Below, piece after piece: positions 1 through 64,000 of a DNA stretch of 64,000 nucleotides. This DNA comes from Nostoc sp. MG11 (GTDB lineage: Bacteria; Cyanobacteriota; Cyanobacteriia; Cyanobacteriales; Nostocaceae). Position numbers and translations under genes: made by a program. Location: assembly GCF_014904695.1 (NCBI RefSeq), contig NZ_JACXXN010000010.1, forward strand, positions 62,001 to 126,000. Direction: 5' to 3'. The notes under the pieces are model-generated. The model saw only the letters and a list, made by a program, of their open reading frames with translations, ran no database searches and was not told the DNA's origin. Positions within the stretch are counted from its first letter, which is position 1. Every line of letters starts with the position of its first letter.

Positions 1-823
1 ACATTGCACCTATTGGCATTTCCTGAAACAGCAGTTGCCAAGCTTGCTTATCCATTTTGCCCACAGGTGCAGCCATTTCGTGGGTTAGGCGTCCTTGTGA
101 AATAGCCTCATGAGTTTGGGTAGGATTCCGCTTGAGCCACTCATACCACCAAATCTGAGCCAATGCTTGAGAGGGTATTTCTGCTGGCAATTCTTCCCAG
201 CCTTTGACTACCCACTCAAATAATTGTCGGTGATTTTCTGTAGGTGGTTTGACATGGAACAACCGCAATGCATCCCGGTGGGAAAAGCCTTGACGTTGTT
301 GATATTTCAATAGCTGATAAGCCAAACCCTTAACATCTTCCCGTGACAGCCAAGTTTTACCAGCTTCGCGCACCACTTTCCCAAATCCCCGCAGAGATTT
401 AGTGTAGTTCAGCCATTCATAGAAGTGGCTACCAGTGCGGACAACTTGCGGAAAGATTTCACCAAATGCCTGCTTTGCTTCTGGTGTTTCACCCATTGAC
501 AGTAGAACTAAAGCTAAGATTGGCGCACTGTTGTTGATGGCGCGTCCATCGCTAGCATACAAAATTTCTTCCGCTACACGGCTAGGATTTTCGGCAACAG
601 CTTGTCTGATAACTGTCACAAAATCCTCAGTTAATTCTTGCTTCCCAGCATAGTAAGTACTTTTTGCTGTACCAATCAATAGACAGCGACGCAGCATTTT
701 CCAAATGCCAGCATCAAACATCCAGCCACCGGAACGCCCCTGAATCATCTCTGCTTCTCGTCCGTGGATAGGCTGAGACTGTGGTGTAGCTGTCTTCTTT
801 TTAGTGAAAAAATTGTAATTCAT
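1..823 (-). CDS. rsr: Ro60-family TROVE-domain RNA-binding protein (Rsr), 3' end outside window
   Basis: About 274 N-terminal residues are readable without a stop; the rest lies beyond the window edge. The N-terminus carries the pattern TPQSQPI-x-GREAEM, then GGW-F-D-W-LRR-L-IG and TYY-G--ELT, which is characteristic of TROVE (Ro60/Rsr) proteins. The family forms a HEAT-like ring that binds Y RNAs and misfolded RNA ends, and in bacteria works with exonucleases in RNA quality control. The ATG at 823 is preceded by GGGAG eight bases upstream. The gene lies 37 bp downstream of four tRNA-like RNA genes on the same strand with no clear terminator between, so co-transcription is likely (inference). 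The von Willebrand-like C-terminal half cannot be seen. Confidence 0.9.
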   Translation of the reverse strand, partial: MNYNFFTKKKTATPQSQPIHGREAEMIQGRSGGWMFDAGIWKMLRRCLLIGTAKSTYYAGKQELTEDFVTVIRQAVAENPSRVAEEILYASDGRAINNSAPILALVLLSMGETPEAKQAFGEIFPQVVRTGSHFYEWLNYTKSLRGFGKVVREAGKTWLSREDVKGLAYQLLKYQQRQGFSHRDALRLFHVKPPTENHRQLFEWVVKGWEELPAEIPSQALAQIWWYEWLKRNPTQTHEAISQGRLTHEMAAPVGKMDKQAWQLLFQEMPIGAM

Positions 824-835
824 GGCTTCATCTCC

Positions 836-851
836 CGGCCCTTGTGGGCAA
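836..851 (-). promoter_or_regulatory. Hairpin motif in rsr leader shared with tRNA-like RNA D
   Basis: The 16-nt TTGCCCACAAGGGCCG is identical to the hairpin inside RNA D at 1503-1518. It folds as GCCC-ACAA-GGGC and runs directly into the ribosome-binding GGGAG of rsr. The sequence identity is seen; a role in autoregulation by Rsr or by competition with the RNAs is inference. Confidence 0.6.
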
Positions 852-860
852 AAATGAAAG

Positions 861-985
861 GTGGCAGGGCAGGACTTGAACCTGCGACAACCGGCTTAAA
901 AGGCGATAACCCTAATTCGTCGGCCTTTTCAGACAAGGTGTGAACAAGGATGTTTTCGGCGCTCTACCACTGAGCTACCTGCCAC
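861..985 (-). ncRNA. tRNA-like RNA A (Lys-UUU-like) with 52-nt insertion in anticodon stem
   Basis: The minus strand shows a complete tRNA fold: 7-bp acceptor TGGCAGG/CCTGCCA (extendable to 8 by a 5' G and 3' C), U8-A9, D-arm GCTC/GAGC with GG in the loop, T-arm GCAGG-TTCAAGT-CCTGC. Removing the 52 nt at 905-956 gives a perfect 5-bp anticodon stem CCGGC/GCCGG around loop CTTTTAA, i.e. a Lys(UUU)-type arm. The insertion contains hairpin CCTT-GTCTGAA-AAGG and two strands (AACATCCTTGTT and AATTAGGGTT) that can pair with each other. It is too short for a group I intron. No CCA is encoded. It could be a tRNA with a new kind of intron or a tRNA-mimicking Y RNA; the sequence alone does not decide. 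Confidence 0.8.
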
Positions 986-995
986 ATATAAATTT

Positions 996-1122
996 TGGTG
1001 TAGTGGGGCGGGATTTGAACCCGCGACCTCTCGAACCCAATCGATAACCCTCAATTCTTCGGCCTTTTCAGGCAAGGAGTGAACAAGGATGTTTAGCGCT
1101 CTACCACTGAGCTACCCACCAC
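996..1122 (-). ncRNA. tRNA-like RNA B (Pro-like loop) with 51-nt insertion in anticodon arm
   Basis: Acceptor strands GTGGTGGG and CCCACTAC pair over 8 bp with one G-T, followed by encoded ACCA. The D-arm GCTC/GAGC is the same as in RNA A. The T-arm is GCGGG-TTCAAAT-CCCGC. Removing 1044-1094 restores a 5-bp anticodon stem CTCGA/TCGAG, but the loop TTGGGT has only six bases, one fewer than a normal Pro loop. Its insertion matches that of RNA A closely, including hairpin CCTT-GCCTGAA-AAGG and the motif GGCCGAAGAATTGAGGGTTAT. The short loop makes decoding doubtful. Located 10 bp upstream of RNA A on the same strand. Confidence 0.78.
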
Positions 1123-1181
1123 ATGAAAATTACAAATTACAAATTCAAAACTAAACTCCAGTACTCAAAAGCAATTTGGGT

Positions 1182-1318
1182 GTGGCAGGGTAGGAATCGA
1201 ACCTACACGACTTTTTCAGTCACTAGATCCCGATAATCCTCAAATCTTCGGTCTTTGCAGACAAGGTGCGAATCAAGGTTTTTCATCTAGCGCGTCTACC
1301 AATTTCGCCACCTACCAC
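1182..1318 (-). ncRNA. tRNA-like RNA C (Leu class II body) with 52-nt insertion in anticodon loop
   Basis: The acceptor GTGGTAGG/CCTGCCAC pairs over 8 bp with one G-T. The D-arm (GCG ... CGC) and long variable arm (GACT-GAAAA-AGTC) are typical of class II tRNA-Leu. The anticodon stem CTAGA/TCTAG is intact, but a 52-nt segment sits inside the loop, leaving a six-base TGGGGA remainder if excised. The T-arm is GTAGG-TTCGATT-CCTAC. The insertion belongs to the same family as in A and B: CACCTTGTCTGCAAAG, then ACCGAAGATTTGAGGATTAT. Finding the same insertion in a class II body means it is not simply inherited by duplicating one tRNA. Confidence 0.78.
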
Positions 1319-1416
1319 ATATAAAATTTTGGATTCTAGACTTAAGTTTCGTTTAAGGGTTTTTACTAGTATTTTCGTAAAGAATTATCAGGTTTAAATT
1401 TACTCGGTGCTTAATT

Positions 1417-1551
1417 TGGTGTAGCGGAGCAGGATTTTTACCTGCACCTCCAGAAGTTTGGATCAAGGGTGTTTTAGTTATGTGCGATAACCCTCGATAT
1501 ATCGGCCCTTGTGGGCAAGGTGGGCGCTCTATCATTTGAGCTATCCGCTAC
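1417..1551 (-). ncRNA. tRNA-like RNA D, degenerate, with rearranged insertion
   Basis: First RNA of the array. Acceptor GTAGCGGA/TCCGCTAC is a perfect 8 bp followed by encoded ACCA. The D-stem GCTC/GAGC is kept but the loop AAATGATA lacks GG, and the T-loop TAAAAAT lacks TTC although its stem GCAGG/CCTGC is perfect. The insertion has hairpin CCTTG-CCCA-CAAGG and the CCGA ... CGAGGGTTATCG motif, but the equivalent of the first strand of A-C (here CACCCTTGATCC) comes after rather than before it, so the two pairing strands are in swapped order. No normal anticodon arm can be restored, so this is unlikely to be a decoding tRNA. Confidence 0.7.
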
Positions 1552-1593
1552 GGGTGAAAGCTAACTCCTTAATGAATGTCAGCTTGTATTATT

Positions 1594-1622
1594 AATGTAG
1601 TATTTATATTACTAGTTGTCAA
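1594..1622 (-). promoter_or_regulatory. Sigma-70-type promoter for the tRNA-like array and rsr
   Basis: On the minus strand TTGACA (1617-1622) and TACATT (1594-1599) are separated by exactly 17 bp. The expected start near 1587 lies about 36 nt before RNA D. No equally good promoter is seen in the 10-100 bp gaps between the RNAs, so one transcript D-C-B-A-rsr is plausible (inference). Confidence 0.65.
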
Positions 1623-1810
1623 GTGGCTGGCGAGCTAATTTGTCTGCCTTCGGTGTTAGGTAGTAGGCAGAGAGAGCACAAAGAATTCTTAGGGCAAAAG
1701 GTTTTAGATTCCAAGCTTTCCTCAAAACCTTCTTGTTTCTTTAGGAAAAAACTTTTGCGCGATCGCCAACCGATAACATATACAGTTGGTTTTTATGAAT
1801 AGACAACAGT

Positions 1811-1836
1811 AGGGTGGGCATTACAATGCCCACCCT
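1811..1836. repeat. Perfect 12-bp inverted repeat (REP-like hairpin)
   Basis: AGGGTGGGCATT, two bases, then its exact complement. GGGTGGGCA palindromes of this kind are dispersed in cyanobacterial genomes. The rest of 1623-1981 holds no gene that I can support. Confidence 0.6.
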
Positions 1837-1981
1837 ACAAGCTGCTTTGGGAAAAAACTTTTGCCCAGACACTGGTTTTTGCTAGCAAATTTGCTACAAC
1901 TTTGCCAAACGATACAAAAAAATGCCACAATTTTTGCCAAGATAATATTATTTCCAGAAAATTCACTTGGCAAAAATCGGC

Positions 1982-2707
1982 ATGAGTGAAAAACTAATCG
2001 AGGGCGACGGGAAAGCTTTTCTCGTTCTACTTTTGCCCATATCGTTTTTGATTATTTTCCTGGTTTCCACTTGGAAAATTTTGCTAGCCATAATTTTACT
2101 GATCATTGGCTTCAATCTGTGGCAATGGTATCAATGGCAACAATGGTCTCAGCGAGTTAACCCAATTTTCCATCAGATGATTCGGGAAAACCACGGCAGA
2201 CTTACGCCAATGGACTTGGCTATTAGAGGCAATTTTTCTGGGACAATGGCAAAACGCTACCTAGATGGGAAAGCTTCTGAATTTGGTGCCAGTCTGATTA
2301 ACTCCGAAGACGGGGGTCAGTCTTATTACTTCATAACTGCTAGCATTCTGGGCAACATACTTGACAGTAGTGAGCCTGTAAAAGAACTTCCGGCTCAACC
2401 AGTTGCCAAAACTGCGCGATCGCTGCTAGCACCACCACCAATAGCACGGGAGGAAGAACCAGAAACCGAATCGCTGCCACAGACAACCCATGAGCACGTA
2501 AAACAATCACTGGAAAAACAGTTAGTTTTTGGCTCTCTAATTCAATCTGAACTTGCCAAGCGGCTAAATGTTTATTCCAGTACTGTTTACAAACGACGAA
2601 ACGATCCAGATTTTCCAGAGTGGAGTCGCAGCAGAGACCCCGATGGTATCGCTTGGACGTTTTCCGAAAAAGCTAAGGAGTTTTTTCCACTGGATGAGGA
2701 AGGTTAA
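1982..2707 (+). CDS. Hypothetical membrane-anchored protein with C-terminal wHTH-like segment
   Basis: I do not recognise the family beyond a cyanobacterial conserved-hypothetical look. Residues about 15-55 form two closely spaced hydrophobic segments (FLVLLLPISFLIIFLV and ILLAIILLIIGFN). A charged/proline-rich linker with HIP1-encoded residues follows. The last 60 residues (LIQSELAKRLNVYSSTVYKRRNDPDFPEW) resemble a helix-turn-helix followed by a conserved W/F tail. I chose ATG 1982; an in-frame TTG at 1967 would add five residues. No strong ribosome-binding site is visible. It is divergent from rsr on the left and convergent with pyrD on the right, 21 bp apart. Confidence 0.65.
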   Translation: MSEKLIEGDGKAFLVLLLPISFLIIFLVSTWKILLAIILLIIGFNLWQWYQWQQWSQRVNPIFHQMIRENHGRLTPMDLAIRGNFSGTMAKRYLDGKASEFGASLINSEDGGQSYYFITASILGNILDSSEPVKELPAQPVAKTARSLLAPPPIAREEEPETESLPQTTHEHVKQSLEKQLVFGSLIQSELAKRLNVYSSTVYKRRNDPDFPEWSRSRDPDGIAWTFSEKAKEFFPLDEEG

Positions 2708-2728
2708 ACAATGCAAAATTGAAAAATT

Positions 2729-3871
2729 TTAGTTTTGAACTTTTGTTTGCAAACCTATAGCTTCGCTGATGGTAGTTAAACCGTTTTGTTCTAGCTTAGA
2801 AAGCAAACCTGTGAGAATCCGGCGTACCATCAGTGGGCCTTCATAAATCCAGCCTGTATAAACCTGGATCAAGCTAGCACCAGCAATGATTTTTTCCCAA
2901 GCATCTTCAGAAGAAAAAATGCCACCAACGCCAATAATTGGGATTTTTCCCTGAGTTTGCTGCCAAATAAACCTAATTACTTCAGTGGAGCGATCGCGCA
3001 ATGGCTCACCGCTAATTCCGCCGGCTTCTTCCTGGGGTGATTTGCCAGTTTGGTCAATCACTTGGGTTTTGAGTCGCTCACGGCTGATGGTTGTGTTAGT
3101 GGCAATAATCCCGGCTAGTTGGTAGGTTTTGGCTAGAGAAATAATGTCGGTGATCGCCTCCCATGCCAAATCTGGTGCTATCTTGACAAAAATTGGTTTT
3201 TGTGAATGATTTTCCTGTTGCAATAAATCTAAGATGGCACTGAGCATAGAAGCATCTTGGAGCGATCGCAACCCCGGCGTATTTGGCGAAGAGACATTAA
3301 CCACAAAATAATCGCCCAACTCTTTAAGTAAGCGAAAACTATGAAGATAATCTTCTGCTGCTGCTTCTAGAGGAGTTACCTTAGATTTTCCCAAATTTAT
3401 CCCTATGGGTATTGACTGGGTTAACTTCTGCTTTTCCCGTGTTAAATATGCCGCCATTGCAGCTGCACCGCGATTATTAAAACCCATCCGGTTGAGAGCA
3501 GCTTTGTCTAAGGGCAAGCGAAACAAGCGGGGAGAGGGATTTCCTGGCTGTGCATGAAAAGTTACAGTTCCCAATTCCGCAAAGCCAAAACCTAAACTAG
3601 ACCAGATGTTAGCAGCAACACCATCCTTGTCAAAACCTGCTGCTAACCCCACAGGATTAGGGAAATTTAACCCAAACAAATTTTGTTCTAAACGCTGATC
3701 GTGCAGGCAAAAAGACTGCTGTAGGCGTCGATTTACCCAACTAGCAGGAGGGCGATCGCCTGTTTGTGACAGCCAACTCAAACTGCGAATTGTCTGCTGG
3801 TGTAACCACTCTGGATCTGTTTTTGCCAGATTGAACACAAGCGGACGAATGGCGACTTGATAAATATCCAT
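2729..3871 (-). CDS. pyrD: Dihydroorotate dehydrogenase (quinone), class 2
   Basis: Oxidises dihydroorotate to orotate in pyrimidine synthesis, passing electrons to quinone at the membrane. 380 residues with the N-terminal helical extension typical of class 2. Visible motifs are [10 protein letters not shown] near residue 75, [21 protein letters not shown] (substrate/FMN region with catalytic Ser), the central KIAPDL and the C-terminal phosphate-binding GVGGI ... [10 protein letters not shown]. Length and start ([10 protein letters not shown]) agree with the family. It is a single gene; no other pyrimidine gene is adjacent. Confidence 0.95.
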
Positions 3872-4061
3872 TTCGATCCCTAGTAGGGATTAATATACAA
3901 CAGCTTGCTTTCTCATCTATCAAAATATCGGCTCATATTGAGGTGATGCTGACTTTATTTGATTGAAACCCATAACTTACAGCAAACACCCCTAGCTATA
4001 TTAATGAGGGCGGTTTTCTGGGCATCTTATATATTACAAGCTATTTTAACCAATAATTCAG

Positions 4062-6983
4062 ATGGGGCAGCCGCAAAAACTTATAGCCGCCGAACAGCAG
4101 ATCGTTTCCTTGGGGCGCGTCCTCCAGAGTCTCAGAGAAGAAGATAATGTTGAAGTTCTGATTGAATCTACTATTTCTTATCTTAAAGAGCAGTTTGACT
4201 ACAAACTGGTTTGGATTGCTCTTTACGATCGCCTAAATCACATATTGTTTGGGAAAGGTGGGATCACACCCGATAGTGACACAAGTTTTTTAAAAAAACG
4301 GTTTGTTCTCAATCCTGGAGATTTATTAGAACAAGTAGTAATTGAACAGCGTCCTTTGGGTGTAGCAGATTTGCGAGTTGAAATCCGCGTTGCAGAATGG
4401 CACAAAGTTGCAGATAAATTCCACATCCAGGGAACGATTGTTTTACCAATTCGCTATAAAGACCGCTGTTTAGGTTTGATTTTACTAGGTTCAGAACGCT
4501 GGGGCTACTTGTTGCCTGGGGAGGCAAAAGCACGTCTAATGATGGTTTTAGGCGAACTGGGGGCAGTGCTTTATCAACATGAGATGAATTTGCAGCAAAA
4601 GCAAACTAAGCGACCCGATGAATCATTATTAGGATTGCTGGACAATTTACGTACCCTGAGTAATCTAGATCAAAGATTAGAAGCCGTGGTGCAGACAACC
4701 CATCAATTTGTCTCCCCTAACCGGACAAATATTTACTGGTTTGAGCGCGAAGGGCGTTACTTTTGGTGTCGGATGAGCAATCAGCTTGTCAAAATCAATC
4801 CTGAATCTAACAGTCAGCAAGCAGCCGCGGGAATGACGGTGCAGGAATTAAGCGACTTTTATTATGCCTTAGCAGTCAATCAAATTGTCTCAATTGGCGA
4901 CGCCCGCAGTTCTTTGAAAAGCCATTTTACGGCAAAGTTACTGCAACGCCTAGGAGTGCGATCGCTCCTAGCAGCTCCGATCATTTGGCAAAAGAACCTA
5001 CTAGGTTTTTTGGCGGTAGAAAGCAATGAACCTCGGATCTGGACAGAGACAGACAAAAATTTTGTCCAAGGTGCTGCTGGCTTAATTTCTCTAGTCGCCC
5101 CCACCGAAGGCATGGAAAGCACCATCAAACAGATTCAAGATGATACCCAATTGACTAGCCAAGTCGCCCAAGCTATCTATAGCGAGCATGACCTACATAA
5201 AACTTTACATATCTGCGCTACAAGAGTTTTAACTAGACTATCTGCCACCCGCTTTTTACTGTTGCAGTACGACCCTGAACAGAATAATTATCAATTTATT
5301 TACCAAAGTCAGCCCAATAATCGCCGACCTTTGACATTTACCCTTGATGCTCTCAAGGAATTGGATGGACAGCTTTTACAGCGTTCAAATCAAGCAGTGG
5401 AGATCGAGAACTTAGATGAAGATTTGCGCTTTCTTAACTGGCGTCTTCCTTTGCTAGAAAATGGTGTGCGATCGCTACTGGTTTGCCAATGTACTAAAGG
5501 TAATACACCAGCAGCGCTTTTAATCATCGCTCACGAAACCCATCGCTCATGGACAACATTGGAAAAGGAATTACTGTGGGCTGTTAGTCAACAAATTGGT
5601 GTAATTGTTCGTCAATGGCACTTGCACAGCCGCACCCAGCAGCAGGAAAAAATTTCTCAGACATTTGAACAATGTCTAAACATTCTGGCACAAGCCCAGA
5701 ACGGCAAAGCATCAGGAGAAAACTATTTGGAACGCACGGCACTAGAACAAATAGCATCTGTTCTAGACTGTCCTTTTGCGGTATTGCTATCCTGGTCGCC
5801 TGGTCAGCGTTGGGCAGAAGTTATACCAGGAGTAATTACTAATACGCGGTTTGGGATTTTTTCTGATGCATCTATTTCCATCAAAGCTGAGGCGTTAATT
5901 CAGTGGGCGCTTGCTCAAGAGGGTCACTTGACTCTGAAGATGGATGATTTACCTTCGGAAACACGGAAATGGTTCAATGTCCCTGACATCGGTCAAATTA
6001 TGGTGATGGCGTTACGCACTACTACTGATTGTGAACCCACAGGTGTAGTTTTGTTGGCAGACCATAATGAGCGTCGCTGGTCAGACCAGAGTCTTAATGC
6101 TACAGCAACGCTAATCTCACAATTAGCTTGGTGGCGTCGTCAAAAGCAAATTACTCAACTTTTAGAGTCTACAACAGAAGAATTACGACAACTCAATTGG
6201 TACAAAAATCGTCGTCTGGAGGAAATGCAAAGAACAGCGGCGCTGTCACTCAGTCAAATACATGATTTGGGTATTCCAACCAATGAACTGGCCCAGATGC
6301 GCTACCAGCTATTGCTGCGGCAGTTAGACCAGACTACCACCTCCATGAGTGGACTGCTAAAACTTGAGCAGTGGCAGTTACATATGAGCTGGGAAACTAT
6401 GCCAATAACCAGTTTACTGAAGCGATCGCTCGAACGAGTTGAAAATTTACTCAAACAACAAAAGCTGTGGATCGGTGTGCATGGTTTAGGGCAACCGATT
6501 GAAGATGGGGAGTTACCAAAAAACTCTTCATTGGTCAGAGGCGTTCTGTCCTCAAATTCTCAATCCTCAATGGCGATCGCTGGCGACATTGTCAAAATTG
6601 AATTAGTTCTCCATGAATTGTTAGTTGCTGCTTGTTGCCGTTCTCACGGGAGCAGAATTGATATTTGGTGTCGTCGCTTAGATGAATGTAAACCCGTTGG
6701 CGGAGCCTTTAGTGCAGAAGCGGCTTGTCGTCAGACATCGCTAGAACTGTCGATTACAGACAACGGCAAAATCGAACCAAAGCTAATGGCAGCGCTATCT
6801 CACAATACACCCAAGGATCTGCTTGCTCCCTCCAATCTCGACCAACCACCAGGTTTACATCTGCTAATCTGCCAAAACCTCATGCAGCAATTGGGAGGAG
6901 AATTACATTTCTATCAATTACCCGATCATCGAGTAGTCAGCCGCTTGCTGTTGCCGTTAGCTGATAATAATTCTCAGGTTTAA
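4062..6983 (+). CDS. Multi-GAF sensor with histidine-kinase-like C-terminus
   Basis: A 973-residue soluble protein with about four GAF-like modules (roughly 20-180, 205-345, 370-520, 545-700) and a coiled segment (WWRRQKQITQLLESTTEEL). A dimerisation-helix region contains IHDLGIPTNEL around H734, which aligns with the usual HELRTPL H-box. The C-terminal ATPase domain (about 815-970) has an N-box-like ELVLHELLVAA, DNG and GLHLLICQNLMQQLGGEL. The H-box is divergent, so kinase activity is likely but not certain. No response regulator is adjacent. It is cytoplasmic, with no membrane segment. No GAF Cys or phytochrome-type chromophore site was identified. Confidence 0.85.
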   Translation: MGQPQKLIAAEQQIVSLGRVLQSLREEDNVEVLIESTISYLKEQFDYKLVWIALYDRLNHILFGKGGITPDSDTSFLKKRFVLNPGDLLEQVVIEQRPLGVADLRVEIRVAEWHKVADKFHIQGTIVLPIRYKDRCLGLILLGSERWGYLLPGEAKARLMMVLGELGAVLYQHEMNLQQKQTKRPDESLLGLLDNLRTLSNLDQRLEAVVQTTHQFVSPNRTNIYWFEREGRYFWCRMSNQLVKINPESNSQQAAAGMTVQELSDFYYALAVNQIVSIGDARSSLKSHFTAKLLQRLGVRSLLAAPIIWQKNLLGFLAVESNEPRIWTETDKNFVQGAAGLISLVAPTEGMESTIKQIQDDTQLTSQVAQAIYSEHDLHKTLHICATRVLTRLSATRFLLLQYDPEQNNYQFIYQSQPNNRRPLTFTLDALKELDGQLLQRSNQAVEIENLDEDLRFLNWRLPLLENGVRSLLVCQCTKGNTPAALLIIAHETHRSWTTLEKELLWAVSQQIGVIVRQWHLHSRTQQQEKISQTFEQCLNILAQAQNGKASGENYLERTALEQIASVLDCPFAVLLSWSPGQRWAEVIPGVITNTRFGIFSDASISIKAEALIQWALAQEGHLTLKMDDLPSETRKWFNVPDIGQIMVMALRTTTDCEPTGVVLLADHNERRWSDQSLNATATLISQLAWWRRQKQITQLLESTTEELRQLNWYKNRRLEEMQRTAALSLSQIHDLGIPTNELAQMRYQLLLRQLDQTTTSMSGLLKLEQWQLHMSWETMPITSLLKRSLERVENLLKQQKLWIGVHGLGQPIEDGELPKNSSLVRGVLSSNSQSSMAIAGDIVKIELVLHELLVAACCRSHGSRIDIWCRRLDECKPVGGAFSAEAACRQTSLELSITDNGKIEPKLMAALSHNTPKDLLAPSNLDQPPGLHLLICQNLMQQLGGELHFYQLPDHRVVSRLLLPLADNNSQV

Positions 6984-7022
6984 GATGGGAGCGATCGCCC
7001 AGCTTGGTTGTGAATAAAACGC

Positions 7023-7835
7023 CTAATTACCTTTAATAAACTCCCGAATATCGACCGCCACAACCTCAGCACAAGATTCTGGTAAATCGTTTGCTGCATG
7101 AGCAATCATTTTCAACTCGACCTTCGGAGTTAGTTGAGCATAAACCCGACTTTTAGCTAAAGCATCTGGTGTATCTTGACTACCTTGTAAAATAAAAACT
7201 GGGACTTCGATCATGTAAAGTCGCTTTTGCAGTAATTCCGCTTCGATTTCTGCTTGCTTTCTTTTGAAAAGTAATTGGCAAGCTATAGGATATGGGGACA
7301 ACTCCTGACGCAGCTGCAAGTCTTGGGCAATTTTTTCATACCAACCCAGGATTTTAGTCAAGGGACTTAGCGATCGCAACAGTTTAACTACTAATGGTGG
7401 ATAGTTTAATAATCGCCGCATTTTCCGGCAATACTCTTCTTGTCCTTGTATCTCTACACCTTCTGGCGCTAAAAGTACCACACCATCAACTTTCTCTGAA
7501 TACTTGAGAGCATAACTAGCAGCAACCCAACCCCCTAGAGAATGCCCTACTAAGTATACCTTTTCTAATTTCACAGCTTGGAGAAACTCAGATAGACATT
7601 CTACTTGCAAATCAATTGAATGGTGAATATTAGGATTCTCTGATTCACCAAACCCTAGTAAATCAAGTGAGAAGCAATGGAAATCTTGTGAGAGCGATTT
7701 CATGACAGATATCCATTGACTACTATCATTCCAAGCACCATGTAAAAAAATGACAGGAGTTCCTTCACCAACTTCACGCCAGAATATTAGCCCTTGCGAA
7801 AGCTTTCTCCGGGAGTTACGAAATAGCGTATCCAT
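7023..7835 (-). CDS. Alpha/beta-fold hydrolase
   Basis: 270 residues. It has the oxyanion HGAW motif at about 32, nucleophile elbow GHSLGG (Ser99), an acidic residue in GSQDTPDA and His in HAANDLPES, so the full triad is present. The family includes esterases, lipases and haloperoxidase-like enzymes; the substrate cannot be told. Convergent with the sensor gene upstream. A TGACTAAT-like STRR tract (about 7873-7920) separates it from the NUDIX gene. Confidence 0.85.
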   Translation of the reverse strand: MDTLFRNSRRKLSQGLIFWREVGEGTPVIFLHGAWNDSSQWISVMKSLSQDFHCFSLDLLGFGESENPNIHHSIDLQVECLSEFLQAVKLEKVYLVGHSLGGWVAASYALKYSEKVDGVVLLAPEGVEIQGQEEYCRKMRRLLNYPPLVVKLLRSLSPLTKILGWYEKIAQDLQLRQELSPYPIACQLLFKRKQAEIEAELLQKRLYMIEVPVFILQGSQDTPDALAKSRVYAQLTPKVELKMIAHAANDLPESCAEVVAVDIREFIKGN

Positions 7836-7927
7836 ATTTAATTTAGTAGTTAACTTTTAGAATACTAGTAAATAGTCATTAGTCATTAGGAATTGACACA
7901 GAACAAATGACCAATGACAAAATAGTT

Positions 7928-8422
7928 TTATGCTAATGTTGTCAACCCATTCAAGTAGTCTTGCAATTGCCGCGTGTGGTCGTGAGACATTTGTCCTGGA
8001 GGTAGGGAATTAGCAGGGAAAGCCTGAATTTCCATTACTTCCAAAGTATCCTGAACCTCCATTGTCCCATGCACTTCGGCCTCAACTACAACACAAATTG
8101 AATGGATTCTAGGATCACGGTCTGGTGCGGAGTAAACTCCAACTAAACGCCGAATTTCCGCTAATTCCAGTCCGGTTTCCTCCTTCAACTCCCGGCGAAT
8201 TGTACTAGGAATATCTTCTCCCCAGTCCACCATACCTCCCGGCAATGCCCAACGACCATCGTCGCGTCGCCGAATCAGTACAATGCGACCATCTGGTAAA
8301 ATCGGAATGATACTAGTGCCAGTAATGGGATGCCGAAATATGATACCCAGTACTGTTTGTCCATAGCGCCATAGGGTACGTGTGGACTGTACAGCTGCCG
8401 CAAAAAAAGCAAGAACGTTCAA
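7928..8422 (-). CDS. NUDIX hydrolase
   Basis: Hydrolyses a nucleoside-diphosphate-linked compound. The Nudix box is seen as GGMVDWGE-x7-RELKEETGLEL around residues 70-92, matching GX5EX7REUXEEXGU. The N-terminus starts at a TTG (8422) with no ATG in frame before the box; the start is uncertain. The preceding segment (VLGIIFRHPITGTSIIPILPDGRIVLIRR) is the normal beta-strand lead-in. Confidence 0.85.
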   Translation of the reverse strand: MNVLAFFAAAVQSTRTLWRYGQTVLGIIFRHPITGTSIIPILPDGRIVLIRRRDDGRWALPGGMVDWGEDIPSTIRRELKEETGLELAEIRRLVGVYSAPDRDPRIHSICVVVEAEVHGTMEVQDTLEVMEIQAFPANSLPPGQMSHDHTRQLQDYLNGLTTLA

Positions 8423-8706
8423 TCTTCAAATTTCTATGTTGTACTCTATAATTCCCTACCACTTACATAACAATCAACCAATAAAATGTTAGTTGAGTTT
8501 TGTTTTATACAAAAATGTTTGTGATTTGGGATTTTATTCTAACGTTTTCCGTAGAATATTGTTAATTCTAACATCAGGTTTAAATAAATTTACTTTGTGT
8601 ATATATACATAACATTCATTAACGCATCAATTTCATTAGATAGCCAGTATTAGCCTTGCTAAAAGCAGCTATCAATAGTAGTTTTGCAGCACTGATTCAG
8701 AAAATT

Positions 8707-8892
8707 GGCATTGCTGAATCAAGATATGAATTGTCATTCTGTAGCTTGCTTCCTCGTAAGTGAAGCAAGCTAGGCCTTGGTCTCGTAGAGAAGAACCTCG
8801 ACAGATACTTTCCTATGGAACGCAAAACGTTCGCTTAGCGTTGCTACACTCAGCATGACAAAATAAAATTCATACGCCAATTCAGCAACGCC
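8707..8892. mobile_element. MITE-like element, 186 bp, with 8-bp target duplication
   Basis: The left end GGCATTGCTGAATC and right end (reverse strand) GGCGTTGCTGAATT form imperfect terminal inverted repeats that continue to TATGAATT and TGTCAT. Both ends are flanked by the direct repeat AGAAAATT (8699-8706 and 8893-8900). There is no ORF inside, so it is non-autonomous. The remainder of 8423-9281 is AT-rich without a gene. Confidence 0.75.
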
Positions 8893-9281
8893 AGAAAATT
8901 AATCTAAAAAATCTAAATTACATAATTTCATTGCTTGCATTACCTCTTAAGATTTAATTGGTAATTTTAACTCTCTACTATTTCCTAATTAAAATTTATA
9001 TTAATCAAATATCGAGTTGTTTTAAGAACCGCAACAACTAGTTAACTAATTTACATAGTCTGACCTATTTTAATCTAACAAAAGGTATTTTTATCTAGCT
9101 ACCAAGTACATACTTCTAAAGTAGCATTGACATAGCCAAGTAGAACACGGTAGACTAGTATACTGTTAAAAGTTTATTAATTGCTGAACTAGGCTAAAAG
9201 CATATCAATAACATTGGTAGCTGATATTGCCTACGTGATGCCTAGTTGCTCCCTTTTTTGTTGTTTATTAATGAGGTGAAC

Positions 9282-9446
9282 ATGGCCAAGCGCCGTAACC
9301 CGAAAAAAGAAAAGGCGCTACGGAACCAGGCGTATGCCAGAAAGTTTCGTAAACGGACTACGACAGGAAGAATGCAGAGAAGGTTCCAACAAAGACCACC
9401 GAAGAGTGAGGAAGAAGAAGGCGCAGCAGCAGCTGATACTGAGTAA
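9282..9446 (+). CDS. Small basic cyanobacterial protein, function unknown
   Basis: 54 residues. The strongly basic N-terminal two thirds (MAKRRNPKKEK, ARKFRKRTTTGRMQRRFQQR) and acidic tail (SEEEEG) suggest an RNA- or ribosome-associated protein, but I do not recognise it. The start at 9282 is supported by GAGG five bases upstream. It is followed by a hairpin terminator at 9489-9510. A 36-nt upstream extension of the ORF is unlikely to be translated. Confidence 0.7.
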   Translation: MAKRRNPKKEKALRNQAYARKFRKRTTTGRMQRRFQQRPPKSEEEEGAAAADTE

Positions 9447-9488
9447 GTTGCCTATTATAATCCTTGTTCTTTGAATCTTTTAGTGATC

Positions 9489-9510
9489 AGGGCGTACATT
9501 TGTACGCCCT
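9489..9510 (+). terminator. Hairpin terminator-like structure
   Basis: AGGGCGTACA-TT-TGTACGCCCT is a perfect 10-bp stem placed 43 bp after the small basic gene. The following ATCTTATTA is only weakly T-rich. Confidence 0.5.
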
Positions 9511-9613
9511 ATCTTATTAGTAGGTACTGGGTATTGGGTGTTTGGAAAACTTTTTCTCAGTCCTAGTTTCTAGTCCCCAGTCCCCAGTTCCCATTCCCTA
9601 TTCCCCATTCCCT

Positions 9614-10999
9614 TTATTCAGAAATTTGAGCGCGGGCATCAAGGAGTGCTTTTCTTACCTGTGCAAAACCAGTACCACCATAACTATTACGCGCTGCAAC
9701 AACTTGGCGGGGGGATATTGCTTCATAAATATCTGCTGCAAATGCTGGATGCAGTTCTTGCCACTCCTCCAATTTCAAATCTTTCAGAAGTTTACCTGCG
9801 GCAATACTAGTTTTTACAACTTTACCTACAAGATTGTAGGCTTCTCGAAAGGGAACGCCCCGCGCTGCTAAATAATCTGCTACGTCGGTAGCATTAGAAA
9901 AGTCTTCTGTCACGGCTTCTGCTAAGCGCTGGGTACGAAATTCCAAACCTTCCCGCAGCAAAATCGTCATTGCTTCTAGACAGGCTTTGACTGTGTTAAC
10001 GGTATCAAATAGACCTTCTTTATCTTCTTGCAGGTCTTTGTTGTATGCCAGGGGTAGCCCTTTCATGATTACCAACATCGCCTGGAGATGACCGAATACA
10101 CGTCCCGTTTTTCCCCGTACTAATTCTGGTACATCGGGGTTTTTCTTTTGGGGCATGATACTGGAACCTGTGGCACAGCTATCTTTGAGAGTGACAAAGC
10201 GGAATTCTTCAGTTGACCAAAGAATGACTTCTTCTGCAAGGCGGCTGAGGTGAACCATGATCAAGCTAGCAGCACACAGAAATTCGATCGCAAAATCGCG
10301 ATCGCTCACTCCATCCAAGCTGTTAGCATAAACGCTGTCAAAATTCAACAGTTCAGCTGCATAGTGGCGGTCAATGGGGAAAGTGGTTCCCGCTAAAGCA
10401 CCGCAACCCAAAGGTGAAATATTCACGCGGCGAAAAACATCTCCCAAGCGTTCCCAATCGCGTTGGGCCATTTGAAAGTATGCCAAGAGATGGTGCGCTA
10501 AACTCAACGGTTGGGCACGTTGCAAGTGAGTATATCCAGGAATTAAAGTTTCAACATGCTGTTCAGCTATATCTAGTAAGATAATTTGAAATTCTCGTAA
10601 TTGGGATTTGATTTGTTGAATTTGGTCACGGAGGTAGAGTCTGGTATCTGTGCCAACTTGATCATTACGCGATCGCGCAGTATGCAATTTCTTACCCACA
10701 TCCCCGACAATTTCCGTCAGTCGCCGTTCAACCGCAAAATGTACATCTTCAGCATCGACACCAGGCTGAAATTTTCCCTGGCGGTATTCCTGGCGTATTT
10801 GTTCTAAACCAGTAACTAGTTGTTCTCCTTCTTCTGGGGAAATAATTCCCGTGTGAGCCAGCATTTTGGCATGAGCTTGAGAACCAGTCAGGTCGTATTC
10901 TATTAATTCAATATCGAAATTTATACTGGCATTAAAAAGAGCGATCGCTGGATGCAACGATGATTCAAAACGCTGGCTCCAAGTTTGTTTTTCGGTCAT
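9614..10999 (-). CDS. argH: Argininosuccinate lyase
   Basis: Splits argininosuccinate into arginine and fumarate, the last step of arginine synthesis, which also feeds cyanophycin made by cphA in this window. 461 residues. Contains the fumarase-superfamily signature [12 protein letters not shown], plus SRNDQV near 115 and TAVS-type HTHLQRAQP (here YTHLQRAQP). I start at [11 protein letters not shown] (10999) because that is the conserved N-terminus; a longer in-frame start at 11035 adds 12 unlikely residues. Confidence 0.96.
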
Positions 11000-11196
11000 A
11001 GACTTCAAGGCAGAAGGGACGGGGAGAGGAGCCACTGCGTTCTAGAGGTTCTCTTTGTTCTAGCAAGTGGCGTGGGGAGAGGGGGAGAATTTTTAATTCT
11101 TGACGAGACGAGTAGACACTCAAACAGCGGCTTCTGGTAAGAGTATAATCGCGTCTCTACTCCTGACTCCTAACTCCCGACTCCTAACTTTTAAAT

Positions 11197-11403
11197 TTAA
11201 CCATAGCTGGTGAGATTCCGAATAATATAACCAATCACCAAACCAATCAATAATGCCCACACTTGGCCTGTTTGTATAAAATGGCTCCAAGATTTTTGGA
11301 TTTGACCCATAAGGTCTGGGTCAGTAATTGTTTGCGCTAGCACTGTCAAGTTTACAGGCAGATGCCAAAGTAGCTGAGATATCAAATCGCTGTAGTGGCT
11401 CAT
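11197..11403 (-). CDS. Small single-span membrane protein, unknown
   Basis: 68 residues with one hydrophobic helix near the C-terminus (VWALLIGLVIGYIIRNL). No recognised family. It stands alone between argH and larB. Plausible as a gene because of length, start context and typical cyanobacterial composition, but not proven. Confidence 0.5.
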   Translation of the reverse strand: MSHYSDLISQLLWHLPVNLTVLAQTITDPDLMGQIQKSWSHFIQTGQVWALLIGLVIGYIIRNLTSYG

Positions 11404-11514
11404 ATTTACTGATTAATGTGTATGGGCTGCATTTGTTAGTTATGAGTAGTCGATGTAACAAGTAACTGCCGCGATCGCGCGTAGCGTTTGCGGTAATTAC
11501 GCCACTGTCATAAC

Positions 11515-12303
11515 CTAAGATGCAGGCGATGCCAACCGCAATTTCTCGGCTGTCCGCAAAATTTGCCCCGCCAAAACTGCTGCACCAAAACCGTTATCAA
11601 TATTTACTACACCCACTCCAGCTGCACAAGAATTAAGCATTGTCAATAGGGGTGATAGCCCGCCAAAACTTGCACCATAACCGATACTGGTGGGAACGGC
11701 AATCACAGGACAATCTGCCAAACCGGCAACGACGCTGGGTAAAGCGCCTTCCATCCCTGCCACAACAATCAACACCGATGCTGACTCGATGACGTGGCGG
11801 TTACTCAGCAAACGATGAATCCCAGCAACGCCGACATCCCAGAGACGCTGTACCCGGAAACCGGAAAGTTCCGCTGTCACAGATGCTTCTTCAGCAACGG
11901 GTAAATCAGCTGTTCCAGCAGAGAGAATGCCGATTTCACCCTCGAACTGTGGTTCGATGGTAGGAGGAGCGATCGCACAAATTCGCGCCGATTCGTAGTA
12001 TCGCAAACCGCTAACTTTTGATTGCAGTGCGGCATAAACTCCAGGCTCAATGCGAGTCGCCATTACCACCGGGTTGCGGAGGCGCATCACCTCCATAATT
12101 TGAGCAATCTGCTCAGGCGTCTTACCAGGGCCCCATATTACTTCTGGGAAACCAGTTCTTAGCTGGCGATGGTGGTCAATTTTGGCAAACTCACCTACAG
12201 ATTCATAAGCTAAGTCTTTGAGTGAGTCTAATGCTATATCTGGGGTAACTTTACCATTGGCAACCGCTTCTAAGAGCGATCGCAAGGTTTTGTCATTTGT
12301 CAT
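11515..12303 (-). CDS. larB: Nickel-pincer cofactor biosynthesis protein LarB (PurE-like)
   Basis: 262 residues. The C-terminal half has the AIR-carboxylase-like core (VVAGMEGALPSVVAGL, PVIAVPTSIGYGASFGG, NIDNGFGAA). The N-terminal part (RTGFPEVIWGPGKTPEQI) is diagnostic of LarB, which carboxylates and hydrolyses nicotinate adenine dinucleotide on the way to the Ni-pincer cofactor of lactate racemase. larC and larE are not nearby. The start MTNDK overlaps STRR-like sequence. Confidence 0.9.
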   Translation of the reverse strand: MTNDKTLRSLLEAVANGKVTPDIALDSLKDLAYESVGEFAKIDHHRQLRTGFPEVIWGPGKTPEQIAQIMEVMRLRNPVVMATRIEPGVYAALQSKVSGLRYYESARICAIAPPTIEPQFEGEIGILSAGTADLPVAEEASVTAELSGFRVQRLWDVGVAGIHRLLSNRHVIESASVLIVVAGMEGALPSVVAGLADCPVIAVPTSIGYGASFGGLSPLLTMLNSCAAGVGVVNIDNGFGAAVLAGQILRTAEKLRLASPAS

Positions 12304-12399
12304 TTGTTATTTCTTTACTGCAAAAATCCAAGATCAAAAATTCAAAATAATTAATTTTGACTCTTGTCCAGACGCGATTAATCGCGTCTGGACTCTTAA

Positions 12400-14187
12400 C
12401 TAATCCGTTACTTTGATTTCATGAATGTTCCAGAATGCGCCACCAAGAGCGGAGAATCTGATCCCTTCAAAACGATTGCGTACTGCTGATAATGATAAAG
12501 GATTAACTAGGTAAATAAATGGTAAATTTTCCTGAGTAATCCGTTGGCTTTCGGCATAAATTTCTTTCCGCTTTGTTTCGTCTAATTCTCTAGCAGCTTG
12601 AATGTAGAGCTTACCAATTTGCGCTTCCCAAGGAGCCACCTCCCAACCTTGAATCGGCTTTTGTCCTGGCTGTGGTTTCTGATTAAACATGTGCAATCCC
12701 CCTTCAGGATACCAAACGTTAGCTCCATCATTTGGTTCTAAACCACCAGTCAGACCTAGCATAGAAGCTTCCCAATCTAAGGAATTAGATAGCTTGTCTG
12801 TATAAGTATTCCATGCTAGAGGAGTGAAATCGACTTGAATACCGATTTTACTTAAGTCTTGTTTAATTTGTGAGCCAATTGCTTCGCGGATTTTGTTCCC
12901 AGCATTGGTGAGCAACGAAAAGCGGACGCGATTTCCTTGAGCATCTACTAGTTGCTTTCTTTCGTTATATTTGAATCCTGCTTTTAGTAGAAGTTCTCTG
13001 GCTTTTTCTGGATTATGATTGTAAACTTTTAGCCCCTTTTTAGGAGAAAGATAATAGGGACTTTGCACGGAAATCGGTGAATCTTGTGGAGTACCCAAAC
13101 CGCGAAAAGTATTATTAATCATTGTTTGGCGATCAATAGCATAAGCTACTGCCTGCCGAAATTCTACAGTATTAAACCAACGCGATTTTACTGGATCAAC
13201 CAGCGGTTTTCCATCCCTTTTACCTTTATTTAAATTGAATAAAACAAAGGTAGTACCAGTTGCCGGGCCACCATTATAAATTTTGAAATTACCTTGTTTT
13301 TCTTGCACTTTTAGCAAAGAAAAGTAATCTGGTGAAACTGCCTGAGTATCTAACCCACCAGAACGAAATTGTAACAAAGAGGTATCTGTTGATTCCACAA
13401 TTTGCCAGACTATCCGTTCAATATAAGGTTGAGATTCTCCTTGAGGCCCTTTGCGCCAGTAGTAGGGATTGCGTCGGAATACTACACGCTGACTAGTGTC
13501 GTAGCGTTCAAGTTTGTAGGGGCCATTAACGATAATTTGGTCTGGAGGAGTATCAACGCCCCATTTTGACAAAAATATTGGCTTACCTTCAGCGTCTTTT
13601 GTTTTCACCGATTCCCGTAGTGCATGGGCTGGTAAAATCGGGTATCCTGTAGCACTACGTAGGAATGGGGCAAAGGGTTCTGGGACAGTAAACTCAACCC
13701 GCCGATTATCAATTTTTCTCACAATTGGCAGCTTACGACTTTCGCCAATTCTCAAAACATCTCTGACATCTGTAGGGATTGCTTCGTTGAGGTAAATGTC
13801 ATTATAAGTAAACACTACATCGTCTACTGTAAGCGGTTGTCCATCAGACCATTTCAAACCCTCGCGCAGAGTAAAAACAATCTTTAATTTATCATCAGAA
13901 AATTGCCAGGATTCTGCCAGTGCTGGCTCAACTTTACCAGTATCATAATTTTCGGTGATTAACCCCTCGTAAATCAGAGGAAAAACATTGGGAGACTCCT
14001 GACTGAGGGGATAGTTAAAGGTTTTAGGATCACTGAGAATTCCACTTACCAATTGCGGTACTTGAGCGGCTGCGCTTTTGAAGTTAGCTGGGTTGCAGCC
14101 GGTAACTGTAAGTGCTGTTGCTACAGCCAGAATTATTGGCAACCAAAAACGGTGAATTGCTATAAAGGTTTTCCTCAAAAATTTCAT
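12400..14187 (-). CDS. Peptide/nickel-type ABC transporter substrate-binding lipoprotein
   Basis: 595 residues from ATG 14187. Signal peptide with lipobox TVTGC (Cys31), so it is likely anchored on the outer face of the inner membrane. The SBP family 5 pattern is visible: FPLIYEGLI, AESWQFSDDKLKIVFTLREGLKWSDGQPLTVDDVVFTYN and AVAYAIDRQTMI. Start 14235 would overlap the next gene and put 16 residues before the signal, so 14187 is preferred. No permease is adjacent; a DppB/OppB-type permease at 51414 may be its partner. Confidence 0.92.
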   Translation of the reverse strand: MKFLRKTFIAIHRFWLPIILAVATALTVTGCNPANFKSAAAQVPQLVSGILSDPKTFNYPLSQESPNVFPLIYEGLITENYDTGKVEPALAESWQFSDDKLKIVFTLREGLKWSDGQPLTVDDVVFTYNDIYLNEAIPTDVRDVLRIGESRKLPIVRKIDNRRVEFTVPEPFAPFLRSATGYPILPAHALRESVKTKDAEGKPIFLSKWGVDTPPDQIIVNGPYKLERYDTSQRVVFRRNPYYWRKGPQGESQPYIERIVWQIVESTDTSLLQFRSGGLDTQAVSPDYFSLLKVQEKQGNFKIYNGGPATGTTFVLFNLNKGKRDGKPLVDPVKSRWFNTVEFRQAVAYAIDRQTMINNTFRGLGTPQDSPISVQSPYYLSPKKGLKVYNHNPEKARELLLKAGFKYNERKQLVDAQGNRVRFSLLTNAGNKIREAIGSQIKQDLSKIGIQVDFTPLAWNTYTDKLSNSLDWEASMLGLTGGLEPNDGANVWYPEGGLHMFNQKPQPGQKPIQGWEVAPWEAQIGKLYIQAARELDETKRKEIYAESQRITQENLPFIYLVNPLSLSAVRNRFEGIRFSALGGAFWNIHEIKVTD

Positions 14188-14210
14188 AATTTCAATACCG
14201 AATAGTGTAA

Positions 14211-14819
14211 TTAATTTGATTGAGATTGTAGCCAACCAAGGAACTTTTGGGTTTTATTGAAATACTGAATGCCAGTATCTCGTAAAACCTCTATAACTTC
14301 ACGTCTGCCAAATTCTTTAGAATTGCTACTTAAAAATACTTTTATTTCATTTGGGTGTAAGCGTGCATGGTGAACTATACATTCTAAAATCAACTTATCC
14401 ATAAGATGCTTTTTTAGGATATTTTTATCCAGGCTTCCATGAATAATTTCTGTAGTTAACGGAATCTCTTCTGCTTTGCTAACAAGCTGGTTGAAAGCTA
14501 TATAAAAACGTTTTTCTATGTCATTATTATGTTCCAAAAAGCTAAGATTAGCTTTTTGCAAATAATTAACAACTAATTTAGCATTTTGTGAAGTTTTATC
14601 CATTCCAGCCTCGTTAACTTGAATATCCAATCGCCTAATAAAATCTTGGTTATATTTGTCTTCTTGCTCTAAAGTCGCCAGAGATTCTACATAACAAATG
14701 CTGGGTATTACTAAACAGACTGACGTAGGTGTATTTTGCAAAAAATTTTCTGCTAGTTCATCCTGTCCTTTAGCAATACTCATTAAAAAGTTTGTTTCTA
14801 CGTAAAGTATCACTGCCAA
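14211..14819 (-). CDS. PIN-like domain protein
   Basis: 202 residues. The N-terminal YVETNFLMSIAKG, central IPSICYVES, DKLILECIVHHA and late FLSSNSKEF follow PIN-fold strand/acidic spacing, suggesting a Mg-dependent ribonuclease. The first acidic residue is Glu rather than the usual Asp. It lies 6 bp after a PD-(D/E)XK-like gene, so the two probably form an operon. It is longer than VapC toxins (about 130 aa) and there is no small antitoxin gene, so it is not a classical VapBC pair. Function unknown. Confidence 0.7.
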   Translation of the reverse strand: MAVILYVETNFLMSIAKGQDELAENFLQNTPTSVCLVIPSICYVESLATLEQEDKYNQDFIRRLDIQVNEAGMDKTSQNAKLVVNYLQKANLSFLEHNNDIEKRFYIAFNQLVSKAEEIPLTTEIIHGSLDKNILKKHLMDKLILECIVHHARLHPNEIKVFLSSNSKEFGRREVIEVLRDTGIQYFNKTQKFLGWLQSQSN

Positions 14820-14825
14820 TACTAC

Positions 14826-15284
14826 CTAAGGTTGAGTAATTCCACCTTCTAATAACTGTGACAAACCTATTTCTGCCATTTCCTTGGATACTGGCGGTAT
14901 TTCTGACTTCCAGTGATAGCAAAAATCAGTTATCCATGCTTTTGTTAGACCTGTAAGATAAAGATTAAAAATTTGTTTTTTATTAAATTCTGGTTCATAA
15001 TGACTAAGCACATCACCAGGATTAAAATTAATAACTTCTGACAAATTAGATCCATCCCATCGAAAAACTAAAATATTTTCTAAATCAACAAACATAGCAA
15101 AGGGAATCAGGGCTTTTGACGCTTGTAAGTAGTCAATAATTCGCAAGATAGCATTTTCTTTGCTCTTTTTGGGGTTTGAATCAAATGGAAAACCTTGAAC
15201 TTCAACTATCAAGACAATTTTTCCATCTTTGTCTAGTGCCACAATATCAGGGCGCTCTACATCTTCTAAGTTTGTAGCTTGCAT
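14826..15284 (-). CDS. PD-(D/E)XK nuclease-like protein
   Basis: 152 residues. RPDIVALDKDGKIVLIVEVQG resembles the D-x(n)-E-x-K/Q core of restriction-endonuclease-fold proteins, followed by a helix (ILRIIDYLQASKALIPFAMFVD) of the same fold. The last acidic-lysine position reads EVQ, so catalysis is uncertain. It is the first gene of a two-gene unit with the PIN-like gene. Possibly a defence or nucleic-acid-processing pair (inference). Confidence 0.65.
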   Translation of the reverse strand: MQATNLEDVERPDIVALDKDGKIVLIVEVQGFPFDSNPKKSKENAILRIIDYLQASKALIPFAMFVDLENILVFRWDGSNLSEVINFNPGDVLSHYEPEFNKKQIFNLYLTGLTKAWITDFCYHWKSEIPPVSKEMAEIGLSQLLEGGITQP

Positions 15285-15385
15285 GGCTCTAATTTCCTAC
15301 TCAGGTAAGTTTATTTATCTCCCATCACCCTATTGATTTCAATCTTAACGATGATTAAATAGTCTAACTAATGCAGCAAAAAAAG

Positions 15386-15868
15386 TTATTCTGAAGCAAT
15401 TAGCAAGGCAGCAGCGTAAGCACAAATTCCTTCTTCGCGTCCAACAGGGCCTAGTTTTTCGTTGGTGGTAGCTTTGATGCCAATTTGATTCGGTTGTAAT
15501 TCTAAAACAGCTGCTAGCTTGTCGCGCATTTGATGAATATGCGGTTTTAATTTGGGACGTTCTGCGACTACTACTGAGTCAATATTTCCGATCTGCCAGC
15601 CTTGATCCCGAATCAACTGATTTACTTGAGTTAATAGCATTAAACTATTTGCTCCTGCCCATTGCGGATCGCTAGGGGGAAAATAATGGCCAATATCCCC
15701 TAAAGATAATGCTCCAAGCATGGCATCCATAATCGCGTGGGTTAGCACATCAGCGTCACTGTGTCCTAATAAACCCAGTTCATGAGGTATCTGAATTCCT
15801 CCTAAAATTAAAGGGCGATCGCTCACCAGTCGATGGATATCGTAGCCGTTACCAATACGAATATTCAT
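15386..15868 (-). CDS. ispF: 2-C-methyl-D-erythritol 2,4-cyclodiphosphate synthase
   Basis: MEP-pathway enzyme for isoprenoids. 160 residues. The metal/substrate motif GYDIHRL is at the N-terminus, followed by [24 protein letters not shown] and the C-terminal [17 protein letters not shown]. The start [10 protein letters not shown] (15868) fits the family; the six residues before it (MTNDKN) derive from the STRR tract. It precedes nothing in an operon; trmD lies 49 bp upstream on the same strand. Confidence 0.96.
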
Positions 15869-15873
15869 GTTTT

Positions 15874-15929
15874 TGTCATTTGTCATTGGTCATTGGTCAT
15901 TGGTCATTTGTCATTTGTCATTTGTCATT
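15874..15929. repeat. STRR heptanucleotide tract
   Basis: About eight copies of TCATTGG/TCATTTG (7 bp) between ispF and trmD, overlapping the last codons of trmD. Similar tracts occur at about 7873-7920, 29236-29268, 43758-43806, 51217-51290 and 59233-59266. Confidence 0.85.
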
Positions 15930-16643
15930 AATTATTCTCTTCCTCTGCTCCCCCTGCTCCCCCTGCTCCCATTTCTTCAGCAAATCAGGACGGCGATCGC
16001 GTGTTCTGTTAATTTGTTGCTCGTAACGCCAGCGAGCGATCGCGGCGTGATTTCCAGAGAGTAAGACGTCGGGTACTTTTAACCCACGAAAATTTGCCGG
16101 ACGAGTGTACTGAGGATAGTCCAACAATCCCTCCTCAAAACTTTCTGCTGTTAGAGATTCCTTTTTGGCTACGGTTCCTGGTAGGAGACGCACGACGCCA
16201 TTAATTAAAGCCATTGCTGGAATTTCTCCACCTGTCAAAATAAAATCACCCAAAGACACCTCACGAGTAACTAAATGCAGCACCCTTTCATCTACTCCTT
16301 CGTAATGCCCACAAATAACTACTAATTGGTCATAATTTGTCGTTAATTCTCGTAACAGTGGTTGATTGATTGTTTCACCCTGTGGACTCATCAAAATGAC
16401 CTCTCTTCGAGGTAAAATCGGCAGCGACTCCACAGCAGCAAAGATGGGTTCTGGCTTCATCAGCATCCCCACACCGCCGCCGTAGGGTTCATCATCTACT
16501 TTCCGGTGCTTATCGTTGGTAAAGTCCCGTGGATTAATCAGATGCACTTGGGCGATCTGTTTGGCTAAGGCTTTACCCAGCAACCCAGAACTTAAAACAG
16601 AGGTAAAACAGTCAGGAAACAGCGTAACTATATCAAAGCGCAC
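15918..16643 (-). CDS. trmD: tRNA (guanine-N1-)-methyltransferase
   Basis: Methylates G37 of tRNAs, including those for Leu and Pro, with S-adenosylmethionine. 241 residues. The SPOUT knot is visible as VVICGHYEGVDERV, SLGDFILTGGE and the catalytic-domain GGGVGMLMKPEPI. The C-terminal tail (KKWEQGEQGEQRKRIINDK) is encoded by low-complexity GGGAGCA repeats and the STRR, so the natural end has drifted into repeat DNA. Confidence 0.95.
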   Translation of the reverse strand: MRFDIVTLFPDCFTSVLSSGLLGKALAKQIAQVHLINPRDFTNDKHRKVDDEPYGGGVGMLMKPEPIFAAVESLPILPRREVILMSPQGETINQPLLRELTTNYDQLVVICGHYEGVDERVLHLVTREVSLGDFILTGGEIPAMALINGVVRLLPGTVAKKESLTAESFEEGLLDYPQYTRPANFRGLKVPDVLLSGNHAAIARWRYEQQINRTRDRRPDLLKKWEQGEQGEQRKRIINDK

Positions 16644-17200
16644 AGTTATTCGTATTCAAGGACACTAATCTTAAATTTGAATGTCTAGCAAACACAAGAA
16701 GCCAATGTCGGGTGGGAGACAGATAAACTTGATCAATAGTATCTAAAAGTACCAGAACTCTTAGATCTCGGTGGGATCAAAAGTTTTTCTAATTACTTAA
16801 TTTATGTTTAAATATTGTCACAACTACATTTAAATTAATAATCCGATTAAGTTAACAACTTCCAGGATGCATCGAGCCAGCCTCAGAAAAAAGCGTGTCA
16901 AGACCTGCTCGCCCCCAAGCCAAGAGCGTAATTCTAGCCACCAAGCACTATTTTGCCAGCCTGGAAAGAGTAGACAGGTGAAAAACAAGGCGCTGGCTTT
17001 GAGGAACAGTAACGGACACATGAAAACTGAGACATCGTGTGGGTCAAGCAAGAAGTCTGAGAGTTGGCTTCTGAACTATCAGAACTTTAGCCACCGCTCC
17101 AAACTTCACAAAAGTGTCCTCTCAAACAAGCAAAGCGTAAAAGTCATTAGGCTACTAAACCTTGTTACATTCACCTGAAGTTGTTGACAGGAGAAACACA
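16644..17200. other. Intergenic stretch before cphB
   Basis: 556 bp between divergent trmD and cphB. I see no supported gene; the open frames here have no recognisable protein character. It probably holds the cphB promoter and a long leader. Confidence 0.5.
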
Positions 17201-18064
17201 ATGCCGCAATTAAAAGCTAAATCGCTGGAAATGAGGACACCCCAAGCTACTAAAACCGCTGTTCTGGTCATCGGAGGCGCAGAAGACAAAGTTCACGGAC
17301 GCGATATCCTGCGAACTTTTTTTGATCGTGCCGGTGCTAGTAAGGCCTATATTACAATTATTCCATCTGCCTCCCGTGAACCTGCCATCATCGGTGGTCG
17401 CTACATTCGGATTTTTGAAGAAATGGGCGCCCAGAAGGTTGAAATTCTAGATATTCGTGAACGAGAACAATGTGAAGCCTCTCAAATCAAAGCATCCTTA
17501 GAAGCCTGTAGTGGGATATTTTTGACGGGAGGAGATCAATTACGCCTCTGTGGCGTATTGGCAGATACGCCAGCGATGGAAATTATCCGACAGCGGGTGA
17601 GGGCAGCGCAACTAACGTTAGCGGGCACCAGTGCAGGAGCAGCTGTGATGGGACATCACATGATTGCTGGCGGTGGTAGTGGGGAGTCTCCAAATCGTTC
17701 CCTAGTTGATATGGCGACGGGTTTGGGATTTATTCCCGAAGTGATTGTTGACCAACACTTTCACAACCGTAATCGTATGGGACGGCTGATTAGTGCGATC
17801 GCAGCTCATCCCGATCGCTTAGGCATCGGTATTGATGAAGATACTTGTGCTGTATTTGAACGCGATGGTTGGTTACAAGTTGTGGGCAAAGGCAGCGTGA
17901 CGATTGTTGACCCCACTGAGGTCACACATACAAACGAACCGCATGTCGGTGCCGATGAACCACTTACTGTGCATAATTTACGTCTACATATCCTCAGCTA
18001 TGGCGATCGGTTCCACCTGTACCAGCGGACTGTACTGCCCGCTGTACACCGGATTTCCAGCTGA
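17201..18064 (+). CDS. cphB: Cyanophycinase
   Basis: Serine-type exopeptidase of the S51 family that cleaves cyanophycin to beta-Asp-Arg dipeptides. 287 residues from ATG 17201, supported by AGGAGA seven bases upstream (a longer frame from 17162 is rejected). Nucleophile elbow GTSAGAAVMG with Ser near residue 144, EDKVHGRDIL and DQHFHNRNRMGRL are characteristic. It is followed 172 bp later by cphA on the same strand, the usual cphBA arrangement for nitrogen storage. Confidence 0.96.
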   Translation: MPQLKAKSLEMRTPQATKTAVLVIGGAEDKVHGRDILRTFFDRAGASKAYITIIPSASREPAIIGGRYIRIFEEMGAQKVEILDIREREQCEASQIKASLEACSGIFLTGGDQLRLCGVLADTPAMEIIRQRVRAAQLTLAGTSAGAAVMGHHMIAGGGSGESPNRSLVDMATGLGFIPEVIVDQHFHNRNRMGRLISAIAAHPDRLGIGIDEDTCAVFERDGWLQVVGKGSVTIVDPTEVTHTNEPHVGADEPLTVHNLRLHILSYGDRFHLYQRTVLPAVHRISS

Positions 18065-18236
18065 CGGGATAGAGTATCTGAGGTTACACTGACGTTGACC
18101 GTCTACTTATTTCTTGCTGTAGATAAATCACAAAAACACCAAGTAAAAAGAAAAAACTGTTCATCATAAACAGTTTAGCGGTCAATTCCAGTAAGAAACT
18201 AGAATTTTGGTTCCGAATCTCCATCTACCTATTCCC

Positions 18237-20942
18237 ATGAGAATCCTCAAGATCCAGACCTTACGCGGCCCAAACTACTGGAGCATTCGACGCCACAAGC
18301 TGATCGTCATGCGCCTCGATTTAGAAACCCTTGCCGAGACGCCCTCGAATGAAATCCCTGGCTTTTATGAAGGATTAGTTGAGGCGCTGCCAAGTCTGGA
18401 GGGTCACTATTGTTCGCCTGGCTGTCGGGGTGGTTTTCTGATGCGGGTGAAAGAAGGCACGATGATGGGTCACATTGTGGAACATGTAGCCCTAGAACTG
18501 CAAGAATTAGCCGGGATGCACGTAGGCTTTGGTCGCACTCGTGAGACTGCCACACCTGGAATTTTCCAAGTAGTGATCGAGTACCTGAATGAGGAAGCGG
18601 GACGCTACGCCGGACGAGCCGCAGTGCGGCTGTGCCAAAGTATCGTTGATCGAGGCCGTTATCCCAAAGCAGAACTAGAGCAAGACATCCAAGACCTGAA
18701 AGACTTCAGCCGTGATGCTTCTTTAGGCCCTTCCACCGAAGCCATCGTCAAGGAAGCAGAAAAAAGAGGTATTCCTTGGATGCCTCTTGAAGCACGCTTT
18801 TTGATTCAGCTAGGCTACGGCGTCAATCAGAAACGGATGCAGGCCACAATGACAGACAACACTAGCATTTTGGGCGTAGAACTAGCTTGCGACAAGGAAG
18901 CCACCAAACGCATCCTAGCTGCCGCTGGCGCACCAGTACCTAGAGGTACGGTGATCAACTTTTTGGACGATTTGCAAGAAGCCATTGAATACGTTGGCGG
19001 CTATCCCATTGTCATTAAGCCTTTAGATGGCAATCATGGACGCGGCATCACAATCGATATTAGAAGTTGGGAAGAAGCTGAAGCTGCCTACGAAGCTGCT
19101 AGACAGGTTTCCCGGTCAATTATTGTTGAGCGGTATTACGTTGGACGCGACCACCGAGTACTGGTTGTAAATGGCAAAGTAGTAGCAGTAGCCGAACGCG
19201 TGCCAGCCCATGTAATTGGCAACGGTAGATCAACTATTGCCGAGCTGATTGAGGAAACAAACCTTGACCCCAATCGCGGTGAAGGACACGATAACGTTCT
19301 TACCAAGATTGAACTAGACCGCACTAGCTACCAGCTGTTAGAAAGGCAAGGTTACACTCTGAATAGCGTGCCACCCAAGGGGACAATTTGTTATCTCAGG
19401 GCAACGGCAAACTTGAGCACAGGTGGTAGTGCCGTAGACCGTACTGATGAAATTCACCCAGAAAACCTTTGGCTGGCTCAAAGGGTAGTGAAGATTATCG
19501 GTTTGGATATTGCCGGACTAGATATTGTCACCTCGGATATTAGCCGTCCCTTGAGAGAGTTAGATGGTGTGATCGTCGAAGTCAATGCCGCTCCCGGATT
19601 CAGGATGCACGTCGCCCCAAGTCAGGGCATCCCCCGCAACGTCGCCGGAGCAGTCATGGATATGCTGTTTCCCAACGAACAATCCAGTCAAATTCCTATT
19701 CTCAGCGTCACGGGTACTAATGGTAAAACTACTACTACCCGACTGTTAGCACATATTTATAAACAGACTGGTAAAGTAGTAGGGTATACAACTACTGACG
19801 GAACTTATATCGGTGATTACTTAGTAGAAGCTGGAGACAACACTGGCCCCCAAAGTGCCCACGTCATTCTGCAAGATCCGACAGTGGAAGTAGCGGTACT
19901 GGAAACGGCTCGTGGTGGCATTCTCCGCTCTGGGCTAGGTTTTGAAGCTGCAAATGTCGGTGTAGTGTTGAACATCGCAGCCGATCATTTAGGAATAGGC
20001 GATATAGATACCATAGACCAGTTAGCTAACCTCAAGAGTGTAGTAGCGGAAGCTGTGTTCCCTGATGGCTATGCGGTACTCAACGCTGATGATCGCCGCG
20101 TCGCCGCCATGTCAGAAAAAACTAAAGCTAATATTGCTTACTTCACCATGAACCCAGACTCGGAATTAGTGCGGAAGCACATCCAAAAGGGTGGAGTAGC
20201 AGCGGTATATGAAAGTGGCTATTTATCCATTGTCAAAGGTGATTGGACACACCGCATAGAAAGAGCAGAACAGATCCCCATAACAATGGGCGGACGTGCG
20301 CCGTTCATGATTGCTAATGCTTTAGCAGCTAGTTTGGCAGCGTTCGTCCAAAACGTCACGATTGAGCAGATTCGTGCTGGCTTGAAGACCTTCCGCGCTT
20401 CAGTTAGTCAAACGCCAGGACGGATGAATTTATTTAATTTAGGCAACTACCACGCTTTAGTAGACTATGCCCACAACCCAGCCAGCTATGAAGCGGTAGG
20501 TGCTTTTGTCCGTAACTGGAATACGGGAGTGCGGATTGGCGTAATTGGTGGCCCAGGCGATCGCCGCGACGAAGATTTTGTTACCTTGGGTAAACTGGCA
20601 GCACAAATTTTTAATTACATCATCATCAAAGAAGACGATGACACCAGAGGGCGTCCAAGGGGATCTGCCGCTGAATTGATTACTCAAGGTATCACCCAAG
20701 TTAAGTCTGATTGCCGCTACGAATCAATTCTGGATGAAACCCAAGCGATTAACAAAGCTTTAGACATGGCTCCTGATAACAGTCTGGTGGTAATTTTGCC
20801 AGAAAGCGTTACACGAGCTATTAAGTTAATTAGGCTACGTGGTTTAGTGAAGGAAGAAATACTTCAACAAAATCCCAGCACGACTATCGTAGATTCCCAA
20901 AATGGGGTTACACCTTCTTCTGTTGTTAATACTTTGCTGTAG
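18237..20942 (+). CDS. cphA: Cyanophycin synthetase
   Basis: 901 residues from ATG 18237 (MRILKIQTLRGPNYW, the conserved N-terminus). Polymerises Asp and Arg into multi-L-arginyl-poly-L-aspartate using ATP. Three regions are seen: an N-terminal domain; an ATP-grasp domain (about 210-470) with GGYPIVIKPLDGNHGRG and EVNAAPGFRMH; and a Mur-ligase-like domain with P-loop GTNGKTTTTR near 492 and DYAHNPASYEAV. Full length with no frameshift. Confidence 0.97.
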   Translation: MRILKIQTLRGPNYWSIRRHKLIVMRLDLETLAETPSNEIPGFYEGLVEALPSLEGHYCSPGCRGGFLMRVKEGTMMGHIVEHVALELQELAGMHVGFGRTRETATPGIFQVVIEYLNEEAGRYAGRAAVRLCQSIVDRGRYPKAELEQDIQDLKDFSRDASLGPSTEAIVKEAEKRGIPWMPLEARFLIQLGYGVNQKRMQATMTDNTSILGVELACDKEATKRILAAAGAPVPRGTVINFLDDLQEAIEYVGGYPIVIKPLDGNHGRGITIDIRSWEEAEAAYEAARQVSRSIIVERYYVGRDHRVLVVNGKVVAVAERVPAHVIGNGRSTIAELIEETNLDPNRGEGHDNVLTKIELDRTSYQLLERQGYTLNSVPPKGTICYLRATANLSTGGSAVDRTDEIHPENLWLAQRVVKIIGLDIAGLDIVTSDISRPLRELDGVIVEVNAAPGFRMHVAPSQGIPRNVAGAVMDMLFPNEQSSQIPILSVTGTNGKTTTTRLLAHIYKQTGKVVGYTTTDGTYIGDYLVEAGDNTGPQSAHVILQDPTVEVAVLETARGGILRSGLGFEAANVGVVLNIAADHLGIGDIDTIDQLANLKSVVAEAVFPDGYAVLNADDRRVAAMSEKTKANIAYFTMNPDSELVRKHIQKGGVAAVYESGYLSIVKGDWTHRIERAEQIPITMGGRAPFMIANALAASLAAFVQNVTIEQIRAGLKTFRASVSQTPGRMNLFNLGNYHALVDYAHNPASYEAVGAFVRNWNTGVRIGVIGGPGDRRDEDFVTLGKLAAQIFNYIIIKEDDDTRGRPRGSAAELITQGITQVKSDCRYESILDETQAINKALDMAPDNSLVVILPESVTRAIKLIRLRGLVKEEILQQNPSTTIVDSQNGVTPSSVVNTLL

Positions 20943-21115
20943 TCAAGGGGAGCCAGCGCCGTGGTGAGGCAGTCCGGTCTTCTCCCAAGGGGAGACGCCA
21001 AGGGCGATGGGGGTTTCCTCCATGGGTAACTGCCGTTAGCGCAGCGTTAGCGACGTAGGAGCGTCAAGGGTTTCCCGACTTGAGGGGACTGGCGTTCAAG
21101 AGTCTAAAGTCAATA
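20943..21115. repeat. Dispersed short repeat with AGCCAG/ACTGGC ends
   Basis: A GC-rich, hairpin-prone block (GGAGCCAGCGCC ... GACTGGCGTT) including TTAGCGCAGCGTTAGCGACG. Related blocks occur at about 29793-29836, 30255-30298 (inside a MITE), 51337-51377 and 52855-52960. They follow genes and show no ORF. Confidence 0.6.
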
Positions 21116-21178
21116 GTCAATAGTCAAAAATCCCCAATCAAAAAGTTTTCACCCTTGACCCTTGACCCTTGACCCTTA

Positions 21179-21346
21179 TCACTCTTGTTCTGAATTAGTC
21201 TCATCACTGGAAGTTTTCATCCCTTCCTTAAAACTCCGTAGGGTTTTGCCCATTGCATTTCCCAGTTCGGGGATTTTTTTTGGGCCAAAAATGAGAATAG
21301 CAACCATAGCAATTACACCTATTTCTGGCAATCCTAGTCCAAACAT
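21179..21346 (-). CDS. tatA: Twin-arginine translocase subunit TatA/E
   Basis: 55 residues from ATG 21346, preceded by AGGAGAGG. A single N-terminal membrane helix (MFGLGLPEIGVIAMVAILIFGPKKIPELG) with the FGPKKLPELG hinge, an amphipathic helix and an acidic tail are typical. It forms the pore component of folded-protein export. A longer frame to 21424 overlaps the upstream kinase and is not used. It lies 39 bp after the kinase gene. Confidence 0.93.
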   Translation of the reverse strand: MFGLGLPEIGVIAMVAILIFGPKKIPELGNAMGKTLRSFKEGMKTSSDETNSEQE

Positions 21347-21384
21347 ATACCTCTCCTGTTTGCTTCCTGTATTAACTATAGACA

Positions 21385-22812
21385 TTAGGAGGCTTTTTCT
21401 CGTGTGATTGGTAAATCTAACCAATCGCTTAATTCATTAGCTAGCCACTCCAATTCTGCTTCATGTTTGATCCCGCCACCAGCACCACCTAGCCGATACT
21501 TATAGATTCCTGACCAAATATCCAATTGCGGCGGAACGTCAATTCTGTTACCTTCAGAGTCTTTAGTAAAGTGTTGCGGAATATATACCAGCTTGGTGAT
21601 ACTTTGTCTTGGTGATGGACGGGGACGATGGAATTGAAAAGTAAACAACTCCCAGGTTAAGGCAATTTGCTCCTGATTGAGACGTAAACGGATGCGTCCA
21701 AACAAATGAAAGAGAAATGTATACACCATAAAGAAGCCAGCACCCCAAAAAGGAAGTGAGAACAAGGCAAAGGGGATATTGACTGGAAAAGGAGCCGAGA
21801 GAGCGCCAATCGTCCAAAATAGGATAAATGAGTTCCAGGCGATCGCAAACAAACCTGTAAACAAAATTGAGGGATGAAAGCCAGCAGGTGGAACGATAAT
21901 TTCTAGCGAATCCCAATTTTTGGTCAGTTGAAGTTTACTACCAGCTGGTTTACCGAGAACCAAAGCTGGAGTGCTTCTCAACTGTGGTTCTTCTAAAGCC
22001 GCAAGTGCTTGGGTAGCAGAATTTAAACGCCGTTCTAAACTGGGTTCAGTCATCCACTTGAGCCAATTCGTAAAGCCAGGACTTAAATTAGTTAACTGCT
22101 CAAACTGAATGCGAAAATCCTTTTGGGGTAAATCTGCTGGATGAGTACCCGTTACTAAATAAATCAAAGTTGCGCCTAAACTATAAAGGTCTGAGGCGGG
22201 AACTGTGCGTGCGCCAAATTGCTCCGGTGGCATATATCCATAGGTTCCTACCACAGTCCTAGTTCCACCTTCTGCGGCGAGGACTGTCTGCACTGAGCCA
22301 AAATCTACTAAGTAAACTTGACCAGCACTATTACCAGAGCGCTCCCCCAATAAAATATTGCTAGGCTTAATATCACGGTGAATCACAGGTGGATGCAGCC
22401 CATGCAGATAAATGAGAATTTCTAAGAGGGATTTAGCTATCTGTTTGACTTCAATCTCTGTAAAAGTTCGCCCAGATTGTAAGTGTTGCTCTAAAGTTTG
22501 TGCTGGGATATAAGTTTGTACTAAAGCAAATCCTTTGATCGGTGAATTTACTTCAAAATAGTCTAAATAGCGAGGAATCAAAGGATGTGATAAAGATTTT
22601 GAGGTTTCAGCTTCACGCTCAAACAACTTGAGATCATCCCATTCAAAGTCACTACTAAAAGAAAGTAACTTGATAACCACTAATTCACCAGTGATTTTAT
22701 CCCGCGCTAATAGCGTCCGCCGCCCTGCTTTTTTTCCTAATTGCTGCTGAATTGCGTAACGCAGACGCGCAGCGTCTTGTCCCCAGACATCGCCTAACAT
22801 TTCCCCAGTCAT
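21385..22812 (-). CDS. Serine/threonine protein kinase, membrane-anchored
   Basis: 475 residues. The kinase domain (about 15-280) shows invariant Lys in ELVVIKLL, HRDIKPSNILL, DFGSV and the activation/APE equivalent GYMPPEQFG, so all key residues are kept. After the kinase, two hydrophobic stretches (SILFTGLFAIAWNSFILFWTIGAL and IPFALFSLPFWGAGFFMVYTF) precede a C-terminal domain of about 90 residues with no recognised sensor fold. Substrate unknown. Confidence 0.93.
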   Translation of the reverse strand: MTGEMLGDVWGQDAARLRYAIQQQLGKKAGRRTLLARDKITGELVVIKLLSFSSDFEWDDLKLFEREAETSKSLSHPLIPRYLDYFEVNSPIKGFALVQTYIPAQTLEQHLQSGRTFTEIEVKQIAKSLLEILIYLHGLHPPVIHRDIKPSNILLGERSGNSAGQVYLVDFGSVQTVLAAEGGTRTVVGTYGYMPPEQFGARTVPASDLYSLGATLIYLVTGTHPADLPQKDFRIQFEQLTNLSPGFTNWLKWMTEPSLERRLNSATQALAALEEPQLRSTPALVLGKPAGSKLQLTKNWDSLEIIVPPAGFHPSILFTGLFAIAWNSFILFWTIGALSAPFPVNIPFALFSLPFWGAGFFMVYTFLFHLFGRIRLRLNQEQIALTWELFTFQFHRPRPSPRQSITKLVYIPQHFTKDSEGNRIDVPPQLDIWSGIYKYRLGGAGGGIKHEAELEWLANELSDWLDLPITREKAS

Positions 22813-22906
22813 TATGATTACTTATAATGCTACGAATTAAATGTTTTTTTCGCTTATAGTTTGTTGAATTGGCAAGCCGATATCTTTAGTATAATTGTGT
22901 GATTCT

Positions 22907-23509
22907 ATGCCCTCACAACTTTGGCCTTATATTACTCCTGGTATTCCCGATGAATTGTTTGAACATTTGCCAGGAATTCCCCTGAGCCAGCGAGAAGTCC
23001 GGCTGTTATTAATTGCCCAACTGCGATTAAAATCTGATTCAGTGTTGTGGGATATTGGTGCAGGAACGGGTACAATTCCGGTAGAAGTGGGGCTGCTGTG
23101 TCCAAACGGAAGGATTATCGCTGTAGAAAGAGATGAAGAAGTAGCTAACCTGATTAAACGCAATTGCGATCGCTTCGAGGTGAAGAATGTTGAAGTGATT
23201 GAAGGGAGCGCACCAGAGTGTTTGCATGACCTTAAAGTTACCCCTCATCGTGTCTGTATTGAGGGAGGACGCCCCATTCAGGAAATTTTACAAGCCGCTT
23301 GGCATTATTTACCATCATCAGGTCGGGTGGTCGCCACAGCTGCCAATTTAGAAAGTCTATATGCTATTTCCCAAATATTTTCTCAGTTAAGGGCTAGAAA
23401 TATAGAAGTTGTTCAGTCTGCGGTTAACCGATTAGAAACACGCGGCTTTTCTCAAACCTTTACCGCCGTCGATCCCATTTTTATCCTCAGTGGTGAGAAA
23501 CTAGACTAA
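22907..23509 (+). CDS. cbiT: Cobalt-precorrin methyltransferase/decarboxylase, CbiT type
   Basis: 200 residues. It starts MPSQLWPYITPGIPDELF, typical of the cyanobacterial CbiT (precorrin-6Y C15-methylating/decarboxylating domain). The SAM-binding motif is WDIGAGTGTIPVEV, followed by AVERDEE and CIEGG. Acts in adenosylcobalamin or pseudocobalamin synthesis. A GTG at 22895 would add four residues. No other cobalamin gene or B12 riboswitch is seen nearby. Confidence 0.88.
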   Translation: MPSQLWPYITPGIPDELFEHLPGIPLSQREVRLLLIAQLRLKSDSVLWDIGAGTGTIPVEVGLLCPNGRIIAVERDEEVANLIKRNCDRFEVKNVEVIEGSAPECLHDLKVTPHRVCIEGGRPIQEILQAAWHYLPSSGRVVATAANLESLYAISQIFSQLRARNIEVVQSAVNRLETRGFSQTFTAVDPIFILSGEKLD

Positions 23510-23671
23510 ATCTATTCGATTTTAGATTAGGGATTGGGGACTGGGGACTGAGGACTGTGAAGTAGGGTTGAGGGTACAGGTTGGGGACAGATTATTCCCT
23601 ATCATCTGTAACCTGTAACCTCTCCCCTAACCCCAATACCCCATACCCAATACCCAATCCCAAATACTTCT

Positions 23672-24562
23672 ATGCCTTGGTCTCGGATTATTAGTGGAAT
23701 TGTTGCGATCGCTCTTGCTCTTTCTTTGACTCTGTTGGGAGGTTGGTACTTTACCGTTATGTTTGCGGTTATCGTCTTTTTGGGTCAACAGGAATATTTT
23801 AATTTGGTGCGGGCCAGAGGTATAGCTCCTGCGGCTAAAACTACTATGGCTTTCAGCCTAGTTTTGTTGGTGATTTCTACCATTGATAGCAGTTTAGCCG
23901 ATGCGGTGATGCCAATGGCTGGCACACTTATTTGTTTTTACCTATTATTTCAGCCCAAATTTGCCACGATCGCCGATGTTTCTGCTTCTATTATGGGGCT
24001 ATTTTACGTAGGCTATTTACCAAGTTACTGGGTGCGGTTGCGAGCAATAGATAGTGCTGCTTTCAGCAATCTCTTTTTAGGTGGTTATTGGCCCACAACC
24101 TGGACAGATTTTTGGGAAAGGGAAAATTTTGCCTCCTTACCACAAGGTTTGACATTAACGCTGCTGACTTTCTTGTGTATTTGGGCAGCTGATATCGGTG
24201 CTTATATTATTGGCAAATTCTTCGGGAAAACCCGTCTGTCTGAAATCAGCCCTAAAAAAACCGTGGAAGGTGCAATTTTTGGCATCACCTCCAGTGTAGC
24301 TGTAGCTTTGGCTGGAGCTTATTATCTTGACTTACCTAGATCCCCTTTCACTGGTTTAGCATTGGGTTTGCTGATTGGCATTGCTAGTCTTTTAGGCGAC
24401 CTTACCGAGTCTATGCTCAAACGGGATGCTGGGGTAAAGGATTCCGGTCAGTTAATCCCTGGTCACGGCGGTATTTTAGACCGTACCGATAGTTATATTT
24501 TCACAGCTCCTTTGGTTTACTATTTTGTAACACTGCTGTTACCGCTCATAGCAGATAAGTGA
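23672..24562 (+). CDS. cdsA: Phosphatidate cytidylyltransferase
   Basis: Makes CDP-diacylglycerol, the branch point of phospholipid synthesis, in the membrane. 296 residues with about seven hydrophobic segments and the diagnostic C-terminal signature SMLKRDAGVKDSG-x-IPGHGGILDR-DS. The start is preceded by low-complexity CCCAATA repeats rather than a clear ribosome-binding site. Confidence 0.95.
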   Translation: MPWSRIISGIVAIALALSLTLLGGWYFTVMFAVIVFLGQQEYFNLVRARGIAPAAKTTMAFSLVLLVISTIDSSLADAVMPMAGTLICFYLLFQPKFATIADVSASIMGLFYVGYLPSYWVRLRAIDSAAFSNLFLGGYWPTTWTDFWERENFASLPQGLTLTLLTFLCIWAADIGAYIIGKFFGKTRLSEISPKKTVEGAIFGITSSVAVALAGAYYLDLPRSPFTGLALGLLIGIASLLGDLTESMLKRDAGVKDSGQLIPGHGGILDRTDSYIFTAPLVYYFVTLLLPLIADK

Positions 24563-25058
24563 ACAAATGGGGTGGTGGGTCATAGGTCTTAGGTAACATT
24601 TTTATCTGTAGTGTAAACTTCACCCTAACCTGCTCTAATCTGCAAACACCAGGGGGTCTAGGGTAAGGCTTAAGGTGAATGGAAAGCCGTTTTGGGACTT
24701 TCCAGGACATTTAGGTTCTTAACTCTTTATCTTCTGGCTGCTTTAGTTATGGACTGGTAGCCTTAATTGTTTGTTATGCAAGTATTTTCTGATACTTACT
24801 TAACAAACTAAGAAAATTAGATCAGACTGAGGAGAACAGCAGTAAAATTATTGCTGCTAATACTAATTTTGCTTTCCAAACATAGAGAGCGGCGATTATA
24901 AATAAAGCCGTTCTTAGATGAATAAATACACCCATCCTAAAGGAGCCAGGAGTCAGAGTATAAATGTATTCTGATCGTACCTTGCAAGAATATATCGCAA
25001 GCAATTGAGAGCAGTTATATTATTGAAAATAAAGAACTACCATTTTATTTTTTAATCA
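24563..25058. other. Intergenic stretch, no supported gene
   Basis: 496 bp. It contains a weak hairpin TGGAAAG/CTTTCCA (24680-24704) that could end cdsA transcription. A 60-codon hydrophobic frame on the minus strand (24822-25004) is not convincing. Confidence 0.4.
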
Positions 25059-25772
25059 TCAAGGGTTAACATTAATTCGCCCACAACACACTAGTTTGCC
25101 TGGGATCAGCGTTAGTTCTTGAATATCCACATCTGAGCCGAGATCCAGATTGTACACATGACTACCCTCTAAGAGTGGTTCCTGATTGTGCTTTATTGGG
25201 ATGTGTGTTAGTTGCAACTCATGACCATTGAGTAATTGTAAACCCACACAAATCTCCAGAGGTGTCGTTTTACTATTGGTGACTTGGATGCCGCGCAGTA
25301 TAATTTGCTTATTCTCAAGGAGAATTTTTTGCCAATTAATTGGTTGAAATTCTGAGAAATATTCTGGTAATAATTTAACCAGTACATCATTGAAAGCAGT
25401 AGATAGTAGGTCAGATGAGATAGAAGCATTAAGAGCCTTCTCGTCTATGGTTAATTCGCCAACTACCGATACTGTTTCTAACAGGCGTAGTGGCTGTCCT
25501 TTAAGTACTGAGCCAATGTTTACCCGAATATTTTCTGCGACTATTTGTATTTGCGTAACAAGAAGACCTTGATAAACTGCATGAGTAGCAAAAATAGATA
25601 CCGAAGGAATGCGTCCAGAAAGAATTTGGCGATCGCTTGCTCTAATCTCTACTTCCAGTTGAGATACTTGACTGACTTGGGTTCTCAACCAAAGTTTGAG
25701 TGCTGTTGTCAACACTTGCGTAATTACCCGGATCTTATTTGCGTTGATTGATGGGAAATTTTGATCAGGCAT
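25059..25772 (-). CDS. DUF2993 (LmeA-like) protein
   Basis: 237 residues. The pattern ILSGRIPSVSIFATHAVYQGLLVTQIQIVAENIRVN is characteristic of DUF2993, a lipid-binding tubular-type fold common in cyanobacteria and mycobacteria. There is no obvious signal peptide. Function in cyanobacteria is unknown. Divergent from rluB. Confidence 0.82.
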   Translation of the reverse strand: MPDQNFPSINANKIRVITQVLTTALKLWLRTQVSQVSQLEVEIRASDRQILSGRIPSVSIFATHAVYQGLLVTQIQIVAENIRVNIGSVLKGQPLRLLETVSVVGELTIDEKALNASISSDLLSTAFNDVLVKLLPEYFSEFQPINWQKILLENKQIILRGIQVTNSKTTPLEICVGLQLLNGHELQLTHIPIKHNQEPLLEGSHVYNLDLGSDVDIQELTLIPGKLVCCGRINVNP

Positions 25773-25906
25773 CTAACTACTCTATTTATAACTATTTGCT
25801 AAAAAATCGAGAGAACTTAAACAAACCCTAAATGTAACATTTATGTCTACTTGTTACAAAATGCAAATATCATGTAATTGTTAACAGAAAAATCAGCAAT
25901 TTCCAC

Positions 25907-26722
25907 ATGGAGGCACGGTTACAAAAAATTCTTGCTCAGTGGGGTATTGCCTCACGTCGTGAAGCCGAAGAAATGATTCGGCAGTCGCGTGTGCAAATAA
26001 ATGGGGTATTAGCACATTTAGGTCAAAAAGTTGATCCCCAAAAAGATGCGATCGCGGTTGATGGTAAGCCTGTCTTTGAAAAACAGCGTCCGGCTTTAAT
26101 ATATTTGTTGCTGCATAAACCAGCTGGCGTGGTTTCGACTTGCGACGACCCGCAGGGAAGGACGACAGTCCTGGATCTACTACCAAAAGAATTACGCGAA
26201 GGGTCAGGTATTCACCCAGTGGGGCGGCTAGATGCAGATTCCACAGGAGCCTTAATACTCACAAATGACGGAGATCTGACATTTCGGCTAACTCATCCAC
26301 GTCACAGTATTTCTAAGACATATCGTGTTTTGGTAAAAGGACATCCCCCAAAAGCAGTACTGCAAATGTGGCGTCAGGGTGTGGTATTGGAGGGAAGAAA
26401 AACACGACCAGCCAAGGTACACCTGATAGAAAGTTTGGCTGATCAAAGCTTGTTAGAAATTGTTTTGCAGGAGGGAAGAAATCGCCAGATTCGCCGTATC
26501 GCCCAACAGTTGGGATACCCAGTTATCAAGCTGCATCGGACTGCCATAGGCCCAATTCAATTACAAAACCCGAAGGAACCCTTTTTAAACGAGGGTGACT
26601 ATCGCTCCCTAAAAAATGATGAGATTCGCTTTTTGCAAGAGCAGGTAAAGCAACCTATTAAAGATTCAGCTGAGTTAAGGAGTGTAAAAAAGCATGAAAT
26701 GGCTAAGAAAGAAGAAGAATAA
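25907..26722 (+). CDS. rluB: Pseudouridine synthase, RsuA/RluB family
   Basis: 271 residues. The N-terminal S4 RNA-binding domain (RLQKILAQWGIASRREAEEMI) is followed by the RsuA/RluB catalytic domain with HPVGRLDADSTGALILTNDG (catalytic Asp near 109) and EGRNRQIRRI. It modifies a uridine in large-subunit or small-subunit rRNA; RluB is the better match because of the intact S4 domain and tail. It overlaps the next gene by 29 bp. Confidence 0.9.
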   Translation: MEARLQKILAQWGIASRREAEEMIRQSRVQINGVLAHLGQKVDPQKDAIAVDGKPVFEKQRPALIYLLLHKPAGVVSTCDDPQGRTTVLDLLPKELREGSGIHPVGRLDADSTGALILTNDGDLTFRLTHPRHSISKTYRVLVKGHPPKAVLQMWRQGVVLEGRKTRPAKVHLIESLADQSLLEIVLQEGRNRQIRRIAQQLGYPVIKLHRTAIGPIQLQNPKEPFLNEGDYRSLKNDEIRFLQEQVKQPIKDSAELRSVKKHEMAKKEEE

Positions 26723-27509
26723 TGATCAGGCAGTACTTTCGTTAGAGCAGCAACGATCTGAAAAGTTGGCAGAAATGGGCGCTCAACTTTGGGCATCGCG
26801 TCAAGAACAGGGTTTATCTCTAGAAGAAGTAGTTATATTAACAAAGATTCCCCGGCGGTTATTGCAGGCGATCGAAGAAGGTAATTTAAACGATTTGCCA
26901 GAACCAGTCTATATTCAAGGTTTTATCAGGCAATTTGCCGACGCATTGGGTTTTAACGGAACAGAATTTGCTAGTACTTTTCCCATCAGTTCTCAACCAG
27001 TTAACTCCCAACCTATTGGGAAAACTTCACCCCTCGCTCAATTACGTCCTATTCATCTTTACTTTCTTTACATATTCCTAATTTTATGTACTGTAAACGG
27101 CTTATCTCAGTTATTGAATAATGCCGCGCTACAAGCAAATAATAGTCAAAACGAGCCAGATTCAGAAAAACAGTACGTTGTCAAACCAGAGCTAACACAA
27201 CCAAAACAATCAGTAGAAGCCCAACCTGTTAGTGATACTCTCAGCAGCATCCAACAGGTGCAACCAGTACAGATTGGTGTCACCTTGAAAGCGTCATCTT
27301 GGATTCGTGTCGTAGCTGATGGCAAAACCGAGTTTGAAGGTACTCTCCCAGAGGGAACTCGCCGCACATGGAAAGCGCGAGAGCAACTGACGGTGAAAAC
27401 TGATAATGCTGGTGGTGTTTTAATGAGCGTTAATCAGCAGAAAGCCAAGGAAATGGGAGAGCCAGGGAAAGTAGAAGAAGTCAAGATTGCTGCTAAGCCC
27501 AGGCCTTAG
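26694..27509 (+). CDS. RodZ-like protein: HTH plus membrane helix plus DUF4115
   Basis: 271 residues. An Xre-type HTH at 30-95 (LWASRQEQGLSLEEVVILTKIPRRLLQAIEEG), a single membrane helix near 120-140 (LYFLYIFLILCTVNGLSQLL), a polar Gln/Pro linker, and a C-terminal DUF4115 domain (GVTLKASSWIRVVADGKTEFEGTL). This is the layout of RodZ, which links MreB to the membrane. Overlap with rluB implies translational coupling. Confidence 0.85.
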   Translation: MKWLRKKKNNDQAVLSLEQQRSEKLAEMGAQLWASRQEQGLSLEEVVILTKIPRRLLQAIEEGNLNDLPEPVYIQGFIRQFADALGFNGTEFASTFPISSQPVNSQPIGKTSPLAQLRPIHLYFLYIFLILCTVNGLSQLLNNAALQANNSQNEPDSEKQYVVKPELTQPKQSVEAQPVSDTLSSIQQVQPVQIGVTLKASSWIRVVADGKTEFEGTLPEGTRRTWKAREQLTVKTDNAGGVLMSVNQQKAKEMGEPGKVEEVKIAAKPRP

Positions 27510-27567
27510 AGAGTGCTGAGTGCGGAATGAGTATTTTTATTAGTACTCAGGACTCAGCACTCATTAC

Positions 27568-29076
27568 TTAAAACTCTTTGGGAGCGCGTCCATTGAGTTT
27601 AGTAAGACTTTTCAGTTTTGAGCCTAATTCTTCTGTCAAAGCTGACGCTTGATAGCGCCACTCCCAGTTACCCTCAGCAACACCAGGAAAATTCATCCGC
27701 GTTTCGTTTCCTAATCCCAAAACATCTTGCAAAGGAATAATCGCTTGATTCGCTATGGAACTCAAAGCTAGTCGAATTAAATCCCAGTGAACGCCTTCAG
27801 GACTGATACAACCTAAATAAAGCAGCAAGTTTTGCTTTTCGGATTCACTAGCTGTATTGAACCAGCCTATTGTTGTGTCATTGTCGTGAGTCCCTGTATA
27901 AACTACAGCATTTCGTGGGTAATTGAACGGTAAAAACGGGTTATCGGGATCAGAACCAAAGGCAAACTGCAAAACTTTCATGCCGGGAAATTCATATTTG
28001 TCTCTTAGCGCATCCACCTCTGGGGTAATTACTCCCAAATCTTCGGCTAAGACGGGTAGCTTACTCAACTTCTGCTTAATAACTTCAAAAAAAGCTTCTC
28101 CAGGCGCTTCTACCCATTCTCCATTGACAGCTGTTTCTTCCCCTTGGGGCACAGACCAAAAAGCTTCAAAGCCACGGAAATGGTCAATGCGGATAATATC
28201 TACATAATCCAGCATCGCCTCAAAACGCTGCACCCACCACTTAAAGTCCTGTTTTTGCAATTTCTCCCAGTTATAAACTGGGTTGCCCCACAATTGGCCT
28301 GTAGAGCTAAAGTAATCTGGTGGGACTCCTGCCATTTGCGCGGCTTCTCCAGTCTCTTCATCTAAACAAAAGATGTCAGGATGCGCCCACACATCGGCAC
28401 TATCGTGAGCTACATAGATGGGGATATCACCGATAATATCTATACCACGCATGTTGGCGTAGCTTTTCAGCTCTGACCACTGCCGGAAAAACTCAAATTG
28501 AATAAACTTGTAATAAAAAATCTCACCATTGAGCCGACGCTGTACCTGATCTAATGCTTGCGGTTCACGCTTGACAAGTTCTGGTTCCCATGTATACCAG
28601 CTTGCATTTTCATTAGCATCTTTCAGTGTCATAAATAAGGCATAATTATCTAGCCAATAGGCTTTGCTGTCGCAAAAACCTGCAAATTCTTTCTGCTGTA
28701 TGGGCGTAGCATGATTTCTAAAGTTTTCACAAGCTTTTTTGAGTAGTCCAATCTTAATTGGTACAACCTGCTCAAAATCTACCTTTTCCGTTGGAAATGC
28801 TGGTAAGTTGGCAAAGTCTTTTTCAGCTAATAAACCCTCTTCTAGCAGTTTCTCCGGGCTTATCATCAGGGGGTTTCCTGCCATTGCCGAGTAGCACATA
28901 TACGGAGAATTACCGTATCCGGTGGGGCCTAATGGTAAAACTTGCCAATATTGTTGATGGCTATCTTTGAGAAAGTCAATGAAGCGATAGGCTTCTAAGC
29001 CTAAATCTCCGATGCCAAATCGACTGGGAAAGGAAGTGGGATGCAGCAAAATACCGCTTGATCTAGGAAAAGGCAT
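27568..29076 (-). CDS. malQ: 4-alpha-glucanotransferase (GH77)
   Basis: Transfers alpha-1,4-glucan segments in glycogen/maltodextrin metabolism. 502 residues, the normal size. It starts PRSSGILLHPTSFPSRFGIGDLG. Catalytic motifs RIDHFRGFEAFW (nucleophile Asp), PVLAEDLGVI (acid/base Glu) and GTHDNDTT are intact. Convergent with the RodZ-like gene. Confidence 0.95.
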   Translation of the reverse strand: MPFPRSSGILLHPTSFPSRFGIGDLGLEAYRFIDFLKDSHQQYWQVLPLGPTGYGNSPYMCYSAMAGNPLMISPEKLLEEGLLAEKDFANLPAFPTEKVDFEQVVPIKIGLLKKACENFRNHATPIQQKEFAGFCDSKAYWLDNYALFMTLKDANENASWYTWEPELVKREPQALDQVQRRLNGEIFYYKFIQFEFFRQWSELKSYANMRGIDIIGDIPIYVAHDSADVWAHPDIFCLDEETGEAAQMAGVPPDYFSSTGQLWGNPVYNWEKLQKQDFKWWVQRFEAMLDYVDIIRIDHFRGFEAFWSVPQGEETAVNGEWVEAPGEAFFEVIKQKLSKLPVLAEDLGVITPEVDALRDKYEFPGMKVLQFAFGSDPDNPFLPFNYPRNAVVYTGTHDNDTTIGWFNTASESEKQNLLLYLGCISPEGVHWDLIRLALSSIANQAIIPLQDVLGLGNETRMNFPGVAEGNWEWRYQASALTEELGSKLKSLTKLNGRAPKEF

Positions 29077-29272
29077 ATTTAACCTGTAATGATAGGAGAG
29101 AGGGATTATTTAAACGACACGCTAAGCGATCGCCCAAGGGGCAGTGGCAAAGCCAATCGCATCGAATTTATCACGGAACAGTATTTGCAGGGTAAATCAA
29201 GTAAACTCATCTTGATTGTCATTTGTTGGTGATGACCAATAACCAATGACTAATGACCAATGAGTAATTACT

Positions 29273-29704
29273 ATGACTTACCGAAATCCTGCACCGACAG
29301 TTGATATCATCATTGAACTAGTAGATCGACCTCATCGGCCAATAGTGTTAATTGAAAGACATAATCTACCCCTAGGTTGGGCTATACCGGGTGGTTTTGT
29401 AGATTATGGGGAACGGGTGGAAGTGGCGGCACAGCGGGAAGCTGAGGAAGAAACGGGTTTGCAGGTGGAATTAGTTGAACAATTACTGGTGTATTCTGAC
29501 CCCAGTCGTGATCCGCGCAAGCATACAATTAGTATTGTGTTTTTGGCGACGGCGACGGGAGAACCTCAAGCTGGGGATGATGCCAAAAGTGTAGGCATTT
29601 TTGAGTCTTGGTGTGTGCCTGAGAATTTATGTTTTGACCATGACAAAATTCTGCGGGATTATTGGCGGTATCGGCATTATGGGATACGTCCGAGGTTGGG
29701 GTAG
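29273..29704 (+). CDS. NUDIX hydrolase
   Basis: 143 residues. Nudix box GGFVDYGE-x7[13 protein letters not shown] is complete. The short family (ADP-ribose-pyrophosphatase-like) fits; the substrate is unknown. The final 32 bp of the gene plus 13 bp beyond are duplicated at 31133-31177. It is preceded by an STRR tract. Confidence 0.88.
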
Positions 29705-29718
29705 GAGGAACGAACCGC
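29674..29718 (+). repeat. Direct repeat copy 1 (end of NUDIX gene); copy 2 at 31133-31177
   Basis: The 45-bp segment GCATTATGGGATACGTCC... to GAACCGC is repeated with four mismatches at 31133-31177. The two copies bracket the vapBC-like pair and repeat DNA. Confidence 0.8.
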
Positions 29719-30050
29719 AGAGGCGCAGCGAAAAGTATGTAGCAAGATCCCGCAGGGTGCGCCGGCTACCCTACGGGAACGCCTAAAGGCGAACCGGCGA
29801 ACATTTAGCGCAGCGTTAGCGACGCAGGAGCGTCACTTTTCAATACAGAGGACGCACAGAAGGAACCAAAGGGCGCGTACTCCTACAGAGAAGCAAGCTA
29901 CGTGCAGTGTCTCGTAAAGCCTGCGACATAGCTACGCTTAGGCGCAGCCTCTCGTAGAGAAGAGAAGGAAGAAGGGAGAAGATATCTGGAATTCCCCAAC
30001 ATACAGTTTGCGTAAACGTTCTGTAGAAATCGGTTGCTGTTGGGAGGATA

Positions 30051-30743
30051 TCAAAGCCAAGATTCCAACGCTAAAGCTTGCACCTGTTGTATCCTTTGAA
30101 AATCGCTATCCCCTGAGACGACGGTGAAGTTATGATGCACAGCAGTTGATCATTGGTGTCAACTTAAGCTCAAACACTCAATTTCCAGTAGTTTCAGATC
30201 CTCCAACCCCCTTCAAAAGGGGGCATTCGATTCTAATTCCCCCCTTAAAAAGGGGAGCCAGCGCGGTCTTGGGATCTCCCCAAGTGGAGCGACTGGCGTG
30301 GGTTAGGGGGGATCTCAAATCTAGGTGGTACATCGAAAAACTTTGAAATGCTTATCAGACTAAGCTTTCAAGTTAAGTTGACACCAATGAGCAGTTGATG
30401 CTATCCACAAGTCGTTATCGCTAAAACCCAAATCTTAAACTGTAAACTTTCTACGCTTTGCTTTGTCTTTGGGGCCAAAATACTCGACAATTTCTCCTTT
30501 GAGGCTACCGTAAACATTGGCAACCCCTCCACTAATGGGATAAAGGTCAATAGCTTGCAGAAAAGTTCTGACAAAGCGAAGATTTGCTTCTTGTTGAGAA
30601 GACTTTTGCACCATGAAAAGGAGTTTACCTTGCACAATAACGCTAGTTGCAACCCCTAAGCCGATGTGTTCTTGTAACCGACGAATGACGTTTGTTTCTC
30701 CAAAAATTATCCGACTACAATGGTTGGTATCTAGGAGGTACAT
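30051..30743 (-). pseudogene. VapC-like PIN toxin, broken by stop codon and MITE
   Basis: The gene starts MYLLDTNHCSRII and reads 102 codons to an in-frame TAA followed directly, in the same frame, by DLGFSDNDLWIASTA. There a 239-bp MITE interrupts it. Beyond the MITE and one copy of the target duplication the same PIN domain resumes: VHHNFTVVSGDSDFQRIQQVQALALESWL, then stop. Removing the MITE plus one target repeat restores one frame except for the single stop. The product is therefore probably inactive: the retained open frame lacks the last acidic residues (NDLWIA, GDSDF). It sits 2 bp after its antitoxin gene. Confidence 0.88.
30151..30389. mobile_element. MITE, 239 bp, with 17-bp perfect TIRs and 10-bp target duplication
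   Basis: The terminal inverted repeat is CATTGGTGTCAACTTAA at 30151-30167, with its exact complement at 30373-30389. The flanking direct repeat AGCAGTTGAT lies at 30141-30150 and 30390-30399. The interior contains CCCCCTT-type palindromes and a copy of the AGCCAG/ACTGGC repeat, but no ORF. It is inserted in the vapC-like gene. Confidence 0.9.
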
Positions 30744-30745
30744 TA

Positions 30746-31054
30746 CTAAAATTCAGCCGGGGAACGGGTTTGGTAAACAAGCTGCAAGCACTCCTCAAAA
30801 TCATCCCCTTGCCAGGTTCCGGCAAATTTTAGCAAGTCTTCTGCTTTAAAGCCTCTAAGAATTGGTGTTGCTTCCTGTATTTCCGGTTTCGTTTTATGAC
30901 TGGAAGTATCATCATTTTTTTCCGTTGACAGTTCAAGAGATATTTCCTCGGTTCCTGATTTTGTCTTAAGAAAACGCAAAAAATCTAGCGTTTGGGCTAG
31001 TAGAACATCTGAGGACGATTCAATTTCTTGGAGCAGTAGTTCTTTAATATTCAT
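30746..31054 (-). CDS. VapB-type antitoxin (DUF2281-like N-terminus)
   Basis: 102 residues. The N-terminal MNIKELLLQEIESSSDVLLAQTLDFLRFLK is typical of antitoxins that precede PIN toxins in cyanobacteria. The C-terminus (ILRGFKAEDLLKFAGTWQGDDFEECLQLV) resembles toxin-neutralising tails. It stands 2 bp upstream of the disrupted PIN gene, so it is now an antitoxin without a working cognate toxin. Confidence 0.75.
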   Translation of the reverse strand: MNIKELLLQEIESSSDVLLAQTLDFLRFLKTKSGTEEISLELSTEKNDDTSSHKTKPEIQEATPILRGFKAEDLLKFAGTWQGDDFEECLQLVYQTRSPAEF

Positions 31055-31290
31055 TCTGGTTTATTCATAAATGATGTTTTGCAGCATGTCGTAACAGTAT
31101 TATACGAGTGAGATCGAGGTGCTGACCTGACAGCATTATGGAATACGTCCGAGGTTGGGATAAGAGGAATGAACCGCCATCGCGCAGCGTCTCGCAGAGA
31201 AGACGCCAAGGGCGCAAAGGAAGAGGGGAGAGGGATACCTCTGACACAAAGTTTTTGTGATTATACTGTGTCAGTGGTATTCAAGGGTGC

Positions 31291-32484
31291 ATTATAGATG
31301 CTGAGGAACTTTTAAAACAATATGCAAAAGGTCAACGAAAGTTTGATTCAGTAAATCTGAGAGGAGTAGACCTCAAAGGTGCAAATCTGAGTGGCATAGA
31401 TCTAACAAGTGCAGATTTGACAGGAGCGGATTTAAATAATGCCAACCTGAGTAAGGCATGTCTTAAATGCACAAATCTCACTAGGGCATCTCTGACAAGC
31501 GCAAACTTAAGTGGTTTGGTGGAAAGTTCTAGTTTAAATTTGAGTTGGGCAGACCTAGATAATGCCAATTTGAGTGATGCTATGCTAAATTCTGCCAATC
31601 TAACGGAAGCTTCTTTGAAAGAAACAAATGTCGTGAGAGCTAACCTTAGTGGTGCAAATTTAAGTGGGGCTAACTTGTTTGAAGCTGATTTGAGTCAAGC
31701 AAACCTAACTCATGTGACACTCAAAGGTACTAATTTCCAGGGAGTCAAGATTCGGGGTGTTAATTTATCTCAAAAAGATTTGTCTGGTATGAATATGGCT
31801 GAGGCTGATCTAGGTGCAGCAAATCTCAGAGGCATAAATTTCAGAAAAGCTTGTCTAAAAGAGACAAATTTAGAGAGAGCGGATTTACAACAAGCGAATT
31901 TAATGAAGGCAAAGCTGAACGGAGCAAATCTTAGAAAAGCCGACTTAACTGGAGCAAATATTTACGGGGCAACCTTTAAAGATGCAGACCTGACTGGTGC
32001 GATAATGCCTGATGGAGAGATCTACAAGCCGATCGCCTCTGAGATGGAAATCGGTAAACAGGAAACATCGTTAGAGAAAGTGATATCTATGACTCGTAAA
32101 GTAATTCGTACTGATAACGCACCGGCTCCAGTGGGCCCTTATAATCAAGCGATCGCAGCTTCAGGTCAATTTCTATTCATAGCTGGACAAATTGCCATCG
32201 ATCCCCGCCTTGGTGATGTCGTTTATACTGATGACGTAAAAAAGCAAACTGAGCAGGTAATGGCTAATCTGGAAGCTATCCTGACAGCAGCAGGTGCAAC
32301 TTTCCAAAATGTGGTAAAAACCACTGTATTTTTAGCTGATATGAATGATTTTGCCGCAGTAAACGCGGTTTATGCCAAATATTTCCCCGAAGATACAGCC
32401 CCAGCACGGGCTTGTGTTCAGGTGTCGCGTTTACCTAAAGATGTGTTGGTAGAGATTGACTGTATAGCGGTGATTAGTGATTAG
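31291..32484 (+). CDS. Pentapeptide-repeat protein fused in frame to RidA
   Basis: Residues about 1-245 are A(D/N)LXX pentapeptide repeats, a right-handed quadrilateral beta-helix. Without any stop the frame then enters a full RidA (YjgF/UK114) domain ([22 protein letters not shown] ... [10 protein letters not shown]), a deaminase of reactive enamines. The natural N-terminus [24 protein letters not shown] has no ATG, GTG or TTG; the likely start is ATT 31291 or ATA 31294, with AAGGG just upstream. The first canonical codon in frame is TTG 31417, inside the repeats. Either a true fusion or two products, with RidA from ATG 32089. Confidence 0.7.
32089..32484 (+). CDS. ridA: RidA domain, possible separate product by internal start
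   Basis: 131 residues from ATG 32089, matching the normal RidA length and N-terminus. Arg in the C-terminal [11 protein letters not shown] (substrate carboxylate binding) and EIDCIAV are present. Only a weak GAGAAAG precedes the ATG, so independent translation is not certain. Removes 2-aminoacrylate and related imines. Confidence 0.75.
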
Positions 32485-32585
32485 AAAAAACGTATCAATG
32501 AGTAAAATCTTAACGGTTACATTTATGCGATCGCTTCTATAACTTTGGGAATACTGAGACTAAGTATCCTAAAGGAGTATTAGAA

Positions 32586-33059
32586 ATGGCAGAAAATCGC
32601 ATCAGTGTCAACTTAGCCCCAGCAGACAAGCAAGCAGTCATGCAGGCGATCGCTACAATTAGAGAAAAGTTACCGTTCTTGATTGATTTGACAACCCAAG
32701 ACCGACGCACCATAGTCAAGATGGGAGATAAAAGTCGGGCCTTTGTCAGAAAAGCCTTAGAAGTGGCTACACAGAACCCGGAATTTTTACCCCGTTCTTT
32801 TGATTTAGAAGAGATGCGCCGAGATTTGGCGATATATGAGGACTTGTATCCGGTGCTGTTATCTTTGACGCAACTGCAAGAACTGGTGGATGATACCTGT
32901 ATCGCTGCTGGTAGTGAAGCTTATGCAGCAGCATTGGCAATTTACAACTATGCCAAAGCTAGCGGTGATGTCACAGGTTTAGATGCAGTAATTGATGAAA
33001 TGGGACGCAGGTTTACCCGCCGTTCCAAGAAAAATAAACCCGAAGCCGCAGCCAGCTAA
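32586..33059 (+). CDS. Conserved cyanobacterial protein of unknown function
   Basis: 157 residues, helical, no membrane segment. It starts MAENRISVNLAPADKQAVMQAI, with AAAGGAG upstream. I do not recognise a family with known function. It is followed by a strong terminator hairpin (33117-33139), so it forms a single transcription unit. Confidence 0.8.
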   Translation: MAENRISVNLAPADKQAVMQAIATIREKLPFLIDLTTQDRRTIVKMGDKSRAFVRKALEVATQNPEFLPRSFDLEEMRRDLAIYEDLYPVLLSLTQLQELVDDTCIAAGSEAYAAALAIYNYAKASGDVTGLDAVIDEMGRRFTRRSKKNKPEAAAS

Positions 33060-33116
33060 AGCATAAAATAGATGATAACAGCAGTTATTAATTAAGTACA
33101 ATACGCGTTCTTTCTG

Positions 33117-33139
33117 GGGGCATAACATTGTTATGCCCC
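33117..33139 (+). terminator. Rho-independent terminator
   Basis: GGGGCATAAC-ATT-GTTATGCCCC, perfect 10-bp stem followed by TTTCGTGTTTT. Confidence 0.8.
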
Positions 33140-33224
33140 TTTCGTGTTTTAAATCCTAAGATTCTTGTAACCTGCAGATACAAATTTTGTTTGTGTAGCC
33201 GCGACTTCTAGTCGTCAGGGCATT

Positions 33225-33450
33225 TTTGAGCCTCTGAGCCTGGAAGTTGAGCCTCTGAGCCTGGAAGTTGAGCCTCTAAGCCTGGAAGTTGAGCCTCTAA
33301 GCCTGGAAGTTGAGCCTTTGAGGCTGACAGTTGAGCCTTTGAGCCTGACGATTGAGCCTTTGAGCCTGACAGTTGAGCCTTTGAGGCTGACAGTTAAGCC
33401 TTTGAGGCTGACGATTGAGCCTTTGAGCCTGACAGTTGAGCCTTTGAGCC
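33225..33450. repeat. 21-bp tandem repeat array upstream of the NACHT gene
   Basis: About ten to eleven copies of a 21-bp unit, first TTGAGCCTCTGAGCCTGGAAG type (four copies), then TTGAGCCTTTGAGSCTGACAG type. In one frame it would encode E-P-L-S-L-x-V heptads, but no good start codon precedes it. There are no spacers, so it is not CRISPR. The array ends about 120 bp before the NACHT start codon. Confidence 0.85.
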
Positions 33451-33569
33451 TGAAATTAGAAGTTTATCTAGATAAATTATTAAATTTACTGCTGGTTTTC
33501 AGAAAAAATCTGATAAAACCTTGTTGAAATATATTAACTCAGTACATCTACCAGCGTCATACAACAGCT

Positions 33570-36431
33570 ATGAGCACTACCTCTGGATTTTCAGTCAGCA
33601 AACCTGTTGCATTGTGGAATAGACCCATTAACGCTGACTTTAAGGAACTATTTAAATCACTAGGCAAAGGTGTGATAGATGGAGTCTTGGGTAAGTGGGA
33701 AGAGGTAGCCAAAGATGCTGTAGAAGCTACAGCAGCACTAGGTTTAACAGCAGCACCAGAGGAAGTTGCTTGGTTACTAATTTACCGTTCTTTGGTAGAA
33801 GCAATAGTGAGTTTGGTAAAAGGAAATCAAGAGTTACTGTTTGAAAAACCAAACGAGAGTGATCTTGAGGAATTGTGCGATCGCCTCAACCATTCCCTAG
33901 AAAGTATAGAATTGCGTATTGACCAAGATTTTTTTAGCCGTCCCAAAGATTTGCCCATTCTGGAAGCGATTAAAACTGCTTTTGCCGACTGGTTAAAATA
34001 CTTTAGCGTCAATCAAGCCCAGGCACAGACAATTAGTCATCGTCTTCCTACCTATTTTGTGTTTGCTTTACATGAAGAGTGGGCAAAACATCCAGAAAAA
34101 TATGCTTGTTTAAAATCAGAACTGGATACCCCATTTACTCAAGCCAATGAACGGGAACAGTCATGGCAGCGTTATTTAGCTTGGCTACAAAAACAGGTTG
34201 AAGAACCGATGCTTTTAGAAGCCTTTGGTTTAAAACAGGTTTATGTTCCTTTACACGCCTACTATAAGCAAAAAGTTGCGGGTGAAAAGTCAGAAGAATT
34301 TGAACGCCGGATGAGAGAAGATGAGAAATATCAGCGCGTTGTTCTTGACTTAGAAATTGAACTAGAAACTTGGTTAGAAAAAGGCGATCGCAATGATGCC
34401 ATTAGAGTGATTAGTGGTGGCCCAGGAAGTGGTAAATCTTCCTTTGCCAAAATCTTTGCAGCTAACCAAGCAGAAAAAGGGAAAATTCCGGCTTTATTTA
34501 TTCCTTTGCACCATTTTGAACCCTCGGATGACTTAGTTGATGCAGTTGGTAAGTTTGTGCGAGACGATGGCTTTCTCAGACATAATCCGCTAGATAAAGA
34601 TAAGGCTGATTCCCGCTTACTCATTATCTTCGATGGTTTAGATGAGCTTGCTATGCAGGGCAAAATTGCCACTGAGATTGCTCAACAATTTGTGCGTGAA
34701 GTCCAAAGAAAAGTAGAGCGGTTTAATGGGCGTGAAACTTGCTTACAAGTGTTAATCAGTGGACGGGAACTGGTAGTGCAAGCAAATAGTAGCGACTTTC
34801 GCCAACCACAGCAAATATTGCATATCTTGCCTTATTTTGTGACTGAAGATGAGAGAAAGAATTACATTGATGATCAAAACTTGTTGCAGCAAGATCAACG
34901 TCAGATTTGGTGGCAGAAATACGGCAATGCTAGCGGACAGGAATATGATTGTTTACCAGAAGAGTTAAACCAAGATAACCTTACAGAAATTACTGCCCAA
35001 CCCTTGCTGAATTACCTGGTAGCATTGAGTTTTGACGAGCAAAAGAAATTTCCTACAGATGGCAACCTGAATGCAATTTATGCAAATTTGCTCACAGCAG
35101 TTTATCAGCGCGGTTGGGCTGATTATCAACATCCAGCCATACGTGGAATTGAGGAAAAAGACTTTGTTCGCATCCTGGAAGAAATTGCTTTAGCTTCCTG
35201 GCATGGAGATGGACGAACAACAACAGTCAGAGAGATTGAAGCCCATTGTGAACACAGTGGTTTAAAGAGTCTTTTAGAAAAGTTTCAGGAAAATGCAAAA
35301 TTAGGCGTAACTCGTCTTTTGATTGCCTTTTATTTTCGAGAGAGTGGAGTTAAAGAACAGGAAAAAACTTTTGAATTTACTCACAAAAGTTTTGGTGAAT
35401 ATTTGACAGCAAAACGCATCGTGCGAGAAGTTAGACTTATTCATAAAAAGCTCAAGGATCGCCTGGATGATCCAGATGAAGGATGGGATGAGCGCGAGGC
35501 TTTAAAAAGGTGGGCAATTCTCTGCGGTGCATCCCCTATGGATGAATACCTTTTTAACTTTGTTGCAGATGAAATGCCTTTACAAAATCCATCGGATGTT
35601 GGTAATTGGCAGCAGACATTATGCCATCTGATTGGTTTTATGTTGCGTCATGGAATGCCGATGGAACGTTTGACTCCCAGACCTGATTTTCAAGAAGAAA
35701 ATAGACAAGCACGAAATGCAGAAGAAGCATTGTTGGCTGTCTTAAATGCTTGCGCTAGAGTGACAAAGACAGTTTCAAAGATTCAATGGCATACTCCTGA
35801 AGCTTTTGGTATCTGGATTTCCCGCTTGCAAGGGCAAAGAATCAATACTTATACTGATGTGTTTTGCTTGAATTGCTTGAGTTTTTTAGATTTACAAGGT
35901 CGCACTTTAGTTTTGAAAGACTTTTATAAGGCGAATCTTGAAGAGGCGAATCTTGAACGGGCGATTCTTGAACGGGCGAATCTTGAACGGGCGAATCTTG
36001 AACGGGCGAATCTTGTACTGGCGAATCTTGTAGGGGCGTATCTTGTAGGGGCGTATCTTGAACGGGCGAATCTTGAACGGGCGAATCTTGAACGGGCGAA
36101 TCTTGTAGGGGCGAATCTTGAACGGGCGAATCTTGAACGGGCGAATCTTGAACGGGCGAATCTTGTAGGGGCGAATCTTGAACGGGCGAATCTTGTAGGG
36201 GCGAATCTTGAACGGGCGAATCTTGAACGGGCGAATCTTGTAGAGGCGAATCTTGTAGGGGCGAATCTTGAACGGGCGAATCTTGAACGGGCGAATCTTG
36301 AACGGGCGAATCTTGTAGAGGCGAATCTTGTAGGGGCGAATCTTGAATGGCCAAGACTTAAACCGGCAAATTTTGAGGGCGAAAATTTAGCAGACTTAAA
36401 TGAGGGTTCAGCTTCAGACTCCGATGAGTGA
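33570..36431 (+). CDS. NACHT-type NTPase with C-terminal pentapeptide repeats
   Basis: 953 residues. Unidentified N-terminal region (1-250). NTPase: Walker A GGPGSGKSS near 283-291; Walker B with NACHT-type acidic extension LLIIFDGLDELAM near 350; sensor-like LISGRE; then TAQPLLNYLVAL and a helical region (EFTHKSFGEYLTAKRI) typical of STAND proteins. Residues about 787-929 are 28 pentapeptides, mostly ANLER and ANLVG. Bacterial NACHT proteins of this type can act as antiphage sensors or signal-transduction ATPases; the role here is inference. No effector domain such as a nuclease or TIR was recognised. No partner gene overlaps it. Confidence 0.88.
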   Translation: MSTTSGFSVSKPVALWNRPINADFKELFKSLGKGVIDGVLGKWEEVAKDAVEATAALGLTAAPEEVAWLLIYRSLVEAIVSLVKGNQELLFEKPNESDLEELCDRLNHSLESIELRIDQDFFSRPKDLPILEAIKTAFADWLKYFSVNQAQAQTISHRLPTYFVFALHEEWAKHPEKYACLKSELDTPFTQANEREQSWQRYLAWLQKQVEEPMLLEAFGLKQVYVPLHAYYKQKVAGEKSEEFERRMREDEKYQRVVLDLEIELETWLEKGDRNDAIRVISGGPGSGKSSFAKIFAANQAEKGKIPALFIPLHHFEPSDDLVDAVGKFVRDDGFLRHNPLDKDKADSRLLIIFDGLDELAMQGKIATEIAQQFVREVQRKVERFNGRETCLQVLISGRELVVQANSSDFRQPQQILHILPYFVTEDERKNYIDDQNLLQQDQRQIWWQKYGNASGQEYDCLPEELNQDNLTEITAQPLLNYLVALSFDEQKKFPTDGNLNAIYANLLTAVYQRGWADYQHPAIRGIEEKDFVRILEEIALASWHGDGRTTTVREIEAHCEHSGLKSLLEKFQENAKLGVTRLLIAFYFRESGVKEQEKTFEFTHKSFGEYLTAKRIVREVRLIHKKLKDRLDDPDEGWDEREALKRWAILCGASPMDEYLFNFVADEMPLQNPSDVGNWQQTLCHLIGFMLRHGMPMERLTPRPDFQEENRQARNAEEALLAVLNACARVTKTVSKIQWHTPEAFGIWISRLQGQRINTYTDVFCLNCLSFLDLQGRTLVLKDFYKANLEEANLERAILERANLERANLERANLVLANLVGAYLVGAYLERANLERANLERANLVGANLERANLERANLERANLVGANLERANLVGANLERANLERANLVEANLVGANLERANLERANLERANLVEANLVGANLEWPRLKPANFEGENLADLNEGSASDSDE
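35931..36355 (+). repeat. Homogenised 15-bp tandem repeat encoding pentapeptides
   Basis: About 28 units of GCGAATCTTGAACGG or GCGAATCTTGTAGGG, often identical over many successive copies, inside the NACHT gene. The identity at DNA level, not only protein level, points to recent unit expansion. Confidence 0.9.
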
Positions 36432-36619
36432 CTTACAAACATTAAAAATTTGTAGAGTGCATTACATTCTTAATGCATCATTCTGGATACTTTCGATGCG
36501 TTCCGCTGCTGCTAACGCACCCTAGCAAACCAGCGCTCAACTCAATTGCATTAAAATATTAAGCGATTTCTCCTTCTCATGACAATGTGTAGGCGTAGGC
36601 GTAGCCCGCCGGAGGCATC

Positions 36620-36654
36620 GCTAGTCAAATCTCTTGATACCCTGAAATAAGAAT
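36620..36654 (+). repeat. 35-bp duplicated upstream segment; second copy at 37033-37067
   Basis: GCTAGTCAAATCTCTTGATA... occurs in front of both the 36689 gene and relB, with one mismatch in 35. In both cases it ends 35 bp before the start codon. It may include promoter elements (TTGATA). Confidence 0.8.
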
Positions 36655-36688
36655 TAAGAAAAACTGATCCAGTTTTACGGTAAAAACC

Positions 36689-36934
36689 ATGCCAAAACTG
36701 ACATTGAGCGATGAACAAGTAATTGAATTAGTCAAACAACTACCGCCAGAGAGTAAACGAGTAGTATTATTAGCCCTAGCAAAAGAAGGTGAGCAAGACC
36801 GCGATTCTCGTATGGAGTATGCCCAAACTCAATTACGGAGCTTGTGTGCTGAACGTGGTTTAGATTGGGACAGTATGTCAGAAGATGAACGTGAGTCATT
36901 TATAGATGACTTGGTGCATGAGGAGAGACACTAG
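36689..36934 (+). CDS. Antitoxin-like small protein, orphan
   Basis: 81 residues (MPKLTLSDEQVIELVKQLPPESKRVVLLALAKE ... DELVHEERH type). Acidic, helical, resembling cyanobacterial antitoxins found before PIN toxins. No toxin gene follows. A degraded second copy of its segment lies at 37603-37663, after relE. Confidence 0.65.
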   Translation: MPKLTLSDEQVIELVKQLPPESKRVVLLALAKEGEQDRDSRMEYAQTQLRSLCAERGLDWDSMSEDERESFIDDLVHEERH

Positions 36935-37101
36935 ACCTCTTACCAAAGTCATTATTTTCATATTATTCTTTGCGCCTTTGCGCCTTTGCGTGAGAAAAAA
37001 ATATTTATATTTATGCAAGCGGTGCAGGTATTGCTAGTCAAATCTCTTGATACTCTGAAATAAGAATCTAAAAAAGTTAAAACCACTGAGGATGATTAAA
37101 A

Positions 37102-37329
37102 ATGAAACCAGCACACGAAAGAGAACAGTTAATTAAAGATATCAACGTACTGCTACATCAAGCTTATGATAGTACTTTAGATGAAATTCACGCACTTTTA
37201 AAAAGAATCGATGATGTAGAAGATGAAGAAGACTTAAAAGCTATTAAAGAAGCTAGAGAAGATATACGCATTAATGGCACTGTGTCTTGGGATGAAATTC
37301 AAAACGAGATAAAAAAGGATGTTGCGTGA
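37102..37329 (+). CDS. RelB-like antitoxin
   Basis: 75 residues, acidic, helical (LIKDINVLLHQAYDSTLDEIHALLKRIDDVEDEEDL). It overlaps the toxin gene by four bases (GTGA), the usual coupled arrangement. The upstream 35-bp segment is shared with the 36689 gene. Confidence 0.78.
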   Translation: MKPAHEREQLIKDINVLLHQAYDSTLDEIHALLKRIDDVEDEEDLKAIKEAREDIRINGTVSWDEIQNEIKKDVA

Positions 37330-37592
37330 GTTACGAAGTTAAGTTTTCAAAGAGTGCAAAAAAGCAGTTTAGGAAACTACCTCTAGACGTACAAGAGCGC
37401 ATACAAACTAAAATCAACGACTTGGCAATAGAACCTCGTCCAAACGGGGTAAAAAAATTACAAGGTGATGATAATTCATATCGTGTTCGAGTAGGAGATT
37501 ATCGAGTTATTTATGAATTAGATGATGATATTTTGATAGTAACTGTAATTAAAGTAGGACATCGTAGCGAGATTTATAAAGATGAAAGTTAG
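37326..37592 (+). CDS. relE: RelE/ParE-family toxin
   Basis: 88 residues from GTG 37326. SYEVKFSKSAKKQFRKLPLDVQERIQTKI, then GVKKLQGDDNSYRVRVGDYRVIYELDDDILIVTVIKVGHRSEIY is the RelE fold with the conserved R-x-R-x-G-DYR-IYE core. RelE toxins cleave mRNA on the ribosome; ParE relatives act on gyrase. The RVGDYRVIY and GHR pattern favours RelE. It appears intact. Confidence 0.9.
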   Translation: MSYEVKFSKSAKKQFRKLPLDVQERIQTKINDLAIEPRPNGVKKLQGDDNSYRVRVGDYRVIYELDDDILIVTVIKVGHRSEIYKDES

Positions 37593-37602
37593 CACAAGTC
37601 CA

Positions 37603-37663
37603 TCAAGCAACTACCGCCAGAGAGTAAACAAATAGTATTATTAGCCCTAGCAAAGGAAGGTGA
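37603..37663 (+). pseudogene. Fragment of a second copy of the 36689 antitoxin-like gene
   Basis: 61 bp match 36732-36792 with only a few differences (shared CAACTACCGCCAGAGAGTAA and AGTATTATTAGCCCTAGC). No start codon and an early stop. With the duplicated upstream segment at 37033 it suggests that relBE now occupies the middle of this second copy. Confidence 0.75.
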
Positions 37664-37681
37664 AGACTCTGCACTGAATTG

Positions 37682-37927
37682 TTAGGCTGTGGGTAATTGG
37701 TCGTAAGATTCCGGTTCAATATCTGGTACTTTCGCTAAAATTGCGTCGTATTTTTCTCGAGTGCCTCGCTTTGCTAACTCCCCTAGATAAATTTCAGTTG
37801 TTAGTGCAGCGATTTTCTCCGCAACTGCTGTCGCCACAAACTGATCGATAGAAATGCCGTCTTGTTTGGCAAGTTCCTGCAAACTTTTGTACAAAGAGTC
37901 AGGAAGCTGGATGCTGAGATTGCTCAT
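37682..37927 (-). CDS. CopG/RHH-type antitoxin
   Basis: 81 residues. MSNLSIQLPDSLYKSLQELAKQDGISIDQFVATAVAEKIAAL is a ribbon-helix-helix with the beta strand LSIQLP followed by two helices; the acidic C-terminus would bind a toxin. The gene start overlaps (TCATGA) the end of a PIN-toxin remnant upstream on the same strand. Confidence 0.82.
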   Translation of the reverse strand: MSNLSIQLPDSLYKSLQELAKQDGISIDQFVATAVAEKIAALTTEIYLGELAKRGTREKYDAILAKVPDIEPESYDQLPTA

Positions 37928-38019
37928 GACAATGCTCCAATAGATTGCAAAAACTCCGCAGGTGTCAATATTTTTATGCCAAATTGCTCAATGCCATTGA
38001 AGTCACGAGCATTATATGT
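37924..38019 (-). pseudogene. C-terminal remnant of a PIN toxin
   Basis: The frame reads TYNARDFNGIEQFGIKILTPAEFLQSIGALS then stop, which is the usual end of VapC-type PIN proteins (TRNxxDF ... xILTPxEFL). A stop codon lies just upstream and the rest of the gene is missing. Confidence 0.8.
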
Positions 38020-38232
38020 CTAAGTCCTAGTACAAGAAATCCAACTATAGCAACCCTGATTAATTCTAAACATTGCGTGACTGTCACTTTTAACGCTCAC
38101 ACCTGGTTTTTCACAGATTAATTAGAACTGCCATATCACAAGATTTTAAATAAATAAAAACAGTAACTTGGGAAAATTACTGTTTTTATGCTGTACATAT
38201 TTAACTAACGCAACATAGGCAATGTGGAATCT

Positions 38233-39039
38233 TTATCCAAATCTACCACTGACGTAATCTCGCGTATCTTCCTGCTTAGGATTGTTGAAAATTACTTCTG
38301 TCGAGTCGTACTCTACTAAGAAGCCAATACGACCTCCTGTATCTGTAGACCGAACGTTGAAAAAGGCAGTTTTATCAGAAACCCGCGCAGCTTGCTGCAT
38401 GTTATGGGTGACGATGACAATCGTGTATTGCTCTTTAAGTTCGTGAATTAATTCTTCAACCCGCAAAGTGGATATGGGGTCAAGAGCAGCACAAGGTTCA
38501 TCCATCAATATAACTTCTGGTTGAACTGCGATCGCGCGAGCAATACATAACCGCTGTTGCTGTCCACCAGATAAAGCTGAGCCACTTTGGCGTAGTTTAT
38601 CTTTTACTTCATCCCACAAAGCTGCTTGCCGCAGACTCCGTTCTACCAGTTCGTCCATATTGCCTTTGTAGCCGTTGATTTTGGCTCCAAAAGCAATGTT
38701 GTCATAAATTGATTTCGGAAATGGGTTTGGTCTTTGAAACACCATTCCAATCCGCCGACGCACCTCTACAGGATCAATTTCGGCTGCATACAAGTTTTTA
38801 TCATAAAAAAATATCTTACCTTCTGCCCGAAATGAATCAATCAGGTCGTTGAGGCGGTTATAGCATCGTATCAAAGTACTTTTGCCACAACCAGAAGGGC
38901 CAATAAAGGCTGTCACCTGATTTTTCGGAATATCTAGCCAAATATTTTGTAAGGCTAAAAACTTGCCGTAGTAAACGTTGAGATTTTCTGTGCGTAAAAC
39001 GGTCTCAGTGTCATTCACTGTACTGATGTTAGTAGCCAT
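38233..39039 (-). CDS. pstB: Phosphate ABC transporter ATP-binding protein
   Basis: 268 residues. Walker [11 protein letters not shown]-loop [14 protein letters not shown], signature LSGGQQQR, Walker [14 protein letters not shown] and switch His in VTHNM are all present. FQRPNPFP is specific to PstB. Powers high-affinity phosphate uptake. Last gene of pstS-pstC-pstA-pstB. Confidence 0.97.
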
Positions 39040-39096
39040 AAAGTAAGTCTAGTATTAGTTGTAGCTATGAAAATTCGCCCTGGGAATGTTATTTAA

Positions 39097-39978
39097 TTAA
39101 ACTTTTTTGCGAGTTGCCCAACGAGCGATGATACTTGTAATTAGAACCATCAATACTAAGATTAAAGAGGCTGCCCAAGCTAGTGATTGCCAATTTTTAA
39201 ACGGAGAAATAGCGTATCTGTAAACCAAAACAGCAAGAGAAGCTGTGGGTCGGAATAAGCTATCGGGCCAGAAGTTGGAAAATAGAGCTGTAAATAGTAA
39301 GGGTGCGGTTTCTCCTGATGCTCTAGCGATCGCCAACGTTGACCCAGTTACAATTGCAGGTAAGGCTGCTGGCAATACCACTTGGCTCACTGTTTGAAAG
39401 TTAGTCGCTCCTAACCCCACAGATGCTTGTCGCAAATCGTCCGATACTAACTGCAAAGCTTCGTCGGTGGTTCGCAAAATAATTGGCAACATTAAAATTG
39501 CCAGCGCAAACCCTCCACCTAGAGCTGAATATGAGCCTAAGTTCAGTTTTACTAATGTTAAAACTACAATCCCATAGGCAAATACCCCAGCAATAATTGA
39601 GGGAACTCCACTGAGAACGTTAGCTGCAAAACGTATCCATCGGGCTACTTGACCAGAACTAAATTCTGTGATGTAAATCGCCCCTAAAACACCCAAAGGG
39701 ATGCTAATTAGCGCCCCAATTCCTACCATTAAGAGTGTTCCCAAGATTGCATTACCAAAGCCCCCGCCTTTTTGTAGAGCTTTGGGTGGTAGTTCAACGA
39801 ACACGCTGGGACTCAGAGTGCTAAAACCTTGAATAATGACGTAAGAAAGCACTGCTAGCAAAGGTATCAGTGCTAACACTCCGCAAGTAAACGCTACTAC
39901 AGTCATCACTGTGTTAAACAGCGTCCGGGGAGACGTGGCGGAGCGAGTTAGACTACGCTCTGGAAAACTAGAAGTCAT
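39097..39978 (-). CDS. pstA: Phosphate ABC transporter permease PstA
   Basis: 293 residues with six membrane helices. It contains the EAA-type loop (LVSDDLRQASVGLGATNFQTVSQVVLPAALPAIVTG) that contacts PstB. 20 bp after pstC and 57 bp before pstB. Confidence 0.96.
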   Translation of the reverse strand: MTSSFPERSLTRSATSPRTLFNTVMTVVAFTCGVLALIPLLAVLSYVIIQGFSTLSPSVFVELPPKALQKGGGFGNAILGTLLMVGIGALISIPLGVLGAIYITEFSSGQVARWIRFAANVLSGVPSIIAGVFAYGIVVLTLVKLNLGSYSALGGGFALAILMLPIILRTTDEALQLVSDDLRQASVGLGATNFQTVSQVVLPAALPAIVTGSTLAIARASGETAPLLFTALFSNFWPDSLFRPTASLAVLVYRYAISPFKNWQSLAWAASLILVLMVLITSIIARWATRKKV

Positions 39979-39998
39979 AAATTCAACCCAAAACTACG

Positions 39999-40949
39999 CT
40001 ACACTCGCTTGACTCGGAGAACGACCAACTCTGCCAGAATATTGACTACCAGGGTCAAGAAAAACAGAACTAAAGCTGCGTACATTAAGGCTGCAACTTG
40101 CAAACCACTGGCTTCTGAGAATTGATTCGCCAGTAGAGAAGAGATCGTATTGGCAGGTGCTAAAAGAGAGGGACTAATGTTGTTGGAGTTGCCAATCAAC
40201 ATCGTCACAGCCATTGTTTCGCCCATTGCCCGACCTAGTGCTAGCATCACAGCACTAACTATGCCTGAAAAAGCAGCTGGGACGAGAACCTTTAAAATTG
40301 TTTCCCAGCGTGTTGCTCCTAGTCCTACCGCTGCTTGGCGCAAACTCGGAGGTACAGAAATCAAGGCATCACGCGATAAAGCTGTGATGATCGGCAAAGT
40401 CATAATTGCTAAGATGATTCCGGCGGGCAACATTCCTGGCCCTGTGGGAGCAGTGCTAAAAATTGGCAACCAACCAAAATAACTATTGAGCCATTTTCCC
40501 AAGTCAGTTAATATTGGGATTAAAACGAAAATACCCCACACGCCGTAAACAACACTGGGAATAGCTGCGAGCAGTTCTACCGAAAACACTAGTACCAGCC
40601 GCACCTTTGGAGGCAGAAAATTCTCGCTCAGTAAAATAGCGGTGCCAACCCCAATTGGTACAGCTATCAATAGACCAATAAAAGAACTCACAAGAGTTCC
40701 ATAAATTTGAGGTAGTACCCCGTAATTATCATTAACTGGGTTCCAAGTGCTGTTAGCTAAAAATTCAGCACCATATTTTTGGATAGCTGGCCAAGCTCCA
40801 ACTGCAACCTGAAATGCAATCCATAATAAGGTACCAGCGATCGCAAACGCGAAAATCCGAGTTAGCCAAATAAAACCCCGATCCAGCGACTTTTCTGCCT
40901 CAGAGCGATTTTTAATCGCTGATGAAAGATTTTGAGCGTTTGTAGCCAT
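39999..40949 (-). CDS. pstC: Phosphate ABC transporter permease PstC
   Basis: 316 residues from ATG 40949; a TTG 18 bp upstream is less likely. Six membrane helices and the coupling loop SVPPSLRQAAVGLGATRWETILKVLVPAAFSGI. The periplasmic insert FLANSTWNPVNDNYGVLPQIYGT is typical of PstC. Pairs with PstA. Confidence 0.96.
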   Translation of the reverse strand: MATNAQNLSSAIKNRSEAEKSLDRGFIWLTRIFAFAIAGTLLWIAFQVAVGAWPAIQKYGAEFLANSTWNPVNDNYGVLPQIYGTLVSSFIGLLIAVPIGVGTAILLSENFLPPKVRLVLVFSVELLAAIPSVVYGVWGIFVLIPILTDLGKWLNSYFGWLPIFSTAPTGPGMLPAGIILAIMTLPIITALSRDALISVPPSLRQAAVGLGATRWETILKVLVPAAFSGIVSAVMLALGRAMGETMAVTMLIGNSNNISPSLLAPANTISSLLANQFSEASGLQVAALMYAALVLFFLTLVVNILAELVVLRVKRV

Positions 40950-41163
40950 AACTACCGACTTTAACAATTAAATCAGAGAAAAATATTGGAGGCAATCAGA
41001 TTAGTAACACTGTCGCCTCATCATCTCTTTAAGTTGAGACGTCAATCACTTCAAGCTTCAAGTTACAAATGCTAATCAAGCAACAAGTCTAGCTAGCAGT
41101 CAAGCAATTATTAACTAGATATGTCTCATACTTTGACTGTTGAGTATTGACTATTGCTGAACA

Positions 41164-42336
41164 CTACTTGCTAGCGCTAGCACCACCACCAACGTTGATT
41201 TTATATTCTGGACTAATTTGATCAGCGGCAGCAGCAACTTTTGTAATTACGTTTTGAGGTAAAGGAATATACCCTAGTGCAGTAGCCTGCTTCTGACCTT
41301 CAGTTAAAGCGTATTCGATGGTGGCTTCCATTGCCTTGGCTTTTGCCGCATCGGGATATTTATTGTAAACCAACAGCCAAGTGTAAGTAACGAGAGGATA
41401 GGCATCGGCTCCTGCCGGATCAGCAATGAAACCAATAAGGTTTGCCGGCAGGGGTTCTGATTCTAGGGCTTTAGATGCTGACTCCTCAGTAGCTACAATA
41501 GAGTTACCGCTTTTGTTCTCCAAAGCAGCAAACTTGAGATTGTTTTCTTTGGCATAAGTGTACTCAACATAACCAATAGAACCTTGGGTTTGTTGAACTT
41601 GGGCGGTAACACCCTCATTACCCTTGGCACCAACTCCCGTAGGCCAGTTGACAGTTCTGCCTTCACCAACTTTACTCTTCCACTCTGGGCTGATAGCGCT
41701 AAGGTGTTTTGTGAACACAGCTGTGGTTCCGCTACCATCAGAACGATAAGCAACTACAATCGGCTGGTTAGGAAGCTTAGCACCAGGGTTAGCCGCAGCA
41801 ATTCTCTGGTCATTCCAAGTTTTGATTTTGCCTAGCAAAATGTCGGTATAAACTGCTCGTGGTAATTTTAGTTCTGGAACATCTGGTAAATTGTAAGCCA
41901 GTACGATGCTACCAGCAGTCACAGGTAGTAAAATCACGCCTCTATCCTGTGGTACTTTCTTAATTTCTTCTGGCGTCATAGCAACATCGCTAGCACCAAA
42001 ATCTACAGTACCCTTGATAAATTGCTGAACTCCAGCACCACTACCAACTGACGCATAGTCAACTTGCAGATTTGGATATTTTTTGTTCAAATCCGTAAAC
42101 CAGGTATCGTATATTGGTGCAGGAAAAGATGCACCAGCCCCGGTTAATTTTACGTTTCCACCAAGATCTAGCTTGGCTGGGCTAGAGGCAGTAGTATCTG
42201 TAGCAGTTCCAGAAGGAGTAGTTGTATTATCTGAAGTTTGCTGTCCGCCACAAGCAGCTAGTCCAATTGTCAGTGCTAACACTGAAATTGAAGCTGTGAG
42301 ACGATGATTTTTTATTACATTTACAGATGAAAGCAT
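41164..42336 (-). CDS. pstS: Phosphate-binding lipoprotein PstS
   Basis: 390 residues. Signal peptide with lipobox GLAAC (Cys29). The mature protein has GAGASFPAPIYDTWF, SVGSGAGVQQFIKGTVDFGASDVAM and RSDGSGTTAVF, the classic phosphate-binding motifs. Preceded by a Pho box at 42391-42420. First gene of the operon; a gap of 214 bp precedes pstC. Confidence 0.97.
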   Translation of the reverse strand: MLSSVNVIKNHRLTASISVLALTIGLAACGGQQTSDNTTTPSGTATDTTASSPAKLDLGGNVKLTGAGASFPAPIYDTWFTDLNKKYPNLQVDYASVGSGAGVQQFIKGTVDFGASDVAMTPEEIKKVPQDRGVILLPVTAGSIVLAYNLPDVPELKLPRAVYTDILLGKIKTWNDQRIAAANPGAKLPNQPIVVAYRSDGSGTTAVFTKHLSAISPEWKSKVGEGRTVNWPTGVGAKGNEGVTAQVQQTQGSIGYVEYTYAKENNLKFAALENKSGNSIVATEESASKALESEPLPANLIGFIADPAGADAYPLVTYTWLLVYNKYPDAAKAKAMEATIEYALTEGQKQATALGYIPLPQNVITKVAAAADQISPEYKINVGGGASASK

Positions 42337-42390
42337 CGCTATCGATTCTTAGTAAATTTCCAGGTGAGCGCTTCTAAGATACCCTCAAAT

Positions 42391-42420
42391 GGTAAAGCTA
42401 AAGGTAAACAAAAGGTTAAC
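42391..42420 (-). promoter_or_regulatory. Pho box, three 11-bp-spaced repeats
   Basis: The minus strand reads GTTAACCT, GTTTACCT and GCTTTACC starting exactly 11 bp apart, 55-84 bp upstream of the pstS start. This matches the known cyanobacterial SphR/PhoB-binding pattern of 8-bp PyTTAAPyPy repeats with 3-bp gaps. Predicts induction under phosphate starvation. Confidence 0.78.
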
Positions 42421-43125
42421 AAAGTCAAAAAAACATATTTTTTTTAGATGAAGATCAAACACTTGTTCCCTCTTTAGTTAGATAAAATTTATACTTCTTC
42501 AAAAAGTATTTGTTATAAAAAACACACTCAAATTTTTATTTCTACATGTTTACAAAACACAAGCTGTGGTGTGATTTCATCTGTCGGGTTATCAAAAAAG
42601 ATGTAAATAAATAACAAAAAATGGTATGCCCCAGTGTTTAATTAAGTTTAATAATAAACTTTAATTGTGCATTATGCCTTGCCTTGTATGAATCTAAAGT
42701 CAATAGCGAAACAACTGAATCAGTGAAATTATTACTAAAGGAACATCAAATTTCCTATGTATAGAGAATATTTGCGCGATCGCCCAAAATCCAAATAGTG
42801 TGTTAGAAAACTATCTTAAACATTTTGCAGCGAAATCTGGTTTGAGTAAAATCAGCAGTATATATACTAATTATGTGAGCATTATGTGAGCATTTATTTT
42901 ACACTATCGGCTCAAGTAGCAAATTAAAACCACGCCTCAGTCACGAAAATTGGGCTATGGACGTCTGAGCTAAAATTTTCAGAACTGACAAGTTATACAC
43001 CAAACGCAGAGGCAAAAGGAAATATGCTACTTCTTGAGGTGTCAGCACAAATTTTATTTAGATATTAATGTCTATACTGGTTTCTGTTGGTTTTCCCTTT
43101 TGCCCTTCCCCCTTTTGCCTAATAA
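42421..43125. other. Intergenic stretch between pstS and bioY
   Basis: About 700 bp, AT-rich, between divergent genes. I see no gene or RNA that I can support. Confidence 0.4.
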
Positions 43126-43713
43126 ATGTTTGCCGTTTCCAATCAATTACTATGGTCTATGATTGGCTTACTCCTGACAATGGGTGGCACTTTCTTAGAA
43201 GCTTATGGCATCACCTTACCTTGGAGTTGGAGTAAGCATGGAATTCAGACTTTTTCTTTAGGTGTCACTTTTCAAATTGGCGCAGTGCTATTGGTGGGTT
43301 GTTTAGGGGGTAAAAACGCTGGTGCGCTCTCGCAAATTGCTTATTTAGTCATGGGGTTAACCTTACTACCTGTATTTGCTGATGGCGGCGGTATCGGTTA
43401 TGTCAAGCTATCTCAGTTCGGCTACCTGCTAGGCTTTATTCCTGGAGCTTGGGTTTGTGGCTTTTTCGCCTTTAAAGCTAGACCTCGACTAGAAACTCTT
43501 GCCTTTAGTTGCATTTGCGGCTTGTTGACTCTCCACCTATGCGGTATTACTTATTTGATTATTAGCTATCTTTTTCAGTGGAAAGGTACAGAAAATTTAC
43601 CATTAATGCAAGCAATCCTCAAATACTCTTGGTTTGCACTACCTGGGCAACTAGCTGTAGTCTGCGCCGTCAGTGTCATAGCATTTATATTGCGTCACTT
43701 AATGTTTTATTAG
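43126..43713 (+). CDS. bioY: BioY-family biotin transporter component
   Basis: 195 residues with about six hydrophobic helices. GGLVGYL-like features appear as FADGGGIGYVKLSQFGYLLGFIPGAWVCG and the central helix set LHLCGITYLIISYL; these are typical of the S-component BioY of ECF transporters. No A/T component is adjacent, so it probably uses a shared or solitary mode. Followed by lspA. Confidence 0.85.
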   Translation: MFAVSNQLLWSMIGLLLTMGGTFLEAYGITLPWSWSKHGIQTFSLGVTFQIGAVLLVGCLGGKNAGALSQIAYLVMGLTLLPVFADGGGIGYVKLSQFGYLLGFIPGAWVCGFFAFKARPRLETLAFSCICGLLTLHLCGITYLIISYLFQWKGTENLPLMQAILKYSWFALPGQLAVVCAVSVIAFILRHLMFY

Positions 43714-43757
43714 TTCGTTGTTATTCGTCCTTTGTCATTTATCCTTTGTTAAAAGCT

Positions 43758-43806
43758 AATGACCAATGACCAATGACCAATGACCAATGACCAATGACCA
43801 ATGACT
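43758..43806. repeat. STRR heptanucleotide tract (TGACCAA)n
   Basis: Seven near-perfect copies of TGACCAA between bioY and lspA; the last copies lie within about 10 bp of the lspA start. Confidence 0.9.
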
Positions 43807-43814
43807 AATTCACA

Positions 43815-44291
43815 ATGTATTTAAAAAATCGCCTTTTTTGGATTGCTTCCTTCATAGCTTTTTTCTTAGACCAACTGACAAAATACTGGGTGGTGCAAAC
43901 CTTCAGCTTGGGACAGACACTACCACTCTTACCTGGTATATTTCACTTCACCTATGTCACTAATACTGGCGCAGCTTTTAGTTTGTTAAGTGGGAAAGTA
44001 GAGTGGTTGCGCTGGCTATCTTTAGGAGTGAGTTTGGTATTGATAGCATTAGCATTGTTTGGCCCAGTGTTAAGCCTTTGGGATCAACTTGGCTATGGCT
44101 TGATTTTAGGTGGTGCTATCGGTAATGGTATTGATCGGTTTGTTTTAGGCTACGTCGTTGATTTTCTCGATTTTCGCCTGATTAATTTCGCTGTATTTAA
44201 CGTAGCAGATTCATTTATTAGTACTGGCATTGTTTGCCTGCTAATTGCCTCTCTGCAAAAAACACCGACTTCCAATCGCAGATCGCGGTAG
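43815..44291 (+). CDS. lspA: Lipoprotein signal peptidase (signal peptidase II)
   Basis: 158 residues, four membrane helices. Catalytic aspartates in GNGIDRF and FNVADSFI, and N-terminal FFLDQLTKYW with TNTGAAFSLL, are conserved. Cleaves prolipoproteins such as PstS. There is no obvious ribosome-binding site because the STRR lies upstream. Confidence 0.95.
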   Translation: MYLKNRLFWIASFIAFFLDQLTKYWVVQTFSLGQTLPLLPGIFHFTYVTNTGAAFSLLSGKVEWLRWLSLGVSLVLIALALFGPVLSLWDQLGYGLILGGAIGNGIDRFVLGYVVDFLDFRLINFAVFNVADSFISTGIVCLLIASLQKTPTSNRRSR

Positions 44292-44360
44292 CCCTGTAAA
44301 GACTATTTATAAATAAAAGATTAAGTAGCAGATAAGTATAATTAAATACGAAATTATCTT

Positions 44361-44426
44361 AGTTTGTAGTGAGCGATTCATCGCTCAAAACAAGGATGAT
44401 CAGGATTAAAGTCTCTACTACAAACT
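44361..44426. repeat. Small palindromic element, 66 bp
   Basis: Ends AGTTTGTAGT and ACTACAAACT are perfect inverted repeats, enclosing a second palindrome TGAGCGAT-TC-ATCGCTCA. It resembles dispersed Nostoc GTTTGTAGT hairpin repeats. The remaining 44292-44722 has no supported gene. Confidence 0.65.
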
Positions 44427-44722
44427 TTACTTTAATTTATTTACGCTTAGCTACTTAATGTATATTATTGCACATAACATGCCAAAAAAGACAGTGCCTT
44501 ATAGCTAAAAAATCTACCAGTGATTTTGAAACGACTAAACCTGGGATTGATAACCCCAGGCTGTTGACGAGTGAAACACTGCTCATTTCTATGTGAGATG
44601 ACTTGAGCTATTGTTTCCAGATACTTGCATCAGCCACTAATTAGTTTAACTAGTGACTGATGTTAGATGCACCAATTATTGTTGATCACCAATTTGCAGC
44701 ACATCATCCTTAGCTCTTACTT

Positions 44723-45400
44723 TTAGTTACTTGGAGTAGGAGCTGTTGGCGTAGAATCTGGAGCTGTGCTGGGACTAGAGCCTGGTTCGGTAGTACTACC
44801 GGGATTACCAGGTTCAGATGGTGTTGGGTTTCCTGGTACTGGAGTTAAGTCACTGGGGCTGCCAGGTTCAGGTGATGTTGGGCTTCCTGGTACTGGAGTC
44901 AAGTTACTGGGGCTGCCAGGTTCAGGTGATGTTGGGCTTCCTGGTACTGGAGTCAAGTTACCGGGGCTACCAGGTTCAGGTGATGTTGGGCTTCCTGGTA
45001 CTGGAGTCAAGTTACCGGGGTTACCAGGTTCAGGTGATGTTGGGCTTCCTGGTACTGGAGTCAAGTTACCGGGGCTACCAGGTTCAGGTGTTGTGACGCC
45101 TTCTGGTGCTGGAGTTGTACTTTCGGGAGTAGTACTACCAGAAGGTGTGGTTTCTTCTGGTGTAGTGCTACCAGGGGTGCTGGGAGTGACTGGTGTGCCA
45201 CCAGGACAACGGGAATTAAGTGGGAAATTCTCGCACAGAATTTTCATTCCTTCTGGCGACATCTTGATTTCCGTTGGTGAACTGGTGGACTCACTGCTGG
45301 ATTGGGCTATAGGGGATTTACTAGATTGAGCAACAGCAACACTAGTGGAGAGTGCCAAAGTTAGAGCTGTACCAATCAGGGTCAGAGATTTTCCCATCAT
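44723..45400 (-). CDS. Secreted proline-rich repeat protein
   Basis: 225 residues. Signal peptide ending SVAVAQ. After a unique region with two Cys (ILCENFPLNSRCPGG), the protein is low-complexity Pro/Ser/Thr/Gly with about five tandem copies of an 18-residue unit PGSPTSPEPGSPGNLTPV. Likely periplasmic or cell-surface; the repeat is probably structural. The DNA repeat is 54 bp. Overlapping glycine-rich frames on the other strand are shadows. Confidence 0.75.
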   Translation of the reverse strand: MMGKSLTLIGTALTLALSTSVAVAQSSKSPIAQSSSESTSSPTEIKMSPEGMKILCENFPLNSRCPGGTPVTPSTPGSTTPEETTPSGSTTPESTTPAPEGVTTPEPGSPGNLTPVPGSPTSPEPGNPGNLTPVPGSPTSPEPGSPGNLTPVPGSPTSPEPGSPSNLTPVPGSPTSPEPGSPSDLTPVPGNPTPSEPGNPGSTTEPGSSPSTAPDSTPTAPTPSN

Positions 45401-45833
45401 TCTGAAATTAACCTCAACGGAACTCTCGACCTATTAAATCAGACAATGAGATTTATAAAATCTGCCTAAATGAGGATGTTTACATTTGTTTCAGAATTTG
45501 TTTATGTGTTAAGGCGGTAAATTCAATCCTTTATTGATTGATTAGTAGTGTTTAAAATTACAAAAATCAAAGGACTGGTTGTTTTTCTTAAAATATAAAA
45601 GGTACATAAAATAAGCACTTGAGAACTGTAAAAACAACAGTGTCTTTAGAAATTAAGTGACAAAATTAATAATGCAGTTCTGCTTATTAGATATTTTTGG
45701 GTATAAAATTAAATCTTTAATAATTACGTATAGCCAATTTCTTCTTTGGCTTATGAGTAAAATGGTGGAAGATTAACATTTGAGATTGCAATTGCCCCGA
45801 TTTTTCACTAAAAAAGTGTGATGTGAATAGCCG
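45401..45833. other. Intergenic stretch, AT-rich
   Basis: 433 bp between divergent genes. No gene seen; it should hold both promoters. Confidence 0.4.
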
Positions 45834-48110
45834 ATGAGTTCCCCCACCCAGCCCCCTCGAAAGCCTCAAACCTTACTTGGTCAACTGACTCAAGCAGTAC
45901 ATACTATCCAAGCTAGGGTTGATTTTTCTAAACTGGCGCTCAAGCCTAATGCCAAAGTACCGGAACTGTGGGTGCAGGATGCGGGGGCGGATAAAGCGGA
46001 GGTATATCCGCTGTTGGGCGATCGCTATATCCTAGGTCGTAGTTCTAAATCCAGCGATATTGTAATCCGTAATCCAGTTGTCAGCCAGATTCACCTGTCA
46101 CTGTCGCGGGATTCTACTCAACGTACACCTGTTTTCATCATCAAAGATGAAAACTCCACCAATGGTATTTATCGTGGTAAGCGTCGGGTCAGTTCCTTAG
46201 AACTACGTCACGGCGATATCCTCACTCTGGGGCCACCAGAACTTGCTGCCTCTGTGCGCCTGCAATACGTTGATCCACCAGCCTGGCATGTCAAAGCAGC
46301 AACATGGACAACTTATGGTATTGGCGGTGCTAGTGCCTTGTTGGCGTTAGTCATTGGCGTCGAATGGCTAAAATTTTCAGTAAGACCTCTACCGACAGCG
46401 ACCCGCGCCCCAGTGGTTGTTTATGCCCGTGATGGAGCTACTCCCTTGCGAGAACCTCGAACTACTTCCCACGTAGACATGAAGCAATTGGAGGACTTTG
46501 GCCCTTATTTGCCTGCTGCTGTCGTCGCTTCAGAAGATAGCCGTTATTACTGGCACTTTGGGGTTGACCCCTTGGGAATTTTGCGAGCCGTGTTGGTAAA
46601 TAGCCGCAGTGGAGATGTGCAGCAAGGAGCGAGTACTGTAACCCAGCAAGTTGCACGCAGTTTGTTCCGCGAATATGTAGGCAGACAGGACACCCTCGGA
46701 CGCAAATTACGGGAGGCAATTGTCTCCTTGAAGCTAGAAACGTTTTACAGCAAAGATGAAATTTTGCTGACCTATTTAAATCGGGTTTTTTTAGGAGCTG
46801 ATACCTCCGGTTTTGAGGATGCTGCCCGGTATTACTTTGATAAGTCAGCCAAAGAATTAACTCTCTCTGAAGCAGCGACTTTAGTGGGAATTTTACCAGC
46901 CCCTAACGCTTTCGATTTTTGCGGGGATGGGCCAAATAAGTTAGAAGCAGCTGAATATCGCAATCGCGTGATTAAGCGATTGCTGGAGATGGGCAAAATT
47001 AAACCAGATGATGCCAACCGAGCCAGACGCTCCACTGTCCAAGTCAACCCCAAAGTCTGCGAACAACAAGCTAAAACCATCGCTCCTTATTTTTATAGTT
47101 ATGTCTTCCAAGAACTCGAATCAATTTTGGGGGAAGGAGCAGCCAAAGAAGGAAATTACATCATTGAGACTCAGCTCGACCCAGCAATTCAAGCTCAGGC
47201 AGAACTAGCTTTGCGTAATTCTGTAAACAGCGCTGGTGCAAATTTTAATTTTTCTCAAGGAGCGGTAGTTACCCTTGACTCCAGTAGTGGCAGCATCCTC
47301 GCAATGGTAGGCGGAACTGATTACAGAAAAAGTCAATTTAATCGCGCTGTCCAAGCTAAAAGACAACCCGGTTCTACCTTCAAAATTTTTGCTTACAGTG
47401 CTGCTGTTCAGCAAGGGATTCCAGCATCAAAGACTTATTCTTGCTCTCATTTGAGTTGGCAAGGCTTTACTTACAAACCTTGTCGTGCTGGTGCTGACAT
47501 TAGTTTAGATATTGCTACCGGGCTTGCACTTTCAGAAAATCCGATCGCGCTGCGAGTTGCCAGAGAAGTCGGGCTAGATAAAGTGGTAACGATGGCGCAG
47601 CGTTTGGGGATAAAATCGCCTCTCGATCCTGTTTCTGGCTTAGTATTGGGTCAAAGTGTGGTTGATGTTTTAGAAATGACTGGCGCTTTTGGTGCTATTG
47701 GCAATCGCGGTGTGTGGAACCCTCCCCATGCGATCAGTCGAATTCTAGACAGTGGTGATTGCAAGGATCGCAACAATATTAAAACCTGCCGTGTGATCTA
47801 CTCATTTGATCGAGATCGTCGGGACGCCAATAAACGAGTGCTGCCAAATGGTGTAGCCGATGAGATGACTGGCTTGATGCGTGGGGTAGTCACAAGAGGG
47901 ACTGGCCGCAGCGCAGCCATTGGGCTAGGGGAAGCTGGAAAAACAGGCACAACTGATAAAAACGTTGACTTGTGGTTTATTGGCTTTATTCCCAATCGAC
48001 GACTCGTAACAGGTGTTTGGCTAGGAAACGACAACAATTCCCCGACATCTGGTAGTAGTGCTCAAGCGGCTCAGTTGTGGGGAAATTATATGAGGAGAAT
48101 TACAAGGTAA
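45834..48110 (+). CDS. FHA-domain bifunctional penicillin-binding protein (class A)
   Basis: 758 residues. The N-terminal cytoplasmic FHA domain (about 55-130: GDRYILGRSSKSSDIVI, HLSLSRD, STNGIYRG) would bind phosphothreonine. Then one membrane helix (about 157-175), GT51 transglycosylase (ASEDSRYYWHFGVDPLG; GASTVTQQVAR), and transpeptidase with PGSTFK (Ser about 514), SEN (about 565) and KTGTTD (about 702). All catalytic motifs are intact. FHA-PBP fusion links peptidoglycan synthesis to Ser/Thr kinase signalling (inference). Confidence 0.94.
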   Translation: MSSPTQPPRKPQTLLGQLTQAVHTIQARVDFSKLALKPNAKVPELWVQDAGADKAEVYPLLGDRYILGRSSKSSDIVIRNPVVSQIHLSLSRDSTQRTPVFIIKDENSTNGIYRGKRRVSSLELRHGDILTLGPPELAASVRLQYVDPPAWHVKAATWTTYGIGGASALLALVIGVEWLKFSVRPLPTATRAPVVVYARDGATPLREPRTTSHVDMKQLEDFGPYLPAAVVASEDSRYYWHFGVDPLGILRAVLVNSRSGDVQQGASTVTQQVARSLFREYVGRQDTLGRKLREAIVSLKLETFYSKDEILLTYLNRVFLGADTSGFEDAARYYFDKSAKELTLSEAATLVGILPAPNAFDFCGDGPNKLEAAEYRNRVIKRLLEMGKIKPDDANRARRSTVQVNPKVCEQQAKTIAPYFYSYVFQELESILGEGAAKEGNYIIETQLDPAIQAQAELALRNSVNSAGANFNFSQGAVVTLDSSSGSILAMVGGTDYRKSQFNRAVQAKRQPGSTFKIFAYSAAVQQGIPASKTYSCSHLSWQGFTYKPCRAGADISLDIATGLALSENPIALRVAREVGLDKVVTMAQRLGIKSPLDPVSGLVLGQSVVDVLEMTGAFGAIGNRGVWNPPHAISRILDSGDCKDRNNIKTCRVIYSFDRDRRDANKRVLPNGVADEMTGLMRGVVTRGTGRSAAIGLGEAGKTGTTDKNVDLWFIGFIPNRRLVTGVWLGNDNNSPTSGSSAQAAQLWGNYMRRITR

Positions 48111-48163
48111 ATTCGTAATTCGTAATTTTCAACTATGAATTACGAATTACGAATTATGAATTA

Positions 48164-49615
48164 TCACTGATATCCTTGCCAAGGAATGACTTCTAGTGTA
48201 CCGCTAGGCTTGAATAGCACTTGAAAATGGGCAAGAGGTTCTTTGTTATTGGGAGCAGCTACATTAGAGCCGTAAATGGCTTGGAACATCTTAGGTAGAG
48301 GTGTTTCCCGAAAATAGTCAAAGGCAACTTGATTGAGTGGTTCGTAGTCGGCAATCACACCATCTTTGTTGACTGCTACCCGATATTTTAGATCTCGCGT
48401 AAAAGTGGGTTTACCACTCCAACTTTGGCGAACTGTCTTATAAAGCCTTTGGTTTAAACCCTTGACTGTTTTGGAGTCAGTAATTTTTTCTCCAACTACC
48501 TCTGGTGTCCTGAAGTATCCCCGCCAAGGACTAACTTCTAATACACCTTGTCTAGTAAAGACTACTCGAAATTGGGCGATCGGTTCATTGGAAATAGGAG
48601 CGCGGTTCGCAGGGTTATACAGGAGATTAGGCAGAGGAGTTTGCTGTACTCCTTGATTTGCATCTTTATTCAGCGCTTTATAACCAACAATCGCCCCATC
48701 CGCAGCCACACCCACACGATAGATTAATTCCTGTTTTAAGCCTAAGCGATTAGTCCAAGCTGGATGAATTTGGTTATAAACTTGGCGGTTTAATGCCCGC
48801 AGCTGGGACGCATCAGTAATTTCTGAAACTGTATTTAACAGTGCTTCTAAATCTGTAACTGCGGGTTTCGTCGTGGATGCAGGAGTTGCAGCAGCTACGG
48901 CCGCTGGCGTGGGAATTGCAGCAGCAGCTATAGGCGTTACAGTGGGCGATGCTGAAGGAGTGACGCTGGGTATTGTAGAGCTAGTCTGCTCATCTGGTTT
49001 CGGCGCTGGTGGACGCACTTCGGGAGGTGGAATCAAGTTAAAGGCGATCGCTGCCACTGCTAAACTTGAGACTCCTACGGCAGCAGGTATTGCCTGTTTG
49101 ATAAAGGCTGAACTAGCACCACCATAGCGTTTGGTAACTGGTTGTAGTTCTAATGACAGTTCTGGTAAAGTTTGAGTATCAGCAAAAAACTGATCAACTG
49201 CTTCTACTAAGTCAAACAGCTGTACTGTACTCAAATCTATTTGAATAGGTGGTTTAGGGTAATTAGAGTTAGACTCAAAATTCTCTGGAGAACTCTCCGA
49301 ATGCACAATTAACCTGTGTTGATTGCTGTCAATTTTCTGAAACTCTACTAGTTCCGATTCCTGGTTATGTGCTTGAGGGTTTGTTACATTACTCAGAAAT
49401 TCTTGGGCATAGGCACTAACCGCCCTGACCAAACTTTCAAAAAATTCTCGCCCTCCCACCAAGGGCTGATTATAACCAGATAAATAGCATTCTGCATTTA
49501 CCAATATTGACAGTTCTGGGCGCAGTTCTTGAAAGTTTGCGGCCCTATTTATATCACTTAACCCTTCTAAAAGTAGCGTACAATTAGGCAGACTGTACTT
49601 ACGTTGAATGTTCAT
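48164..49615 (-). CDS. DUF4335 domain protein
   Basis: 483 residues. The N-terminal part (IQRKYSLPNCTLLLEGL) is typical of cyanobacterial DUF4335. A probable membrane helix (AIPAAVGVSSLAVAAIAFNLI near 190) and an Ala/Thr/Pro-rich linker precede two similar C-terminal domains, each with FRVVFTRQGVLEVSPWRGY-type sequence. Function unknown. The start overlaps the DUF3038 stop by four bases (ATGA), so the two are coupled. Confidence 0.85.
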   Translation of the reverse strand: MNIQRKYSLPNCTLLLEGLSDINRAANFQELRPELSILVNAECYLSGYNQPLVGGREFFESLVRAVSAYAQEFLSNVTNPQAHNQESELVEFQKIDSNQHRLIVHSESSPENFESNSNYPKPPIQIDLSTVQLFDLVEAVDQFFADTQTLPELSLELQPVTKRYGGASSAFIKQAIPAAVGVSSLAVAAIAFNLIPPPEVRPPAPKPDEQTSSTIPSVTPSASPTVTPIAAAAIPTPAAVAAATPASTTKPAVTDLEALLNTVSEITDASQLRALNRQVYNQIHPAWTNRLGLKQELIYRVGVAADGAIVGYKALNKDANQGVQQTPLPNLLYNPANRAPISNEPIAQFRVVFTRQGVLEVSPWRGYFRTPEVVGEKITDSKTVKGLNQRLYKTVRQSWSGKPTFTRDLKYRVAVNKDGVIADYEPLNQVAFDYFRETPLPKMFQAIYGSNVAAPNNKEPLAHFQVLFKPSGTLEVIPWQGYQ

Positions 49616-50238
49616 TCTACTTCACCGTCAAAAAGACTAATCCAGAACCGCTGCATTCCCGCCGTACCGGTACAGAATAGTAATTGTCCTAATAAATTTA
49701 TTGCCAACTCATCTAATTTGGCATCTGAAGTCAATGCTAATACACCAGAACGTCGAGCATTCATCCGGCTCTTAAAATGCGCTCTAAACCGCTCCAAGTA
49801 ATTAGATAGCCGCAAATTCTGTTCTAGTGGAATCTGTTTTTCATCCATCTGTTGATATATCATTAATAACTGGCGGATGACAACAGTTAAACGCCGCGCT
49901 ATGTAGCAAGCAATCACCACCAAAGCTTTAGCTTCCATAATGGTTAAGGGGCGGCGGATATGCGCTCGTCGCAGGGGGTTAGAGCTACGCATCCGCCATA
50001 AATTCACCCTATCTTTAATAATTCCTTTAAGATCCAACTCTTGGGCAAAAGTCAGGATCGCTTCAGAACCGCCAAGTTCTAAAGCTTCAATCGCCAATAA
50101 AATCAGGTCAATTTGCAGACGGGTTCTCCGAGGACATCCCTTGGCAGCGATCGCCGGATCTGGTAGAGTCTCCAGAATCATCGGCAGCGACTCTTGGGTT
50201 GGACTGTTGAACGGCGTTAAACTTGCGGAGACATTCAT
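49612..50238 (-). CDS. DUF3038 domain protein
   Basis: 208 residues, helical and soluble. CPRRTRLQIDLILLAIEALELGGSEAIL and RRPLTIMEAKALVVIACYIARRL are typical of DUF3038, always found beside DUF4335 in cyanobacteria. First gene of a two-gene operon. Function unknown. Confidence 0.87.
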   Translation of the reverse strand: MNVSASLTPFNSPTQESLPMILETLPDPAIAAKGCPRRTRLQIDLILLAIEALELGGSEAILTFAQELDLKGIIKDRVNLWRMRSSNPLRRAHIRRPLTIMEAKALVVIACYIARRLTVVIRQLLMIYQQMDEKQIPLEQNLRLSNYLERFRAHFKSRMNARRSGVLALTSDAKLDELAINLLGQLLFCTGTAGMQRFWISLFDGEVE

Positions 50239-50700
50239 TCTATAAATACCTTTTGCGGTTCCAACAGACTAGGTAAAACAAATTTAAGATAGGTAGCCAA
50301 ATCAAGAATGTTAGACTTAGTAGCAGTAATAAGACTACCTGATATATACATTACTTAACTTTTTCTACTCAAAATCCGTATACTGAAATCAAAGTTTTAA
50401 AGCATAAATCAATTCACCTCGTTTATTAGCGCAATACTTTCCCTAGCTTGGTTTAGATTCTAATTATCGTCAATAAATAGCGATTCACCTTCGATCCCCA
50501 GCGTATGACATTATAGTGTACGATTTTTCAGGTATCTGGAATTGGGGGTTGGGGGCTGGAGACTAGGTACTAGAAACTCGGAAGGGGAAAGGAGAAAGGC
50601 AAAAGAAATTTATTTACCCTTTACCCCTTACCCTTTAACCTTTTCCTTCTTCAATGCCCCATGCCCTATGCCCTATGCCCTATTCCCCAATCCCTGTTTT
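50239..50700. other. Intergenic stretch before apt
   Basis: About 460 bp. It includes low-complexity GGGGGTTGGGGGC and CCCATGCCC-type repeats just before apt. No gene supported. Confidence 0.4.
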
Positions 50701-51219
50701 ATGAATTTGAAGTCTCTAATTCGTGACATCCCTGATTTTCCCAAACCCGGAATTTTATTTCGGGATATCACTACCCTGCTGCGCGATCCCGAAGGACTGC
50801 GCTATACTATTGACATTTTTACACAAAAATGTATTGAAGCAGAGATCAAAGCGGATTATGTTGTTGGCATGGAGTCGCGGGGGTTCATTTTTGCCTCACC
50901 TCTAGCTTATAAATTAGGGTCTGGTTTTATTCCCGTCCGCAAAAGAGGTAAGTTACCAGCAGCAGTTCACTCAATTGAATATGAACTAGAGTATGGTATG
51001 GACTGCTTGGAAGTACATCAAGACGCTTTGCACCCAGGTAGCCGGATTTTGATTGTAGACGATTTAATTGCCACGGGTGGAACTGCAAGTGCGACAGCAA
51101 AGTTAGTGCAGAATATTGGCTGCGAACTGGTGGGGTTTGGGTTTATTATCGAGCTACGGGATTTGCAAGGGCGTAAACATCTGCCGGATGTGCCGATTAT
51201 TTCCCTAATTGAATATTAG
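50701..51219 (+). CDS. apt: Adenine phosphoribosyltransferase
   Basis: 172 residues from ATG 50701 ([27 protein letters not shown]). The PRPP motif [13 protein letters not shown] and [13 protein letters not shown] are clear. Salvages adenine to AMP. An upstream extension of 53 codons comes from repeat DNA and is rejected. Confidence 0.96.
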
Positions 51220-51336
51220 TCATTGGTCATTGGTCATTAGTCATTAGACAAAGGACAAATGATAAATGATAAAGGACAAACGACAAAGCGCAACGACAAA
51301 GCGCAAAGTCTGAGCTAAACCTTCCTTAGATAAGAC

Positions 51337-51377
51337 GCCAGTTCGCACAAGTCGGAGAACCCGCCCAAGCGACTGGC
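51337..51377. repeat. Short dispersed repeat GCCAGTTCGC ... GCGACTGGC
   Basis: Inverted ends GCCAGT and ACTGGC enclose about 25 bp. Same family as the blocks near 20943 and 52855. Confidence 0.5.
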
Positions 51378-51413
51378 TCAACTTTGTAAGAGAGGACAAA
51401 GGAAAAATGACAA

Positions 51414-52460
51414 ATGACATCTACGAGAATTTCCTTAGAGACAGGACGGGCTTGGCTAATTAGATTAGTCACGAATGAGACTTTTATTTATGTGGTGAAG
51501 CGGCTATTGCAGGCACTACTGACTTTGTTTTTGGCGTCAGCATTGTCGTTTTTTATCATTCAACTTGCTCCAGGGGATTATGTAGATACGTTGCGGCAAA
51601 ATCCGAAGATATCCCCAGAAAGAATAGAGGAAATCAAGCGGCAATTTGGACTTGATAAGTCTTGGCCAGAGCAATTTGGGCTGTGGCTGTGGCGAATTGT
51701 CACAAGAGGCGATTTTGGTACGAGTTTTGTTTACCAACGTTCAGTAGCGTCGTTGTTGTGGGAACGAGTACCAGCAACTTTGCTATTAGCGATCGCATCT
51801 TTAATTGCAACTTGGGCGATCGCTATCCCTTTAGGGATATTTGCCGCTGTCCAGCAAAATAAGCTAGGCGATCGCATCTTACAGGTAATTAGCTACGCCG
51901 GACAAGGCTTTCCTAGTTTCATTACCGCCCTAGCGCTACTGGTCTTTGCCCAAATGACCTCACCGCTTTTCCCAGTGGGTAGTATGACTAGCATTAATCA
52001 TGCGGAACTGTCTTGGTTTGGCAGATTACTAGATATCGGTTGGCACATGATTTTACCAACTATTGCCCTCTCGATTACTAGCTTTGCCGGTTTACAGCGG
52101 ATCACTCGCGGCGAATTATTGGATGTTCTGCGTCAAGATTACATCCAAACGGCTCGTGCTAAAGGATTGCCAGAAAATCGTGTGATCTACGTTCATGCTC
52201 TCCGTAATGCGATAAATCCCTTAATTACCTTATTGGGTTTTGAATTAGCTGGTTTATTAAACGGTGCCTTCATTGCCGAATTTTTCTTCAACTGGCCTGG
52301 TTTAGGGAGATTGGCTTTACAAGCTTTACAAGCTCAAGATTTATATTTATTAATGGCAAGCTTGGTAATGGGTGCAGTGTTACTTATTGTTGGCAATTTA
52401 ATCGCCGACTTAATGCTAAAAGCTGCCGATCCGCGTATTCGTCTAGAAAATCTTAATTAG
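51414..52460 (+). CDS. ABC transporter permease, DppB/OppB type
   Basis: 348 residues, six helices. The signature GELLDVLRQDYIQTARAKGLPENRVIYVHALRNAINPLIT is the permease EAA loop of peptide/nickel importers. An N-terminal extension of about 25 residues precedes the first helix. Neighbouring ATPase or partner permease genes are absent. The binding protein at 12400 may belong to the same system (inference). Confidence 0.92.
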   Translation: MTSTRISLETGRAWLIRLVTNETFIYVVKRLLQALLTLFLASALSFFIIQLAPGDYVDTLRQNPKISPERIEEIKRQFGLDKSWPEQFGLWLWRIVTRGDFGTSFVYQRSVASLLWERVPATLLLAIASLIATWAIAIPLGIFAAVQQNKLGDRILQVISYAGQGFPSFITALALLVFAQMTSPLFPVGSMTSINHAELSWFGRLLDIGWHMILPTIALSITSFAGLQRITRGELLDVLRQDYIQTARAKGLPENRVIYVHALRNAINPLITLLGFELAGLLNGAFIAEFFFNWPGLGRLALQALQAQDLYLLMASLVMGAVLLIVGNLIADLMLKAADPRIRLENLN

Positions 52461-52546
52461 TCATTTGTTAGGAGTCAAGGGTCAAGAGTCAGTATTTATT
52501 CTACCCTGCCCCCTGCTCCCCTGCTCCCTCAATCATCTCCATCTCC

Positions 52547-52828
52547 ATGCTCTCCGAAGTCTATTACCTAGTGCGTTCACAAACTGACGGGCGTTATCTC
52601 ATAGCTCGTCCTGACGCTGAAGGATCAGGTTATCTGTTGTTGTTTCGGGAAAACTTTGACGCCTTAAGCTATCTCAACACCCATGCGGCAGAAGTAGCAA
52701 ACCGCTTTGCTGTGGAATCTATTCCTGGCACACAAGTGGGAAACTTGTTGAAACGCTGGGGTTTTAGCGGTGTAGGTATTGTTAGTGATCCTTTATTGCC
52801 CAAAGTTGAATTTTTACAGCACAATTAG
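52547..52828 (+). CDS. Conserved cyanobacterial protein of unknown function
   Basis: 93 residues. MLSEVYYLVRSQTDGRYLIARPD ... FRENFDALSYLNTHA has the character of a small soluble alpha/beta protein. Not recognised. It lies 86 bp after the permease, so possibly in the same transcript. Confidence 0.7.
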   Translation: MLSEVYYLVRSQTDGRYLIARPDAEGSGYLLLFRENFDALSYLNTHAAEVANRFAVESIPGTQVGNLLKRWGFSGVGIVSDPLLPKVEFLQHN

Positions 52829-52854
52829 GTTTTTGGATTGGCGTAGACGTAAAG

Positions 52855-52960
52855 CGGTGAGCCAGTCCGGTGGACGGGTTCCCAAGGCACTCCGTTGGGC
52901 GGCTACGCCGACTTGTAGGAAGTGCAGTCGGCATAAAGGAACTGGCGTTAGCGTAGCGGT
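52855..52960. repeat. Dispersed repeat with GAGCCAGTCC/AACTGGCG ends
   Basis: GTGAGCCAGTCCGGTGG ... GGAACTGGCGTTAGCG with inner palindromes. Same family as near 20943 and 51337. Confidence 0.55.
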
Positions 52961-53015
52961 AGTGAGGTATGAGCTCACCCGTAGGGCTTGTCATCAGACA
53001 TCGCTTGCTAATTTG

Positions 53016-53582
53016 TTAAGTAAACCAAGGTGCGATCGCGCAAGTAAAATCAGGCAATAAAGGTGAATTCAGTTCATCACCCTTGAATAAGGTGGCAACT
53101 AACTTCAAACTTCCTTGTTCGCGTCGATAGACTTCTACCTGTTGCTTACGCCAATCTACAATCCAATATTCTTTGACACCTCCTGATGAGTAGAGTTTAA
53201 GTTTTAGTTCCTTGTCCCGCTTTTCATTCTCACTACCGGGAGATAGTACCTCTACCACTAGTTCCGGTGCAGCAGTCAAATGCCCAGCCTCATCTAAAAG
53301 TAGAGATAATCTTTCACTGCTAGCCCAGACAATATCAGGGATCACATTATCATTATCGCCAAAAATTATTCCTGGAGCAGGTACCACCTGTCCCAAAGAA
53401 GTAGCTTGTGACCAGATATCCAAAGCAGTACAAATTCTGACACAGGTTTTTTGATGGTTCCAGTGAGGCGCTTTTGTCACAAACAAATCCCCGTCGATAA
53501 TTTCATAGCGGTTCCCGTTATCTGGAAACAACTCCAAGTCGGCGGTGGTCCAGCGGACTCTCTCAGATATCGGCTGGTTCAT
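53016..53582 (-). CDS. Uma2-family endonuclease-like protein (DUF820)
   Basis: 188 residues. The PD-(D/E)XK core is seen as NRYEIIDGDLFV, VIPDIVW (Asp), PELVVEVLSPGSE (Glu) and KLKLYSSGGVKEYWIVD. Common in multiple copies in cyanobacteria; function not established. Stands alone. Confidence 0.9.
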   Translation of the reverse strand: MNQPISERVRWTTADLELFPDNGNRYEIIDGDLFVTKAPHWNHQKTCVRICTALDIWSQATSLGQVVPAPGIIFGDNDNVIPDIVWASSERLSLLLDEAGHLTAAPELVVEVLSPGSENEKRDKELKLKLYSSGGVKEYWIVDWRKQQVEVYRREQGSLKLVATLFKGDELNSPLLPDFTCAIAPWFT

Positions 53583-53700
53583 AAATCATCTCTATGAGGG
53601 GATTTATTAATTTTAGTCTGGGTAGAGAAAGGTGACAGGTAATAGGAAATAATCTGTAGCCTATAACCTGTATCCTATTCCCTTCTTCAGTCCCCAGTCT

Positions 53701-55206
53701 TTACACAACTACTTTTTCTTTCTCTAATATCAGCTTAGAACGCTTCACCTGCTCAGGAATCGCCACGGGATAATCACCAGTGAAGCAGGCAGAACAAAAA
53801 CTATTGGTGTCTTCTTGTGTCGCCTCTAGCATTCCTTCCCAACTAAGATAGGCGAGGCTGTCAACTTCTAATTGCTGAGCAATCTCTTCTACTGACTTAG
53901 TAGCAGCAATTAGCTGATCTTGGCTATCAGTATCGATGCCATAGAAGCAAGGGTGAGTTACTGGCGGGGAAGAAATTCGCATATGCACTTCCACTGCACC
54001 TGCCTCACGCAAGGTTTTGACTAGTTTACGGCTGGTAGTACCCCGGACAATAGAATCATCCACAATGATTACTCGCTTACCCACCAGTACATCTTTGAGG
54101 GGGTTTAGTTTCATGCGGATACCTGACTCGCGCATGGTCTGTGTGGGTTGAATGAAGGTTCGCCCAACGTAACGATTTTTAATCAATCCTTCAACATAGG
54201 CTACACCAGAGGCTTGAGAAAACCCAATAGCAGCAGGTATACCCGAATCAGGAACACCAAAGACAATGTCGGCATCTACAAGAGATTCTTTAGCTAACTG
54301 CCTTCCTAACCGCATTCGGTAACTATACAAACTCTCGTTGTGCATAACGCTATCAGGGCGGGCAAAGTAAATCATCTCAAAGATACATAGCTTCCGCTGG
54401 GGCTTTTGGCTCCAGTGGTAGGAAGCTAAACCTTCTTCGGTAATCCAAACTAACTCACCTGGTTCTACGTCTCGCAGGTATTCGGCTCCAATGATGTCTA
54501 AACCGCAAGTCTCGGAAGCTAAAACGTAACGGACTGGATTACCTGCCAAAGTGCCAATTACTAAGGGGCGAATGCCATTGGGGTCGCGGACACCCATAAC
54601 ACCGCTAGGAGTGCCAATGACTAAACTAAAGGCTCCATAACAGCGGTGAAACGCTTGAATCGAACCTTCTAGCCAATCTGCTCCAGAATTGATGGCTTCT
54701 GCGATCGCAAAAGCGATCATTTCTGAGTCCGTTGTCGTTACTAAGTTGCATTTGTTCTCCAACAACTCTTGACGCAACTGCATAGTATTGACTAAATTTC
54801 CATTATGTGCTAGGGCTAATGTACCTAAGCGAGTTTCAAGTACAGCAGGTTGGGCATTAACTTTGCGACTAGAACCTGTGGTGGAATATCGAGTGTGACC
54901 AACAGCTAGGTTTCCAGGCAACTGATTCAAGATGGATTCATTAAAGACTTGGGATACTAATCCCATATCTTTGTGGAGGTGTACTTGTGTACCCTCAAAT
55001 GTGGCAATCCCAGCGGATTCTTGACCCCGATGCTGGAGGGCATACAATCCAAAGTAGGTCAGCTTCGCAACGTCTTCTCCTGGTGCGTAAATGCCAAAAA
55101 CACCGCAAGCTTCTTCTGGCTTATCAGAACAATTTTCATGATTATTGATTCGGTTGTTAGTCTGTTCGGGGTAATCATCCGAAGTGACGGGATGGATGGG
55201 AATCAT
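53701..55206 (-). CDS. purF: Amidophosphoribosyltransferase
   Basis: First committed step of purine synthesis (PRPP plus glutamine). 501 residues. EEACGVFGIYAPG, with Cys34 expected to become the N-terminal nucleophile after propeptide removal; LQHRGQESAGIA; PRPP motif VIIVDDSIVRGTT. C-terminal Cys residues (FCSACFTGDYP) are in the position of the Fe-S ligands known in the Bacillus type. Downstream of purL on the same strand, 182 bp apart. Confidence 0.96.
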   Translation of the reverse strand: MIPIHPVTSDDYPEQTNNRINNHENCSDKPEEACGVFGIYAPGEDVAKLTYFGLYALQHRGQESAGIATFEGTQVHLHKDMGLVSQVFNESILNQLPGNLAVGHTRYSTTGSSRKVNAQPAVLETRLGTLALAHNGNLVNTMQLRQELLENKCNLVTTTDSEMIAFAIAEAINSGADWLEGSIQAFHRCYGAFSLVIGTPSGVMGVRDPNGIRPLVIGTLAGNPVRYVLASETCGLDIIGAEYLRDVEPGELVWITEEGLASYHWSQKPQRKLCIFEMIYFARPDSVMHNESLYSYRMRLGRQLAKESLVDADIVFGVPDSGIPAAIGFSQASGVAYVEGLIKNRYVGRTFIQPTQTMRESGIRMKLNPLKDVLVGKRVIIVDDSIVRGTTSRKLVKTLREAGAVEVHMRISSPPVTHPCFYGIDTDSQDQLIAATKSVEEIAQQLEVDSLAYLSWEGMLEATQEDTNSFCSACFTGDYPVAIPEQVKRSKLILEKEKVVV

Positions 55207-55388
55207 GCTAGCTTTGCTCCTGGTGGGGGGGTCAAGTCACTGGGATTGTGTCGTTAGACAGTTAGAGATTTCTTAATAAATCTTTAACCATCCATTAAAA
55301 CAGTACCGTAATTATGCTCAAGGACGCTAATAGTTCTAAGTTATGTAAGTTGTGAGTGAATCTGATACTTATAAATCAGCACTCTAGC

Positions 55389-57758
55389 TCACGACTGAGA
55401 AGTAGTGGTGTGGACAGCTAAACGTTTAGAGATGGCATTGTAAAAGCGATCGCTAATATCTTCGATCCTAACCTTGATTAAAGTTTGATTATTAGCGGTT
55501 AAAACCCCCAAATCAGTGTCGAAATTACCCACCAAACCCAATTTTTGCCATTCCTTACCCAGATGTTCCTGTAAGTAGGGTTCCCAAACTTCTTGGTGTT
55601 TTGAGGGTACAGAAACTAAAATTCGCGCTCCACCTTCGCCAAATAGCAATTCATCAAGGCGTTGTAATTGGGTACGTGGTATTTCTAAATTGATTTCGGC
55701 ACCGAGGTTACTAGCAATACAACATTCTGCTAGGGCAATAGCTACTCCTCCCTCAGCACAATCGTGAGCTGAATGTACCCAGCCAGCACGAATGCCTTCA
55801 CGACAAACTTTTTGTACACGACGTTCTAAATCAAAATTTACCCGTGGTGGTTTTCCGGCAATAGTGCCGTGGATAGTGGCTAAATACTCAGATGCTCCCA
55901 AACTGATTGTGGATGCTAAAGGTAATCCCAGTAAATAAATCACGTCACCGGTCGCCTGCCAACCTTGACCACAAATTTTAGTTATATCGGGAATTAACCC
56001 TACCATACCCACAACTGGGGTGGGATAGATTGGTTGCGGAGTGCCTTGAGAATCAAGAGTTTCGTTGTACAAAGAAACATTTCCGCCTGTGACTGGTGTT
56101 GCCAATTCTCGGCAACCTTCAGCTAAGCCGCGACAAGCTTCTGCTAATTGCCAGTAACCAATCGGTTTTTCTGGAGAACCAAAATTCAGGTTATCTGTCA
56201 CCGCCAGAGGTTCTGCACCCACACAACTGAGGTTGCGTGCAGCCTCAGCCACCACAGCTTTAGCCCCCTCATAGGGATCAAGGTAAACATAACGAGGATT
56301 GCAATCTACCGTAGCGGCTACCCCACGTTGTTCATTCGTGGGACTTTTTCCCTTATCTGTTTCTAGGGGGCGTAAACGTACCACAGCAGCATCCGCACCA
56401 CCTGGTAGAATGACTGTATTGTTCTGCACTTGATGATCATACTGACGATATACCCAGCGTTTAGATGCGATCGTGGGTGTATCGAGCAAAGTTAAAAGAA
56501 TATCATTCCAAGTTTGCAAACGTCCTGAGATTTCAACACCAGCAGTTGTACAGGGGGGTAAAGATTCAGGCGTCCATTCCCAAGCTTTCAGAGCATATTC
56601 TGGCGGTTGAGCCAACAATTCTCGGTGATAAACAGGAGTATTCTCCGCCAACGCCTCAGTTGGAATTTCTGCTGCTACTTCACTCTGAAACAGAATCTTC
56701 ACAATGGGTTCAGAAATGACAGTACCAGCAACAACAGCCTGAAGTCCCCAACGGTGGAAAATATCTATTAACTCCTGCTCACGTCCCTTGTGGGCAACAA
56801 ACAGCATCCGTTCTTGAGATTCTGATAGTAGGTATTCATAGGGAACCATCCCCAACTCCCGCACGGGAATTTTATCTAAATCCAGTTCAATCCCTACACC
56901 GCCTTTTGCTGCCATCTCTGATGTAGAACAGGTGATCCCAGCTGCTCCCATATCCTGTGCAGCGACAACTGCACCTGTTTTAAAAGCCTCCAAGCAAGCT
57001 TCAATTAACGACTTTTCCAAAAAGGGATCGCCTACTTGTACTGCGGGACGGTCATCCATTGACTCATCACTCAATTCTGCGCTAGCAAAACTTGCACCTC
57101 CCATACCATCGCGTCCGGTGGTAGAACCAACATACAACACAGGGTTGCCTAAGCCAGATGCCCCAGATTTGACGATTTCTGGTGTTTCCATCAACCCCAG
57201 TGCCATGACATTCACCAGGGGATTACCAGAGTAAGCAGGGTCAAAGTAAACTTCGCCGCCGACAGTGGGCACTCCCACACAATTACCATAATGGGCAATT
57301 CCCGCTACTACACCGCTAAACAACCGCTGGGTTTTGGCATCTTCTAAGGAACCGAAGCGCAGTGAGTTTAATAGAGCAATAGGACGTGCGCCCATTGTAA
57401 AGATATCTCTTAAGATGCCTCCTACTCCAGTTGCGGCTCCTTGGAAGGGTTCAACAGCTGAAGGGTGGTTGTGGGATTCAATCTTAAAAGCTAATTGCAG
57501 CCCATCGCCTAAGTCCACAACACCAGCATTTTCACCAGGCCCTACGAGAATACGGGGCCCGGCTGTAGGAAACTGTTTGAGTAAAGGTCGAGAATTTTTG
57601 TAACAGCAATGCTCTGACCACATCACCCCAAACATTCCTAATTCAGCTTTGTTGGGATGACGCTCTAATCGGCGGACAATTTCTGCGTATTCTTCTGGCT
57701 TTAGACCTTCAGCAGCGATTTCTTCAGGGGAAAAGGGAGCAGCGGATGTGGCGGTCAT
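55389..57758 (-). CDS. purL: Phosphoribosylformylglycinamidine synthase subunit PurL
   Basis: 789 residues, the small type that needs PurQ and PurS. It begins [23 protein letters not shown]. Motifs [48 protein letters not shown] and [16 protein letters not shown] are present. Upstream of purF. Confidence 0.97.
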
Positions 57759-58109
57759 GGAAGTAATGCACCAATTGAACAGAGCATTATTCTATCGATT
57801 TACTTGCCCTCTAGGTGCAGTTCTAGGAATGTAGATAGTTCTTTCTTTGTTTTTGTAAAGTAAATACCCACACAATATTTACTAAATTTTTACATAATTG
57901 GGTTTTTTTGCACCCTTCCATACAGTGTCTAGATAGAACTAGGCTTTGTCATCTGGGTGAACATTCCAGACGCTATAAAGTCTATATGTCTATAGTGTCT
58001 ACAGTAGGTATGGAATTACTAGGGTATATGCAGTTTAGCTGTAACAATCAAGTGATAACAATCACAAGTATCCTTGATTAAGATCGTCTCCATGCAATTA
58101 CTAAGCAGG

Positions 58110-58198
58110 CATAATTAATTACAACTGAACTCTAGCCGAGTCATTAATAGGGAACACACTAATTGCCGACAGCCTCCGTAAGGAACTGTCGGCTTTTT
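58110..58198 (+). ncRNA. Candidate small RNA ending in a strong terminator
   Basis: In the 880-bp gap between purL and apcD a perfect hairpin GCCGACAG/CTGTCGGC (58165-58193) is followed by TTTTT. No ORF ends near it. A CATAAT at 58110-58115 could be a -10 element, giving an RNA of about 75 nt. The -35 is weak, so this is a candidate only. The rest of 57759-58637 is without genes. Confidence 0.4.
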
Positions 58199-58357
58199 GT
58201 CATTTGTCGTTGGTCATTTGCTAATAGAGGTATCCAAATATCGGAGGGGTTCACCCCGTTGTAGCAAGTGGCTTGAGACGCCAATTTATCTCCATTGTAG
58301 GAACTTGGCGTGATGAGGGTAAGGATTTACGTAAGAGACTGCATGAGATGCGATTTG

Positions 58358-58385
58358 CTTTGCCACTGCCCCTTGGGCGATCGCG
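58358..58385. repeat. Dispersed 28-bp repeat; other copy near 29127-29154
   Basis: GCTTTGCCACTGCCCCTTGG plus GCGATCGC occurs here and, on the opposite strand, before the NUDIX gene at 29127. HIP1-containing short dispersed repeat. Confidence 0.6.
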
Positions 58386-58637
58386 CAATCGTCCGCAATC
58401 GGCGATCGCAAGCAACAATGAAAGTAGACTTTCAAGCTAGTCATAACAAAGAATGATAGACAATTGCATAAAATTTCCCCACAACTGGTTGGTAACTTGA
58501 CAAAGATTTGCCACAGCCACTACCAAGCGTGGGGAAGGTATGATCAAATTGGAGATTTTATGCGAGTCTAGCGCTAATGTTTTGCACTCAATCTAGCAGA
58601 CTGGAAGTCCACTTCTAAAAACAGCACACACTTTGCA

Positions 58638-59123
58638 TTAAGACATCGCCTGAATGATGTAATCAAAGTATGGTGATGCTTCGATAGCATCTTCCGCACT
58701 TAGTAAGCCAAGGGAGGCTTTTTTCAGTGAATTGATGGCTTCTACCATTCCTGGTACGGGAACACCGAGTGAGTTATACATTTCCCGCACGCCAATTAAA
58801 CCGATTTTTTCAATTGGCTCTTTGTCGCCAGCAAGCACGCCATAGGTAATCAGGCGCAAGTACCAGCCAAAGTCACGGATACATAAAGAACGTTGACGTT
58901 CTCCGTAAGCATTACCACCGGGTGAAATAAAGTCGGGACGCTTCTGCCAAAGCTGTTTGGTTGCTTCTTGAACAATCTTTTTTTCATTTTCAGCTAAGGT
59001 AGCAGCAATCCGCGTCCGTTGTAGACCGGTTTGCAAAAATTCTTCGATACTCTTGAGTTCGCCACTGCTGGGATAACGCAGTTCGTCGTCGGCTTTGAGA
59101 ATAACTTGGCTAATTACAGTCAT
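58638..59123 (-). CDS. apcD: Allophycocyanin-B alpha subunit
   Basis: 161 residues from ATG 59123 ([26 protein letters not shown]). Terminal emitter of the phycobilisome core that passes energy to the photosystems. Chromophore Cys81 in [13 protein letters not shown], and GNAYGERQ, are conserved. A five-residue longer start is less likely. Stands alone, as in other cyanobacteria. Confidence 0.95.
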
Positions 59124-59259
59124 GATTATTGCAATCACGCAAAGAAATATTATTTGCTAGTTTAACGAGTTGTAGGTACACAAGTGAAGAGAGATGAGGG
59201 AGATGGAGAAGCAGAAGAGTAGGCGGATATCTTGACAAATGACAAATGACTAATGACCA

Positions 59260-60666
59260 ATGACTAAAATAATTTGGCAACAGGGTGAATTAATTGAAGT
59301 TACGATCGCCGACTTAAATGATACAGGCGACGGGGTAGGACGCTTTGATGAACGCGTAGTATTTGTCCCGGACACCGTCCCAGGCGATCGCGCTCTTGTC
59401 CGCTTGATGCATGTTAAGCCTAAATACGCTCACGGCAAGCTCCAGCAGCTATTGCAACCATCCCCTCACCGGATTCGACCTAGTTGCATTGTGGCTGATA
59501 AATGCGGTGGTTGCCAGTGGCAACACATTAATTATGATCACCAGCTAGCAGCCAAACGCAATCAAGTTATCCAAGCTTTGGAACGCATTGGCGATTTTGT
59601 CCAACCACCTGTAGATCCGGTACTAGCTGCTCCTTCTGCTTTAGGCTACCGCAACAAAGCTACTTATCCTCTAAGCAGATCGGCTACAGGACAAGTCCAA
59701 GCTGGTTATTACCAAAAAGGCAGCCACCAATTAATTAATCTAAATCAATGTCCAGTTCAAGACACGCGATTAAATCCCTTGCTGGCCGAAGTTAAACAGG
59801 ACATTCAAAAGCAGGGTTGGCAAATTTACGATGAACAGCGTCATCAAGGGGAAATTCGCCATCTCGGTTTACGCATTGGACGGCGCACAGGGGAAATGTT
59901 GCTGACTTTGGTGGTGAAGGACTGGAATTTACCGGGAATTGAAAACCAAGCCCAAGAATGGTTGAAGCGCTATCCCCAGTTAGTGGGTGTGTCTCTGAAT
60001 CGGAATCGCGATCGCACAAATGTGATCTTTGGAAATGAAACCCGTTGTATTGCCGGAGTTCCCTATCTGCGAGAAAAGTTTGCTGGATTGGAATTTCAAG
60101 TCCGTCCAGATACATTTTTTCAAGTTTATACAGAAACAGCAGAGGCGCTATTACAAATAATTCAGTCAGAACTTAATCTTCAAGGGCATGAAGTGCTAGT
60201 TGATGCTTATTGTGGCATTGGGACTTTGACTTTACCTCTTGCGAAGCAAGTACATCAAGCTACGGGGTTAGAAGTGCAACCAGCAGCGGTGGAACAAGCT
60301 ATTTTGAATGCTCAGCATAACAAAATTAATAATGTGACATTTCAAGTTGGGGCAGTGGAAAAGTTGCTCTCAAAAATGGGCACAATACCAGAAGTAGTTT
60401 TACTTGACCCGCCACGTAAGGGATGCGATCGCGCTGTCATTGATACTTTACTGCAAACTAAACCATCTCGAATCGTTTACGTCAGCTGTAAAGTAGCTAC
60501 CCTCGCCCGTGATCTCAAACTACTCTGTCAAAACGGGCAGTATGAGATCACACGGGTGCAACCTGCTGATTTTTTCCCCCAAACGGCTCATGTGGAAGCT
60601 GCTGCCTTTCTTGTGCTATCACATTTGGATAAGGGTGCTGAGTCCTTCACAAAAACTCAAATTTGA
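59260..60666 (+). CDS. rlmD: 23S rRNA (uracil-C5)-methyltransferase, RlmD/RumA family
   Basis: 468 residues. N-terminal TRAM domain (EVTIADLNDTGDGVGR ... FVPDTVPGDRALVRL), Fe-S cluster Cys (CIVADKCGGC and NQCPVQ), SAM motif VDAYCGIGTLTLPLA and catalytic Cys near 410 in YVSCKVATLARDL. The precise uridine target is not determinable from sequence. Confidence 0.92.
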   Translation: MTKIIWQQGELIEVTIADLNDTGDGVGRFDERVVFVPDTVPGDRALVRLMHVKPKYAHGKLQQLLQPSPHRIRPSCIVADKCGGCQWQHINYDHQLAAKRNQVIQALERIGDFVQPPVDPVLAAPSALGYRNKATYPLSRSATGQVQAGYYQKGSHQLINLNQCPVQDTRLNPLLAEVKQDIQKQGWQIYDEQRHQGEIRHLGLRIGRRTGEMLLTLVVKDWNLPGIENQAQEWLKRYPQLVGVSLNRNRDRTNVIFGNETRCIAGVPYLREKFAGLEFQVRPDTFFQVYTETAEALLQIIQSELNLQGHEVLVDAYCGIGTLTLPLAKQVHQATGLEVQPAAVEQAILNAQHNKINNVTFQVGAVEKLLSKMGTIPEVVLLDPPRKGCDRAVIDTLLQTKPSRIVYVSCKVATLARDLKLLCQNGQYEITRVQPADFFPQTAHVEAAAFLVLSHLDKGAESFTKTQI

Positions 60667-61055
60667 AATTTGTAGTCTAGTGCATACTAAAAATGCTAAA
60701 ATCGAATTAAGCTAAAAATAGATTTCATTTTGTTTAAAGAAATTAAAGTTGCATAGGCTCTTAAAAACATGAAATGGGTTGTCTAAATTACAGATCGGCA
60801 AATAGGAGAGTATAACAATACTCATTCAAATTTTCAGCAGCTTTGAAGTTGCTAGTGTTATCAGGTTCGTCATCCCACCAGCCGCTATATATCCAAACAA
60901 TCCTAACTTATTCATTGAGTCAATGCTCCCTAGCATTTTCAAAATTTAGTTTTAAAGACGCAAGTTTGAAGGCAGCATGACCACCTCAACTTTTATCAGG
61001 GTGCCTGTTAAAGCAAACTGATGTCTAGCTAACTGAAAGCTATGGGGTTTCTCTT
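60667..61055. other. Intergenic stretch, no supported feature
   Basis: About 390 bp between rlmD and the RsbW-like gene; no ORF or hairpin that I would call. Confidence 0.4.
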
Positions 61056-61508
61056 GTGATTACCATTTCGCTTCGTCCCGTTGGACGCTACTGGGGCACA
61101 ATTAGTTTCGCCTCTACTCTCTATCTTTGTCCGATATTAGATTTATTGTTGGCAGAAATTCCAGCAAAACTCCAAGCAGAACTGCGACTAGGACTCCAAG
61201 AAGCCTTAGTGAACGCAGCAAAACATGGCAATAATCTTGACCCAAGTAAAAGAGTTGTAGTCCGTTTTTCTTTAATAGATAATCAATATTGGTGGGTAAT
61301 ATCAGATCAGGGTAGTGGCTTTTGTCCTTCATCTGCTAATGATGACGACGAACTCACAGATTATCTGCCACCAGATGAGGCAGAAAGTGGCCGTGGTTTA
61401 TGCCTTCTGCATCAAATTTTTGATCAGGTAGAATGGAACCGCAAAGGCACAGAATTAAGACTTTGTAAACAAATGGAAAATCGCCCCCGGCTATCTCTGC
61501 GACGGTGA
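61056..61508 (+). CDS. RsbW-like ATP-binding protein (anti-sigma/HATPase)
   Basis: 150 residues from GTG 61056. N-box ELRLGLQEALVNAAKHGN, G1 ISDQGSGF and G2 ESGRGLCLLHQIFDQV are conserved. The family binds ATP and acts as an anti-sigma or switch kinase with STAS partners; no partner gene is adjacent. Confidence 0.88.
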   Translation: MITISLRPVGRYWGTISFASTLYLCPILDLLLAEIPAKLQAELRLGLQEALVNAAKHGNNLDPSKRVVVRFSLIDNQYWWVISDQGSGFCPSSANDDDELTDYLPPDEAESGRGLCLLHQIFDQVEWNRKGTELRLCKQMENRPRLSLRR

Positions 61509-61602
61509 GTGCAGGAGGCGGAGATAAGTAGATAGGAGGACAAGGGGAGAAGATAACAATAGTCTAACAATAGTAATGATATTGTTACTTTTCCCACTAC
61601 CC

Positions 61603-61887
61603 CTATTTTTTATTTTCGCCGTGGCTTGGACAGGGTGGGGCAGAAATAGAGCGATCTAACCAACCAACCGCTTGTTCTAATCTAGCGAGAGCTTCTTGTG
61701 GCTGATTTTTGAGCAGATACACCAACGCTGCTGCTATTTGTTCATTGGCGCGAGAATTACGGTTAGACTTGAGGCGATGCCAATCGTCAGGGGAAATGCT
61801 TAGCCTTTCCATGAGGGCTTGGGCTAATTCCAGAGTGCTAAATTCATTAAGTTGGCTGGTTTTAGGCAGCTGGGTTGATTGAGACAT
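61603..61887 (-). CDS. Conserved small protein, unknown
   Basis: 94 residues. FSTLELAQALMERLSISPDDWHRLKSNRNSRANEQIAAALVYLL followed by a TPR-like helix (NQPQEALARLEQAVGWLDRSI). Function unknown. Confidence 0.72.
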   Translation of the reverse strand: MSQSTQLPKTSQLNEFSTLELAQALMERLSISPDDWHRLKSNRNSRANEQIAAALVYLLKNQPQEALARLEQAVGWLDRSISAPPCPSHGENKK

Positions 61888-62017
61888 AAATCAAGTCCTG
61901 AGTGCTGAGTCCTGAGTGCTAAGTCCAAAGTCCAGGGTTAAAACTTTTTGATCTTTAACCCCTGACTCTTGACCCTTGAGTATTGGCTCGCGTTTAATCT
62001 TAGTTTACTACTTATAA

Positions 62018-62380
62018 ATGAAGCCGCCTAAACAATCGCAGCCACCAGCAGAAAATTCAGAGCCAGATTTTGAACAAGAACTAGAAGAAGTAGAGCGATC
62101 GCTCCTATCCTTAAAAGAACGCTACAATCAAGTGCAACGCGATCGCCTTTCAAAGGCAGAATGGCAACAACGCCTCAACAAACTAAATCATAATAAGCAC
62201 CACACTCCAGAAATCAAAGCGGAGTTACGGCAGATAAAACAGCAGTTGGAAGTGCTAGAAGTAAACTTAGAAAGCCAGTTATTCTCTTGGGGTAGCCTTA
62301 AGAAACCTTTCTGGCAAGCCGTCCGCTTTGGTGGAATGGGCGTTATTATAGGCTGGATATTGAAATCCTGTGCTGGGTAA
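62018..62380 (+). CDS. Coiled-coil protein with C-terminal membrane helix, unknown
   Basis: 120 residues. Strong coiled coil ([26 protein letters not shown] and [23 protein letters not shown]), then a hydrophobic end ([17 protein letters not shown]). It ends 2 bp before asnS, so the genes are probably co-transcribed. Confidence 0.78.
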
Positions 62381-62382
62381 AT

Positions 62383-63774
62383 ATGGTAAATCGACGGATT
62401 GCAGAAATATTGCGAAGTGGTCAACCTGATGAGTGTCTCGTAGTTCAAGGCTGGGTAAGAACAAAACGCGAGTCAAAAGGTTTTGCTTTTATTGAAGTCA
62501 ATGACGGCTCATCGCTAGCTAATTTGCAAGTCGTAATCAATCAGGATTTGCCAGACTACGAAGCAATCTTAAAACAGTTGAATACGGGTGCTGCTGTCGA
62601 GGTGACAGGGGTACTGGTGGCTTCTCTTGGTAAAGGACAGCGGATTGAGTTGAAAGCAGAGACAGTCAAAGTCTACGGCGAAGCTGATCCTGATACATAT
62701 CCTCTGCAAAAGAAACGCCATTCCTTTGAGTTTTTGCGAACCATTGGACATTTGCGATCGCGTACCAATTCCTTTGGTGCAGTTTTCCGCGTTAGAAATG
62801 CTTGTTCTACAGCAATTCACCAATTTTTCCAAGAAAGAGGCTTTTTGTGGGTACACACCCCGATTATCACAGCAAGCGATTGTGAAGGTGCAGGTGAACT
62901 ATTTAGCGTTACTAGTTTGGATTTAAAAAATATTCCCCGCACAGAAAACCAAGCAGTCGATTATACACAAGACTTTTTTGGTAAACCCACATATTTAACA
63001 GTTAGCGGTCAGTTGGAAGCGGAAGTTATGGCGATGGCGTTTAGCAACGTCTACACCTTTGGCCCTACCTTTCGTGCAGAGAATTCCAACACCTCCCGCC
63101 ACTTAGCAGAATTTTGGATGGTTGAGCCAGAAATGGCTTTTTGTGACTTGGAAGGCGATATGGATTTAGCCGAGGCGTTTCTCAAACACATTTTTAAATA
63201 TGTGTTAGAAACTTGTCCAGAAGACATGGAATTTTTCAATCAGCGCATTGATAATACCGTGTTAGCAACGGCTGAAAATATTATTAACAATCAATTTGAA
63301 CGCTTAACTTATACGGAAGCGATCGCACTTTTAGAAAAAGCTGATGTCAAGTTTGAATATCCTGTCAGTTGGGGTTTAGATTTACAATCAGAACATGAGC
63401 GTTATCTGGCTGAGCAATTGTTTAAGAAGCCTGCGATCGTTACAGATTATCCAGCGCAAATCAAAGCCTTTTATATGCGCTTGAACGACGATGAAAAGAC
63501 CGTCCGCGCAATGGATATTCTCGCACCCAAAATTGGCGAAATTGTTGGCGGTTCCCAACGGGAAGAACGTCTAGAAGTCCTAGAGCGCCGCGTATTAGCG
63601 CAAGGGTTAAACCCAGAAGAGTTGTGGTGGTATCTTGATTTGCGTCGTTATGGTACTGTCCCCCACGCTGGTTTTGGACTTGGTTTTGAGCGACTCGTGC
63701 AATTTATGACGGGTATGGGAAATATTCGTGATGTGATTCCGTTCCCACGTACACCGCAAAGCGCCGAGTTTTAG
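62383..63774 (+). CDS. asnS: Asparaginyl-tRNA synthetase
   Basis: 463 residues. N-terminal OB-fold anticodon-binding domain ([23 protein letters not shown]). Class II core with motif 2 [25 protein letters not shown] and motif 3 [12 protein letters not shown]. Charges tRNA-Asn directly. Full length. Confidence 0.97.
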
Positions 63775-63799
63775 TCAGTAAGCTGAGGGATGAAGTGCG

Positions 63800-64000
63800 T
63801 TAATAATCTCTTGGAGGTAACTCTGCTGAGTCGTTTGTTCCTGGTTTTGGACTTGGCCGCCGTGGATTTGGAATTGGGGCAGAACCTCCTGTGATATCAT
63901 CGTCTGAGTCCCATGAGTCACCCTCTTCATCCCAAGTGTTGAGTTGTTGGTTTAGTTCAAGCTCAAGGTTTTTATAGGCTTGGTCTATCCCCTGATCATC
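63800..64000 (-). CDS. C-terminal end of an acidic protein, 5' part outside window
   Basis: 66 residues are readable to stop (DDQGIDQAYKNLELELNQQLNTWDEEGDSWDSDDD ... ELPPRDY). Acidic with a Pro-rich tail. Family not recognised. Convergent with asnS, 25 bp apart. Confidence 0.55.
   Translation of the reverse strand, partial: DDQGIDQAYKNLELELNQQLNTWDEEGDSWDSDDDITGGSAPIPNPRRPSPKPGTNDSAELPPRDY

Follow-up and report, generated by a model that had tools for sequence, protein, structure and literature searches.

Tandem tRNA-like RNAs with a Y-RNA module beside the Ro60 orthologue gene of Nostoc sp. MG11: putative circularly permuted relatives of YrlA

Introduction

Directly upstream of a gene for a Ro60-type protein, the genome of Nostoc sp. 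MG11 carries four tandem RNAs that resemble tRNAs and contain an additional structured element. The question raised by this locus is whether these RNAs are tRNA genes with a new type of mini-intron or a family of tRNA-mimicking RNAs associated with the Ro protein, the two readings that a first-pass annotation had offered. In the published description of the bacterial Y RNA YrlA, the RNA ends in a Ro stem and encloses a tRNA-like domain made up of D, T and acceptor arms (PMC8394870), and a crystal structure of a bacterial Y RNA is reported to superpose on tRNA through circular permutation (PMC11472068). Among the titles and opening abstract lines surveyed, none described a Y RNA from cyanobacteria, although an earlier drawing of such an RNA is possible.

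Results

The analysed window is a stretch of 64,000 nucleotides (G000:C11:62001-126000) and holds at its edge the 5' part of the Rsr (Ro60/TROVE) gene (positions 1-823, minus strand, start codon at 821-823). The whole gene (G000:C11:61222-62823), which extends past the window edge, encodes 533 amino acids with a TROVE match. The protein is a full-length Ro60 orthologue, which across almost its entire sequence matches Deinococcus Rsr (PDB-ID 2nvo, E 1.4e-73) and Ro60 (PDB-ID 1yvp, E 2.8e-71).

Four cloverleaf RNAs are located directly upstream of this gene on the minus strand, as the first-pass annotation had stated and as both the sequence and the covariance model R1 bear out. The training set of R1 comprises 59 sequences, with RNAs A and B inside and RNAs C and D outside this set. 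Along the minus strand the order is D, C, B, A and then Rsr, and 3' of unit A only Rsr and no further unit is found. RNA A (861-985, 125 nt; R1 132.4 bits, E 1.0e-21) displays an acceptor stem of 8 bp and the anticodon loop CUUUUAA with the triplet UUU. RNA B (1000-1122, 123 nt; 129.7 bits, E 3.4e-21) has, as judged by eye, a Pro-like loop of six nucleotides and is directly followed on its 3' side by an encoded ACCA. The body of RNA C (1182-1318, 137 nt; 70.7 bits, E 8.7e-10) is of the Leu class II type, while RNA D (1421-1551, 131 nt; 55.5 bits, E 7.9e-7) contains the T loop UAAAAAU and is itself followed by ACCA. Run on the window, ARAGORN reported none of the four RNAs, and the Rfam tRNA model (RF00005) scored above threshold in RNA B only (45.3 bits). 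When the whole 8.4-Mb genome was searched with R1, with 150 of 1902 candidates scored, four insertion-bearing units were found, all beside Rsr; the remaining 26 of the 30 matches are ordinary tRNAs of 72-75 nt. A promoter-like site (TTGACA-17-TACATT, 1594-1622, minus strand), which is a consensus match only, is situated about 43 nt upstream of RNA D and could drive a D-C-B-A-rsr transcript; the region contains seven promoter-like sites, compared with 2.1 (s.d. 1.7) in shuffled sequences.

The additional element, here termed the Y module, spans 52 nt in RNA A (about 906-957, minus strand as for the other three; AUCCUUGUUCACACCUUGUCUGAAAAGGCCGACGAAUUAGGGUUAUC), where sequence, motif scan and covariation define it and the motif CCGA-N9-GUUAU is found at 906-923. 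In RNA B, sequence and motif scan place it at 1044-1094 (51 nt), and in RNA C it sits in the anticodon loop (about 1228-1285). The insertion had originally been assigned to three RNAs, which holds for A, B and C but falls short as a count: RNA D has the module too (about 1462-1516), in a changed strand order. This second permutation starts with the S1 hairpin and the motif and ends with the 3' strand of S2. The core of the module begins with a 4-bp stem (S1), which is capped by a tetraloop that is mostly of the GNRA type; a CGA internal loop, another stem (S2) of at most 11 pairs and the sequence GGUUAUC complete it. The shared hairpin noted before as CCTT...AAGG does exist, but is better described as four covarying pairs round a tetraloop (GUCU-GAAA-AGGC in RNA A).

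In its letters, the CCGA...GGUUAUC strand of the module presumably resembles the corresponding strand of human Y RNA, whereas an Rfam search for the vertebrate Y RNA family (RF00019) gave no match at E up to 10. Motif scan and covariation reveal a Ro-type stem with this strand in the units of the window, for which binding by Rsr is predicted. The insertion is read as a Y-RNA module that appears to provide a docking stem for the Ro protein. The strand, as CCGA...GGUUAYC, recurs in other Rsr-linked RNAs from bacteria and phages, namely in the viral contigs L118 and L119, in mycobacteriophage Dandelion and in a locus with another type of TROVE gene (L205); those of L118 and Dandelion include RNAs of YrlA topology. 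In L118 the motif at 1762 is adjacent to a YrlA match (1765-1876) of 46.5 bits, the gathering score being 69, and in Dandelion (L161), where it occurs at 2588, 2686 and 2864, an Rfam YrlA match reaches 36.1 bits, likewise under the gathering score. Since the loose pattern also turns up without such meaning, for example within coding sequence of L118 and L161, the weight is carried by its position beside Rsr and by the pairing. At L119:4699-4764, just downstream of Rsr and on a CCGA...GGTTAT strand, the nematode stem-bulge RNA family gave a match of 39.3 bits (gathering score 38). The other-type TROVE gene of L205 (G246:C31:42500-49500) has 20 Rfam tRNA matches as neighbours, together with two CCGA...GRTTAT strands, and no permuted units are present there.

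Taking the insertion out of RNA A restores, by eye, a lysine-type anticodon arm, which confirms the earlier observation. The insertion point is close to tRNA position 28/29, and in RNA A removal at 29/30 yields a perfect arm. Across the insertion, positions 27-28 are paired with 42-43 in 94% of the alignment cells, and because these pairs covary, the graft can be placed at about positions 28/29. With the module removed by eye, RNA B retains its 6-nt loop, and RNAs C and D are left without an anticodon hairpin.

To place these four RNAs within a family, the upstream regions of 112 Rsr loci were surveyed, a set that excludes L004, L005, L011, L118 and L119. In the 112 loci the motif occurs 278 times no further than 1 kb upstream of Rsr, 236 times in a self-contained cloverleaf and 42 times outside; the full acceptor (8/8 pairs) is present in 210 of the 236 cloverleaf units. 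A first cloverleaf rule, with a 7-bp acceptor and a strict D arm, had placed only 1 of 299 motifs in a unit; the rule was reset to an 8-bp acceptor after inspection and is hence tuned on these loci. Applied to shuffled flanks, this tuned rule gave a cloverleaf in 7 of 834 cases and one with an 8/8 acceptor in 0 of 834, as against 210 of the 278 real motifs. Some species had entered from two collections; without the 11 near-identical loci the survey comprises 248 motifs, 210 cloverleaves and 187 full acceptors in 101 loci. The motif expression found nothing in nine loci (L031, L015, L089, L095, L096, L098, L108, L114 and L116), all of which except L089 and L116 nevertheless contain units according to R1; further units were found by R1 in L092 and L094. 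Unit-like matches are also seen downstream of Rsr (L061:5610-5759, L085:5659-5770, L094:5735-6067 and L096:5597-5725). The gene neighbourhood, compared in 81 loci, shows local synteny only, with the same two upstream gene families in 60 of them.

An alignment of 59 units (from 61 non-redundant ones among the 236, with 2 left out) was used to analyse covariation. In the named structure of 37 pairs, 95.4% of the cells are paired and 29 pairs have changed on both sides, values neither of which was reached in any of 500 shuffles, and slid versions of the structure pair in 41-52%. Two-sided changes occur in all seven helices. The D, T and acceptor helices are paired in 96-100% of the cells in units chosen for such pairing; since pairing in these three helices and the letters of the motif had been selection criteria, this part of the result follows to some extent from the choice of units. 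The remainder of the Y stems and the anticodon pairs did not enter the selection. Without guidance, RNAalifold recovered the acceptor, D, T and S1 helices and most of S2 (28 pairs) and did not predict the anticodon-arm pairs. These findings bear on the view that the four RNAs are decaying tRNA pseudogenes struck by a small repeat element, the outcome against which the first-pass annotation had set its proposal. Failure of ARAGORN on all four RNAs and the differing classes of their bodies would fit decay, but two-sided changes in every helix, full acceptors in diverged species and the restriction of the insertion-bearing matches found in the host genome to the four beside Rsr speak against it. 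Contradicted by covariation and also by the co-occurrence with TROVE described below, pseudogenes are an extremely unlikely explanation.

Three layouts can be distinguished among the 236 units. In the main type (179 units) the anticodon hairpin lies 3' of the Y stem, in type E (25 units) a hairpin lies 5' of the Y stem, and in type D (32 units) the module is opened elsewhere. S1 is fully paired (4 of 4) in all 32 type D units, and the S2 partner, taken as the best position in the tail and without a control, reaches 7-8 of 8. Type D lacks an anticodon hairpin and has a T loop without UUC, and in type E the size of the hairpin loop varies, as judged by eye.

With YrlA (RF02553) the units share the position next to the Rsr gene, the Ro-type stem with CCGA...GGUUAUC, and the D, T and acceptor elements. 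However, whereas YrlA ends in the Ro stem, the cyanobacterial Ro stem is capped by a short loop and the acceptor is open, mostly of 8 bp and often CCA-ended; moreover, a 7-nt anticodon loop is retained in 130 of the 179 main-type units. Read from their sequence and with the acceptor ends taken as the true ends, the cyanobacterial units are therefore a circularly permuted form of YrlA, which ends at the tRNA acceptor and carries the Ro stem in the anticodon arm. Accordingly, the only matches of the Rfam YrlA model in the window span two adjacent units. One match (927-1065, 28.9 bits, E 5.4e-4) joins the Y strand and T arm of RNA B to the D arm and Y strand of RNA A, a second (1073-1226, 27.9 bits, E 1.1e-3) joins C with B, and even the better of the two stays below the gathering score of 69 bits. 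Matches of this kind would be expected of a circular permutation in a tandem array. Y RNAs that lack a tRNA-like domain, as at L161:2864 in Dandelion and in the viral contig L119, share the CCGA...GGUUAYC strand with the units, but are by eye simple stem-loops that end at the Ro stem. Deinococcus also has a Y RNA without a tRNA-like domain.

Conversely, the true products might be ordinary RNAs of YrlA topology, each joining the latter half of a unit to the first half of the one after it, with the cloverleaf as a by-product of the tandem array. Besides the two matches in the window, a YrlA match across neighbours in Picosynechococcus PCC 7002 (L114:2614-2744, 31.0 bits) could be taken in this sense, all three being below the gathering score. 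Full 8-bp acceptor pairing, however, is found within 210 of 236 units and between only 32 of 139 neighbours, although the selection rule favours pairing within units and the first figure is partly built in. In addition, the spacers between units range from 5 to 475 nt (median 56), 17 of 97 loci have a single unit by the rule used, and in the window the Rsr-proximal unit has none after it. On acceptor pairing, spacers and single-unit loci this alternative was ranked low, and we regard it as improbable.

Permuted units are also found on a plasmid and on a viral contig. On plasmid pAQ7 of Picosynechococcus PCC 7002 (L114) a TROVE gene is preceded by three units (2541-2665, 2689-2796 and 2821-2944), a stretch that is blank in the plasmid's gene table, which carries no RNA genes. 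A viral contig (L115, IMGVR_UViG_3300018954_000017) contains Rsr (61% identity) together with three permuted units.

The search with R1 also revealed a close association with TROVE genes, the question that the first-pass annotation had left to a covariance model. TROVE is present in 104 of 388 genomes of the order, and strong R1 matches (E < 1e-8) were found in 99 of these 104 and in 0 of the 284 TROVE-negative genomes, with about nine candidates scored per genome under strict filters. The cut-off was chosen after the gap between 3.9e-9 and 1.0e-7 was visible; ordinary tRNAs give R1 a match in every genome, the best E being about 7e-5 to 1e-7 where no strong match exists. Since the genomes are related, a Fisher test on these counts overstates their independence. 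The five TROVE-positive genomes of the order that gave no strong match, also with laxer filters, comprise three with short TROVE frames (83, 294 and 294 amino acids) and two with the other type of TROVE (G246 and G137). Some strong matches are located on contigs apart from the listed TROVE gene (G380:C168, G259:C118, G107:C316, G177:C375 and G248:C178). In a draw of 292 genomes from the phylum, 31 have TROVE, 8 of them outside the order. Among these eight, units are present in G407 and G518 of the same class and in G421 of the same phylum; they were not found in G401, G403, G411, G417 and G419, and the single listed match of G401 is tRNA-sized (74 nt). In the distant phylum member (L170, G421:C179:7500-16500) Rsr is followed on the same strand by 26 ARAGORN tRNAs, a stretch that holds two Y-bearing units and an open reading frame that by eye resembles an HNH endonuclease. 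Together, the Y-RNA motif in the insertion and the co-occurrence with TROVE lend strong support to the reading as Ro-associated tRNA mimics, with binding by Rsr as a prediction.

Like a tRNA, as modelled in RF00005, the units possess a cloverleaf, a T loop, a D arm and often an anticodon loop with U33, and RNA B even exceeds the Rfam tRNA threshold. They differ from tRNA in the graft of about 50 nt in the anticodon arm, in the 8-bp acceptor and in a fluid anticodon. The 7-nt loops of the main type are closed by pairs 30-31/39-40 after the module and show U33 in 128 and a purine at position 37 in 126 of 130 cases; of the 40 distinct loops, 38 have U33. After removal of near-identical loci, such a loop is seen in 115 of 157 units, 113 with U33 and 111 with the purine. 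The unit next to Rsr has a proper loop in 60 of 71 loci (54 of 63 without near-identical loci), which in either set display 13 anticodon triplets, including AGG with A34. The anticodon AGG is frequent in main-type units (26 of 130 loops, in many loci). A34 is unusual in bacterial tRNAs.

Loops of this quality, together with the pairing of 27-28 with 42-43 across the insertion, are what would be expected if the units were tRNA genes whose new mini-intron is spliced out to give a decoding tRNA, and similar inserts have been published as group I introns in Nostoc PCC 7107 and Gloeocapsa PCC 73106 (PMC5733544). Yet in 49 of the 179 main-type units a 7-nt loop and the pairs that close it are absent, in addition to the missing hairpin of type D and the varying loop of type E, and the 13 triplets occupy one syntenic position next to Rsr. 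Of 44 tRNA matches in the host, 30 were examined, and an ordinary tRNA-Lys(UUU) and tRNA-Pro(UGG) are among them. Given the turnover of anticodons from species to species, and with ordinary UUU and UGG tRNAs present in the host, decoding by the units is unlikely. A stable anticodon, a 7-bp acceptor and a consistently usable loop, as a decoding tRNA would have, are not found in them. Furthermore, the Rfam group I intron families, which have a conserved catalytic core, gave no match at E up to 10 in window positions 800-1700, where the insert measures about 52 nt, and splicing would leave the tie to TROVE unexplained. The mini-intron was rejected as the main explanation on loop loss, ordinary host tRNAs and the turnover of triplets, and this half of the first-pass proposal is improbable. 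As far as can be told from comparing loci, it is the tRNA-like structure of the loop that is kept and not the identity of the anticodon.

The acceptor is followed by ACCA (74) or CCAA (31) in 105 of the 236 units (64 and 29 of 210 without near-identical loci), whereas none of the 30 ordinary host tRNAs has an encoded CCA there. This difference hints at a separate, perhaps mobile, origin of the units. The stack of 8 acceptor and 5 T pairs, which we take to resemble that of selenocysteine tRNA, could keep the units out of translation.

Between the array and the coding sequence, just before the ribosome-binding site of Rsr, lies a hairpin similar to S1 (GCCC-ACAA-GGGC, 838-849, minus strand). A leader hairpin of the form GCCY-GNRA-RGGC is found at 103 of the 112 Rsr loci, 89 with a GNRA loop, compared with 53 of 2240 shuffles, and at 92 of 101 after removal of near-identical loci. 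It is a candidate site for a possible autoregulation of Rsr.

Discussion

On the directly observed anatomy of the units, their covariation, their position beside Rsr, their co-occurrence with TROVE and the tRNA traits that they keep, among them a U33 loop in the majority of main-type units, the array very probably consists of Ro-bound bacterial Y RNAs of a permuted design, in which the whole tRNA body serves as the effector. The four RNAs would be transcribed together with rsr, and the units would then be cut out and modified by tRNA-processing enzymes. Binding of Rsr to the Y stem would result in each Rsr ring displaying a tRNA body. By analogy with YrlA and PNPase, this body may act both as a gate that restricts the access of other RNAs to Rsr and as a tether that draws enzymes recognising tRNA. 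For YrlA itself, a role in tethering PNPase is described (PMC8394870), and it has been suggested to act as competitor of an anticodon nuclease (PMC7790460).

Several findings count against this reading: the best YrlA score in the window is far under the gathering score, the vertebrate Y RNA family gave no match at E up to 10, five TROVE-positive genomes of the order are without the RNA, some strong matches are on contigs apart from the listed TROVE gene, 42 of the 278 motifs were placed in no cloverleaf, and unguided RNAalifold missed the anticodon-arm pairs. Moreover, a pure Ro tether does not demand the retention of such anticodon loops. A conserved U33 loop with fluid identity fits a bait or gauge for enzymes that act on anticodon loops. 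It is conceivable, though we consider it rather speculative, that the units form a changing set of decoy tRNAs tethered to Ro, whose real anticodon loops serve as bait or gauge for anticodon-cutting or anticodon-modifying enzymes and whose anticodons turn over under that pressure; classic YrlA could have arisen from an array of this kind through a read-out that spans two units, or the derivation may have run the other way.

The Y module may also bear on published introns. For three tRNAs of cyanobacteria, Mohanta et al. (2017) described group I introns that measure 22-49 nt; two of these tRNAs are the tRNA-Gly(TCC) from Nostoc PCC 7107 and the tRNA-Lys(CTT) from Gloeocapsa PCC 73106 (PMC5733544). 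Compared by eye via the published motifs, TTxxC, CTTGxCT, AAGxC, GAAGAAT and GG of these two introns recur in the same order in the module of RNA B. These two appear to be Y modules and not group I introns, which suggests a correction to the published cyanobacterial tRNA 'group I introns'. For the third intron (Nostoc PCC 7524, 22 nt), which among the published motifs has none in common with the module of RNA B, no such claim is made.

In conclusion, the permuted units apparently represent the usual form of Y RNA in the cyanobacterial order that was searched, and their topology would show the relation between Y RNA and tRNA by circular permutation. With a natural series that differs in anticodons and in the presence or absence of the loop, and with the tractable PCC 7002, the role of the tRNA-like part of Y RNA may now be directly tested.
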